Shown here piece after piece: positions 1 to 40,005 of a stretch of 40,005 bases of DNA. Made by a program: the position numbers and the translations under genes. Every line of letters starts with the position of its first letter. Position 1 is the first letter of the stretch. Origin of the DNA: Clostridiaceae bacterium (GTDB taxonomy: Bacteria > Bacillota > Clostridia > DSM-8532); contig JAAYAD010000018.1 in NCBI GenBank assembly GCA_012719545.1, positions 1 to 40,005 on the forward strand, read 5' to 3'. Below the pieces are notes generated by a model, which was not told where the DNA came from, did no database searches, and was given only the letters and a program-made list of their open reading frames with translations.

Positions 1-102
1 AGCTTTATCAATATCTCTTAAAATGTGGTCTTTAGGTACTAGGTCATCAATACAAAGATATGTTACTTGCTTACGATTATCTTCCGTCTTTTTATTTAGC
101 AC
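1..102 (-). mobile_element. IS1182-family transposase, N-terminal fragment (runs off the window)
   Basis: Read on the minus strand, 34 codons are open to the window edge. They contain the block CIDDLVPKDH followed by LRDIDK, which is characteristic of the N-terminus of IS1182-family transposases. The start is a GTG at 102, preceded by AAGGTGA four bases upstream; no ATG fits. The rest of the gene, including the catalytic core, lies outside the window. Only 21 bases separate this start from the stop of the upstream DinB-like gene, and I see no terminal inverted repeat in that gap, so the outer end of the element is either missing or lies inside the neighbour gene. Family recognition is from memory of the motif and is fairly secure. 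Confidence 0.8.
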
Positions 103-123
103 ATAATCACCTTGAAATCCTTA

Positions 124-762
124 TTACATGAGCGTTTCATGCTCGATATGCATTATCCAATGTCTGCTAAAAGGCATTTTTATTAAGCCGCGAATATCCT
201 TACCGCACCAGTAATCGATAAGCCAGATAGCATTCTTATCTTGACTTATGCAGCCGGATTCTCTAAGTCTTTCCTTATCAGTATCCAAATAACTTATCTT
301 CATCTGGGAATATTCCAGATTTAAAAGGATTGAGTTGGTAGAAATCATAACTTCTTTGGCATATTCATATAAAGACCTGACATTAAGCTTCCTTGAGAAA
401 TCCGCAATCTCCTGACCCTGTAACTCATTTCCGGTTGTAATAATCGGGGAGCCGATTTTCTTCTGATAACCGCCAGTTACAAATATCTGCTCATCTCGAG
501 CAATCAAAGTATGTGCTACAATATCCTCAATCCTAAATATGTGCCAGATAGAATACGAGAGCGTCTTATTGTGATAACCATTTGCATTTGCGAAAGGCAT
601 CTGATAAAAAGCTTCAACAGGATAACCGTTCACAATCTGTGAAATCTGTTCAAACATCTCCTGCCGGAACGCTATGAGAAGTTCTATACCTTCTTTATAT
701 GTAGTTTCTTTACCTAGGAGAATCTGAATCCGTTTATTCTTCTCTGACCATCCTTTATCCAT
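124..762 (-). CDS. DinB-fold (DUF664-like) protein, probably shortened at the C-terminus
   Basis: A 212-residue protein of the DinB/YfiT four-helix-bundle superfamily, soluble metal-dependent proteins, several of which act in thiol (bacillithiol or mycothiol) transfer or detoxification. The metal-ligand pattern is visible: histidines in SIWHIFRIEDIVAH (H74 and H84) and the late HWIMH (H201, H205). The start ATG has GGAGG eleven bases upstream. The C-terminus stops seven residues after the last metal-ligand block, whereas close relatives, as I remember them, continue for roughly ten more residues. An IS1182-type transposase begins 21 bases downstream, so the end may have been replaced by the element. 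The specific substrate is unknown. Confidence 0.75.
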   Translation of the reverse strand: MDKGWSEKNKRIQILLGKETTYKEGIELLIAFRQEMFEQISQIVNGYPVEAFYQMPFANANGYHNKTLSYSIWHIFRIEDIVAHTLIARDEQIFVTGGYQKKIGSPIITTGNELQGQEIADFSRKLNVRSLYEYAKEVMISTNSILLNLEYSQMKISYLDTDKERLRESGCISQDKNAIWLIDYWCGKDIRGLIKMPFSRHWIMHIEHETLM

Positions 763-893
763 GGCTCATTTAACCTCCATCAAGACTTAGATAATTACAC
801 GGTAAAAGACCACGGATGAACCTCTGAAATGTCAAATTATCAGTCTGCGTTGTGTGGTACTTCTAGTTAACTCCAACGCTCCAAGCACTTTCC

Positions 894-2252
894 TTAATTT
901 TTAATAACTATATTCTTTTTCCATTTTCCTGATGCATAGAAAATCATCAAAATCAGACCGGCAGCCACACTGGCTATAGGCGCTGCAAGCCCCAATCCCC
1001 ACAGTCCTTTTTTCATTACAACTCCAAAAAGTATCGCTATGGGGACGCGGAAACCAATTGATGACAAAACTCCGCATATGGATGATACAAGTGTATATCC
1101 TGCCCCGGTTACAAGCCCATTCAGGCAAAATGTCGCAGGGACAATCAGATAATCAAAAGAAAAAGTCCTCACATATTCTACTCCGGCAGAAATGGTATTG
1201 GGATCATCATCAAAAATAGATAAAATCTCTTCCGGGAACAATTGGGTGAAAACAAATACTATAAATGTAATTGTAAAAGCAAGGGCAAAACCGGTATAGA
1301 ATGTCTTTTTTGCGCGTTCGATTTCACCTGCACCCATATTCTGTGCAACCATTGCCGAAACAGAAGAGCCAACCGCAATGGCAGGCAATATTGCAAAACC
1401 GTTGTATTTACCGACAATACCGACTGCAGCAGATGCATTTACGCCCATACTGTTCGCAATGGTGGTAAGCACGAGAAATGAAAAGTTCACAATTACATTC
1501 TGGATTGACATAGGTATGCCTACCCGCAATATTGTGAGTAAACGTTCTTTGACTATTTTAAATGAGCTAAGTTTAAAGTCGAAAGCAAAATCGCTTCTTT
1601 TTAAGGTAATTATACATAAGATCATGCTTATAGCTTGTGAAATAACAGTTGCAATTGCTGCGCCTTTTGCTTCCATGCCAAATACACCAACAAGCAATAT
1701 ATCCAGAACAACATTAATTGCACATGCTATGGAAACGAATATCAAAGGCCTCCTGCTATCGCCAAAACCTCTTAGAATAGCAGCAAATGCATTATATCCA
1801 AAAATAAACACCGTACCAATCAGCGTAACATCAAGGTAATCCCTTGCCTGCTGATATGCTTCTTCCGGAGTTTGCATTAACCGAAGTACTCCATCTGAAA
1901 GAAGCAACATAATTATGGTAAAGCCAATGCCCACAATAAGAAGGAATGTGAGCAGCGTTCCAATGGTTTCTTTTACGCCCTGTCTGTCTCCTGCACCCAG
2001 GTACTGGCCAATAATAACGGTACCGCCTACCGTCAGGCCAATAATAATATTGGTCAATATAAAAGTAACCTGTCCGCCGATATTCACTCCGGAAATGGCA
2101 GCAGTCCCTGAATAATTACCGACTATCAACATATCGGCAACATTATATAAACTTTGTATCAGATTTGATAACATAAAAGGCAATGCAAACTGTATAAGCA
2201 GTTTAACGACATTACCCTCAGTAAGATTTTTTTCAATAGATGCTTTACTCAT
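894..2252 (-). CDS. MATE-family multidrug efflux transporter
   Basis: A 452-residue integral membrane protein of normal MATE length with about twelve predicted helices in two homologous halves. The first half opens with KLLIQFALPFMLSNLIQSLYN and continues with NVADMLIVG, the classical MATE helix-1/2 pattern; the second half repeats it at about residue 242 (RVGIPMSIQN). Such proteins export cationic drugs or metabolites in exchange for Na+ or H+. The nearest ribosome-binding sequence (AGAGGA) is unusually far, about 15 bases, from the ATG. The gene is alone on its strand and is preceded by a leader with a short ORF and an intrinsic-terminator-like hairpin, described separately, which suggests inducible expression. 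The substrate cannot be told from sequence. Confidence 0.93.
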   Translation of the reverse strand: MSKASIEKNLTEGNVVKLLIQFALPFMLSNLIQSLYNVADMLIVGNYSGTAAISGVNIGGQVTFILTNIIIGLTVGGTVIIGQYLGAGDRQGVKETIGTLLTFLLIVGIGFTIIMLLLSDGVLRLMQTPEEAYQQARDYLDVTLIGTVFIFGYNAFAAILRGFGDSRRPLIFVSIACAINVVLDILLVGVFGMEAKGAAIATVISQAISMILCIITLKRSDFAFDFKLSSFKIVKERLLTILRVGIPMSIQNVIVNFSFLVLTTIANSMGVNASAAVGIVGKYNGFAILPAIAVGSSVSAMVAQNMGAGEIERAKKTFYTGFALAFTITFIVFVFTQLFPEEILSIFDDDPNTISAGVEYVRTFSFDYLIVPATFCLNGLVTGAGYTLVSSICGVLSSIGFRVPIAILFGVVMKKGLWGLGLAAPIASVAAGLILMIFYASGKWKKNIVIKN

Positions 2253-2274
2253 ATTGCTGCAATCAGTCCTCTTT

Positions 2275-2325
2275 CTATTCCGTCATTAACATAAAAAATA
2301 ATGCAACCACCTTGTTAGATTGCAT
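2275..2325 (-). CDS. Putative 16-residue leader peptide of the MATE gene
   Basis: In the leader between the MATE promoter and its start codon is an ORF with ATG at 2325 and TAG at 2275, reading MQSNKVVALFFMLMTE. Its start codon lies in the 5' arm of a terminator-like hairpin and its body covers the 3' arm and the T-run. This is the geometry of ribosome-mediated attenuation known for several Firmicute antibiotic-resistance genes. A purine-rich AAGG sits about 14 bases upstream, which is weak. No family match is claimed; this is inferred from layout. Confidence 0.4.
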   Translation of the reverse strand: MQSNKVVALFFMLMTE

Positions 2326-2328
2326 CAA
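2293..2328 (-). promoter_or_regulatory. Candidate transcription attenuator in the MATE leader
   Basis: On the minus strand TGATGCAATC pairs with GGTTGCATTA (10 bp including G-T pairs, loop of nine bases), followed after one base by six T. This is a compact intrinsic terminator lying upstream of the MATE start codon at 2252 and downstream of its probable promoter, so it would end transcription before the gene unless prevented. A leader ORF overlaps both arms. Confidence 0.5.
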
Positions 2329-2346
2329 GAATTAAACAACCTTATA

Positions 2347-2354
2347 ATTATAAC
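2347..2354 (-). promoter_or_regulatory. Extended -10 promoter element of the MATE gene
   Basis: The minus strand reads TGTTATAAT, a perfect TATAAT (2347-2352) with an extended-10 TG. A good -35 box at 17 bp is not obvious. Transcription would start near 2340, giving a leader of about 88 bases. Confidence 0.5.
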
Positions 2355-2470
2355 ACATATAACTTAGCATAAAGCAACACTAATTTGCTATATATCCTAT
2401 AACCAGTAAAGGAAAAAATCAACAAATTAGTAAAATTCTAGCTTCGTTGACGTATTCTTTTAAAGGAATA

Positions 2471-2505
2471 AAAAATGGTACATAGAAAATCTTTCCATGC
2501 ACCAT
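2471..2505 (-). terminator. Rho-independent terminator downstream of the membrane-anchored orphan gene
   Basis: On the minus strand ATGGTGCATGGAAA pairs with TTTCTATGTACCAT (14 bp, two G-T pairs, three-base loop), followed by a T-run. It lies about 90 bases after the stop at 2596. It would also insulate the MATE promoter that follows on the same strand. Confidence 0.7.
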
Positions 2506-2595
2506 AAATTATATATTATCTTGTTTGTTTCATCCAACTGGGTCAATATTTATAACCATTATTTGTTTGCGAACGAATATCATAACTTGAATAAA

Positions 2596-3105
2596 TCATT
2601 TATCATGATTAATGTATTGTATGCCATTATTAGCAAGACTTTTAAATCCTGCATCCTTAAATACTTTTTTATCACTGATGCAATAAACATAGGTTCCGTT
2701 CATTGCCATAAGGTAATAGTCGTCATAATTATTTTCATATTCATAAAAAGCCGTTTCAGCATTTTCATCTGTTAAATCATAGCAGATATCAATAAATTCA
2801 TTACCTTTCGAGGCATAAATTCTATAACAGGAAATATCGGTATCAAAGACGGTATCATAGTATTCAATATGGTATCCCTTATTCTCAAGATTCTGAAGTA
2901 ATTGCTCCTTCTTAGGAACAGCATCTTCCGGCTTAATTTCTTCAATTCCTTTTGAAGTAATCTTAGTTTCAGTGTATGAAATCCCGTAATTTCTCTCTAT
3001 ACCTTCTTTTCCATCATCCTTTTTTATCACTTGTAACGATACAATTATGATGGCAATAAAAGCAACAATTACTACAACAGGTACAATTAAATTTCTTTTA
3101 TTCAT
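2596..3105 (-). CDS. Membrane-anchored hypothetical protein
   Basis: A 169-residue protein with a short basic N-terminus (MNKRN) and one strongly hydrophobic helix at about residues 6-26, then KKDDGKEG and a soluble, acidic, Tyr-rich domain. There is no lipobox cysteine at the end of the helix, so it is an uncleaved N-terminal anchor with an extracytoplasmic domain. The start ATG at 3105 is preceded by AGGAG and AAAGG. I do not recognise the soluble domain. It is a single-gene unit with its own terminator, lying between the MATE gene and a GNAT gene on the same strand. No function is assigned. Confidence 0.7.
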   Translation of the reverse strand: MNKRNLIVPVVVIVAFIAIIIVSLQVIKKDDGKEGIERNYGISYTETKITSKGIEEIKPEDAVPKKEQLLQNLENKGYHIEYYDTVFDTDISCYRIYASKGNEFIDICYDLTDENAETAFYEYENNYDDYYLMAMNGTYVYCISDKKVFKDAGFKSLANNGIQYINHDK

Positions 3106-3281
3106 CAAAACCTTTCTCCTTTCATATCGTTACATACTCTATTGGTCTCTTTACCTTCGAATCACAACACGCTGTCTATAAATTCTCGTAAACATTTATA
3201 ATTTAATTATTATACCTCCTCCCTCCACACATATTTTATGTCAGTGCTCATCTATGTTTGCAAAACATAGCCGGTATATAC

Positions 3282-3803
3282 CTATAAGTCGACGCAATAG
3301 ATATCATGTAAATATTTCTTACCATGGAATTCTTCATAATATTGTTCTCCAGTTTTTACAAATCCCATTTTTTCAGATATCCGAATAGAAGCAATGTTAT
3401 CTACAGAAATATGCGCAAATATCTTTTTGACCTTCATTTCCTCTGCTGCAAATTTCATGATTGCAGCCAGAGCCTCACTCATATAACCTTTTCTCCAATA
3501 GGATGGCTGCAAATCGTAACCCATCTCAGCCTCGCCTGTTTCCCTGTTCCAACGGTGAAAACCACATGTTCCAATCTTTTCACCGTTTTCTTTAAGTACC
3601 ATAACCCATCTATGATGATTTCTAGGCTCACTTTCTAAATAAAAGCTAATCCATTTTTGTGCTTCTTCCACAGAACGGCATGGCTCTACATCGAAAAGAT
3701 ATTGATTTACTTCATTAGTTGAAAACTGTTTATAGAAGAATTCCGCATCATCATATCCGATACATTTCAATAATAATCTTTCTGTTTCTAAATCAATAAA
3801 CAA
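3282..3803 (-). CDS. GNAT acetyltransferase, RimJ/RimL type
   Basis: About 173 residues. It begins with DLETERLLLK, the standard opening of RimJ/RimL-like (Acetyltransf_3) proteins, and carries the acetyl-CoA pyrophosphate-binding motif A in the segment after YDLQPSYWRKGYMSEAL, then NIASIRISEKMGF, the usual motif B. Such enzymes acetylate N-terminal amino groups of proteins or small amines; the substrate here is unknown. The likely start is TTG at 3803, with GGAGG nine bases upstream; the longer frame from ATG 3833 has no clear ribosome-binding site. A short perfect hairpin (CTATGTTT/AAACATAG, 3252-3270) lies just downstream but lacks a T-run. Confidence 0.85.
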   Translation of the reverse strand: MFIDLETERLLLKCIGYDDAEFFYKQFSTNEVNQYLFDVEPCRSVEEAQKWISFYLESEPRNHHRWVMVLKENGEKIGTCGFHRWNRETGEAEMGYDLQPSYWRKGYMSEALAAIMKFAAEEMKVKKIFAHISVDNIASIRISEKMGFVKTGEQYYEEFHGKKYLHDIYCVDL

Positions 3804-4377
3804 ATTAACAATCCTCCAAAATCCCAAGTACATCGTCTTTTTCTAAGATCCATTTTATAAGTTCCTACCAGGTGATAAATATAAATAGGTTCACTTCACT
3901 TTATCATAAAGGCAATTTAAATGAAAGAACACAGTTTATTACGCAACTTATCAGTGTGTCACTAAATGATATTGCACATTGAAACCATCCATAATTATTA
4001 AAGTTAAATAAATCTTCTGTCCCCCATTTCTCATATGCATACTCCTGCTATTTCAATTACCTTTTTATCTATTTCCATACATTTGTCCCTTTTAATATAT
4101 AGATAAACTTAAGGATTATTTTACCATAAAATATTTTTAATCATAGCCTGCACGGTTGTAATCTTGGGCTTTCAAAATTAAGGATGACCTAGGGAATTTT
4201 TCAGCATAAATATTTGCAAATCCTAAGTTATTAAACTTATGTAGAGAGCTATATCAAAACGCAGTACGCTCTTTAGCATTTTATTATTTTGTATTAATAT
4301 TTATCTGAACGTAACCACAACCTGGTTTAGTATGTGGCTTTATAATAATGCGTTTTTAAATTTTGGGAGGTAAAATT
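3804..4377. other. Gene-free stretch between the GNAT gene and cutA
   Basis: About 570 bases of A/T-rich DNA between divergent genes. I see no convincing ORF, RNA gene or riboswitch motif. A TATAAT at about 4340 preceded by TGTGGCTT could be the -10 element of cutA, without a clear -35 box. The length is unusually large for two small genes. Confidence 0.4.
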
Positions 4378-4695
4378 ATGGGAGAATACGGAATAGTTTT
4401 AACAACATTCGAAAATGAGGAGCAGGCAAAGCCTGTAATAGAAGAAATCATAAAATGTAAACTGGCAGCATGCGTTCAGGAAATTAAAATTAAAAGTCAT
4501 TACACCTGGAAGGATGAGCTTTGCCATGACGATGAGGATTTAGTGTTGTTTAAAACCAGAAAGGAACTTTACCCTGAACTTGAGAAAAAACTATCAGAAA
4601 TTCATCCATATGAAACTCCAGAAATCTTGTTTATTGATGTTGAGAATGGAAGCGCCGCATATTTGGCATGGATAGATGAAAAGACGCGTAAGTGA
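4378..4695 (+). CDS. cutA: CutA1 family protein (divalent cation tolerance)
   Basis: A 105-residue protein of typical CutA1 length. It shows the family landmarks: an N-terminal strand GIVLTTFENEEQA, the KLAACVQEI segment, YTWKDEL, and the C-terminal HPYETPEILFIDVENG with the conserved H-P-Y-E. CutA1 proteins form very stable ferredoxin-like trimers and have been linked to copper/divalent metal tolerance, although their biochemical role is still unclear. The start ATG at 4378 is preceded by GGGAGGT seven bases upstream, which rules out the in-frame TTG at 4363. It stands alone, about 100 bases before the binding-protein gene on the same strand. Confidence 0.93.
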   Translation: MGEYGIVLTTFENEEQAKPVIEEIIKCKLAACVQEIKIKSHYTWKDELCHDDEDLVLFKTRKELYPELEKKLSEIHPYETPEILFIDVENGSAAYLAWIDEKTRK

Positions 4696-4799
4696 TTGTC
4701 AGAAATGATAAAGTTCACTTGCCTTGTCCAACAAATTTTACACTGCGGGAATTATTTATGTTATTATGAATAATGCACTAATTACGTATGGAGGAACTT

Positions 4800-5816
4800 A
4801 TGAAGAAATTACTCATCACAGGCTTACTTATAATTGCTCTCATTTTAACTTCATGTTCAAACCAAAACGCTAAAACAAATCCTTTGCCTGATAATGCTGG
4901 AACTGAGAATACCAACATACAAGAGCCCACTGACAAGGATTCTTCTGATAAATCAGCAGCACCTTCCGGTGAGGAATTTACTATCGGTATTCTGCCCGCA
5001 GAATCTGCTATTCCTATTATATTAGCCAAGGAAAAGGGTTTTTTTGATGAGGCTGGCGTTAAAGTTAAAATACAATCCTTCTCTTCTCCTAATGACAGAA
5101 ATGTTGCAGTACAAGCCAAGGAACTGGACGCCGCCATCGCAGATGTAATGACTGTAGCTTCCTTTATGCAAAACGGCATTGAGATGGTTATCACATCTGA
5201 CATCAGTGAGGATTTCAAAATCTTATCCTCGCCTGCTTCTGGTATCACAGAAATGAGCGGACTTGCCGGCAAAAAGGTTTCCCTGGTTCGTAACTTTATC
5301 CTTGAATATATCATGGACCAATTTGCAGCAAAATACGGCTTTACCTATGAAATCGTGGAGATTCCTTCTTTCTCCGGAAGAGCAGAGGCTTTATTATCAA
5401 ATCAGATTGATGGTGTTGTATATACAGAGCCTCAGGCGGGAATGCTGGTTAAGCAAGGCGCTCATTTGATTGGAAGTTCAAAGGAAGCTGGCATCAAGGG
5501 CGGTACACTTTTATTTACCAAAGAAATGATTCAAAACAAACCCAATGATATAGCAGCCTTTTACAAGGCTTATAATAAAGCCATTGATTATATGAATGCA
5601 ACGGAAGCCTCTGAATACAGCAGCATTTTGACAGAATACCAGTTCCCTGAAGCAATCACAGCTTACCTTTCTGGTATCAAGGGCGATTTTCAATTTGCTG
5701 ATAAGATTAGCAAAGACCAGTTTGATAATATCATTGCCTGGACTTTGGAGAATGGACTTATATCAAAGGCATTTACCTACGAGGAATTAACTGATTTCTC
5801 TTTTATCAATAAGTAA
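4800..5816 (+). CDS. ABC importer substrate-binding lipoprotein (NMT1/SsuA-like)
   Basis: A 338-residue lipoprotein. The signal peptide MKKLLITGLLIIALILTSC ends in the lipobox LTSC (Cys19), followed by a Ser/Asn/Asp-rich linker and a periplasmic-binding fold from about residue 55: FTIGILPAESAIPIILAKEK, then FFDEAGVKV, the NMT1/SsuA/ThiY opening. The start at 4800 has GGAGG six bases upstream; the in-frame ATG at 4788 overlaps that site and is rejected. Relatives bind thiamine precursors, alkylsulfonates, taurine or nitrate; the cysteine motif of the THI5-type HMP enzymes is absent. The matching permease and ATPase lie convergently on the other strand at 6030-7528. The ligand is unknown. Confidence 0.88.
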   Translation: MKKLLITGLLIIALILTSCSNQNAKTNPLPDNAGTENTNIQEPTDKDSSDKSAAPSGEEFTIGILPAESAIPIILAKEKGFFDEAGVKVKIQSFSSPNDRNVAVQAKELDAAIADVMTVASFMQNGIEMVITSDISEDFKILSSPASGITEMSGLAGKKVSLVRNFILEYIMDQFAAKYGFTYEIVEIPSFSGRAEALLSNQIDGVVYTEPQAGMLVKQGAHLIGSSKEAGIKGGTLLFTKEMIQNKPNDIAAFYKAYNKAIDYMNATEASEYSSILTEYQFPEAITAYLSGIKGDFQFADKISKDQFDNIIAWTLENGLISKAFTYEELTDFSFINK

Positions 5817-5860
5817 GAGGGATTTCGACTCACCCTTTGAACGCTATTTCAATTAAAAAT

Positions 5861-5912
5861 AAGATGTATGCCAGATCGAATCTTAAGACTCAATCCGGTA
5901 TACATCTTTTAT
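5861..5912. terminator. Bidirectional terminator between the convergent ABC importer genes
   Basis: AAGATGTATGCCAGAT pairs with ATCCGGTATACATCTT (16 positions, two mismatches or wobbles) around a 16-base loop, with TTTTATTT on the plus side and TTATTTTTAA on the minus side. It fits termination of the binding-protein gene on plus and of the permease gene on minus. Confidence 0.75.
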
Positions 5913-6029
5913 TTGCGCCTTATACAAAGTTATTCTTTTTAATTCTCGCTTTATATAGGACATAAAGCAAATTAATAATAATGACAGCGCAACTAAAAAG
6001 TAATGGATATAGCCTCTTCCATGATGTCC

Positions 6030-6773
6030 TTATTTATTCCAGGGAGCTACTTTTAACTCAATTTCATCAAGAATCTGATACAGTATGACTCCCAAAATAC
6101 CAATGGTCATAATACCACTGAACATTTCCACATAGTTCATCTTGGTCCAGGCACTTATGATATAATATCCTATTCCATAAACTGTGGCATAATTCTCTGC
6201 AAAAAACAAGGAAGCAAGTGATATACCAATGCTTATTCTTAGCCCTGTGAATATATGGGGTAAAATTGCCGGAATGATAAGAAAACGATATTTTTGAAAA
6301 GCAGAAGCCTGAAATGAATCCATAACCTTGTATTGTATCTTGGGTATTTGGGCTATACCATCCCGGACTGAGATGATAATCTGGAATATTATAATCCAAA
6401 TAATTAGGATTACTTTAGAAGTATCGCCGAGTCCGAACAGCAGCATAAAAACAGGCAAAAATGCTATCTTGGGTATAGGGTAAATGAAATACAAAAATGG
6501 AGAGAACAGATAGCCGAACTTTTGACTAACTCCCAGATAAATTCCTATGGGTATCCCTATAACCATAGAAATACCTATACCGGTCAATATTCTTAGAAGG
6601 CTTGCCAAAGAATGCAACGCTAATTTGTCAATTCTCGAAATAGAATATACAATAGTCTCCCATGGGGAAGGTACGGTATGGGTACGAAGCAGTAAATGCA
6701 CTGCTTCCCATAGGATAAGAAAACTAAGAAAACCAAGCAGCTGACTTTTTGAAAATCTCTTAAGCAGTTTCAT
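6030..6773 (-). CDS. ABC importer permease (SsuC/TauC-like)
   Basis: A 247-residue inner-membrane permease of the BPD_transp_1 family with about six helices. The cytoplasmic EAA loop, which contacts the ATPase, is recognisable around MDSFQASAFQKYRFLIIPAILPHIFTGL: the family's usual EAARTLGASR...F..V.LP is degenerate here, but the final LP..FTGLR is kept. Length and layout match SsuC/TauC/ThiX-type permeases. The gene overlaps the ATPase gene by four bases (ATGA), indicating translational coupling. Its partner binding protein is encoded convergently at 4800-5816 rather than in this operon. Confidence is high for the class, low for the substrate. Confidence 0.9.
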   Translation of the reverse strand: MKLLKRFSKSQLLGFLSFLILWEAVHLLLRTHTVPSPWETIVYSISRIDKLALHSLASLLRILTGIGISMVIGIPIGIYLGVSQKFGYLFSPFLYFIYPIPKIAFLPVFMLLFGLGDTSKVILIIWIIIFQIIISVRDGIAQIPKIQYKVMDSFQASAFQKYRFLIIPAILPHIFTGLRISIGISLASLFFAENYATVYGIGYYIISAWTKMNYVEMFSGIMTIGILGVILYQILDEIELKVAPWNK

Positions 6774-7528
6774 ATTGTTTCTCCATCCATCAGTAATTTG
6801 CGTATTTCAATACATTGCTCATAATACCCCAGCTGTTCTCTTGCCCTTGGTACAGAGTAAAAAGAATTTTCAATGACTTGAAAAGTACCGCCTGGCTTCA
6901 AAAGAAGAATATGTTTCCCCAGATAGACCGCTTCTTCAATATCATGAGTGATGAACAACATAGTTGCCTTTAACTTTTGCTGATATTTTAAAATCAGTTG
7001 CTGTATCTGCTCTTTTGTCATAGCATCCAGAGATGATGTGGGTTCATCCATTAATATTAAATCAGGATTTGTAATTAAAATCCTTGCAAGGGCAACTCTC
7101 TGCTGCTCTCCCCCGCTTAATTCTCTGGGATATTTATTCTTTAGGTGTTCAAGGTCCAATTCTTTAAGTAGGCTCAGTACTCTGTTCTGGATTTCAGAAG
7201 CTTTTCCTGCTTTGTTTAAGTGTAAGGGCATGCCTACGGCCTGAACAACCTTCTGCCACGGAAATAATCCAAGCTCCTGAAATAAAAATGCTGTATTCTT
7301 TCTGACTGATTTTATCTCCTGCTGATCAATATATATACTTCCTGCGTTTGGTTTTAAAAAACCTGCTATTAAATGCAATAAGGTACTTTTTCCAACACCC
7401 GATTTTCCTATTACAGCATAGGAATCTCCCTTTTTAAGCTTTAAGCTTACTTTGTTTAATATAATCTTTTCCCTATAGGAAAAAGTTACATCGTCCAATC
7501 GAATAAAACTGTCCTCGGCGTTACTCAT
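6770..7528 (-). CDS. ABC importer ATPase (SsuB/TauB-like)
   Basis: A 252-residue ATP-binding subunit with all motifs: Walker A GKSGVGKST, Q-loop LFQELGLFPW, signature LSGGEQQRVALARIL, Walker B DLILMDEP, D-loop SSLDA and switch histidine FITHDIEEAV. The VGKST/GLFPW combination is typical of nitrate/sulfonate/taurine/thiamine-precursor importers. The start ATG at 7528 (MSNAED) has AAAGGA at a good distance; an in-frame ATG at 7552 lacks a site. It is the first gene of a two-gene minus-strand operon with the permease. Confidence 0.92.
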   Translation of the reverse strand: MSNAEDSFIRLDDVTFSYREKIILNKVSLKLKKGDSYAVIGKSGVGKSTLLHLIAGFLKPNAGSIYIDQQEIKSVRKNTAFLFQELGLFPWQKVVQAVGMPLHLNKAGKASEIQNRVLSLLKELDLEHLKNKYPRELSGGEQQRVALARILITNPDLILMDEPTSSLDAMTKEQIQQLILKYQQKLKATMLFITHDIEEAVYLGKHILLLKPGGTFQVIENSFYSVPRAREQLGYYEQCIEIRKLLMDGETI

Positions 7529-7868
7529 ACTTATCCTTTTCTTTAAAGTCATTATTATTTGCGAGAAATATTCTTTACACCACTTCTAATAATTAAGTGC
7601 AAGCTTTCATATTTGATTCAATGTTTCACAAAGACCCAGTCTTACTTAATATAATATTCCGTTTTAGGAATGCATCAAAGACATAATCCTACATAATATT
7701 ATCGGAAAGAAAGTGCGAAATCAATTTTAAAAGGACACACTTGATTCAGCTATAACAGTAATTAGGTCTTCTTTCTGAACATTAAGAAAATGTATTGGAG
7801 GCCTAGCCCATCCTGCGATAAAGACTATCCCTCCAGGCGGGATGGAAATGGCTCTTTAGTAGCTTGGT
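7529..7868. other. Intergenic stretch between hypE and the ABC importer ATPase
   Basis: About 340 bases between the end of the ech-hyp unit and the next minus-strand operon. On the minus strand TTGCAC and TGTAAA, 17 bp apart near 7575-7605, are a weak candidate promoter for the importer operon, with an overlapping CACTT...AAGTG dyad. A G/C-rich hairpin at 7809-7845 is listed separately. No ORF or known riboswitch was recognised; in particular the TPP-riboswitch core motifs are absent. Confidence 0.4.
7809..7845 (-). other. G/C-rich hairpin just after hypE
   Basis: CCATCCTGC pairs with GCGGGATGG (nine bp, one wobble) around about 20 bases that contain the alternative stem ATCCC/GGGAT. It lies 24 bases past the hypE stop, where a terminator is expected, but no T-run follows on the minus strand. 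It could be an mRNA 3'-end stabiliser or a terminator of unusual type. Confidence 0.35.
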
Positions 7869-8858
7869 TCAGCAAATGCGGGGAAGGCCTTCGCCGTAAA
7901 GTACCGGAATGGTTCTCAGGCTACCGGTTTCAGTGGTCTGATAAACGCCTTTCCCCTCTTTCACCCAGCCAATAAGCGCAGCCGATTCCCCGTAAGGGGC
8001 ATTTTTTATTATCTCCAGAGCTTTTTGGGTATCTTCGGGATGAACAGCCATCAGCATTTTTCCTTCATTGCCCATATAAAGGGGATCCAGGCCAAGAATA
8101 CCACAGAGCCCTTTGACAGTTTCCTTTACCGGAATGGCTTTATGGTCAATAATGGCAGATACTCCCGACGCCTCACAAAGTTCGTTAAGGACGGTAGCAA
8201 GTCCTCCCCGGGTAATGTCCCGCATAGCACGGATCCGAATTCTGTGGTTGATTAATGCTTCCACCATGCCATTAAGCGGGGCCACATCGCTTTCTATATC
8301 ATTTTCAATCTCCATACGATGGCTAAGAATGCAGGCGTGATGATCGCCCAAAGTGCCCGATAAAATGAGTCCGTCCCCCGGTTTTAACATGGAAGCACCA
8401 AAAGAAACACCCTCATATACATATCCTATCCCTGAGGTATTGATATAGAGGCCTCCCCTTCCTTCAATTACCTTGGTATCCGCGGCCACAATCTGAGTTC
8501 CCGCTTCCTTCAAAGCCATAGCCATGGAATCAACAATTTGCTCCAGAACCTTTGTATCCATTCCCTCTTCAATGATAAAGCCTGCCGAAAGCGCCAGGGG
8601 TTTTGCTCCCATGGCCAGAAGATCATTTACTGTTCCGCAGACAGCAAGTCGACCAATATCTCCGCCTTTAAAAATCAATGGTGTTACCACAAAAGAGTCG
8701 GTGGTATATGCAATCCGCCCCTTTTTAGAATCCAACTGAAGAACTGCGGCATCTTCCATGCGGCTTAAAATACTGTTTCCCAGCCGCGCGGCAAATATAT
8801 CACGTATCAGCTCACTGGTGGCCTGGCCACCGCTTCCATGGGTCATATTAATCTTCAT
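7869..8858 (-). CDS. hypE: Hydrogenase maturation protein HypE (carbamoyl dehydratase)
   Basis: A 329-residue PurM/AIR-synthase-fold enzyme that takes the carbamoyl group from HypF onto its C-terminal cysteine and dehydrates it with ATP to a thiocyanate, the source of the CN ligands of [NiFe] centres. The sequence opens with MTHGSGGQAT, the family hallmark, and ends exactly in PRIC, the acceptor cysteine at the last position. The start ATG at 8858 overlaps the hypD stop by four bases (ATGA) and has GGGGAGGAG upstream; the longer frame upstream lies inside hypD and is rejected. It is the last gene of the ech-hyp unit. Confidence 0.97.
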   Translation of the reverse strand: MKINMTHGSGGQATSELIRDIFAARLGNSILSRMEDAAVLQLDSKKGRIAYTTDSFVVTPLIFKGGDIGRLAVCGTVNDLLAMGAKPLALSAGFIIEEGMDTKVLEQIVDSMAMALKEAGTQIVAADTKVIEGRGGLYINTSGIGYVYEGVSFGASMLKPGDGLILSGTLGDHHACILSHRMEIENDIESDVAPLNGMVEALINHRIRIRAMRDITRGGLATVLNELCEASGVSAIIDHKAIPVKETVKGLCGILGLDPLYMGNEGKMLMAVHPEDTQKALEIIKNAPYGESAALIGWVKEGKGVYQTTETGSLRTIPVLYGEGLPRIC

Positions 8859-9907
8859 AGCCGGCTCCTCCCCGTTCCATACCAAATGCCACAAGCCCCT
8901 TCACTGGATACCATGCAGGCTCCCCGAGGGCTCGTAGGTGTACAGACCTTTCCGAACAGAGGACATTCATCGGGATTAATTCTGCCGGTTATTACATCCG
9001 TGCAGCGGCATCCACGCATTACAACTTCGTCCTCCCTTATCTCTTCATTCACGGCATTAAAATCACTGAATTCATCCCTTAATCGAAGGCCTGAGCCCTT
9101 TATCAGCCCCAGTCCTCTCCACCATTCATCACAAGGTACAAAGACCTCATCAATGAGTTCCTGGGCTTTCTTGTTGCCTTCCTTTGTAACTACACTTGTA
9201 TAGAGGTTACGCACGCTTGATGTACCCTGCTCCAGCTGCTGCACAATGTCATGGATGGCGGTCAAAAGCTGAGGCCCTTCAAAACCTACCACGGTAAAGG
9301 GCTTGTTATACTGCTTCTGCAAAGGTTCATAGGCAGATGATCCCAAAATGGCGCTTACATGCCCGGGACAAATAAATCCATCCACTGTCCCTTCTTCAAG
9401 TATAGCCTCCATGGCAGGCAATATGGTCTTTACCGCCAAAAGAAGCTTTATATTCCCAAGTCCCATCTGGCGTGCTTTTTTAACCAGCATGGCATACACA
9501 GGGGCTGTAGTTTCAAATCCCACTGCAGCCATCACAAAAGTGGTATCAGGATTATCTTTTGCCATGTCCAAAAGGTTCAGGGGTGAATAAATCATTTTGA
9601 CCCTTCCGCCCATGGAACGGGCTTCATACAGATCTCCGGTTCTTCCCGGCACCTTCATCATATCCCCGAAGGTGACCAGCACATGGTTTTCCTTCAAAGC
9701 AAAACGGACAGCATGATCAATGTATGCGGCAGGAGTTACGCAAACGGGGCATCCCGGCCCTGACACCAGACGAATATGGGATGACAAATGCTCCCTGATG
9801 CCATTTTTCATAATTGCAGAGGTATGGGTACCACATACCTCCATGATGGTCAACGGCTTTCCCTGATAAGTTTTAAGATAATGAATGATATTTTCAATCC
9901 CTGTCAT
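8855..9907 (-). CDS. hypD: Hydrogenase maturation protein HypD (Fe-S scaffold for Fe(CN)2CO)
   Basis: A 350-residue protein that, with HypC, holds the iron on which the CN and CO ligands are assembled. The conserved motifs are present: EVCGTHT near the N-terminus, GPGCPVCVTP with the C-x2-C pair, GHVSAILG, and the C-terminal [4Fe-4S] cysteines in RGCRCTDVITG and the CPLFGKVC...GACMVSSEGAC segment. The ATG at 9907 is preferred, giving a 14-base overlap with hypC, over the in-frame TTG at 9931. It sits between hypC and hypE, the usual order. Confidence 0.96.
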   Translation of the reverse strand: MTGIENIIHYLKTYQGKPLTIMEVCGTHTSAIMKNGIREHLSSHIRLVSGPGCPVCVTPAAYIDHAVRFALKENHVLVTFGDMMKVPGRTGDLYEARSMGGRVKMIYSPLNLLDMAKDNPDTTFVMAAVGFETTAPVYAMLVKKARQMGLGNIKLLLAVKTILPAMEAILEEGTVDGFICPGHVSAILGSSAYEPLQKQYNKPFTVVGFEGPQLLTAIHDIVQQLEQGTSSVRNLYTSVVTKEGNKKAQELIDEVFVPCDEWWRGLGLIKGSGLRLRDEFSDFNAVNEEIREDEVVMRGCRCTDVITGRINPDECPLFGKVCTPTSPRGACMVSSEGACGIWYGTGRSRL

Positions 9908-10121
9908 TGAATTCTGCCTCAAGTTCCTCAAGAATTTCCATTAGCTCCTGGGCGCTGTCCTTTTTCATGACTTCAATTGCCATGCCCGCATGCACCAGCA
10001 CGTAGTCGCCCACATTTGCATCAACAAGCCCCAGGTTTACCTTGACTTTATTGCCTTTAAAGTCCACCAGAGCTGTGTCTCCATCTATTGAACAAACCAA
10101 ACCAGGCAATGCTACACACAT
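9894..10121 (-). CDS. hypC: Hydrogenase maturation chaperone HypC
   Basis: A 75-residue HypC/HupF protein. It begins MCVALPG; after Met removal the N-terminal Cys2 is the residue that binds the Fe(CN)2CO group and the large subunit precursor. The KVNLGLVDANVGDYVLVHAG segment is the conserved OB-fold core, and the acidic C-terminal helix is normal. The gene overlaps hypD by 14 bases and starts 25 bases after hypF. Confidence 0.96.
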   Translation of the reverse strand: MCVALPGLVCSIDGDTALVDFKGNKVKVNLGLVDANVGDYVLVHAGMAIEVMKKDSAQELMEILEELEAEFNDRD

Positions 10122-10146
10122 TTTTATAACCTTCTTTCTAAGCTGC

Positions 10147-12735
10147 TTAATTCAACGCTTTCCATTGTTCCAGAGCCACATAGGCCTGTCCAAGACAAAT
10201 TCCTCCGTCATTGGTTGGCACAAGAGAGTTAATGTGTCCCCGGTATCCTTTATTTTCAATCCTCTGTAAAAGGTCTTCGGTAAGTATTCTGTTCTGGAAG
10301 ACACCACCCGAAAGAACCACCTCTTTAATTCCCGTACTTTCCGAAAGCTTTTCAAGAATATCCATTACCCCCTGTGCAAGGGCACGGTGAAAGGCCAAGG
10401 CCCAAAAACACTTTCGGCTGTCTTCCATATTACCTTTTGCTTTTTCCTCCGCAAGGGCTTTGAGAAAAGGCCCCGCATCCAATGATAAGAGGTCATTTTC
10501 ATTTATTATATCAAAGGCTTGTGGCACTATATTATCCCTGATTCTGCCAGTAGCGCGCCAGGCTGCGTTCTCAAGCAAAATAGCAGCCTCTCCCTCATAG
10601 GAGTTAAATTGGCACAGCCCCAGGATACTGCTGATGGCGTCAAACAACCGCCCCATACTTGAAGACATAATGGTGTTTATCTTCATATCCAGTGCTTTGG
10701 AGATAATGGGGTACCGTTCATCCAAAACAGCTTCTTTTAACCCATAAGCATGAAGATAGGCCGTAGAGGTTTTAAGGCAGTCTTTCATGGATTCATCCCC
10801 CATTAGCATTTGGACGGGCTTTAAACAAGCAACCCGGGTAAAGCTTCCTTTCTCGCAGATTAGAAACTCTCCTCCCCATATGCTTCCATCAGTGCCATAG
10901 CCTGTTCCGTCAAAGGATAATCCAATTACAGGGCCTTCCAGGCCTTTCTCAGCCATCACCGATGCAATGTGGGAGTGATGATGCTGTACCCGGATAACAG
11001 GAAGCTCCAATTCCTGCGCCAATCGTGTTGTTGCATAATCAGGATGAAGGTCACAGGCCACAATGCCCGGAGTTATCTTAAGCAGTTCCTTCATATGGCG
11101 AAGATTCTCTTTATATATATCGAGGCTTGAGCTTCTCCCCAAATCCCCCAGATATTGGCTCACATAGGCCATGGGTCCTTTCTGAAGGCAAAATGCACTT
11201 TTCAGCTCTCCTCCGGTAGCCAGTACTGAAGGACCGTCATAATCCTCAAAGGCCTGTAAAAACAAGGGTAAAGGGGTATAGCCCCTGGCACGGCGAATCA
11301 GCTGAGGCTTTTTATTCACCACCCAGGCCACCGAATCGTCCTGGCTCACCATAATCTCCCGGTCATGGGACAGCACCCCTGCAAAACAGGGACGGGACTC
11401 ATCTTCTGTGAATTGGAAGCCAGATGAGGACTTGTAATCAAAAGAACGATTATGTTGGTGGTCAGTATCCTCTGAGCATTGATTATCTTCGCTGCTTCGA
11501 GAGGTATAACCGGGAACGCTGGAAAGGCTGAGCTGGCCAGGCAGGCCGCTATGGTTGGATTGGCTGGGATGACTTTTTTCTCCGGGATATCCAGAATATC
11601 TGGGATAGCTCAAAATATCGGCCTCCCGGTGTATAATGGGAGAATCGCTTAAATTGGCACTTGTTGCAATAAGAGGCCCTAAACGCTCACACAGTTCAAC
11701 AAGTATGGGAGTATAGGCTAAGAAGACCCCAATATACCTGCTCTGCTTGCAAACCTCTTTAGAAAATGGCCTGGGGTGTTCTTTCTGCTTTAACAGAACA
11801 ATGGGCCTTGCCTTGGATAGCAAAAGAGCCTCTTCTTCTTTCGAAACCTCTCCATATTCCTTAATCTCTTCCAGACTTGAAAAACACACGGCAAAGGCTT
11901 TCTGTTCCCTGTGTTTAAGTTCTCTCAAAGCCTTGACCGTATCATCCATGTATGGGCTTGCAATAAAATGATATCCCCCAATGCCCTTCACAGCAAGGAT
12001 GTGGCCTTTTCTTAAGAGTTCAACGGCTTTTTCAAATCCTTCTTCTCCGGGATACGTTATAAAATTCCCGGACTTGCCATTAGTTCCGGCCTCTGGCCTG
12101 TTCTCCGGAATGCTCCTAAAGACAGTCAGCTCAATCTGAGGCCCGCAATGATGGCAGGAAACAGTCTGGGCATGGAACCTGCGGCTTTTGGGATCTGTGT
12201 ATTCCTTGTAGCATTCAGGACAAAAGCCGAATTTGTCCATTGCAGTATTGATGCGGTCATATGGACTTTTCTTAATGATGCTGTAACGGGGCCCGCAATG
12301 GGTACAGCTTATGAGAAAATGCTTATGCCTTCTGTTATCAGGATCCTTCATTTCGGCAAGGCAGGCCTCGCACACCGGAAGATCGGGAGGCAGCATCACT
12401 AAGGGCGCTTCTTCTTCCCGGCTCTCCACAATATGAAATTTGTCATGGGAAGCATTCCCTTCGGAAAGTGCCTTCTCATATTCTTCAGTAGTTATGTTTT
12501 CAATTTTGATATGAAGAATTTCCGATAAAGGGGGCGGTGCTTGTTTTAGTTCATCTAAAAAGCCGTCTAAAAAAGTTGCAGGAGCTGAAGCCAGAATTCT
12601 GACCGCACCTCCCCAGTTGCACACTTCTCCCGTTATTCCATAGTTCATGGCAAGCCGTGCCACATATGGCCTGAAGCCTATGCCCTGAACCAGTCCATAG
12701 ATAGTAATACGCTTATAGTCAATTGTATGATTCAT
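10147..12735 (-). CDS. hypF: Carbamoyltransferase HypF with an unusual low-complexity insert
   Basis: HypF converts carbamoyl phosphate and ATP to carbamoyl-adenylate and passes the carbamoyl group to HypE. Domains in order: acylphosphatase (about 1-100; VQGIGFRPYV), two zinc-finger-like units (CEAC...CTHC and CPEC...CHHC, about 120-200), a YrdC-like domain (about 230-370; KGIGGYHF, TSANLSD) and a Kae1-like domain (about 500-862; VQHHHSHIASVMAE, SFDGTGYGTDG, SGGVFQN). At 862 residues it is about 100 longer than usual: residues about 375-450, between the YrdC domain and LSHDREI, are a Ser/Gly/Pro/Tyr/His-rich stretch that I do not know from other HypF proteins. The reading frame is intact. Its ATG overlaps the hypB stop (TAATG). 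Confidence 0.96.
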   Translation of the reverse strand: MNHTIDYKRITIYGLVQGIGFRPYVARLAMNYGITGEVCNWGGAVRILASAPATFLDGFLDELKQAPPPLSEILHIKIENITTEEYEKALSEGNASHDKFHIVESREEEAPLVMLPPDLPVCEACLAEMKDPDNRRHKHFLISCTHCGPRYSIIKKSPYDRINTAMDKFGFCPECYKEYTDPKSRRFHAQTVSCHHCGPQIELTVFRSIPENRPEAGTNGKSGNFITYPGEEGFEKAVELLRKGHILAVKGIGGYHFIASPYMDDTVKALRELKHREQKAFAVCFSSLEEIKEYGEVSKEEEALLLSKARPIVLLKQKEHPRPFSKEVCKQSRYIGVFLAYTPILVELCERLGPLIATSANLSDSPIIHREADILSYPRYSGYPGEKSHPSQSNHSGLPGQLSLSSVPGYTSRSSEDNQCSEDTDHQHNRSFDYKSSSGFQFTEDESRPCFAGVLSHDREIMVSQDDSVAWVVNKKPQLIRRARGYTPLPLFLQAFEDYDGPSVLATGGELKSAFCLQKGPMAYVSQYLGDLGRSSSLDIYKENLRHMKELLKITPGIVACDLHPDYATTRLAQELELPVIRVQHHHSHIASVMAEKGLEGPVIGLSFDGTGYGTDGSIWGGEFLICEKGSFTRVACLKPVQMLMGDESMKDCLKTSTAYLHAYGLKEAVLDERYPIISKALDMKINTIMSSSMGRLFDAISSILGLCQFNSYEGEAAILLENAAWRATGRIRDNIVPQAFDIINENDLLSLDAGPFLKALAEEKAKGNMEDSRKCFWALAFHRALAQGVMDILEKLSESTGIKEVVLSGGVFQNRILTEDLLQRIENKGYRGHINSLVPTNDGGICLGQAYVALEQWKALN

Positions 12736-13409
12736 TAATCCTTCGCCTCATTAAGACCCATAGCCTTTTCTTCAAGCCACTGGGCAACCTGGGAAAAGCC
12801 ATCCCCTGTTTTGGCTGAAACTTTGAATAGGGGTGCCTGTGGGTTCAAAGCCCTGAAGCCCTTGGTAAAGAAGTCTAAATCAAAATCAATATAGGGCATA
12901 AGATCGGATTTATTCAGGATAACCCCATCGGCCTTTTCAAAAGCCAGAGGATATTTGTATGGCTTATCGCTGCCCTCGGTCACCGTAGAAATCAAAAGCT
13001 TCATATGCTCTCCGATTACAAATTCGGCAGGGCAAACCAGGTTCCCTATATTTTCAATAAACAGGATACCTTTTTTATTGGGAGCAAGCATGTTCACAGC
13101 ATCGCGAATGAGGGGCGCATCCAGATGACAAGCGCCGCCGGTGTTAATCTGGAAGGTTTTAATGCCAAGTCTTGTCAAAGTCTGGGTATCCAAATCCGAT
13201 TCGATATCTCCTTCTATCACAAAAGGAGTAACATGCTTTAAGTTCTTTATTATCTGAATAATACTGGAGGTTTTTCCGGCGCCGGGAGCCCCCATGACAT
13301 TTACACAAAATATTCCTGCTTCAGTGAGCCTTTGATTTGTCTCCAGAGCAATGCGTTCATTTTCTCCATGGATATTTTCCATGACCTCTATCTTCTTTGT
13401 CTCCGACAT
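12735..13409 (-). CDS. hypB: Hydrogenase nickel-insertion GTPase HypB
   Basis: A 224-residue SIMIBI-class GTPase that acts with HypA to load nickel into the hydrogenase large subunit. Visible are the P-loop MGAPGAGKTSS (about 38-48), EGDIESDLDT (switch I), GGACHLDA with the Cys-His metal site at the dimer interface, and ILNKSDLMPY as the NKxD base-specificity motif. It lacks the N-terminal His-rich or CxxCGC nickel-storage extension of E. coli-type HypB. The start is the second ATG (13409), with AGGAGG seven bases upstream; the ATG at 13415 overlaps that site. Confidence 0.96.
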   Translation of the reverse strand: MSETKKIEVMENIHGENERIALETNQRLTEAGIFCVNVMGAPGAGKTSSIIQIIKNLKHVTPFVIEGDIESDLDTQTLTRLGIKTFQINTGGACHLDAPLIRDAVNMLAPNKKGILFIENIGNLVCPAEFVIGEHMKLLISTVTEGSDKPYKYPLAFEKADGVILNKSDLMPYIDFDLDFFTKGFRALNPQAPLFKVSAKTGDGFSQVAQWLEEKAMGLNEAKD

Positions 13410-13419
13410 GGTCATCCTC

Positions 13420-13761
13420 CTATTCTACTTCAATACTTTCAATGTAAAACTCTTTTCCAATCTCGGTGGGACCTCCCTCGCCCCCGCATTTGGGGCATTC
13501 AAAGGAAAAGGGAACCTTTTTAAAAAGATCTCCGCAGCTTCTGCACCGGAGCATGGGGTGTACCTTTCTAATAGAGAGTTCTGCCCCCTCGCAAATGGTT
13601 CCCTCGGACAAAATATCAAAGTACATGCTGATGGAATCTCCAATAAATCCGGAGTAATCCCCCACCACCAGATTAATCTTTACAACCCGCGCTGCCTGGG
13701 CTTTTTGGGCATATTCACCCGCTATTTTAACTATTTGGCTGGTTATCGGGTACTCGTGCAT
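13420..13761 (-). CDS. hypA: Hydrogenase nickel chaperone HypA
   Basis: A 113-residue nickel/zinc metallochaperone. The mature N-terminus MHEYPIT provides the Met-His-Glu nickel site, which fixes the start at 13761 rather than three codons upstream. The zinc site is CRSC...CPKC near the C-terminus. The gene starts inside the end of echF (35-base overlap, AAAGGATG as ribosome-binding site), which ties the maturation genes to the structural operon, and ends just before hypB. Confidence 0.96.
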   Translation of the reverse strand: MHEYPITSQIVKIAGEYAQKAQAARVVKINLVVGDYSGFIGDSISMYFDILSEGTICEGAELSIRKVHPMLRCRSCGDLFKKVPFSFECPKCGGEGGPTEIGKEFYIESIEVE

Positions 13762-14089
13762 GGAACACATCCTTTACACTGCCCACAGAAGGTGCCGTAT
13801 AGGCATTCTTCATTGACAGGCATTTCTTGGGACAAACCTCAACACAGCAACTACATTGTATGCATTTAAGCCTTTCTATATCCCATTGCTTCACTTGCCT
13901 ATCAACACCGATAGCACCTGAGGGACATTTTCTTGAACACATGCCGCAAAATACGCATGCATCAATATCTATTGATATATGACCACGAGTTCTGTCGAAG
14001 CACTTCTGCTTTTTCAGCGGATACATGCTTGTGGCCGGTTTTTGGAACAGATTTTTAATAATATATCCTGAAAAACGTAAAACGGACAT
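13727..14089 (-). CDS. echF: Ech hydrogenase ferredoxin-like subunit EchF (2x[4Fe-4S])
   Basis: A 120-residue polyferredoxin subunit with two Cys clusters, CVFCGMCSRKCP and CIQCSCCVEVCPKKC, each fit for a [4Fe-4S] centre (the second has an extra Cys). In Ech it brings electrons from soluble ferredoxin to the small subunit. The N-terminus MSVLRFSGYIIKNLFQKPAT resembles the NuoI/EchF membrane-docking helix. The start ATG at 14089 has AGAGGTG six bases upstream. It is the last structural gene, followed by hypA in overlap. Confidence 0.92.
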   Translation of the reverse strand: MSVLRFSGYIIKNLFQKPATSMYPLKKQKCFDRTRGHISIDIDACVFCGMCSRKCPSGAIGVDRQVKQWDIERLKCIQCSCCVEVCPKKCLSMKNAYTAPSVGSVKDVFHARVPDNQPNS

Positions 14090-14111
14090 TGTCAACACCT
14101 CTTCTTAAGCC

Positions 14112-15191
14112 TTACCGTTCGGTGCAGCTGATACACGGGTCAATGGTCAGTACCATCATGGGGACATCAGCCAGATCACAGCCCTGAAGTATTTTCAATA
14201 GGGCAGGGACGTTGGTAAAGGTTGGTGTTCTTACCCTTACTCGGTCAAGGAACTTGGTTCCGTTGGCCTTCACGTAGTAAATAACCTCGCCCCTGGGCTG
14301 CTCAAGGCGCTCAAAGCGCTCTCCCGACGGCATCCCTTTAAATTTTTCTTCAATCTCGCCTTCGGGCATCTTTGCCGCACATTGGCGAATAAGGTCCATA
14401 GACTGATAAATCTCCCTGATACGTACAAGGGTTCTTGCATAACAGTCGCCATCGTTTTCAACAACCGGTTCAAAATCAAGGTACTTGTATGCGGCATAGC
14501 CAAGCTTTCTCATATCCTGATTAATGCCGCTTGCCCTCATCATGGGCCCAACAGCGCCCACCTCATGGGCTTCCTGCTTTGTCAGAACGCCTACCCCTAC
14601 CAGCCTGTGCTTAACCGAATAATCTTCTATAAACACGTCAGTAAGCTCTTTTAATTCCTTCTGCATCTTATCAATAACAGCCACAATACCTTTGAGGGTA
14701 TCCTGGTCAATATCCTTTCTTACTCCGCCAATCTTGCAGACAGAGAATATAACACGGCCGCCTGTGGTGGACTCAAAAACATCCAGAATTTGCTCTCTTA
14801 GCTTCCAGCAGTGCATAAAGAGGCTTTCAAATCCAAAGGCATCGGCAAGTAAACCCAACCAGAGAAGGTGGCTGTGAATCCTTGAGAGTTCAGCCCATAG
14901 AGTTCTTAAGTACTCAGCTCTTTCTGGAATCTTAATCCCCATGATATTTTCAACGGCCTGGCAATAGCCCATGCCGTGCATGAAGCTGCATATGCCGCAA
15001 ATTCTTTCAGCCACATAAACGTACTCGGTAAATTCCTTTTTCTCCACCAGCTTTTCAAGGCCCCTATGGACAAAGCCAATGGATGGAATAGCCTCTACAA
15101 CTTTCTCGTCTTCCAGCACCAAATCCAGATGAATAGGCTCGGGAAGCACGGGGTGCTGCGGCCCGAATGGGACAATTGTTCTTTTAGACAT
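14112..15191 (-). CDS. echE: Ech-type group 4 [NiFe]-hydrogenase large subunit EchE
   Basis: A 359-residue catalytic subunit that carries the NiFe site and reduces protons. Both ligand pairs are present: RICGIC (Cys65, Cys68) and the terminal DPCISCTER (Cys353, Cys356). The N-terminal FGPQHPVLPEPIHLDL is shared with NuoD-type proteins. The protein ends two residues after the T of CxxCT, so there is no C-terminal peptide to remove, as in other Ech enzymes. The start at 15191 follows AGGAGG and overlaps echD by eight bases; the upstream in-frame extension lies inside echD and is rejected. Confidence 0.96.
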   Translation of the reverse strand: MSKRTIVPFGPQHPVLPEPIHLDLVLEDEKVVEAIPSIGFVHRGLEKLVEKKEFTEYVYVAERICGICSFMHGMGYCQAVENIMGIKIPERAEYLRTLWAELSRIHSHLLWLGLLADAFGFESLFMHCWKLREQILDVFESTTGGRVIFSVCKIGGVRKDIDQDTLKGIVAVIDKMQKELKELTDVFIEDYSVKHRLVGVGVLTKQEAHEVGAVGPMMRASGINQDMRKLGYAAYKYLDFEPVVENDGDCYARTLVRIREIYQSMDLIRQCAAKMPEGEIEEKFKGMPSGERFERLEQPRGEVIYYVKANGTKFLDRVRVRTPTFTNVPALLKILQGCDLADVPMMVLTIDPCISCTER

Positions 15192-15555
15192 GTTTTGCTT
15201 CCTCCTCTTCCTTATTCTGCGGTGCAAACGGCGCCTTTTTTGCCACCCGGTAGAGGCCGCCCTCGTAATCGATGGCAATGTCCTTTATCTTTACACCAAA
15301 CAGGTCCTTAAGTTCATTTTCATAAATGAAGGCCGAGAAGAAGATCTGGCTGATTGACAGTATCTCCTCGTCCCTTTCCACATGAATCCTGTAGTGAACC
15401 AATTCATAGTCCTTATCAAATGAATAGGTAATCTCAAAGTTTTCTTTATAGGTACATGATATCTGCACAAGACGATAGCCTTGGCCCTTCATGAGTACAG
15501 CCTTATCTACCAGCTCGTCAACTTTGACCTCTATAATGGTTTGCTTATCGACCAT
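15184..15555 (-). CDS. echD: Ech hydrogenase subunit EchD (NuoC-like)
   Basis: A 123-residue hydrophilic subunit related to the 30-kDa NuoC subunit. It shows the NuoC core: YRLVQISCTY, then YSFDKDYELVHYRIHV, then FSAFIYENELKDLFGV, where E-x-E-x-x-D-x-F-G is the family signature. It links the large and small subunits and has no cofactor of its own. It starts 19 bases after echC and overlaps echE. The acidic tail EEEEAKHV is unremarkable. Confidence 0.93.
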   Translation of the reverse strand: MVDKQTIIEVKVDELVDKAVLMKGQGYRLVQISCTYKENFEITYSFDKDYELVHYRIHVERDEEILSISQIFFSAFIYENELKDLFGVKIKDIAIDYEGGLYRVAKKAPFAPQNKEEEEAKHV

Positions 15556-15574
15556 GGCTTACTTTCCTTTCTTA

Positions 15575-16063
15575 TCAAAACATATTGCTTAAAGATACTG
15601 GCCCGCTGACTCTTCGTACTTTGGCCATCTTTCTTTTCTTAGTCATGGCTGCACGCTTTTCTTCAAGAATCTCCACAGCCTTAACAACACCGTCAATAAT
15701 TGATTCGGGTCTGGCTGCACACCCCGGAACATAAACATCCACCGGAATAATCTTGTCCACTCCGCCCATAACGTTATAGCATTCGGCAAAAATTCCTCCC
15801 GAGGTAGCACAAATACCCACTGCTACTACCACCTTGGGATTGGGCATCTGGTTAAATATCTGCCAAACCACATCCTTGTTCTGCTCGTTGACCGAACCTG
15901 TGATAAGAAGAATATCAGCATGCTTGGGGTTACCCGTATTGACCACGCCGAAACGTTCCACATCATAAAGCGGAGTCAGGCAGGCCAATACCTCTATATC
16001 GCAGCCATTACAGCTTGTTCCGTCATAATGAATTATCCATGGTGATTTTTTTAAAAATGACAT
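15575..16063 (-). CDS. echC: Ech hydrogenase small subunit EchC (NuoB-like)
   Basis: A 162-residue small subunit holding the proximal [4Fe-4S] cluster next to the NiFe site. The ligands are visible: CNGCDIE (Cys18, Cys21), GICATSGG and VPGCAARPE. It is short, as usual for group 4 enzymes, and lacks a Tat signal. The start ATG at 16063 is preceded by AGAGGTG; the longer frame runs back into echB and is rejected. Confidence 0.95.
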   Translation of the reverse strand: MSFLKKSPWIIHYDGTSCNGCDIEVLACLTPLYDVERFGVVNTGNPKHADILLITGSVNEQNKDVVWQIFNQMPNPKVVVAVGICATSGGIFAECYNVMGGVDKIIPVDVYVPGCAARPESIIDGVVKAVEILEEKRAAMTKKRKMAKVRRVSGPVSLSNMF

Positions 16064-16074
16064 ATTATACACCT

Positions 16075-16941
16075 CTATTTCATCAAAAACAGTATGAGAA
16101 GATTTGTGAATCCCAGGGCTGCGGCAGCTATCCATGATGAACTGAAAGCCAGCTGCCACTTATATCGAGCCGATGCGTTATCTATAACAATTTCAAAAAA
16201 GTACAGCAGGATACAGGCTATAATGCCAATAATCCAGCTTCCCGGCATCTTCCAGACAAAGAACAGGAAGATAAAGCCCATAAGGAACACGTTCTCATAC
16301 CAGTGAGCAATTTCTATCATTGCAAGGGTTGAACCCGAAAACTCGGTTGTTATGCCTTTAACTACCTCCTGATGGGCATGATGGCTCATGCTTATATCAA
16401 AAGGAGATTTTCTGAGCTTCATTGTCAGGATATATGTAAAGCCAAGGAAAATACCAGGCAAATACAGCACCAGTGGGGTTTCAAAGCTCATAATATCAGT
16501 AATGTTAAAGCTCTTTGTTACCACATAGAAGCCAATGGCTGTCAATAATACCATGGGCTCATAGGCCATCATCTGAAGCAGCTCTCTCATGGCACCGATG
16601 CTTGAATATGCCGAGTTGGCACTGAAAGCACCCAGTACTATGAAGATGGATGACAGCGTCAATGCGAAGATGACCAGCAATATGTCCCCGCCCATGAAAA
16701 ACAGGCTGCCGGTAAAAATAATAAAAATCAAGAAGCAAAAGATAAAGAAGTTCTGTATACCGTTTACAGCAATGCTTTCCTTGGATAAAAGCTTAAGAAC
16801 GTCATAAAAGGGCTGTAAAAGCGGAGGCCCGTAACGCCCCTGCATCCTTGCACTTATTTTACGGTCAATGCCCGCAATAAGTCCCCCCACCAGAGGACCC
16901 AAAAAGATATAAAGGAGGACACTCATCATACTGCCTGCCAT
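16075..16941 (-). CDS. echB: Ech hydrogenase membrane subunit EchB (NuoH-like)
   Basis: A 288-residue membrane anchor with about eight helices. The conserved NuoH loop is present early: GGLIAGIDRKISARMQGRYG, then PPLLQPFYDVLKLLSKE, and the later FDISMSHHAHQEVVKGITTEFSG, whose acidic/His residues belong to the E-channel/quinone-site region of complex I relatives. It couples the redox module to the ion-pumping subunit EchA. Its ATG overlaps the echA stop by one base (TAATG). Confidence 0.95.
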   Translation of the reverse strand: MAGSMMSVLLYIFLGPLVGGLIAGIDRKISARMQGRYGPPLLQPFYDVLKLLSKESIAVNGIQNFFIFCFLIFIIFTGSLFFMGGDILLVIFALTLSSIFIVLGAFSANSAYSSIGAMRELLQMMAYEPMVLLTAIGFYVVTKSFNITDIMSFETPLVLYLPGIFLGFTYILTMKLRKSPFDISMSHHAHQEVVKGITTEFSGSTLAMIEIAHWYENVFLMGFIFLFFVWKMPGSWIIGIIACILLYFFEIVIDNASARYKWQLAFSSSWIAAAALGFTNLLILFLMK

Positions 16942-18848
16942 TATAGAACACCTCCCAAAGCCATGAAAAAGATAACAATTATAACTGCTGAAGTTGTAAT
17001 GTTTCCGATTGTACTCAAGCGTGCTTCGTTAAAATATTTCTCCATATACCAGTTGGAAAGGTACAGGTGCTTTGCCTGCCCCTTTGAATCGGTAAAATAA
17101 CGGTTATCTCCCCGGTTAACTCCTCCCATGTAAGAGGTGACAATCCTGTCCTCCTTTAAAGTGACAAAAACAATGAGCCCCAAAGGTATCAGCAGAACCA
17201 TTCCGAGCATTAACGACATAATCTTTATGTTGCCGTCCGATATTACCGATCCCAAATGTTGTGCAAACTGGGTATTTAGATATGGCTCTATAAAGTGATT
17301 GCCAATCATGGGGAAAATAAAGCATACAACCACAGTCAGTAAAGCGTGGGTACCCATGGAGACCCATTCATCAAAGGTCAGCTTTGCAGGTATCCTCTCA
17401 TATTTGTTTAGTACGGCAACCAGTTTACCCAGCCATTTTGTCCAGTAAAACAGCGTTGAAGCACTGCCAAATACCAGAATAAGGACAATTAAAATATTGT
17501 CTGAATCGATGAATGCTTTTAAAGCCGCCCATTTGGATATGAGCATACCAAAGGGGGCCAGGAACATTCCCGCAATTCCTATGACCATCATCAGAGCCAT
17601 GGCAGGAAGCTTGATAATCAAACCGTGCATGTCCTCAATATCACGGCTTCCCATGCTGTGTTCAACTGTACCTACTGACAGGAACATAAGGGACTTGGCG
17701 ATAGCATGGAATATGATAAGAAGGATTCCTGCCCAAATGGACTCATAGGAACCAATACCAGCGCAGGCCACAATAAGTCCCAGGTTGGAAATAGTAGAAT
17801 AAGCAAGAACCTTTTTTCCGTCTGATTTGGTAATAGCCATCAAGGAGGCAAGGAAGAAGGTAATTCCCCCCACCATCATGACCAGAATACCCGCCACATT
17901 ATAGCCCAATGTGGGCGCTATGCGGATGAGCAAATAAACACCGGCCTTTACCATGGTGGAAGAGTGCAATAGCGCAGAACTGGGCGTGGGCGCCACCATT
18001 GCACCGAGAAGCCATCCTGAAAAAGGCATCTGTGCCGATTTGGATAAACCGGCAATGGCAAGGAGCACAGCGGGTATCAAGAGTTCAATTCCTGATTGGG
18101 CCAAAGCAGGAAGCTTATTAAGCTCCTGGATTTCAACCACATACCCCAAATACATTATAGCCGCCGCAAATCCAAAACCTCCAAACAAGTTCATAATGAG
18201 GGCCTTGAACGAATTTTTTACAGCAATGTCCTGCCGGGTATAGCCAATGAGTAGAAAAGAGCAAATGGTGGTAATCTCCCAGAAGAAATACATCCACAGA
18301 AGGTTATTGGAAAGCACAATGCCAAACATTGCCGATAAAAAGACAAACAGAAGAAAGAAGAACAAATTGCGTCTGTCCTTTATCTCATGATGATGGTGAT
18401 GGTAATCTTCCATGTACTTGAGGGCATAAACACAGATAAGACTTCCGATGACACCCGTAATCAGGATCATGATAAGTGAAAAACGGTCAATGACAATGTC
18501 TGCATGAATCTCTACCTCATGTGAATATGAAAACTCATACCAGTTAATGATTGTTGTCTGAATGATAACCAAGAGAATAGGCAGATACTTTTTGTGCTTT
18601 ATACTGATTGCAATGAGTAAAACAGCTAGGGCAAGCTCTATTGCTACCATGCCGTAATTGATCCATTCCTTATGCAGGCTAAGTTCCAGTCCGCTGTCAA
18701 AATATCGAACAGATATCAGAATTGATGCTATTATCAAAAGAAATGCCGCCGTTCTGACAATAATTCTTCTTATGCTATCATTTCTGACAAAAAGCAACGC
18801 TACACCTGTTAACAATGGAAATATAATTAGAAATAAGATACTTTCCAC
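16941..18848 (-). CDS. echA: Ech hydrogenase ion-pumping subunit EchA (NuoL-like)
   Basis: A 635-residue antiporter-like subunit, first gene of the unit, with about 16 helices. The NuoL/Mrp core is clear: FFWEITTICSFLLIGYT carries the conserved helix-5 glutamate, LSKSAQMPFSGWLLGAM the helix-7 lysine and discontinuous-helix proline region, and TPSSALLHSSTMVKAGVYLL the helix-8 His/Lys pattern. A run of five His follows YMEDY in a loop. The start is GTG at 18848, with AGAGGTGG five bases upstream; the longer ATG frame at 18896 has no such site. It is thought to move H+ or Na+ as H2 is made. Confidence 0.95.
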   Translation of the reverse strand: MESILFLIIFPLLTGVALLFVRNDSIRRIIVRTAAFLLIIASILISVRYFDSGLELSLHKEWINYGMVAIELALAVLLIAISIKHKKYLPILLVIIQTTIINWYEFSYSHEVEIHADIVIDRFSLIMILITGVIGSLICVYALKYMEDYHHHHHEIKDRRNLFFFLLFVFLSAMFGIVLSNNLLWMYFFWEITTICSFLLIGYTRQDIAVKNSFKALIMNLFGGFGFAAAIMYLGYVVEIQELNKLPALAQSGIELLIPAVLLAIAGLSKSAQMPFSGWLLGAMVAPTPSSALLHSSTMVKAGVYLLIRIAPTLGYNVAGILVMMVGGITFFLASLMAITKSDGKKVLAYSTISNLGLIVACAGIGSYESIWAGILLIIFHAIAKSLMFLSVGTVEHSMGSRDIEDMHGLIIKLPAMALMMVIGIAGMFLAPFGMLISKWAALKAFIDSDNILIVLILVFGSASTLFYWTKWLGKLVAVLNKYERIPAKLTFDEWVSMGTHALLTVVVCFIFPMIGNHFIEPYLNTQFAQHLGSVISDGNIKIMSLMLGMVLLIPLGLIVFVTLKEDRIVTSYMGGVNRGDNRYFTDSKGQAKHLYLSNWYMEKYFNEARLSTIGNITTSAVIIVIFFMALGGVL

Positions 18849-18921
18849 GATGCCACCTCTTATACAAATAAAATGTATACAATATAATGTAGACATAGTG
18901 GCCTAATGGTCACAGTCTTTG

Positions 18922-18951
18922 ATTATATTCCTCCAATATGGTCGTTTTCAA
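18922..18951 (-). promoter_or_regulatory. Promoter of the ech-hyp operon
   Basis: The minus strand has TTGAAA (18946-18951) and a perfect TATAAT (18922-18927), separated by 18 bp, about 75 bases upstream of the echA GTG. All downstream genes to hypE at 7869 are on the same strand with gaps below 30 bases or overlaps, so this probably drives an 11-kb transcript. Confidence 0.65.
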
Positions 18952-19112
18952 TGGTGAAAATTTGCATGTTTTTTAAGGCTCAAAGAAAGGTGCTTTTGAA
19001 GCTTACGAGCTCTCCTGATATGTAGAATTGACTATATCTCCTATATTAAACCGGCAGTTAGTCATATCTTTGCCTCCGATTGACATATAAATAACAATCT
19101 CTTAATACACAA

Positions 19113-19144
19113 ACAGGGCGCTGTTTTTTCAAACAGCACCCTGT
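19113..19144 (-). terminator. Rho-independent terminator of the LanFEG/Cpr-like transporter operon
   Basis: On the minus strand ACAGGGTGCTGTTT pairs with AAACAGCGCCCTGT (14 bp, one G-T pair, four-base loop), followed by TTTGTGTATT. It lies about 70 bases after the stop of the last gene of the operon (19213) and separates it from the ech promoter. Confidence 0.75.
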
Positions 19145-19212
19145 AACAACATAATAATTTATCAGATCTTTTTGTAATTTGCAAGAATTATTTGTATGCC
19201 GCTTACATCTTC

Positions 19213-19506
19213 TTACATAATTTTCGGTAAAATCATCATTCCCAAGACAGCAGCGCCGCCAACGGCATAAATGCTGTTCACAATAAGACAAATCTTCATT
19301 AAGTTATTTTGCACCTTTCCCCCGGCATATGAAGTAATTGTAAAAGCCCCGCTGAATATCATAAATACTGCATAGCAAGTAATCATTATTTCAGCAACAG
19401 GTGATTTCAATGCCCAGTCAAAAGACCTTAACGGCAAAATTGTCCACGGTATAAAAAGCATAAGAGTACTGAGAGTACTGATTGAAGTTAATATTTTGTT
19501 CTTCAT
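19213..19506 (-). CDS. Small membrane protein of the peptide-resistance operon
   Basis: A 97-residue protein with three predicted helices (about 8-27, 40-62 and 70-92). The start ATG at 19506 follows AAGGAG and is only four bases after the stop of the preceding permease gene, so it belongs to the same operon. I do not recognise the family; LanFEG and CprABC transporters as I know them consist of an ATPase and two permeases without such a fourth gene. A role as accessory or immunity subunit is possible but not shown by the sequence. Confidence 0.7.
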   Translation of the reverse strand: MKNKILTSISTLSTLMLFIPWTILPLRSFDWALKSPVAEIMITCYAVFMIFSGAFTITSYAGGKVQNNLMKICLIVNSIYAVGGAAVLGMMILPKIM

Positions 19507-19510
19507 AAAT

Positions 19511-20281
19511 TTATCTCCTTTCAGCCTGCCCAAAGCAAAGGCAGGAAATGAATAAACAAGCAATTGTAATACCAATGGCAACAGGCAGAAACGGAATTAA
19601 CTCAACTTGTGCTGTTGTAAGGTTAGAAGCCAATTTTCCGTATTCAGCCGTTATCACAAAGAATGGATACGACATTGGATATACAAACCATATCTTTGTG
19701 TTTATCATTAAAACCGATGGGACTATTGAAGCAAGACCAATAGCGATGGAGATAATCGGTGTCTGTATACATACTGATAACAGCCAGAAAAATGCAAGCA
19801 TCGGAATTCCCGCCGCAAATATCAATCCTGCCTTATTAAAAACAAACAACGGTTTCAGAATGAAATTATAATTTTGTGTTTGTGAGGCTATCCCTGCACT
19901 TATGAAATACATTCCGATTGTCATTAATATCTGGAAGGCTGAAAGTGTAAGAAGAACAATGAACTTTGCCAGGCACAGCTTCACGGTATTAATTGGCAGG
20001 GAGAGCATTTTCAAGATGCCTTTATTGCTTCTTTCGGTCATATTCAGCAAGACCGTACTCACAACCATACTTGCAGGGAACATAAACCACGCCATTCCCA
20101 TAAATCCCTGTATCAAAAAGTTATTTTCCGGAGAAATGCCCTCCGCCTGCATGCCAAAATTCAAATCTGCATTAATGAGGGAAGGCAGCCAAAGAATTAT
20201 GGTGGAAACCGCCAGAATAAAAAGAATTTTAGAACGGCGTATTTTTTTGAACTCAATGTTAACAAGAGATAAAAAATTCAT
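19511..20281 (-). CDS. ABC-2 type permease of a LanFEG/CprABC-like transporter (second permease)
   Basis: A 256-residue permease with six predicted helices and the N-terminal LVNIEFKKIRRSKI amphipathic start typical of lantibiotic-immunity permeases (LanE/LanG, MutE/EpiE type). The NMTERSNKGILKMLSLPIN segment, with its coupling-helix character, is well conserved in this family. Such transporters remove lantibiotics and other cationic peptides from the membrane. The start overlaps the upstream permease gene by four bases (ATGA). The nearest described system I know is CprABC of Clostridioides difficile. Confidence 0.82.
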   Translation of the reverse strand: MNFLSLVNIEFKKIRRSKILFILAVSTIILWLPSLINADLNFGMQAEGISPENNFLIQGFMGMAWFMFPASMVVSTVLLNMTERSNKGILKMLSLPINTVKLCLAKFIVLLTLSAFQILMTIGMYFISAGIASQTQNYNFILKPLFVFNKAGLIFAAGIPMLAFFWLLSVCIQTPIISIAIGLASIVPSVLMINTKIWFVYPMSYPFFVITAEYGKLASNLTTAQVELIPFLPVAIGITIACLFISCLCFGQAERR

Positions 20282-21000
20282 TCAAACGCCCTCCTGACCT
20301 TTAATAATAAGACCTCTGCAAATCCAATGATCAGGATTTCAATCACTGCGGCAACTATATAATTGCGAACGGTATTTTCTGTTGCCCCTGCAAACATCTG
20401 AAACGGAAGTGCAAATGGAAACAAGGACAAAGCAAAGTTTTTCGTAGGCATCATAGTAGCTGCAAATACACATATAACGCCGATTCCAAGGGATACCCAC
20501 ATATTTTTGCAAGCCGAAGCAATCATAAGTGAGCCTGTTGCGGCTGGAAAGATTAAAAGCAGGGCATATCCAAAGTTTTTCATTAGCTCCGGCCACACAT
20601 CCAATGACAATTCAAACCAATGATACAAGCAGAAGGCTATACCAGCGGCTTCTATTAACAGCAGCACAACACTCATAACAGCCAATAAAGCTGCTTTTCC
20701 GAAAAAAAGCCTGCTCTCTCCTATTGGCAACGTACACATTCTTTGAAGGGCATTGTCAGTGTATTCTATGTGATACATAAGGCAAGCACCGGCTACAACA
20801 ACCAGAATATTCAACAAGGACATCATCTGCCAATTGGCATTCATCAGTATTTGAACAGGAGAAGCATCAAGCCCTAAGTAATTTTCCGAGCGGACTGCCA
20901 TGTTGAGAATAGGGACTATTGCTGCTATAAAACCGCCACAGAGAAACGTTGGATTAAAACCTGTTCGTTTCACTTTTTTGCATTCCAGTCCAAAGCTCAT
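20278..21000 (-). CDS. ABC-2 type permease of a LanFEG/CprABC-like transporter (first permease)
   Basis: A 240-residue permease with six predicted helices. It starts MSFGLECKKVKRTGF and contains YTDNALQRMCTLPIGESRLF, the counterpart of the coupling segment seen in the partner permease. The gene overlaps both neighbours by four bases, so ATPase, permease and permease are translationally coupled. The role is as for its partner: forming the membrane part of a peptide-extrusion transporter. Confidence 0.82.
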   Translation of the reverse strand: MSFGLECKKVKRTGFNPTFLCGGFIAAIVPILNMAVRSENYLGLDASPVQILMNANWQMMSLLNILVVVAGACLMYHIEYTDNALQRMCTLPIGESRLFFGKAALLAVMSVVLLLIEAAGIAFCLYHWFELSLDVWPELMKNFGYALLLIFPAATGSLMIASACKNMWVSLGIGVICVFAATMMPTKNFALSLFPFALPFQMFAGATENTVRNYIVAAVIEILIIGFAEVLLLKVRRAFE

Positions 21001-21752
21001 CTTGTACCACCTCTCTGCCTGTTATCCGCATCAATCAAGGCAAGAAAGGCATTTTCCAAATTGTCGGTAGGATAGCCATTTATCCCTGCATTGAATTTTA
21101 AATCTTCAAGCGTCCCCTCAAAGAGAAGATGACCGTGATTCAGGATACCAATAAAGTCAGCCATCAGCTCAATTTCAGACAATAAGTGGGAGGACACCAA
21201 TACGGTACAATCAAATTTCTGAGGCAGTGAACGGATGAGCGTTCTGATTTCGTGAATGCCAACGGGGTCAAGCCCATTTGTGGGCTCATCTAAAATAAGG
21301 ATGGGCGGCCTTCCAATCAACGCACTTGCAAGGCCCAGCCTCTGCTTCATACCGAGAGAGTATTTTCTTGCAAGCCTGTCCTTGTACTTTGTAAGGCCTA
21401 CCAATTCCAGCGCCTCTGAAACAGCCGATTTGGGCAGCCCCAAAATTTTACGGACAATATCCAGATTTTCTTCACCGCTTAAATTTCCGTAAAATGCCGG
21501 GGCTTCAATAAGGGAGCCAACTTCTTTCAGAATTTGCACACGGTTTTCAGGATATTTCTTCCCGTTAATTGTAAATGAGCCGCTTGTAGGCTTGGTTAGA
21601 CCCAGGAGCATCTTCAATGTGGTTGATTTTCCTGCTCCGTTCGGTCCGAGAAATCCGTAAACTTTTCCTTTCGGAATGTGGAGATTAACTCCTGCTACAG
21701 CTGTAAAGTCGCCATACGTTTTTGTAAGGTTTTTGGTTTCAATGATGTTCAT
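20997..21752 (-). CDS. ABC transporter ATPase of a LanFEG/CprA-like peptide-resistance system
   Basis: A 251-residue ATPase with Walker A GPNGAGKST (about 36-44), Walker B PILILDEP, D-loop TNGLDP and switch histidine VSSHLLSEIE. The signature is YSLGMKQRLGLASAL, and the Q-loop position is occupied by glutamate (VGSLIEAPAFYGNLSG), the E-loop that distinguishes lantibiotic-resistance and BcrA-type ATPases from ordinary ones. The start ATG at 21752 has AAGGAG nine bases upstream. It is the first gene of a four-gene operon, divergent from the two-component system. Confidence 0.88.
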   Translation of the reverse strand: MNIIETKNLTKTYGDFTAVAGVNLHIPKGKVYGFLGPNGAGKSTTLKMLLGLTKPTSGSFTINGKKYPENRVQILKEVGSLIEAPAFYGNLSGEENLDIVRKILGLPKSAVSEALELVGLTKYKDRLARKYSLGMKQRLGLASALIGRPPILILDEPTNGLDPVGIHEIRTLIRSLPQKFDCTVLVSSHLLSEIELMADFIGILNHGHLLFEGTLEDLKFNAGINGYPTDNLENAFLALIDADNRQRGGTR

Positions 21753-21772
21753 CTTTTTCTGCTCCTTTCTCA

Positions 21773-21796
21773 TTACAGCTCTACTTTACAGCTCTA
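21773..21796. repeat. Direct repeat pair TTACAGCTCTA, 13-bp period
   Basis: TTACAGCTCTA occurs at 21773-21783 and exactly again at 21786-21796, in the divergent promoter region and just upstream of the transporter ATPase gene. It may be a regulator site or part of the leader of the transporter mRNA. Confidence 0.6.
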
Positions 21797-21818
21797 ACCT
21801 TGCGGCAACATTCTCTTT

Positions 21819-21841
21819 ACCTTACATCTACCTTACATTTA
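21819..21841. promoter_or_regulatory. Direct repeat ACCTTACATYTA, 11-bp period: candidate response-regulator operator
   Basis: ACCTTACATCTA (21819-21830) and ACCTTACATTTA (21830-21841) form a head-to-tail repeat with one helical turn of spacing, as expected for an OmpR-family dimer. It lies between the divergent transporter and two-component genes, upstream of the plus-strand -10 element. Confidence 0.5.
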
Positions 21842-21871
21842 TTCGTACAGTAAAAAAATCTTAATTTTCCG

Positions 21872-21880
21872 TGATATAAT
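21872..21880 (+). promoter_or_regulatory. Extended -10 promoter of the two-component system
   Basis: TGATATAAT at 21872-21880 is an extended -10 with perfect TATAAT, 24 bases before the response-regulator ATG. The -35 region is an A-run without clear consensus, which is common for activator-dependent or extended -10 promoters. Confidence 0.6.
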
Positions 21881-21904
21881 GTTCAGCGTGAAGAAGGTGT
21901 TGGT

Positions 21905-22609
21905 ATGGATTTTGAATATTTGAAGAACAAACGACTGCTGATTGTTGACGACGAGCAGGCTCTTTTGGATATGGTTGTATCTATTTTAAAAGAAGAGGGC
22001 TTTAAAGACATAGTGACCGCAAAAACGGTCAAGGAAGCCCTTGCTTTAGCAGACAGCTTTCAGCCGGAGCTTGCTATCCTGGATGTAATGCTTCCTGACG
22101 GCAATGGTTTTTCCTTAATGGAGCAATTAAAGAATAAGGGCGAATATCCCATATTGATTTTAACAGCCCGAGGAGAGGACGAAGATAAATTCAAAGGCTT
22201 CGGTCTTGGAGCAGATGATTATATAGTTAAGCCATTCTTGCCCAAAGAGCTGATATTTCGCATTATGGCAATCCTTCGCCGGAGTTATAAAGGCGAAAAT
22301 CCGCTTATAAAACTACAGAACTGCGAAATTGACTTTGACCGTGCAGAGGTAATCAAAAACGGAGAACATATCCCTCTGACAGCAAAAGAGTACGATATCC
22401 TGACTGTTCTATATCGCAATGCAGGCCGTATTGTGACAATTGACTCCCTGTGTGAAGCCGCATGGGGCGACAATCCTTTCGGATATGAAAACTCTCTGAT
22501 GGCTCATATCCGGCGAATCAGAGAAAAGATAGAATTAAATCCCTCACGCCCTGTATCTTTAGTAACGGTAAAGGGATTAGGATATAAGCTTATTATAGGG
22601 AGAAAGTGA
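21905..22609 (+). CDS. OmpR-family response regulator (CprR-like)
   Basis: A 234-residue regulator: receiver domain (about 1-125) with acidic pocket DDE (15-17), phosphoacceptor Asp60 in LAILDVMLPDG, TAR at the conserved Thr and VKPF at the conserved Lys; winged-helix DNA-binding domain (about 135-232) with IPLTAKEYDILTVLYRN, a degenerate AWG and NSLMAHIRRIREKIE. The start has AAGGTG at a good distance. It is followed one base later by its kinase gene and stands divergent from the LanFEG/Cpr-like transporter it probably controls. Confidence 0.93.
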   Translation: MDFEYLKNKRLLIVDDEQALLDMVVSILKEEGFKDIVTAKTVKEALALADSFQPELAILDVMLPDGNGFSLMEQLKNKGEYPILILTARGEDEDKFKGFGLGADDYIVKPFLPKELIFRIMAILRRSYKGENPLIKLQNCEIDFDRAEVIKNGEHIPLTAKEYDILTVLYRNAGRIVTIDSLCEAAWGDNPFGYENSLMAHIRRIREKIELNPSRPVSLVTVKGLGYKLIIGRK

Positions 22610-22610
22610 T

Positions 22611-24005
22611 ATGAGAAGTGTCCCTAAACTGATACGGCGGTACATCGGTATCTTGATGCTTAGTTGTGTTCTTCTGGTTATACTGAATATTATTTTGTTA
22701 GCAGTTTTTGTTGCAAATCAAACTCCAAATGCCTCGCCATGGAAAACAGCCGAAGAAGTTGCAAAAACACTCAAGCTTGCAGATAACGGTGAATATGAAT
22801 TACCCGACTCAATCGCCCTTGAATTGAAAAACTCCAATGTCTGGGCAATATATATTGATAACGGAACAAAGCAGGTAATATGGAAAACTGATAATCTGCC
22901 AAAAACAATACCCATTTTATATACCCTTTCGGATATAGCAAGTCTTACCCGCGGTTATATAGAAGGATACCCAACCTTTACAGGCGAAGCGGAAAACGGG
23001 CTTGTTGTACTGGGATACCCCAAAGATAGTTTTTGGAAACATATGTGGCCAAGTTGGGATTATTACTTTATCGCTAACTTGCCAAAGACTGTGCTTACTG
23101 TTTTTGTAATCAATGCCGCACTAATTTTTATCATATATATGGCTGCGAATTCCAAACTGATAAGGTCAATCAGACCCATTGTAAACGGGATACAGAGTTT
23201 GCCAACGGGAGAACCTGTTTATGTAAAAGAAAAAGGTTTATTGTCTGAACTTGCAATGAACATAAATAAAACCTCAGAAATATTGCAATCTCAAAAAGAT
23301 CAGCTTCGCAGAAAAGAAACTGCCAGGGCAAACTGGATTGCAGGCGTATCCCACGATATTAGAACCCCATTATCAATGGTGATGGGATATGCCGGCCAAT
23401 TAAAGGACGACCCGCATATAACCCAGGATGCACGCCAAAAAGCCAAGGTTATCGTAAAACAAAGCGAACGAATAAAAAACTTAATAAATGACCTTAACTT
23501 AGCCTCCAAATTAGAGTACAATATGCAGCCGATCAATTCCAAAAGAGAGAATTTGATTGCTATTGTACGTCAGGTGGTTGTTGACTTTATCAATATGGAT
23601 ATTGACAACACCCACCCAATTGAATGGGAAACGGATGAATCCTTAACTGTTTACCCTGTAAATGTTGACAAGACCTTGATAAAACGTGCAGTCAGCAATC
23701 TGATCCAGAACTGTATCAATCACAACGAGCAGGGTTGCAAAATCTACGTCAGTGTTGCTGTTGATAATGGCAAATGTACTGTAACGGTTGCAGATGACGG
23801 TACAGGAGTTACTGATGAGCAGATCGAAAAGCTCAATAACGCTCCGCATTATATGTTCTGTGATGAAAACACAACAGAGCAGCGCCACGGCTTAGGGCTG
23901 CTAATAGTAAAGCAGATTGCAGCAGTGCACGGCGGTACAACTGTAATCGAACATAGCCCCTATGGTGGTTTTTCTGTAAAACTTACATTACCATGCTGTG
24001 AATAA
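22611..24005 (+). CDS. Sensor histidine kinase (CprK-like)
   Basis: A 464-residue membrane kinase. Helix 1 (about 12-36), an extracytoplasmic sensor loop of about 120 residues, helix 2 (about 159-179), a HAMP-like linker, then HisKA with His248 in GVSHDIRTPL and a HATPase domain with N-box LIQNCINHNEQG, G1 VADDGTG and G2 HGLGLLIVKQ. The long extracellular loop differs from the loop-less BceS-type kinases and agrees with NisK/CprK-type direct sensing of peptides, which is family knowledge rather than something seen here. It is coupled to the response-regulator gene. Confidence 0.92.
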   Translation: MRSVPKLIRRYIGILMLSCVLLVILNIILLAVFVANQTPNASPWKTAEEVAKTLKLADNGEYELPDSIALELKNSNVWAIYIDNGTKQVIWKTDNLPKTIPILYTLSDIASLTRGYIEGYPTFTGEAENGLVVLGYPKDSFWKHMWPSWDYYFIANLPKTVLTVFVINAALIFIIYMAANSKLIRSIRPIVNGIQSLPTGEPVYVKEKGLLSELAMNINKTSEILQSQKDQLRRKETARANWIAGVSHDIRTPLSMVMGYAGQLKDDPHITQDARQKAKVIVKQSERIKNLINDLNLASKLEYNMQPINSKRENLIAIVRQVVVDFINMDIDNTHPIEWETDESLTVYPVNVDKTLIKRAVSNLIQNCINHNEQGCKIYVSVAVDNGKCTVTVADDGTGVTDEQIEKLNNAPHYMFCDENTTEQRHGLGLLIVKQIAAVHGGTTVIEHSPYGGFSVKLTLPCCE

Positions 24006-24070
24006 TGTTGTAATTTCATTTCACTCTTGCAATATAACTTTCAGGTTAATGTTACTTGTATGAAAGTAAG

Positions 24071-24093
24071 AAAAATCTTGAAAGATATCAAGA
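24071..24093 (-). terminator. Short terminator hairpin after the dihydrouridine synthase gene
   Basis: On the minus strand TCTTGA-TATCTT-TCAAGA is followed by five T, three bases after the dus stop codon. On the plus strand an overlapping stem CAAGAG/CTCTTG (24089-24111) with TTTTT may end the two-component transcript. Both stems are short (six bp). Confidence 0.45.
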
Positions 24094-24096
24094 GAA

Positions 24097-25122
24097 TTAT
24101 GTCTCCTCTTGTTTTTCATCCAAGACTTCTTCAGGCAGTATTCTCAATGCCTTCTCCAACACATCCTTAGCATATATGCCTTCCTGCCAGGGTGGGGTTA
24201 ATAGCTGCCTCCATAATCTGCTTCCTCTTTTATTATGAAAAAGGCCCAATACATTTTTCAGTGCCTGATGCCCCGTTCTTTTATCCACTCCGAATTGATG
24301 TACATAATCTATAAGCCTTTCGATTATTTCACGTCTTGAAACATTATTGACTTTTCCGCCTTCAGCAAATTGGTCCACTTTAGTTAAAATAAACGGATTC
24401 TCATATGCCACTCTGCCTAGCATAACACCATCCACATAACGCAAATGTTCTTTAATGGAGTCAATTGTCCTTATTCCCCCATTTATCTCTATAAATAAAT
24501 CCGGGAAGGCTTCCTTTATCCTGTAAACATCTTCATACCTCAGGGGTGGAATTTCTCTGTTTTCCTTTGTACTCAGGCCTTCTAACACGGCAATGCGAGC
24601 ATGTATTATAAAATGTTTTATCCCGGCTTGAAAAAGAGTTTTAACAAAATACTCTAAATCTTCATACTTATCAAAGACAACTTTCGATAGAGAACCTGGC
24701 AGAATATTTGTTCCATCGATTCCTATCCGATGCTTTACAGACACCGGCTTTTTTGTTGCACTTCTGATTGCCTGAACTATTTCTGCAACCAGTTCAGGAT
24801 ATGCCATGAGAGCTGCCCCCATTTGGTTTCCTGAAACTCGGTCCGATGGGCATCCTACATTCAGATTTATCTCATCATAATCCCAATCTTCCGCAATTTT
24901 AACTGCTTCAGCAATTTCTTTTTTATCACAGCCTGCTATTTGTAAAGCAACGGGCTTCTCAAAAGGATCAAAATCTAAAAGCTTATTTCTGTCTCCATGA
25001 ATTATTGCACTACTTGTAATCATCTCTGTATATAGCATTGACTTTTTAGTCAGCAGCCTGCAAAAATATCTAAAATGTCTATCAGTTATATCTACCATCG
25101 GAGCAATACTTATTCTGGACAC
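24097..25122 (-). CDS. tRNA-dihydrouridine synthase, DusA-like
   Basis: A 341-residue flavoenzyme that reduces uridines in the tRNA D-loop with NADPH. The TIM-barrel motifs are clear: SIAPMVDITDRHFRYFCRLL (FMN site), YTEMITSSAIIHGD, VALQIAGCD, then NLNVGCPSDRV with the catalytic Cys, and KHRIGID. The NVGCPSDRV and TDRH..YF patterns match DusA rather than the DusB common in Firmicutes. The start is taken as GTG at 25122, with GGGAGG ten bases upstream; the ATG at 25167 has no ribosome-binding site. It is a single-gene unit. Confidence 0.9.
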   Translation of the reverse strand: MSRISIAPMVDITDRHFRYFCRLLTKKSMLYTEMITSSAIIHGDRNKLLDFDPFEKPVALQIAGCDKKEIAEAVKIAEDWDYDEINLNVGCPSDRVSGNQMGAALMAYPELVAEIVQAIRSATKKPVSVKHRIGIDGTNILPGSLSKVVFDKYEDLEYFVKTLFQAGIKHFIIHARIAVLEGLSTKENREIPPLRYEDVYRIKEAFPDLFIEINGGIRTIDSIKEHLRYVDGVMLGRVAYENPFILTKVDQFAEGGKVNNVSRREIIERLIDYVHQFGVDKRTGHQALKNVLGLFHNKRGSRLWRQLLTPPWQEGIYAKDVLEKALRILPEEVLDEKQEET

Positions 25123-25283
25123 TAAATTCTTTCCTCCCTTCAATTCTCTGTAATCAACATCATCCAAATTACTATGTCCTTAAAATAATTGCATCAATAT
25201 TAGGTCAACAATAACTTGTATTAGTTATGTAATTTCATACTATCAAAGCAAACAGTGTTTTTCTCGCCATTTCTCATGAACGG

Positions 25284-25330
25284 AGCTAAAAAAGGCATTT
25301 CATTCTCTATTTAAGATTGAGATGCCTTTT
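25284..25330 (-). terminator. Rho-independent terminator of the ClC gene
   Basis: On the minus strand AAAGGCATCTCAATCT pairs with the complementary arm ending GAAATGCCTTT (16 positions, two mismatches), followed by a run of T, about 60 bases after the stop at 25389. Confidence 0.75.
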
Positions 25331-25388
25331 ACATAAGGATTTATTTTTAGTCCTAAGTATATGACTCATACGTTCACTACATTTATGG

Positions 25389-26951
25389 TTATATCTCTGG
25401 CTCATTCATTTTATCAAGTATTTCTTTTATTCTGCATTCACTGTTGACATCCGTAAGGATGGTAAGATAATCACCAGCTTTAATTATTGTGTCGCCTTTG
25501 GGTATAACGTTTCTTTCACCTTGTTTTATTCCAACCAGCAAGGACTTGCCAGGCCAATTTATATCTTTTACCTGTTTATCTGCAAATTCAGACCCGTGTT
25601 TCACAATAAGCTCAACTACTATTTTTTTGCTGCTTTCTTTTATATCCTCTTCATTTTCACTTGCAAGCAAATTTTCTAAAAGAGCTTCGTAAATTGGTTT
25701 GCTCTTAAGCAAATCAGCCACAATATAGGAAGTAACAACAACCACTGTTAACGAAAGCATGTGGATAAATGACCCTGTCATTTCCATTATGAGAACAATA
25801 CCTGTTATTGGTGCCCGAACTATTGCCGTGAAAAAACCTGCCATGGCAAGAATAATAAAATTATTGTAGAGTTCCTGCTCAACCCCCAGATAATTTATAG
25901 ATATACCTGCAAAAACAGCTCCTATCGTTGCTCCTAAAATAATTAATGGGAAAAAGATTCCACCCGGAGCTCCAGACCCAAAGCTTACCATCGAAAACAG
26001 AAATTTTATAAGAAAAATGGTAACCAAAAACATGATCCCATTTAGCAGAGTCAGTTCTTCTACTATCCTATGCCCTCCGCATAATACAACAGGAAATACC
26101 ATTCCAAACACTAATGCAAATATAAACGGGATAATAACTTTGGTTTTCTCATTTAAAAATTTAAGTTTACCATATAACTTCTTAGTTTGTATTAATACTA
26201 AATTATAAAGCGCTCCCAATACTCCAAGCAGTATTCCAAGTAAAATGAGCAGCCAGTATTGGTTTAAGGAGATTGCTTTTATTAATTCAAATTTGAAAAT
26301 TGGTGACATTCCAAATACTTGTTTTGAAACAAAATCAGCAGCCACCGCACCGGACATCATAGATAGCAATATTCCCGGTGAAAAGTACTTAAATATTTCT
26401 TCCAGTGCAAAAACAACGCCTGCCAATGGTGCATTAAAAGCTGCTGCCAACCCGGCGCTTGCGCCACTTGCCATTAGTATTTTTCTTTCCAATCTGTCTG
26501 TTCCAATCTTTTTTCCCAATCCCTCTGCCGCGCACGCTCCAAGTTGAATGGATGGGCCTTCTCTACCCAACGAAAGGCCTCCCAGGATGCAAATCGCACC
26601 TCCTATGAACTTGCAGCACAATGTATGTATCCAAGGCTTTCTGTTTCTGAAATGACCTTTTATTATGCCTGATAGTTGTGGTATACCACTTCCGGAAATC
26701 ATCTTGTTTTTCGAAACCAGGTATCCTGTTAAATACCCTGCCAAACATAATATTACAACTGCAATGGGAACTAATATAAGATTGTTCCTTAGAAAATCAT
26801 ACATTATAAAAGATATTTTCTCTGCATAGTTCAGAGTTATCCTGTAGAGAACTACGACTCCTCCCGCGACAACCCCAACAAGCAAACTTTTAAAAACAAT
26901 TAAAATCTTTTGGTAATAATTATCTGTCAGTGCATTATAGTTGTTATTCAT
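25389..26951 (-). CDS. ClC-family chloride/proton antiporter with C-terminal TrkA-C domain
   Basis: About 520 residues. The selectivity motifs are present: GSGIPQL, GREGPSIQLGA (gating glutamate), GSGAPGGIFFPL and the late KPIYEALL tyrosine. The internal proton glutamate position is LEEI, like the IEEM of the E. coli protein, so it should be an exchanger rather than a channel. After about residue 435 a TrkA-C (RCK-C) regulatory domain follows (GKSLLVGIKQGERNVIPKG). The start ATG at 26951 uses GGGGTG; the GTG at 26960 overlaps that site. It is a single gene on its strand. Confidence 0.93.
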   Translation of the reverse strand: MNNNYNALTDNYYQKILIVFKSLLVGVVAGGVVVLYRITLNYAEKISFIMYDFLRNNLILVPIAVVILCLAGYLTGYLVSKNKMISGSGIPQLSGIIKGHFRNRKPWIHTLCCKFIGGAICILGGLSLGREGPSIQLGACAAEGLGKKIGTDRLERKILMASGASAGLAAAFNAPLAGVVFALEEIFKYFSPGILLSMMSGAVAADFVSKQVFGMSPIFKFELIKAISLNQYWLLILLGILLGVLGALYNLVLIQTKKLYGKLKFLNEKTKVIIPFIFALVFGMVFPVVLCGGHRIVEELTLLNGIMFLVTIFLIKFLFSMVSFGSGAPGGIFFPLIILGATIGAVFAGISINYLGVEQELYNNFIILAMAGFFTAIVRAPITGIVLIMEMTGSFIHMLSLTVVVVTSYIVADLLKSKPIYEALLENLLASENEEDIKESSKKIVVELIVKHGSEFADKQVKDINWPGKSLLVGIKQGERNVIPKGDTIIKAGDYLTILTDVNSECRIKEILDKMNEPEI

Positions 26952-27368
26952 GGTTTTCACCCCAAATAAACATGTGATGCTTCCACGATACGACCATAAT
27001 AATATTTATTTATAAATGGATTTCTCCATAAAAAATTGACCATGAATGTGGTCAATCAACGCCATCGAATAGTATACCATAATGAACAATACCCGCTACC
27101 AATTTTTCTCATTATATTAAGTCCATTCAGCTTTAACTATTATCCCTTCTTCCCCGTAAATGAATAACTATTTTCAGTGAATCATAAATATAATAATTAT
27201 ATCATGTATTAACTTTTTCTCTTATCTAATCTACTTTCGAGTATAAATCATACAATTTAAAAATTTTTATATTTTACAATTATATTACAATTACAAAAAT
27301 ATACATCAATCCTTTTCAATTAATGCTATAACAATCCCCATGTCTTCGTAATTCTTAATGGTTTGCAT
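26952..27368. other. A/T-rich intergenic stretch between mvaK2 and the ClC gene
   Basis: About 415 bases, very A/T-rich. It holds one terminator-like hairpin (listed separately) and, directly after the mvaK2 amber codon, an in-frame run of 20 codons (27306-27368). No other gene was recognised. Confidence 0.4.
27029..27055 (-). terminator. Terminator-like hairpin upstream of the ClC gene
   Basis: On the minus strand TTGACCA-CATTCA-TGGTCAA, a perfect 7-bp stem, is followed by six T. It could end read-through from the mevalonate cluster, about 310 bases downstream of it, or act in the ClC leader. Confidence 0.6.
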
Positions 27369-28472
27369 CTATACAATTTGAGCAGCACCAAGCATAGAAC
27401 TTTGCAATTCCAAAGGTATAATGCCGGATTTCAGCCACTCCTGTTTCAAGTCTTCAATTTTCTCTTTATCAATTAAAAATGCAATTCCGCAATCTCCTCC
27501 ACCGGCACCTGAGAATTTTCCACTGCCATATTTCTCTGCAATCCGGCACAGCTCAATAATCTCTTTAGTCTCTAACTGCAGCCCTGTTATATCCTCAAGA
27601 TATTGCAGGGCAGTTCTGTTTTTATGAATTGCCTTAAGGATTCTTTCCCCACTGTTCAAATCACAGGCACGGATAAATTCCATAACTGCAGCTTTACTTT
27701 GCTCCAGAAATATCTCATATTCCTTTTTATTTTCCTTTTGAAAGGCTTCTATCTTATTTACCAAATGTGATGTTCTCACTGAATGTTTGGTCCAGCCAAC
27801 CATAAAACTGATCCTGGCAGGTAAGGTAATCCTGCTTATAGATAAACAGGGCCATGACATACTGACCAAATCATGCAGATTTAAATTGGTGACATTAAGT
27901 CTATGAGTCAGCCACTCCGCATCATATCTATAATAGCTTATCCATCCTCCATAAACGCTTGCTGCAATATCAGCACCCGAACCATTCCCCTGAGCTTTCA
28001 AATGCGCAATGCAGGATAGCTTAAAGAGCAGAAACTCCTCTTTTTCTATCTCAATTCCATGGTAAGCCAGTATGGCGCTTATTATTCCAACCACACAAGC
28101 CGCACTGGAACCAAGTCCATACTTCTGGCCTGATATTATATCTTTTAATTCATTTTGAATTTCAATATGGAAAGGGCTTACCCCAACTCCCTCTTCTCTT
28201 AAGTATTGGATAGCAACGGTAATAGCCGCTTTTATAAAAGAATGTTTTTTGTCATCAAGGCCGATGACATCTCCATTGGATTTAAGCATCCATTCGACCT
28301 TAGATATTTTAGATGAATCCGATATTTTAAACTTACTGCCTGTGCTGATTTTAACAGTAAGGTACCGATTGACTGCAGTAACTATTGCCGGATAACCACT
28401 TGATAATACTGCATATTCTCCTGCAATCATCAGCTTACCCGGTACCCTGATTATTAAGCTGCCATTTTTCAT
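27369..28472 (-). CDS. mvaK2: Phosphomevalonate kinase
   Basis: A 367-residue GHMP kinase that converts 5-phosphomevalonate to 5-diphosphomevalonate. It opens with VPGKLMIAGEYAVLSSGYPA, typical of bacterial phosphomevalonate kinases (GEYAVL rather than the GEHAVV of mevalonate kinase), has the ATP-binding GLGSSAACVVG (motif 2) and KFSGAGGGDCGIA (motif 3), and SGADIAASVYGG. The start ATG at 28472 follows AGAAGGAC; upstream in-frame codons have no such site. It is the last gene of the mevalonate cluster, 161 bases after the TctA-like gene. The stop is TAG, followed at once by an in-frame ATG and 20 codons. Confidence 0.93.
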   Translation of the reverse strand: MKNGSLIIRVPGKLMIAGEYAVLSSGYPAIVTAVNRYLTVKISTGSKFKISDSSKISKVEWMLKSNGDVIGLDDKKHSFIKAAITVAIQYLREEGVGVSPFHIEIQNELKDIISGQKYGLGSSAACVVGIISAILAYHGIEIEKEEFLLFKLSCIAHLKAQGNGSGADIAASVYGGWISYYRYDAEWLTHRLNVTNLNLHDLVSMSWPCLSISRITLPARISFMVGWTKHSVRTSHLVNKIEAFQKENKKEYEIFLEQSKAAVMEFIRACDLNSGERILKAIHKNRTALQYLEDITGLQLETKEIIELCRIAEKYGSGKFSGAGGGDCGIAFLIDKEKIEDLKQEWLKSGIIPLELQSSMLGAAQIV

Positions 28473-28494
28473 ACAATTGTCCTTCTGCATTTTC

Positions 28495-28517
28495 ACTTTA
28501 TGCAACGACTTTATGCA
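28495..28517. repeat. Tandem ACTTTATGCA repeat, 13-bp period, before mvaK2
   Basis: ACTTTATGCA occurs at 28495-28504 and 28508-28517, starting 22 bases upstream of the mvaK2 start. It is too short to classify; it may be chance or a small operator. Confidence 0.4.
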
Positions 28518-28633
28518 CCAATTAAATATTAAGCAGAACCGATTATGTTTATTAAAATTAGTTCTATATCTTTAGCCATGTATTATTTGTATTAAGCTAT
28601 ATAATTGAGGTCTAAATTTACAATACTTCTAAA

Positions 28634-29986
28634 CTACTTAAATACACTAACCAACCATGGAGCAGAATATAAAGTCATAAACAGCACTCCATAGTTAACA
28701 CCCAATCGGTGCAGAACTCCTGCTACCATACCAATAAGCATGACCCCTGCAATATTTACAAAGCCGCCATCAATGTATGCCAGTAATAAAACCAGACTTA
28801 AAAATAATCCTAAGATTGATTCATGAGGGATTTTTCTCATTACAAACAGACAGATACTTCTTGAGTATCTGACAGCAACAAAATAAGTAAAGATTGATGC
28901 CAGCCCTGCTCCTATGAGAGTTGCACCAATAAAGTCACCCATTGATAATACATGATGCATATTGTGTTCCATGTTAAATACCGGTTCAGCATTAAACAGG
29001 GGATTGCCAGGCCCAATGGCAACAGGAGACAAAGGAATCCCCAGAGCTATGAGCGGAATGAGGATTCCTGCAATATAAGTAGCCTGTGCCAATGCTTCCA
29101 TACAAGTTACAGCCATGGATGCCTTCTTAACCGGATCCTTGATTCTTCCTGCAAATAACTCTCCAAAAAAGATGGTCAATCCTACTGGACTTAGAATAAA
29201 TAAGATGCTACCCAACAAAGAAGCAGCCGCACTATATCCAATCTCTTTCTTTGTAAGAATTATAAACGGGTTTGGCAGCCCCTCCATATTATCTTGCGTT
29301 TTTAAGCCTATCTCTTTTATCTTGTCAGTTTTCATTTCCATTCTTTTTTCTTTGTTCAATAATTCAAATAAGCTTAAGATTGCAGGCCCAATAGTTATAG
29401 CAAGAAAAAATGAAGTAGATACATTAGCTCCCCGTTCTACATTCCCTATATCCCAGTATAAAGTTCTTAGTCCTTGAATCAGAAGAGCGAAAGGTAATAT
29501 AGAGGCAAGAGAAATCAAACGATTTTTACTCATGAGAGCCAGTAAAACTGCTCCCATAAAAAAGACCATATTCCCATAATCTTTTATTACATTGGCAACA
29601 GGAACCAAAGCATTAGCAAGCAGTAAACTTAAGGGAATCGAAACTAAATTTCCAATAATGGCACCTGAAGCTATCTTACGGATGGATACATCGGCTAAAC
29701 CTTCTTTTTTAAGTACCTGAGCATGTTCCACCATGGGTGTGGACATAACACCCGCAGGTATTCCTGCCACCGATACAGGCACTGCATCAATTAACTTGCT
29801 TGCTACAATGGCTGACATGAAAAATGTTAATACCACAACAGGCTCTAATCCTGTAAGGACCAGAATTAAGGTAATAGGCGCGATTGTAGCGGTTTCATCC
29901 GCTCCGGGTGTTGCTCCAATAATGGTATAAACAACTGCTGCAAAAGAAGCAGCTATAATCATTTGAATTAAAATTGATATATCCAT
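28634..29986 (-). CDS. TctA-family membrane carrier within the mevalonate cluster
   Basis: A 450-residue, very hydrophobic protein with about 11-12 predicted helices. The N-terminal IGATPGADETATIAPITLIL corresponds to the GxxPG-rich signature of TctA permeases of the tripartite tricarboxylate transporters, and the mirrored ALGIPLSPVAIGPGNPLF to their second signature. It is some 50 residues shorter than usual TctA. No TctC binding protein is nearby, but a small two-helix protein gene lies eight bases upstream in the TctB position. The setting, between mvaD and mvaK2 on one strand, points to a carboxylate of this pathway as cargo; mevalonate is an obvious candidate, by inference only. Confidence 0.78.
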   Translation of the reverse strand: MDISILIQMIIAASFAAVVYTIIGATPGADETATIAPITLILVLTGLEPVVVLTFFMSAIVASKLIDAVPVSVAGIPAGVMSTPMVEHAQVLKKEGLADVSIRKIASGAIIGNLVSIPLSLLLANALVPVANVIKDYGNMVFFMGAVLLALMSKNRLISLASILPFALLIQGLRTLYWDIGNVERGANVSTSFFLAITIGPAILSLFELLNKEKRMEMKTDKIKEIGLKTQDNMEGLPNPFIILTKKEIGYSAAASLLGSILFILSPVGLTIFFGELFAGRIKDPVKKASMAVTCMEALAQATYIAGILIPLIALGIPLSPVAIGPGNPLFNAEPVFNMEHNMHHVLSMGDFIGATLIGAGLASIFTYFVAVRYSRSICLFVMRKIPHESILGLFLSLVLLLAYIDGGFVNIAGVMLIGMVAGVLHRLGVNYGVLFMTLYSAPWLVSVFK

Positions 29987-29994
29987 TTTAACTC

Positions 29995-30243
29995 TTATTC
30001 TTGTTCAAATTTTCTTTTTGGCTCAATGATTAAACTCGAAACTATAAATCCTGCAATTGCCCCAACCAAGCCAAATAATAACGGTTTATAAGAATCATTG
30101 GGGGCAAGAAAATATCCGCTAAAGGTCGTAATAATACAAATGATTAGGGCTTTAATCAAATCGCTTATCTTTACAATGTCTCCCCAAATCTCAATGTAAT
30201 TTTTATCTTTCTCTTTTACATCCCTTGTTTCTTTTCTTAGCAT
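29995..30243 (-). CDS. Small two-helix membrane protein next to the TctA-like carrier
   Basis: An 82-residue protein with a charged N-terminus, then two hydrophobic helices (about 29-47 and 53-72) and a basic/acidic tail KRKFEQE. It lies eight bases before the TctA-like gene and 60 after mvaD, all on one strand. It may be a minimal TctB-like subunit, which has four helices in classical systems, but I see no family motif; the assignment rests on position. The ribosome-binding site before the ATG is weak. Confidence 0.6.
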   Translation of the reverse strand: MLRKETRDVKEKDKNYIEIWGDIVKISDLIKALIICIITTFSGYFLAPNDSYKPLLFGLVGAIAGFIVSSLIIEPKRKFEQE

Positions 30244-30303
30244 ATTAATATCTTTTGCTATACCCTGTTAAATTATTAAATTTGAATTATCCAGCCTTAT
30301 CCG

Positions 30304-31308
30304 TCAAACCAGATGTTCAGATAAATACCTTACTCCCTCTCCGGGGTTACAGGATATTACCTTTTGTACACTTCCAAGCTCCATGAGTGCCTGTTTTATT
30401 CTGGATTCATTCTCTGGCTGGCATAAAACTTTTACATTGGGACCTGCATCGATGGTAAAATAAGCAGGAAATCCATTTTGCCTAAGTTCTTGAACGCGAT
30501 TCATGACTTCCAGAGTACCACTTTCCAAATAAATAATGGGTGGTATTGCACCTAACATAGTTGCATGCATTTTCAAAGCAGTTCTTTCTACCACTTCTCC
30601 TAATGACACAAAATCTCTGTTCCTTATTGCTTTCTTTGCTTCTTCCAAATCCTCATTGACGGTAGAAAGCCACCCTTTATAAAAAGGTGACGTTTCTACG
30701 GTTCTTTTCATTCCGTCTCTGCTGGAAACTTTTTTCTGTCCAGATGCAACCATTACCGATAAAATTGTTATATTCCAGGCATTTTCATTGAGGATCTGAT
30801 AAGCATAAGAGTCTGAACCATCTTCCATGCTTCCCTTCTGCCATTCCACAAATCCACCATAGACAGATCTGCAGGCAGAACCGGATCCCTGTCTTGCAAT
30901 AATAGATAATTCTTTATGTGACAAATTAAGCCCCAAAGCCTTGGTGGCTGCAGCAGCCAGGGCTGCATAACCTGAAGCAGAAGAAGCAAATCCTGCTGCC
31001 GTAGGAACATGATTCTCTGTTATAACTTTAGCGTGTAAGTTTATACCTGATTTTTTTCTGATGATATCTAAAAAGGATGATATCTTTATTAGCTCTTCAT
31101 AGTTTCCCGGAGCCTGATCCCAGATAAGTTTATCTTCCGTAAGTGTATCCGTAAATTCTACCGTGGTTATGGTATAGAAATTATCAAGTGTAACGGAAAG
31201 GCTGCTGTTCATGGGTAAAATGAGTTTTTCGTCCCGTTTTCCCCAATACTTAATAAGTGCAATATTTGTATTTGCTTTGGCTGTTGCGATTAACCTGATG
31301 TGGCTCAC
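30304..31308 (-). CDS. mvaD: Diphosphomevalonate decarboxylase
   Basis: A 334-residue GHMP-family enzyme that makes isopentenyl diphosphate from diphosphomevalonate with ATP. Diagnostic motifs: NIALIKYWGKRDEKLILPMN, the P-loop PTAAGFASSASGYAAL, RQGSGSACRSVYGGFVEW, and YFTIDAGPNVKVL with the catalytic aspartate. Length is normal. It begins four bases after the mevalonate kinase stop, so the two are coupled. Confidence 0.96.
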   Translation of the reverse strand: MSHIRLIATAKANTNIALIKYWGKRDEKLILPMNSSLSVTLDNFYTITTVEFTDTLTEDKLIWDQAPGNYEELIKISSFLDIIRKKSGINLHAKVITENHVPTAAGFASSASGYAALAAAATKALGLNLSHKELSIIARQGSGSACRSVYGGFVEWQKGSMEDGSDSYAYQILNENAWNITILSVMVASGQKKVSSRDGMKRTVETSPFYKGWLSTVNEDLEEAKKAIRNRDFVSLGEVVERTALKMHATMLGAIPPIIYLESGTLEVMNRVQELRQNGFPAYFTIDAGPNVKVLCQPENESRIKQALMELGSVQKVISCNPGEGVRYLSEHLV

Positions 31309-31312
31309 CTTG

Positions 31313-32278
31313 TCACCCTTCCACAGTGATTGCCTCTTTTGAATCAGTGGAAAAATACCAGACTTTTCTGGCGCCTTCCTTTACCAGCGCTTTTCCAACC
31401 TTTTCTGCATGAGTCATGTCTTTAGTAAGAGCTATGATACATCCTCCCATGCCTCCACCTGTTAATTTTGCCCCCAAAGCCCCTGCTCTTATAGCCGCTT
31501 CTACCAGATGATCCAGCATGGAATTACTTACTTCCAGTTTCTTTAGATTTTCATGATTCCTTGTTAAAAGGCTTCCCAGCAATAAGGAATCCCCTGATAT
31601 AATAGCTTCCTTAGCTTTCCACACTATATCCTCGATTTCATCAATTATAGGATCTATAACATCCGGTCTTTGCTGTCTTAATTCCTTCACATGCTCCACA
31701 GCTGTCTTTGTATCTCCAACCTCTCCTGAATCTGCCGCAACTATATATAAAGGTTTGGGTGATGCTAAAAAAGAAGCCCCTTTAGTTTTCTGATAAAAAA
31801 TCGGTTTCTCATTTGCAGCTGCCATCATATCAATACCGCTGGGTTTTCCGTGAGCATAGTTTTCCCCTATTTCTACCAGACTATATAGCTGTTCTTCCGA
31901 TAAGGGTCTTTGATAAAAAGCAAAAATCCCCCTTACAATGGCAGTGGCCGCAGTTGCACTGGAGCCAAGGCCTCTTCCCATAGGAATCTCTGATTCAACC
32001 TCTATATGAATTCCTTCTTTAGGCTGATGGCATATTTCTAAAGATCGGTAAATAGTTTGGGCTAGCCCCATAAATTTATCTGGCATATCTTTCAGATTGC
32101 CTGTATAAACGTTTGAAGATACCCTTATTTCACCAATTTGCTCTGTGACTATGGCTCTTATTCTCAATGGAAAAGGCATGGCAATTGCCGGCTTATTATA
32201 AACCACAGCATGCTCTCCTACCAGGATTAGTTTTCCATGAGCCTCACCAACTGCTCTTTTTCTATCACTTACTTCCAT
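31313..32278 (-). CDS. mvaK1: Mevalonate kinase
   Basis: A 321-residue GHMP kinase that phosphorylates mevalonate at C5. Motifs: HGKLILVGEHAVVYNKPA, the ATP loop PMGRGLGSSAATATAIVRG, GKPSGIDMMAA, and KLTGGGMGGCIIAL. Length and order fit the archaeal/bacterial mevalonate kinases. Its start lies inside the end of idi (14-base overlap), with AGAGGA upstream, and mvaD follows at once. Confidence 0.96.
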   Translation of the reverse strand: MEVSDRKRAVGEAHGKLILVGEHAVVYNKPAIAMPFPLRIRAIVTEQIGEIRVSSNVYTGNLKDMPDKFMGLAQTIYRSLEICHQPKEGIHIEVESEIPMGRGLGSSATAATAIVRGIFAFYQRPLSEEQLYSLVEIGENYAHGKPSGIDMMAAANEKPIFYQKTKGASFLASPKPLYIVAADSGEVGDTKTAVEHVKELRQQRPDVIDPIIDEIEDIVWKAKEAIISGDSLLLGSLLTRNHENLKKLEVSNSMLDHLVEAAIRAGALGAKLTGGGMGGCIIALTKDMTHAEKVGKALVKEGARKVWYFSTDSKEAITVEG

Positions 32279-32813
32279 TATTTATCCTCTGAACCTGTTG
32301 AACTATTAACTGCATTTCTGGTTGCTTCATTAATATTTGAAACCAATAGGTGAAATCTTCCGTATTCTTGCTCATTTCCTTATTTAGTTTATCTAATGGA
32401 ACCCAACGGATTTCTTCAATTTCATCCTGGTTTGGAGATATGTTTCCATCATATTGACCTATAAATACATGATCTATTTCATGCTCAATAAGGCCATTAT
32501 CAAATTCAACCCGATACTTAAACTTGAAGACTTCTTTGCATTCACATACAACCCCAAGTTCTTCTTTTAGTCTTCTGGATACTGCATCATTTAAATTCTC
32601 TCCCTCTCTTTGGTGGCTGCAGCAGCTATTGGTCCAAAGCCCTGGTGAGTGATACTTAATTTCTGCTCTCTTTTGCAGCAGTACTTCACCCTTGGAATTA
32701 AAAATCAAAACGGAAAAAGCTCGATGCAGGACACCCTTTTTGTGTACCTCCAATTTTTCCATGTATCCTGTTTCTCTGTCTTTTTCATCTACGGTTAGAA
32801 TATATTCTGCCAT
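32265..32813 (-). CDS. idi: Isopentenyl-diphosphate isomerase, type I (Nudix fold)
   Basis: A 182-residue Mg/Zn-dependent enzyme that interconverts IPP and DMAPP. The catalytic residues are recognisable: Cys65 in WTNSCCSHQ and Glu112 in EHEIDHVF, matching C67 and E116 of the E. coli enzyme, with the Nudix-derived helix RRLKEELGV. Type I enzyme is less usual in Firmicutes, where the FMN-dependent type II (fni) is frequent. The start has AAGGAG at a good distance. It is the first clear gene of the mevalonate cluster. Confidence 0.95.
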   Translation of the reverse strand: MAEYILTVDEKDRETGYMEKLEVHKKGVLHRAFSVLIFNSKGEVLLQKRAEIKYHSPGLWTNSCCSHQREGENLNDAVSRRLKEELGVVCECKEVFKFKYRVEFDNGLIEHEIDHVFIGQYDGNISPNQDEIEEIRWVPLDKLNKEMSKNTEDFTYWFQILMKQPEMQLIVQQVQRINNGSK

Positions 32814-32873
32814 TTTATCTCCTTTTTACTTAAACCTTTTTCTTTATGAAACTTTGAATAACACTTGTCCTTT

Positions 32874-33122
32874 TCATTTTGCGCCATTTTCCTGGACATC
32901 ATGAAAAACATTATGTATAAGAATAAAACTTTCCATCCATAAAGGCTGTGTATATGCCGTAGAAAGGTGATAATCCTCAATAAGTAGATGACCTGTCACT
33001 ACACCCTCTTCCCTGATGAAAACCTGCATTTGAGCTCCTTTATACATACTTCCCATGTCACTTAATGTGAAAATACTTCCTTGCTTTAAATTAGGAATAT
33101 AAGGACTTATGCAAATGAACAA
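32874..33122 (-). CDS. Small ORF of unknown nature upstream of idi
   Basis: An open frame of 82 codons on the strand of the mevalonate cluster, 60 bases before idi. An internal ATG at 33029 has AAGGAG five bases upstream and would give a 51-residue protein starting MQVFIREEGVV. I recognise no family and the composition does not prove it is coding. The rest of the 32814-33172 gap holds no other feature that I can support. Confidence 0.3.
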   Translation of the reverse strand: MFICISPYIPNLKQGSIFTLSDMGSMYKGAQMQVFIREEGVVTGHLLIEDYHLSTAYTQPLWMESFILIHNVFHDVQENGAK

Positions 33123-33172
33123 ATACTACCTAGATTCAGTACATTTCTTCTTTAATACCGAATGTAAAACTG

Positions 33173-33640
33173 TTACTGTTGGGTTTCTGTCCTTTTCCTA
33201 ATATATGCCTTTATTGCTTTTATGTTAGGAGGGGAAATGTTTTCTGGCAAATTAGCTATCGGGAAAAATTTAAGGTCAGTAACTTCATCTTCTTGCATTT
33301 TTAATTCGCCTGAATAAGATTTGCATGTATACACAATATCAATATTTGATACTTCATCACCATTAGGATAAATATAGTGCATATCTTTTCCTGAAAAGAC
33401 ACCTAAGAGTTCCAGTTCATGGGCAATTAGCCCTGTTTCCTCGTATAACTCTCTTTTTGCTGCCTCCTCCACTTCTTCATCAAGTTCAACAGAACCCCCG
33501 GCATAGCCCCAGCAATTGTTATCTTTTCTTAACTGCAACAATATCTCACCTTGTTGGTTCTCAACAATAACAGAAGCGGCACATTGCAGTATAGGTGCAT
33601 GTCCAATTATTTTCCGTAAGCTTTTTATATATTCAGTCAT
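33173..33640 (-). CDS. Nudix hydrolase
   Basis: A 155-residue protein with a complete Nudix box, GSVELDEEVEEAAKRELYEETGL, split here as GSVELDEEVEEAAK plus RELYEETGL (GX5EX7REUXEEXGU). The N-terminal SLRKIIGHAPILQCAASVIV and the tail are usual for ADP-ribose- or nucleotide-type Nudix proteins of Firmicutes. It cleaves a nucleoside diphosphate linked to another group; the substrate is not given by the sequence. It precedes the mevalonate cluster on the same strand but is about 360 bases away, so it need not belong to it. Confidence 0.92.
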   Translation of the reverse strand: MTEYIKSLRKIIGHAPILQCAASVIVENQQGEILLQLRKDNNCWGYAGGSVELDEEVEEAAKRELYEETGLIAHELELLGVFSGKDMHYIYPNGDEVSNIDIVYTCKSYSGELKMQEDEVTDLKFFPIANLPENISPPNIKAIKAYIRKRTETQQ

Positions 33641-34067
33641 ACATTAACACTCCTTTTAATATGTGATTGAGTAGAGCATGTGTTTACCAATTCCCCCTTA
33701 AGGGCAATCCACCATTCACAACTGGCAAAAATAGGATACAGATTTTTTGAGCGTGTTTTTTCCACCATAAATAATATATGATATGCCATATACTCCCTCT
33801 GACCTCCAATCTTGAGAACCGGTTATCATAAAACAAACCTAAAATAAGCTGCTACTTTTATCTACCGTTTGCTTAATAGTTGCTTTTTCGTCTATGACAA
33901 TCTCTTTTATGCCAAGCTGCCTTACCACTCGTGGTTATTCACACTTTTATCTTCACTGCTATAATTTGAGATATAGACAATATGCGTAGTTAATGGAGAT
34001 GCTTTGCAGCAAGGGTTCCTGCAATAGCAGCCAGAGATTCTCTTTTCATAACATGCATTAACAGAAT
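33641..34067. other. Gene-free stretch between the Nudix gene and the broken 2H gene
   Basis: About 430 bases. On the minus strand a run of 29 codons near 33843-33929 (VVRQLGIKEIVIDEKATIKQ and on) reads like a gene remnant, but no family was recognised. On the plus strand TTCACA and TATAAT with 16-bp spacing (33938-33965) look like a promoter without a plus-strand gene in reach. Confidence 0.35.
33938..33965 (+). promoter_or_regulatory. Orphan promoter-like sequence
   Basis: TTCACA (33938-33943), 16 bp, TATAAT (33960-33965). It points to the 3' end of the oppositely oriented 2H-phosphoesterase gene, so any transcript would be antisense to it. It may be chance in A/T-rich DNA. Confidence 0.3.
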
Positions 34068-34608
34068 TTATCCACATAATTCAACAGTATATATTTCTTC
34101 GACAGGAAATGTTACTTTTACTAACCCTATTGAAACAAACTCGCCAGACATTTTTTCGAATTCATGCAATATTAAATCGCTTGCCTTATAAAAAACGCTA
34201 TCCTCATCTTCACGAGTTAATGCTATGGTGCAATGCGGAACCCAACGATCCGGGCAATACCACTCCCAACCTTTTTTATCAAAATCATTTAGATATTCGT
34301 GCAATTCTCGTTGAAATTGATACATACTGCTATTCATTATAGGTAATACAAAAATAGTCTTAGTATCAGTAAACATTCCTACAGAAGCAATGTATGCAGG
34401 CATTCGCTTATGACTTTCAGCAAACTCTTTCAAAAGTTTTTTACATTTTTCTTCATTAACATCATTAAAACAAGCTAATGTAAGGTGAGGTCTTGTTTTC
34501 CATTCCAAAAATTTTGTACTCAATTTTTCATTCTGATACTCTTTTGGCTAAATTGAAAAGCTTCTGTTCAGTTACTTTGTCAAAATACAATTCAATTGCG
34601 TATTGCAT
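34068..34608 (-). pseudogene. 2H phosphoesterase (2'-5' RNA ligase-like), frameshifted
   Basis: The gene starts with ATG at 34608 (GGAGG upstream) and reads MQYAIELYFDKVTEQKLFNL, then AKRVSE, and meets TGA. Moving one base near 34531 restores DEKLSTKFLEWKTRPHLTLACF and an open frame to 34068. The joined product of about 180 residues has both 2H motifs, RPHLTLA and VPHCTIAL, of LigT/YjcG-like cyclic-phosphodiesterase or RNA-ligase-like proteins. One extra A in the GAATGAAAAA tract explains the break. It is either a real recent mutation or a sequencing error; the rest looks intact and the second frame alone lacks a start with a ribosome-binding site. Confidence 0.8.
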
Positions 34609-34811
34609 ATTACTTACCTCCAAAAATTCTGATAGAAATATACTCCAGCAATTGAATATTCTCCATCCATTTCATTTTATTAAATTTTATTATATCTTAT
34701 AAACATCTATTATCGCAAAAAAATAAATGTTTCCAGACATTATTTAATCTCTCTTTTAGGCTGTTTTCCGTAAGGCACCTGTTCGCGCAAACATATCAAT
34801 AAACAATTGTC

Positions 34812-34840
34812 TTGACAATGAAGAGCACCTTAGATTAAAT
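34812..34840 (+). promoter_or_regulatory. Promoter of the MFS gene
   Basis: A perfect -35 TTGACA (34812-34817) is followed after 17 bp by TTAAAT (34835-34840), about 50 bases before the ATG at 34892. Confidence 0.5.
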
Positions 34841-34891
34841 TAAAAAACTGAATATATATAAATATTCTGCAATCAGGAATTCACCTGTTTT

Positions 34892-36158
34892 ATGAACAAG
34901 TATACCCACATAGAAATTAACAGAGGGGCTGTTTTGGGGAGTAGAAAATTATCACAATCAACAGTTTATTTAATTTATTCAGGAGCTTCTGCATTGCTCT
35001 TTTCTCTTGTGTTTACAGTAAGTCAGGTTTATAGGATAGATACGATACATTTGAACCCGTTTCAGCTTGTACTTGTGGGTACAGTCCTTGAAACTGCTTG
35101 TTTTATTTTTGAAATACCGACAGGAATTGTAGCTGATATCAAAAGTCGAAAGCTATCAGTGATAATAGGCATATCATTAATTGGAGTTGCTTTTATAATA
35201 GAAGGCTCTATCCCCTCGTTTGCCTCGGTTATTATCAGCCAACTGCTTTGGGGACTGGGTTATACCTTTACAAGCGGGGCAGATGATGCATGGATAGCGG
35301 ACGAGCTTGGTGGAGAAGGCTTGGATCATATCTATTTAAAAGGAACTCAAATTGGCCAGCTATTCTCACTGATGGGAATAATCTTAAGCACCCTTATAGG
35401 CTCTATTATGGTAAACCTTCCTATGATCATTGGTGGGATTTTATTTATAGCACTTTCTGTGTTATTAGTGTTTCTCATGGAAGAAACGAACTTTACACCC
35501 ACTCCAGCAGAAGACAGAAATTCCTGGCATCAAATGATACATACCTTTGTTAAAGGAATCAAGTTTATAAAAGGGAATTCATTATTATTACTCATGATGG
35601 CAATAGCCTTACTCTATGGCCTGTACAGTGAAGGCTTCGATAGACTATGGACAGCACACTTTTTAGCAGACATAAACCTTCCAGATATAGTAAATTTTAA
35701 TCATGTTGTTTTGATTGGAATTATCGAAGGAATTGCGATGCTGCTTAGCATAGCTTCTCTGGAGTATATAAAAAGAAGGATGGAGAAATCGGGTAAACTG
35801 GAACGTGTATGGATACTGATGCTAATCAACGTATTTATGATCGCATTCATGTTTTTCTTTGGCATTACCGGAAACTTTGTACTGGCACTATCAGCATATC
35901 TTGGATTCTATATGCTGAGAACTGCTAATGGACCAATCTATAGAGCCTGGAGAAATAAAAAACATAAAATCTGAAATAAGAGCTACAGTTATTTCAACTT
36001 ATGGACAAATAGATTCTTTGGGACAAATTATAGGAGGTCCCATTATATGTCTTATTGCCATGAAAACCTCAATTTCCATGGCAATGGTTGCTTCTGCATT
36101 AATATTATCTCCAGTAATAATTCTTCTGATTTATGGAGCAAAGTTTACGAAAGAGTAA
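34892..36158 (+). pseudogene. MFS multidrug/antibiotic exporter, frameshifted near the C-terminus
   Basis: The first 360 codons encode about ten MFS helices, with the inter-helix 2-3 loop seen as EIPTGIVADIKSRKLSVIIG. The frame then ends at 35974. Dropping one A from the run of six at 35957-35962 joins NGPIYRAWRNKNIKSEIRAT to the last two helices (QIIGGPIICLIAMKTSISMA and on), giving a normal-length protein of about 420 residues ending at 36158. So this is an exporter gene with a one-base insertion in a homopolymer, a sequencing error, or a slippage-dependent switch. The start ATG has only a weak AGGA upstream; a TTG at 34934 with AGAGGGG is an alternative. Confidence 0.82.
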
Positions 36159-36175
36159 CATGCATTCCCTTTTGC

Positions 36176-36562
36176 TTATTCCTCTCGGTATTGGCCGACT
36201 ATTTTTAGCTTAGCTAGCGTAGAATGTCCATGAGAGGATTCTAAAAACTCTTTAGTTAAATCTTTACCGGCTTCCAAACCATGATGTTCTCCATTCTTCC
36301 ACTTTTTGCTGACATCATAAACTATACCATTTATAGCAATATAAGCATTCATACCGTTTTTGCCATTATATTGTACCAGCGTTTCCTTTGAAAATACGTT
36401 TTCTTCCATAATAAGCTGCTCTTCAGGAGAAATAACTCTGGTTAACTTTTCAGCATCCGATTCCTCTGTTTTGGGATAAAATAAGTAATATCCGGCAGTG
36501 AGTAGCAATATCAATGCAACTGTGATAAATAAAGCTTTTCCAAATACATTTTTATTCATCAT
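36176..36562 (-). CDS. Membrane-anchored cytochrome-b5-like heme-binding protein
   Basis: A 128-residue protein with one N-terminal helix (about 10-28, no lipobox) and a C-terminal cytochrome-b5-like domain: LVQYNGKNGMNAYIAINGIV, YDVSKKW, then HHGLEAGKDLTKEF and SSHG. The two His positions agree with the axial heme ligands of the short heme/steroid-binding proteins common in anaerobic Firmicutes. The partner and function are unknown. It is followed upstream on the same strand by the small DUF1450-like gene (25 bases away), and its end faces the MFS gene. Confidence 0.85.
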   Translation of the reverse strand: MMNKNVFGKALFITVALILLLTAGYYLFYPKTEESDAEKLTRVISPEEQLIMEENVFSKETLVQYNGKNGMNAYIAINGIVYDVSKKWKNGEHHGLEAGKDLTKEFLESSHGHSTLAKLKIVGQYREE

Positions 36563-36587
36563 AAAAACACCTCTTTCTATAGTTACA

Positions 36588-36800
36588 CTATTTCATTGCT
36601 TCAAAAAACTCTTCTTTGCTGCTGCATGAGACAAAATTTCCATCTATGAACCCAAAATAATTGCCTGATAGCTCAGAATGTTTTTGCTTGCATTTTGCGA
36701 TGCAGCCAAAGGCTAATTTGCAATTAATCTTACTTGCGTATTCTCTTATTTCTTTCGCATCAAATCCCGAACAGCGCCTGCAAATTTTCACTTTCTTCAT
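36588..36800 (-). CDS. Small DUF1450-like (thioredoxin-fold) cysteine protein
   Basis: A 70-residue protein with CRRC near the N-terminus and FGCIAKCKQKHSEL in the middle. The pattern GC-x3-C followed by a FGFIDGNFV strand and a final helix resembles the DUF1450/YuzB family, small proteins of thioredoxin or [2Fe-2S] ferredoxin fold. Cys residues could bind a metal or Fe-S cluster. It is encoded between the cytochrome-b5-like and the nitroreductase genes, 25-30 bases from each, which suggests a shared transcript. Confidence 0.65.
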   Translation of the reverse strand: MKKVKICRRCSGFDAKEIREYASKINCKLAFGCIAKCKQKHSELSGNYFGFIDGNFVSCSSKEEFFEAMK

Positions 36801-36829
36801 GCATCACTACTTCCTTTCAGACACATAAC

Positions 36830-37336
36830 CTACCACTTGTTCCAATGGACCCTTGTTTCATCAAATCGATTGATAGGGGCTTTTTCTTCTGCAGGATAAC
36901 CTAATGATATTATAGAAAATGGAATGATATATTCAGGTAAATCAAATAGCTTTCTGATTCCTTCCATTACTTCTTTCATTGGGTAAGTACCAAGCCATAC
37001 TGCTCCCAGGCCTAAATCCTGTGCCATAATCAGCATATTCTCAGTAGCAGCTGAGCAATCTTGAATCCAAAATTCTTCAATAAATTTGTTCTTTCTTTTC
37101 ATGTCTCCGCAAACAATGATGGCATGACTGGCCTCTGTTAGCATCTTAGAGTAGCTGTGTATTTCTGTAATTGCTTTTAGCCTCTTTTTATCGTCTACTA
37201 CAATGAACTGCCAAGGCTGTCCGTTCCCTGCTGAAGGCGCAGACATTGCTGCTTCTAAAATTAATTCAATTTTCTCTTTTGGAATAGGTTTATTAAGATA
37301 TTTCCTTATGCTTCTTCTTTCTAAAATGGCATTCAT
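36830..37336 (-). CDS. Nitroreductase-family FMN enzyme
   Basis: A 168-residue flavoprotein. It begins AILERRSIRKYLNKPIPKEK, the standard nitroreductase start with the FMN-binding RRSIRKY, then AMSAPSAGNGQPWQF and later GLGAVWLGTYP, also typical. Such enzymes reduce nitro compounds, quinones or flavins with NAD(P)H. The start is the second of two adjacent ATGs (37336), seven bases from GGAGG. It is divergent from an HxlR-type regulator with overlapping promoters. Confidence 0.93.
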   Translation of the reverse strand: MNAILERRSIRKYLNKPIPKEKIELILEAAMSAPSAGNGQPWQFIVVDDKKRLKAITEIHSYSKMLTEASHAIIVCGDMKRKNKFIEEFWIQDCSAATENMLIMAQDLGLGAVWLGTYPMKEVMEGIRKLFDLPEYIIPFSIISLGYPAEEKAPINRFDETRVHWNKW

Positions 37337-37418
37337 CATATATCCTCCATTCTGTATTCTCTGGGAATTTTGTGGGAACACTTATTGGCTCCTACTCATT
37401 GGTTTCTGTATTACCTTA

Positions 37419-37443
37419 TTGACATTATATTTACTTAAGTTAA
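37419..37443. promoter_or_regulatory. Overlapping divergent promoters with dyad, nitroreductase / HxlR regulator
   Basis: A perfect plus -35 TTGACA (37419-37424) shares its last base with the minus-strand -10 TATAAT (37424-37429). The dyad ACTTAAGT (37433-37440; longer dyad 37430-37443 with one mismatch) lies in the plus spacer and between the minus -35 and -10. A regulator bound here could block both promoters. Confidence 0.55.
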
Positions 37444-37530
37444 ATAATTAAAGTAGGCAAAATATTTTTATATAATCACAAAATTTTGACTAACTCTAAC
37501 AACAAGACTATGTATGGAGGTAAGACAAGT

Positions 37531-37881
37531 ATGACTGCCGCTTCAAATGAAACATGCAGTTTAATCGTAGAAAAAGTAATAAATATAATTGGAGGAAAAT
37601 GGGCATTTCTTGTTATTGCACATTTAAAAGACGGTCCTTTGCGCTTTAACCAGCTGAAAAGAAAAATTAGTGCAATAAGCACCCAGTCTTTAACTGTAGT
37701 TCTTAAGCACTTAGAGCAAAACGGGTTAGTCTTGCGTGAGGCATTTCCAACTGTTCCGGTAACAGTCGAATATTCTTTGACAGAAAAAGGAGCAGACTTT
37801 GTAAGAATACTAGAAGAAATGTACAATTGGGGTGTAAAGTGGGAAATTATAAAGCCAACAGTGCCAGACACCGAACTCTAG
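37531..37881 (+). CDS. HxlR-family transcriptional regulator
   Basis: A 116-residue winged-helix protein with the HxlR core: IIGGKWAFLVIAHLKDGPLR, FNQLKRKISAISTQSLTVVL, then HLEQNGLVLREAFPTVPVTVEYSLT. A single Cys near the N-terminus (NETCSLI) lies where YodB/HypR-type members have their redox-sensing cysteine. The start ATG at 37531 has GGAGG ten bases upstream. It is divergent from a nitroreductase gene, as yodB-yodC and hypR-hypO are in Bacillus, so it probably represses that gene and responds to quinones, nitro compounds or disulfide stress. Confidence 0.93.
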   Translation: MTAASNETCSLIVEKVINIIGGKWAFLVIAHLKDGPLRFNQLKRKISAISTQSLTVVLKHLEQNGLVLREAFPTVPVTVEYSLTEKGADFVRILEEMYNWGVKWEIIKPTVPDTEL

Positions 37882-37984
37882 AACTCATATCTTATTTATC
37901 AGCGATTATATTCTTTTCGGTAACCGACACCTTTCTTAGAGCTATCCTGGGCAGGGATATTAGGAGAGTTGCTTTTATCTATTA

Positions 37985-38413
37985 TTACAAAACCTCTTCG
38001 ATTTCGAAATTAATATTTGCTAATCCATGATAATAGTTGCCTTTTTCAGCTGTAAATCTTAAAACGCAATAATCTTCGTCATCGATTCCATTTGGGTAAT
38101 AAATCTCAAAACCTTCTCTCCAAAGCATTTTTTTATGTTCTCTGTCTGTAAGTACTTCCATTCTTCCTTGCAGCATAAGCCCTTTAAATTCGTCGCTATT
38201 ACAGTAGTACACAGCTGCTTTTGGATTTTCCATAAACTGTTTCACTCGTCTGGATGACAAATTGGTTGAAAAGTAATGAATTTTCATACTTTCATTTTCG
38301 AGTACTAACATTGCTTTTACCGTGGGATAACCCTTCTCATCAATAGATGAAATAAATGCAATATTGCTGTTTTTTCTAAGATTTATTATTTCGTTTTTAA
38401 TCCCTGTATCCAT
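37985..38413 (-). CDS. Pyridoxamine-5'-phosphate-oxidase-fold protein
   Basis: A 142-residue split-barrel flavin-binding protein (PNPOx-like, general stress protein 26 type): NSNIAFISSIDEKGYPTVKA, then IHYFSTNLSSRRVKQFMENP with KAAVYY, then GLMLQGRMEVL. Such proteins bind FMN, F420 or heme-related ligands; most have no proven reaction. The start is the second ATG, 38413, with AGGG at a fair distance. It forms a single-gene unit, with its 3' end facing the HxlR gene. Confidence 0.88.
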   Translation of the reverse strand: MDTGIKNEIINLRKNSNIAFISSIDEKGYPTVKAMLVLENESMKIHYFSTNLSSRRVKQFMENPKAAVYYCNSDEFKGLMLQGRMEVLTDREHKKMLWREGFEIYYPNGIDDEDYCVLRFTAEKGNYYHGLANINFEIEEVL

Positions 38414-38521
38414 TTTCATCCCTACTTTATTAATATTTTTAATGATTATACATTAATAATTTTTTGGAAAATGACGGTTTTAAGTTATGCTTATCAGTGA
38501 ATAAATAATAATAACCTGAAT

Positions 38522-39316
38522 TCATTTAAGCGATATATTCCTAATCAATTCACAGTATAGTTGCTTCGTGCTTTCACTATTACGTAAACTTATATATACA
38601 TCTTTTTTATTAGCCCGTTCAATCTTTATTATTGGAGATGACTTAGACTGAACAAAGAGTAAAGTTTCACCGAGGATATCGGATTTGAAATTTCCTTTTA
38701 GTGCTCCACCGATACCCCCATAACCATTAGTCCTTGTGCCAAAATTAATATCGCTCACACTTTTCTCTATAAGAGATATTTCACTAATTTCAGAGAAGTA
38801 AATATTTAATCCATACATAGCTCTTATTTGTATGCAGTCATCAAGTATGCTTACATCAGGATCCTTTTCGCCATAATAAAACAACGCACCTACCACAATA
38901 AGAATTATTGCAGAAATTAAAGCTATAGCAATAATAGCCGATTTTGGAGTCTTTGATGTTGATTCATCAGTTTTATACCTGACTGATGTACTTCTGTATT
39001 TGTTATAAATCCGATTATAAGCAACAACTAAGACAATAGTTCCGGGAACGCATATGATTACTAATAGAATAGAACCTATCTTTATGCTGAAAAGCGACAA
39101 TATACCTGTCACAATCATACAAACGGTGTAAATTGTCCACATCAAACCGTTGGCATGGTTGTATGACGGAATATCCGATATCTCTTCAGGTTTTACTGTA
39201 CTTCCTGACCAAAAGTGCATCGGGTCTTTACGTTTGAATGCCCAAAGAGCGATTCCACCAAAAATCAATGAACACAGCCAACATATAGCTGCAAATATGA
39301 TATTCGCGGACGACAT
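38522..39316 (-). CDS. Membrane protein with C-terminal PH-like domain, uncharacterised
   Basis: A 264-residue protein with three hydrophobic helices before residue 125 (about 5-25, 54-74, 78-98) and a fourth at about 127-147, then a soluble part beginning YYGEKDPDVSILDDCIQIRA. That part has the strand pattern of bacterial PH-like domains: YGLNIYFSEISEISLIEKSV, then LFVQSKSSPIIKIER and VYISLRNSESTKQLYCELIR. The start ATG at 39316 has GGGGGAAG upstream. The function is unknown; the PH assignment is by pattern only. Confidence 0.65.
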   Translation of the reverse strand: MSSANIIFAAICWLCSLIFGGIALWAFKRKDPMHFWSGSTVKPEEISDIPSYNHANGLMWTIYTVCMIVTGILSLFSIKIGSILLVIICVPGTIVLVVAYNRIYNKYRSTSVRYKTDESTSKTPKSAIIAIALISAIILIVVGALFYYGEKDPDVSILDDCIQIRAMYGLNIYFSEISEISLIEKSVSDINFGTRTNGYGGIGGALKGNFKSDILGETLLFVQSKSSPIIKIERANKKDVYISLRNSESTKQLYCELIRNISLK

Positions 39317-39397
39317 AACTGCTTCCCCCTTCCCATTCCTTGAAAATACAAAGAATCTAGTTCCACATTCCTGCATTTTATATCCATAATTATATAG

Positions 39398-39873
39398 CTA
39401 CCGTAAACTTTTGCCTAAATAAATATCCGGTTTTCCTACTCCGTTTGCATCAGGCATTACCCCGATAATCTTATATCCCAGCTTTATGTAAAAACCGGAT
39501 TGATGGCTACCTGGAGAAAAGCTTTTGATTTTTCCTGGCAAATCATCATACATATCAACATTTGCCAAAGATGTCTCGCCATTGCCTTTTTCATCATCGG
39601 CCGCCACATGTATAGTCAAGCCACCCTGCATTCTTGCTGAGTCTTCCAATGCTGCGACAATTGCTCTGCCAATACCTTGATTTCGTCTGTCAATGCGAAC
39701 GACCAGCGGATGCAGTTCAAAGACATTTCCATTATACTTTGGAAGTATACCTCCCCAGCCGATCACAGTATCATTTTCAACAGCAGCAAGCAAAGTATTT
39801 TCCGGAATTAGAAGCTCATTTATCTCGTCCAAAGCATTCTGAAGTGTCGGCCAACCAATTGGAATACTATAAT
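39398..39873 (-). pseudogene. AAC(6')-Ii-like aminoglycoside acetyltransferase, 5' end missing
   Basis: The reading frame matches, as I recall it, the enterococcal AAC(6')-Ii type of GNAT: LLAAVENDTVIGWGGILPKY, FELHPLVVRIDRRNQGIGRA (acetyl-CoA loop), then FYIKLGYKIIGVMPDANGVG and KPDIYLGKSL at the end. The frame is open but no ATG with a ribosome-binding site exists; a TTG at 39832 would remove a structural helix. Homology starts at about GWPTLQ, roughly residue 18 of the family, next to the presumed IS3-type left end at 39874. So the first 15-20 codons seem lost to the insertion. Any aminoglycoside activity of the intact parent is only a possibility. Confidence 0.7.
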
Positions 39874-40005
39874 GATACCAGAAATTAAGACAGACAAAAC
39901 GGCCAAAATAAGTTAGTATGGAACTATGGAAAAGAGAAGAAATTTTACACCGGAAGAAAAAGCAAAAATAGTGATTGAGGTCTTAAGGGAAGAAAAAACG
40001 CTGAA
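39874..40005 (+). mobile_element. Left end of an IS3-family insertion sequence (runs off the window)
   Basis: Starting at 39874, TGATACCAGAAATTAAGACA resembles the TG...AAGTTAGACA ends of IS3/IS150-type elements; this is by pattern, since the other end is outside. An IS3-type orfA begins 52 bases later. Confidence 0.5.
39926..40005 (+). CDS. IS3-family transposase OrfA, N-terminal fragment
   Basis: The 26 codons from ATG 39926 read MEKRRNFTPEEKAKIVIEVL and continue REEKTLN, the usual start of the HTH protein OrfA of IS3-family elements. An in-frame TAG at 39914 bounds the frame upstream. The gene continues past the window, where the overlapping orfB with the DDE domain is expected. Confidence 0.85.
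   Translation, partial: MEKRRNFTPEEKAKIVIEVLREEKTL

Follow-up and report, generated by a model that had tools for sequence, protein, structure and literature searches.

A conserved promoter-proximal terminator hairpin ahead of a MATE efflux transporter gene, a probable clade-specific transcription attenuator

Does the small hairpin that lies between the promoter and the start codon of a MATE family efflux transporter gene control transcription of this gene, and might a ribosome take part in this control? The gene lies in a stretch of 40,005 nucleotides, here called the window, which belongs to a host assembly with 102 contigs and a total length of 2.95 Mb. It runs from an ATG at 2252 to 894 on the minus strand, to which all window coordinates below refer, and encodes 452 amino acids that match PF01554 (2.7e-58) and TIGR00797 (2.9e-72, above its cut-off). 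The nearest solved sequence is BH2163 (E 8.9e-34) and, among the named MATE equivalogs listed, the protein is far below the cut-off of every one.

An earlier note on this DNA had described a promoter, a hairpin, a T-run and a 16-codon frame between 2355 and 2252, and all four are found at the positions it gave. The promoter is of the extended −10 type, with TTGCTT at 2377–2372, TG at 2355–2354 and TATAAT at 2352–2347; the full extended −10 reads TGTTATAAT (2355–2347) and the −35 is weak, since the spacer between the two elements is 19 nt. A partly palindromic CTTTATGNNAAG-like stretch lies between −35 and −10 (2377–2363); several leaders have it, and a transcription factor might bind there. 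Transcription is predicted to start near 2340, and a 5′ spacer (2340–2328) precedes the hairpin (2327–2299), which is composed of a 5′ arm TGATGCAATC (2327–2318), a loop of 9 nt (2317–2309) and a 3′ arm GGTTGCATTA (2308–2299). Its 10 pairs include two G-U and three G-C, and it is followed by six T (2298–2293), where the 3′ end of a terminated RNA would be expected. The 16-codon frame, MQSNKVVALFFMLMTE, starts within the 5′ arm (ATG at 2325) and ends with TAG at 2275, inside the Shine-Dalgarno sequence of MATE, AGAAAGAGG (2276–2268); whether this frame is translated is doubtful. Farther upstream, a 14-pair hairpin with a T-run (2505–2475) probably serves as 3′ terminator for the frame 3108–2596 and separates that frame from the MATE promoter.

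An early transcript of 50 nt folds at −10.8 kcal/mol versus −5.3 ± 1.9 in shuffled versions (z −2.9; 3 of 200 shuffles equally good). The fold of the whole 98-nt leader is not unusual against shuffles (z −0.73), and the hairpin is absent from a consensus terminator scan of the window, in which the loop was limited to 8 nt. In 20 stretches of the host genome including the window (316,925 bases), 5 of 497 exact TATAAT sites, the MATE leader included, have a gap-free terminator-like stem of at least 7 bp that begins 12–44 nt from the first base of TATAAT, a count made irrespective of gene starts and by a scan that misses bulged stems.

The decisive test of the reality of the hairpin is conservation. 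When the leaders of orthologous MATE genes are aligned, as the earlier note had proposed, the stem, whose lack of conservation would have counted against that note, is kept in 12 of 14 close orthologues. Orthologues were gathered in 61 genomes, those of 60 relatives plus that of the window, and by scanning species genomes with a peptide pattern (30 loci). Duplicates were dropped (L031–L036 and L041 repeat L002, L003, L005, L004, L008, L009 and L006; L042 and L044 repeat L011 and L012), and the close set contains 14 distinct orthologues, that of the window (L001) and 13 others at 79–86% identity. The 12 intact leaders share TATAAT, a spacer, ATGCARTC (replaced by CTGCAGTC in L006), a loop, GRTTGCAT and a T-run; in their minimum-energy folds the hairpin is kept in 11, and in L039 the 5′ arm pairs with downstream sequence instead. 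TATAAT is present upstream of 13 of the 14 genes and missing in L037, which has no such leader. L038, counted within the 14 and outside the 12, has lost the 3′ arm and the T-run but still has its promoter and the greater part of the 5′ arm, and is thus a natural broken version. The losses in L038 and L037 show that the leader is dispensable. Among homologues at 69–72% identity, it is absent in L011, L012, L013, L043 and L045; L014, with only 20 nt of upstream sequence, was left unjudged.

Over the 66 pairs of the 12 intact leaders, the arms and five tail bases have a mean identity of 94% (minimum 81%), and fourfold-degenerate sites of MATE a mean identity of 46% (range 29–71%). Where an arm differs, only one side of the pair has changed and a G-U pair results, an outer pair in L006 being the exception. 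No double compensatory change was found in the 9 pairs examined, so conservation of the sequence is better shown than conservation of pairing. The distance from the predicted +1 to the ATG is 14–16 nt in 11 of the 12 and 10 nt in L004, and the coefficient of variation of the TATAAT-to-ATG length (0.07) is lower than that of the loop (0.31) or the 3′ spacer (0.49), while the 5′ spacer sequence is 46% identical (32% expected from composition). The constraint between promoter and hairpin is therefore on length more than on sequence, which is compatible with ribosome entry but also with any constraint on the timing of the polymerase. Loop length ranges from 1 to 12 nt, as suits an RNA hairpin. The promoter, the hairpin and the U-run, together with their conservation and their co-inheritance with MATE described below, can be read directly from these sequences.

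On the MATE tree the close set is supported at 98/97, and three changes suffice to account for the distribution of the leader, which may be read as one gain and two losses. L039, whose leader has contig coordinates identical to those of a match in a genome from another family of the class (G330), falls within the close set on this tree. We compared neighbouring genes by clustering open frames of at least 90 amino acids. An upstream neighbour is common to one pair only (L003 and L006) among the 11 orthologues with one listed, and a downstream neighbour to none of 13; two further clusters of frames recur, at positions that vary. Since the neighbours differ, the hairpin is unlikely to be the 3′ terminator of another gene, and these comparisons indicate that it is inherited together with MATE through differing gene neighbourhoods.

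A strict leader pattern finds 7 sites in 32 genomes of the family and 7 in 391 genomes of the class, at MATE only in both cases; it misses the MATE leaders of L001 (the window), L002 and L006, in which one or two arm or tail bases differ. A relaxed pattern finds 12 sites in the 32 genomes, nine at MATE, one ahead of an aminoacyl-tRNA editing gene and two others judged to be chance, one within a reading frame and one several hundred nucleotides ahead of the next gene. In the same 32 genomes, a covariance model finds 10 matches at MATE, the tRNA-editing site (E 0.065) and a match between cell-division genes (E 0.10) that was taken for an ordinary terminator. With stricter filters, it gives 16 matches in the 391 genomes, 10 at MATE and 6 others, the latter close to the approximately 8 expected at E ≤ 0.02 per genome; these 6 look by eye like ordinary terminators, with no exact TATAAT within the preceding 60 nt.

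The tRNA-editing site is a second promoter-proximal leader, found in the genome of the window itself and built in the same way (G000:C2:7521–7582, minus strand, about 1501–1562 of L078). It has TGTGTTATAAT and an ATG (ATG CAA) in the 5′ arm of a bulged stem ending in GGTTGCATTATTTTT (fold z −2.5; covariance match over 7521–7570, 30.9 bits), and its frame, read by eye, ends just past the T-run. It lies ahead of a PF04073 aminoacyl-tRNA editing gene that has a second gene of this kind next to it. Its score alone does not distinguish it from ordinary terminators; what sets it apart is its position and its spacing from the promoter. The pattern TATAAT-N(12-24)-ATGCA-N(5-35)-TGCATTATTTT has 9 sites in the 391 genomes, eight at MATE plus this one, versus 1 for a reversed control pattern. 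It is absent from the two nearest tRNA-editing orthologues (66–72%) and, not being conserved in them, is a lead only. A link between an exporter and tRNA editing would, speculatively, suit a signal of translation stress.

The leader frame shows both conserved and variable properties. Its ATG is present in 11 of the 12 intact leaders, with CTG in L006. The window's 16-codon frame is by itself not beyond chance, as 39% of versions with shuffled loop and spacer contain one as long or longer. Across the 12 leaders, frame 0 stays open to a point 7 nt past the T-run in all 12, and frames 1 and 2 in 7 and 2, respectively; shuffles give 6.8 leaders open in frame 0 to this point when mononucleotide (P<0.001) and 8.9 when dinucleotide (P 0.02), the excess is weak when the frame is followed through the T-run alone (P 0.056 and 0.23), and an ORF of at least 12 codons is present in all 12 versus 8.4 in shuffles (P 0.009), all these P values being optimistic because the leaders are related by descent. 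Nine leaders have an ORF, of 13 to 29 codons, that ends ahead of MATE, which is not above shuffles (10.0), and in L003, L008 and L009 the frame runs in frame into MATE. Loop lengths of 10 and 1 versus 9, 12 and 6 cause the 3′ arm to be read in two different frames, and the peptide, the frame across the loop and the stop all vary. Conservation of this ORF, which the earlier note had proposed to check, is thus seen for the ATG and the MQS codons, a stretch that is the stem itself, and not for the frame across the loop or the stop.

No conserved Shine-Dalgarno sequence precedes the leader ATG in the 12 leaders, and its predicted 5′ UTR is only 10–16 nt. The hybrid energy with the anti-Shine-Dalgarno is +0.9 to −3.2 kcal/mol ahead of this ATG (13 leaders), compared with −4.6 to −9.8 kcal/mol ahead of MATE (−1.9 in L009, an exception), and in 7 of the 12 leaders no such pairing exceeds −0.2 kcal/mol in stability. 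At the extreme 5′ end, 13–14 nt ahead of the ATG, 5 of the 12 (L001, L002, L005, L006 and L007) have a weak AGG or GAG. The Shine-Dalgarno sequence of MATE itself being 15 nt away from its ATG, a long spacing would not alone bar the use of AGG or GAG. This 15-nt spacing is found in 9 of the 12 leaders by script and in 10 if, by eye, the first ATG of L009 is taken (the window, 2276–2253, with L002–L004, L006–L009, L039 and L040). The usual spacing is 5–10 nt, and start selection or initiation at MATE may be unusual.

Between its promoter and its gene an intrinsic-terminator attenuator has a hairpin with a U-run behind it, an arrangement that is found here. Our preferred explanation is that the leader is probably a clade-specific transcription attenuator, a promoter-proximal intrinsic terminator ahead of MATE. 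RNA polymerase would start near 2340, transcribe about 48 nt and meet a weak, fully paired hairpin and U-run at 2327–2293; many transcripts would end there and a fraction of polymerases would continue into MATE. With a stability of about −10 kcal/mol the stem is marginal, and readthrough would be expected to rise if the 5′ arm were occupied while it emerges, most likely by a 30S subunit or ribosome sitting at the arm's AUG, alternatively by an RNA-binding factor. From the conserved features we infer termination, its conditionality and its relief, with decreasing confidence: the terminator very probably limits MATE, termination is somewhat more likely conditional than fixed, and only tentatively would we name the ribosome as the agent that relieves it. 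The earlier note had proposed ribosome-mediated attenuation. The conserved terminator between a conserved promoter and MATE supports transcription attenuation, and the part assigned to the ribosome finds support in the AUG within the arm and in the open frame, but not in the Shine-Dalgarno, frame or stop.

We saw no antiterminator in the 12 leaders: the fold energy of the RNA that precedes the 3′ arm is between 0 and −2.6 kcal/mol, close to that of shuffles. The 5′ arm pairs with the MATE start region better than in shuffles when the leaders are summed (P 0.006), an effect carried by 4 of the 12 (L001, L003, L005 and L040, P ≤ 0.04), the other 8 not being significant at P ≤ 0.05; this partner lies downstream of the terminator and so cannot serve as an antiterminator. 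A known riboswitch, T-box or other Rfam leader was rejected, as no covariance model matches at gathering in the window, the best match on the leader strand reaching 17.5 bits against a gathering threshold of 60.

How termination might be relieved, or whether it is relieved at all, can be weighed from the same observations. If a ribosome initiating on the leader ORF, or stalled on it by a drug, prevented the 5′ arm from pairing, MATE would be transcribed. The position of the AUG inside the arm, the near-fixed distance from +1 to this AUG and the frame that is open past the T-run in every leader, when the two other frames are mostly closed or closed in part, all fit this idea, as do the ATG CAA in the arm of the tRNA-editing leader with its frame stopping just past the T-run, and the weak AGG or GAG placed about as far from the AUG as the Shine-Dalgarno of MATE is from its own. 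Against it stand the lack of anti-Shine-Dalgarno pairing in most leaders together with the very short 5′ UTR, a peptide, frame and stop that are not conserved, with three frames fused to MATE, the number of ORFs ending before MATE and the frames followed to the T-run only, which do not clearly exceed shuffles, and the lack of an antiterminator. Because two of the features sought, a conserved Shine-Dalgarno and an antiterminator, were not found, we do not place the leader in the ribosome-mediated class, and we hold relief by a ribosome to be possible but doubtful. A bolder version, a minimal ribosome-entry attenuator, would have an AUG lying 10–16 nt from the 5′ end in a terminator arm with no conserved Shine-Dalgarno, where near-leaderless initiation decides readthrough, and the same device on an exporter and on an aminoacyl-tRNA editing enzyme would form a two-gene translation-stress regulon; we consider this quite improbable.

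A terminator of fixed readthrough could also simply set a low basal level of MATE in response to no signal. Such constant damping agrees with the lack of an antiterminator, of an Rfam match and of a neighbour gene common to most orthologues, and with the retention of MATE where the leader was lost, twice; but a weaker promoter would achieve the same effect, and near-invariant arms at a near-fixed distance from the promoter exceed what damping needs, and on balance we think it rather unlikely. That the arms are conserved in sequence, beyond pairing, and that the second leader of the same genome has ATGCAA/GGTTGCATTATTTTT in common with them would be expected if an RNA-binding protein or a small RNA acting in trans recognized the AUGCARUC/GRUUGCAU stem and controlled termination. 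However, the patterns and model used give just one or two sites in a genome, the second leader has a different apical stem and no candidate regulator was found, which makes a trans-acting factor unlikely. The arms are also near-palindromic and close to the promoter, as a DNA operator for a repressor just 3′ of +1 would be. The half-sites are, however, 1, 6, 9, 10 or 12 nt apart, which is unfit for one dimer, the T-run is present on one side only and the arm changes are compatible with G-U pairing; we rejected the operator, a very improbable reading, on the half-site spacing.

The attenuator that we favour has relatives among known leaders. Like the leader of vmlR in Bacillus subtilis, it places an intrinsic terminator between a promoter and a resistance-type gene and has a short upstream ORF. 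The vmlR leader is 219 nt long, with a Shine-Dalgarno-driven tripeptide ORF that requires its Shine-Dalgarno, an anti-antiterminator, an antiterminator and pause hairpins, whereas the terminator of the MATE leader ends about 48 nt past +1, with no antiterminator seen and with the AUG inside the terminator arm (PMC9226507). The requirement for a Shine-Dalgarno in vmlR speaks, by contrast, against ribosome mediation at MATE. In the bmrB-bmrCD attenuator of B. subtilis, a leader ORF overlaps a terminator-like hairpin upstream of a multidrug transporter, as it does here (PMC4191407). In the passages covered of a survey of predicted 5′ UTR terminators, these are less stable than 3′ ones, and attenuators are known ahead of transporters and are able to hop between genes; the weak 5′ UTR terminator ahead of MATE resembles these predicted terminators and ABC-leaders, among which those passages contain no MATE transporter, and differs from the five ABC-leaders depicted there, which can form antiterminators (PMC2965389). 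Searches of open-licence PMC articles brought up no MATE gene with such a leader, judged by title or start of abstract. At about 50 nt the probable attenuator is compact enough for every base to be tested, and it accompanies its gene across more than one family and across changes of neighbouring genes. Should termination prove to be relieved by a ribosome at an AUG that lacks a proper Shine-Dalgarno, the leader would be a sensor simpler than those with several hairpins known from Bacillus.
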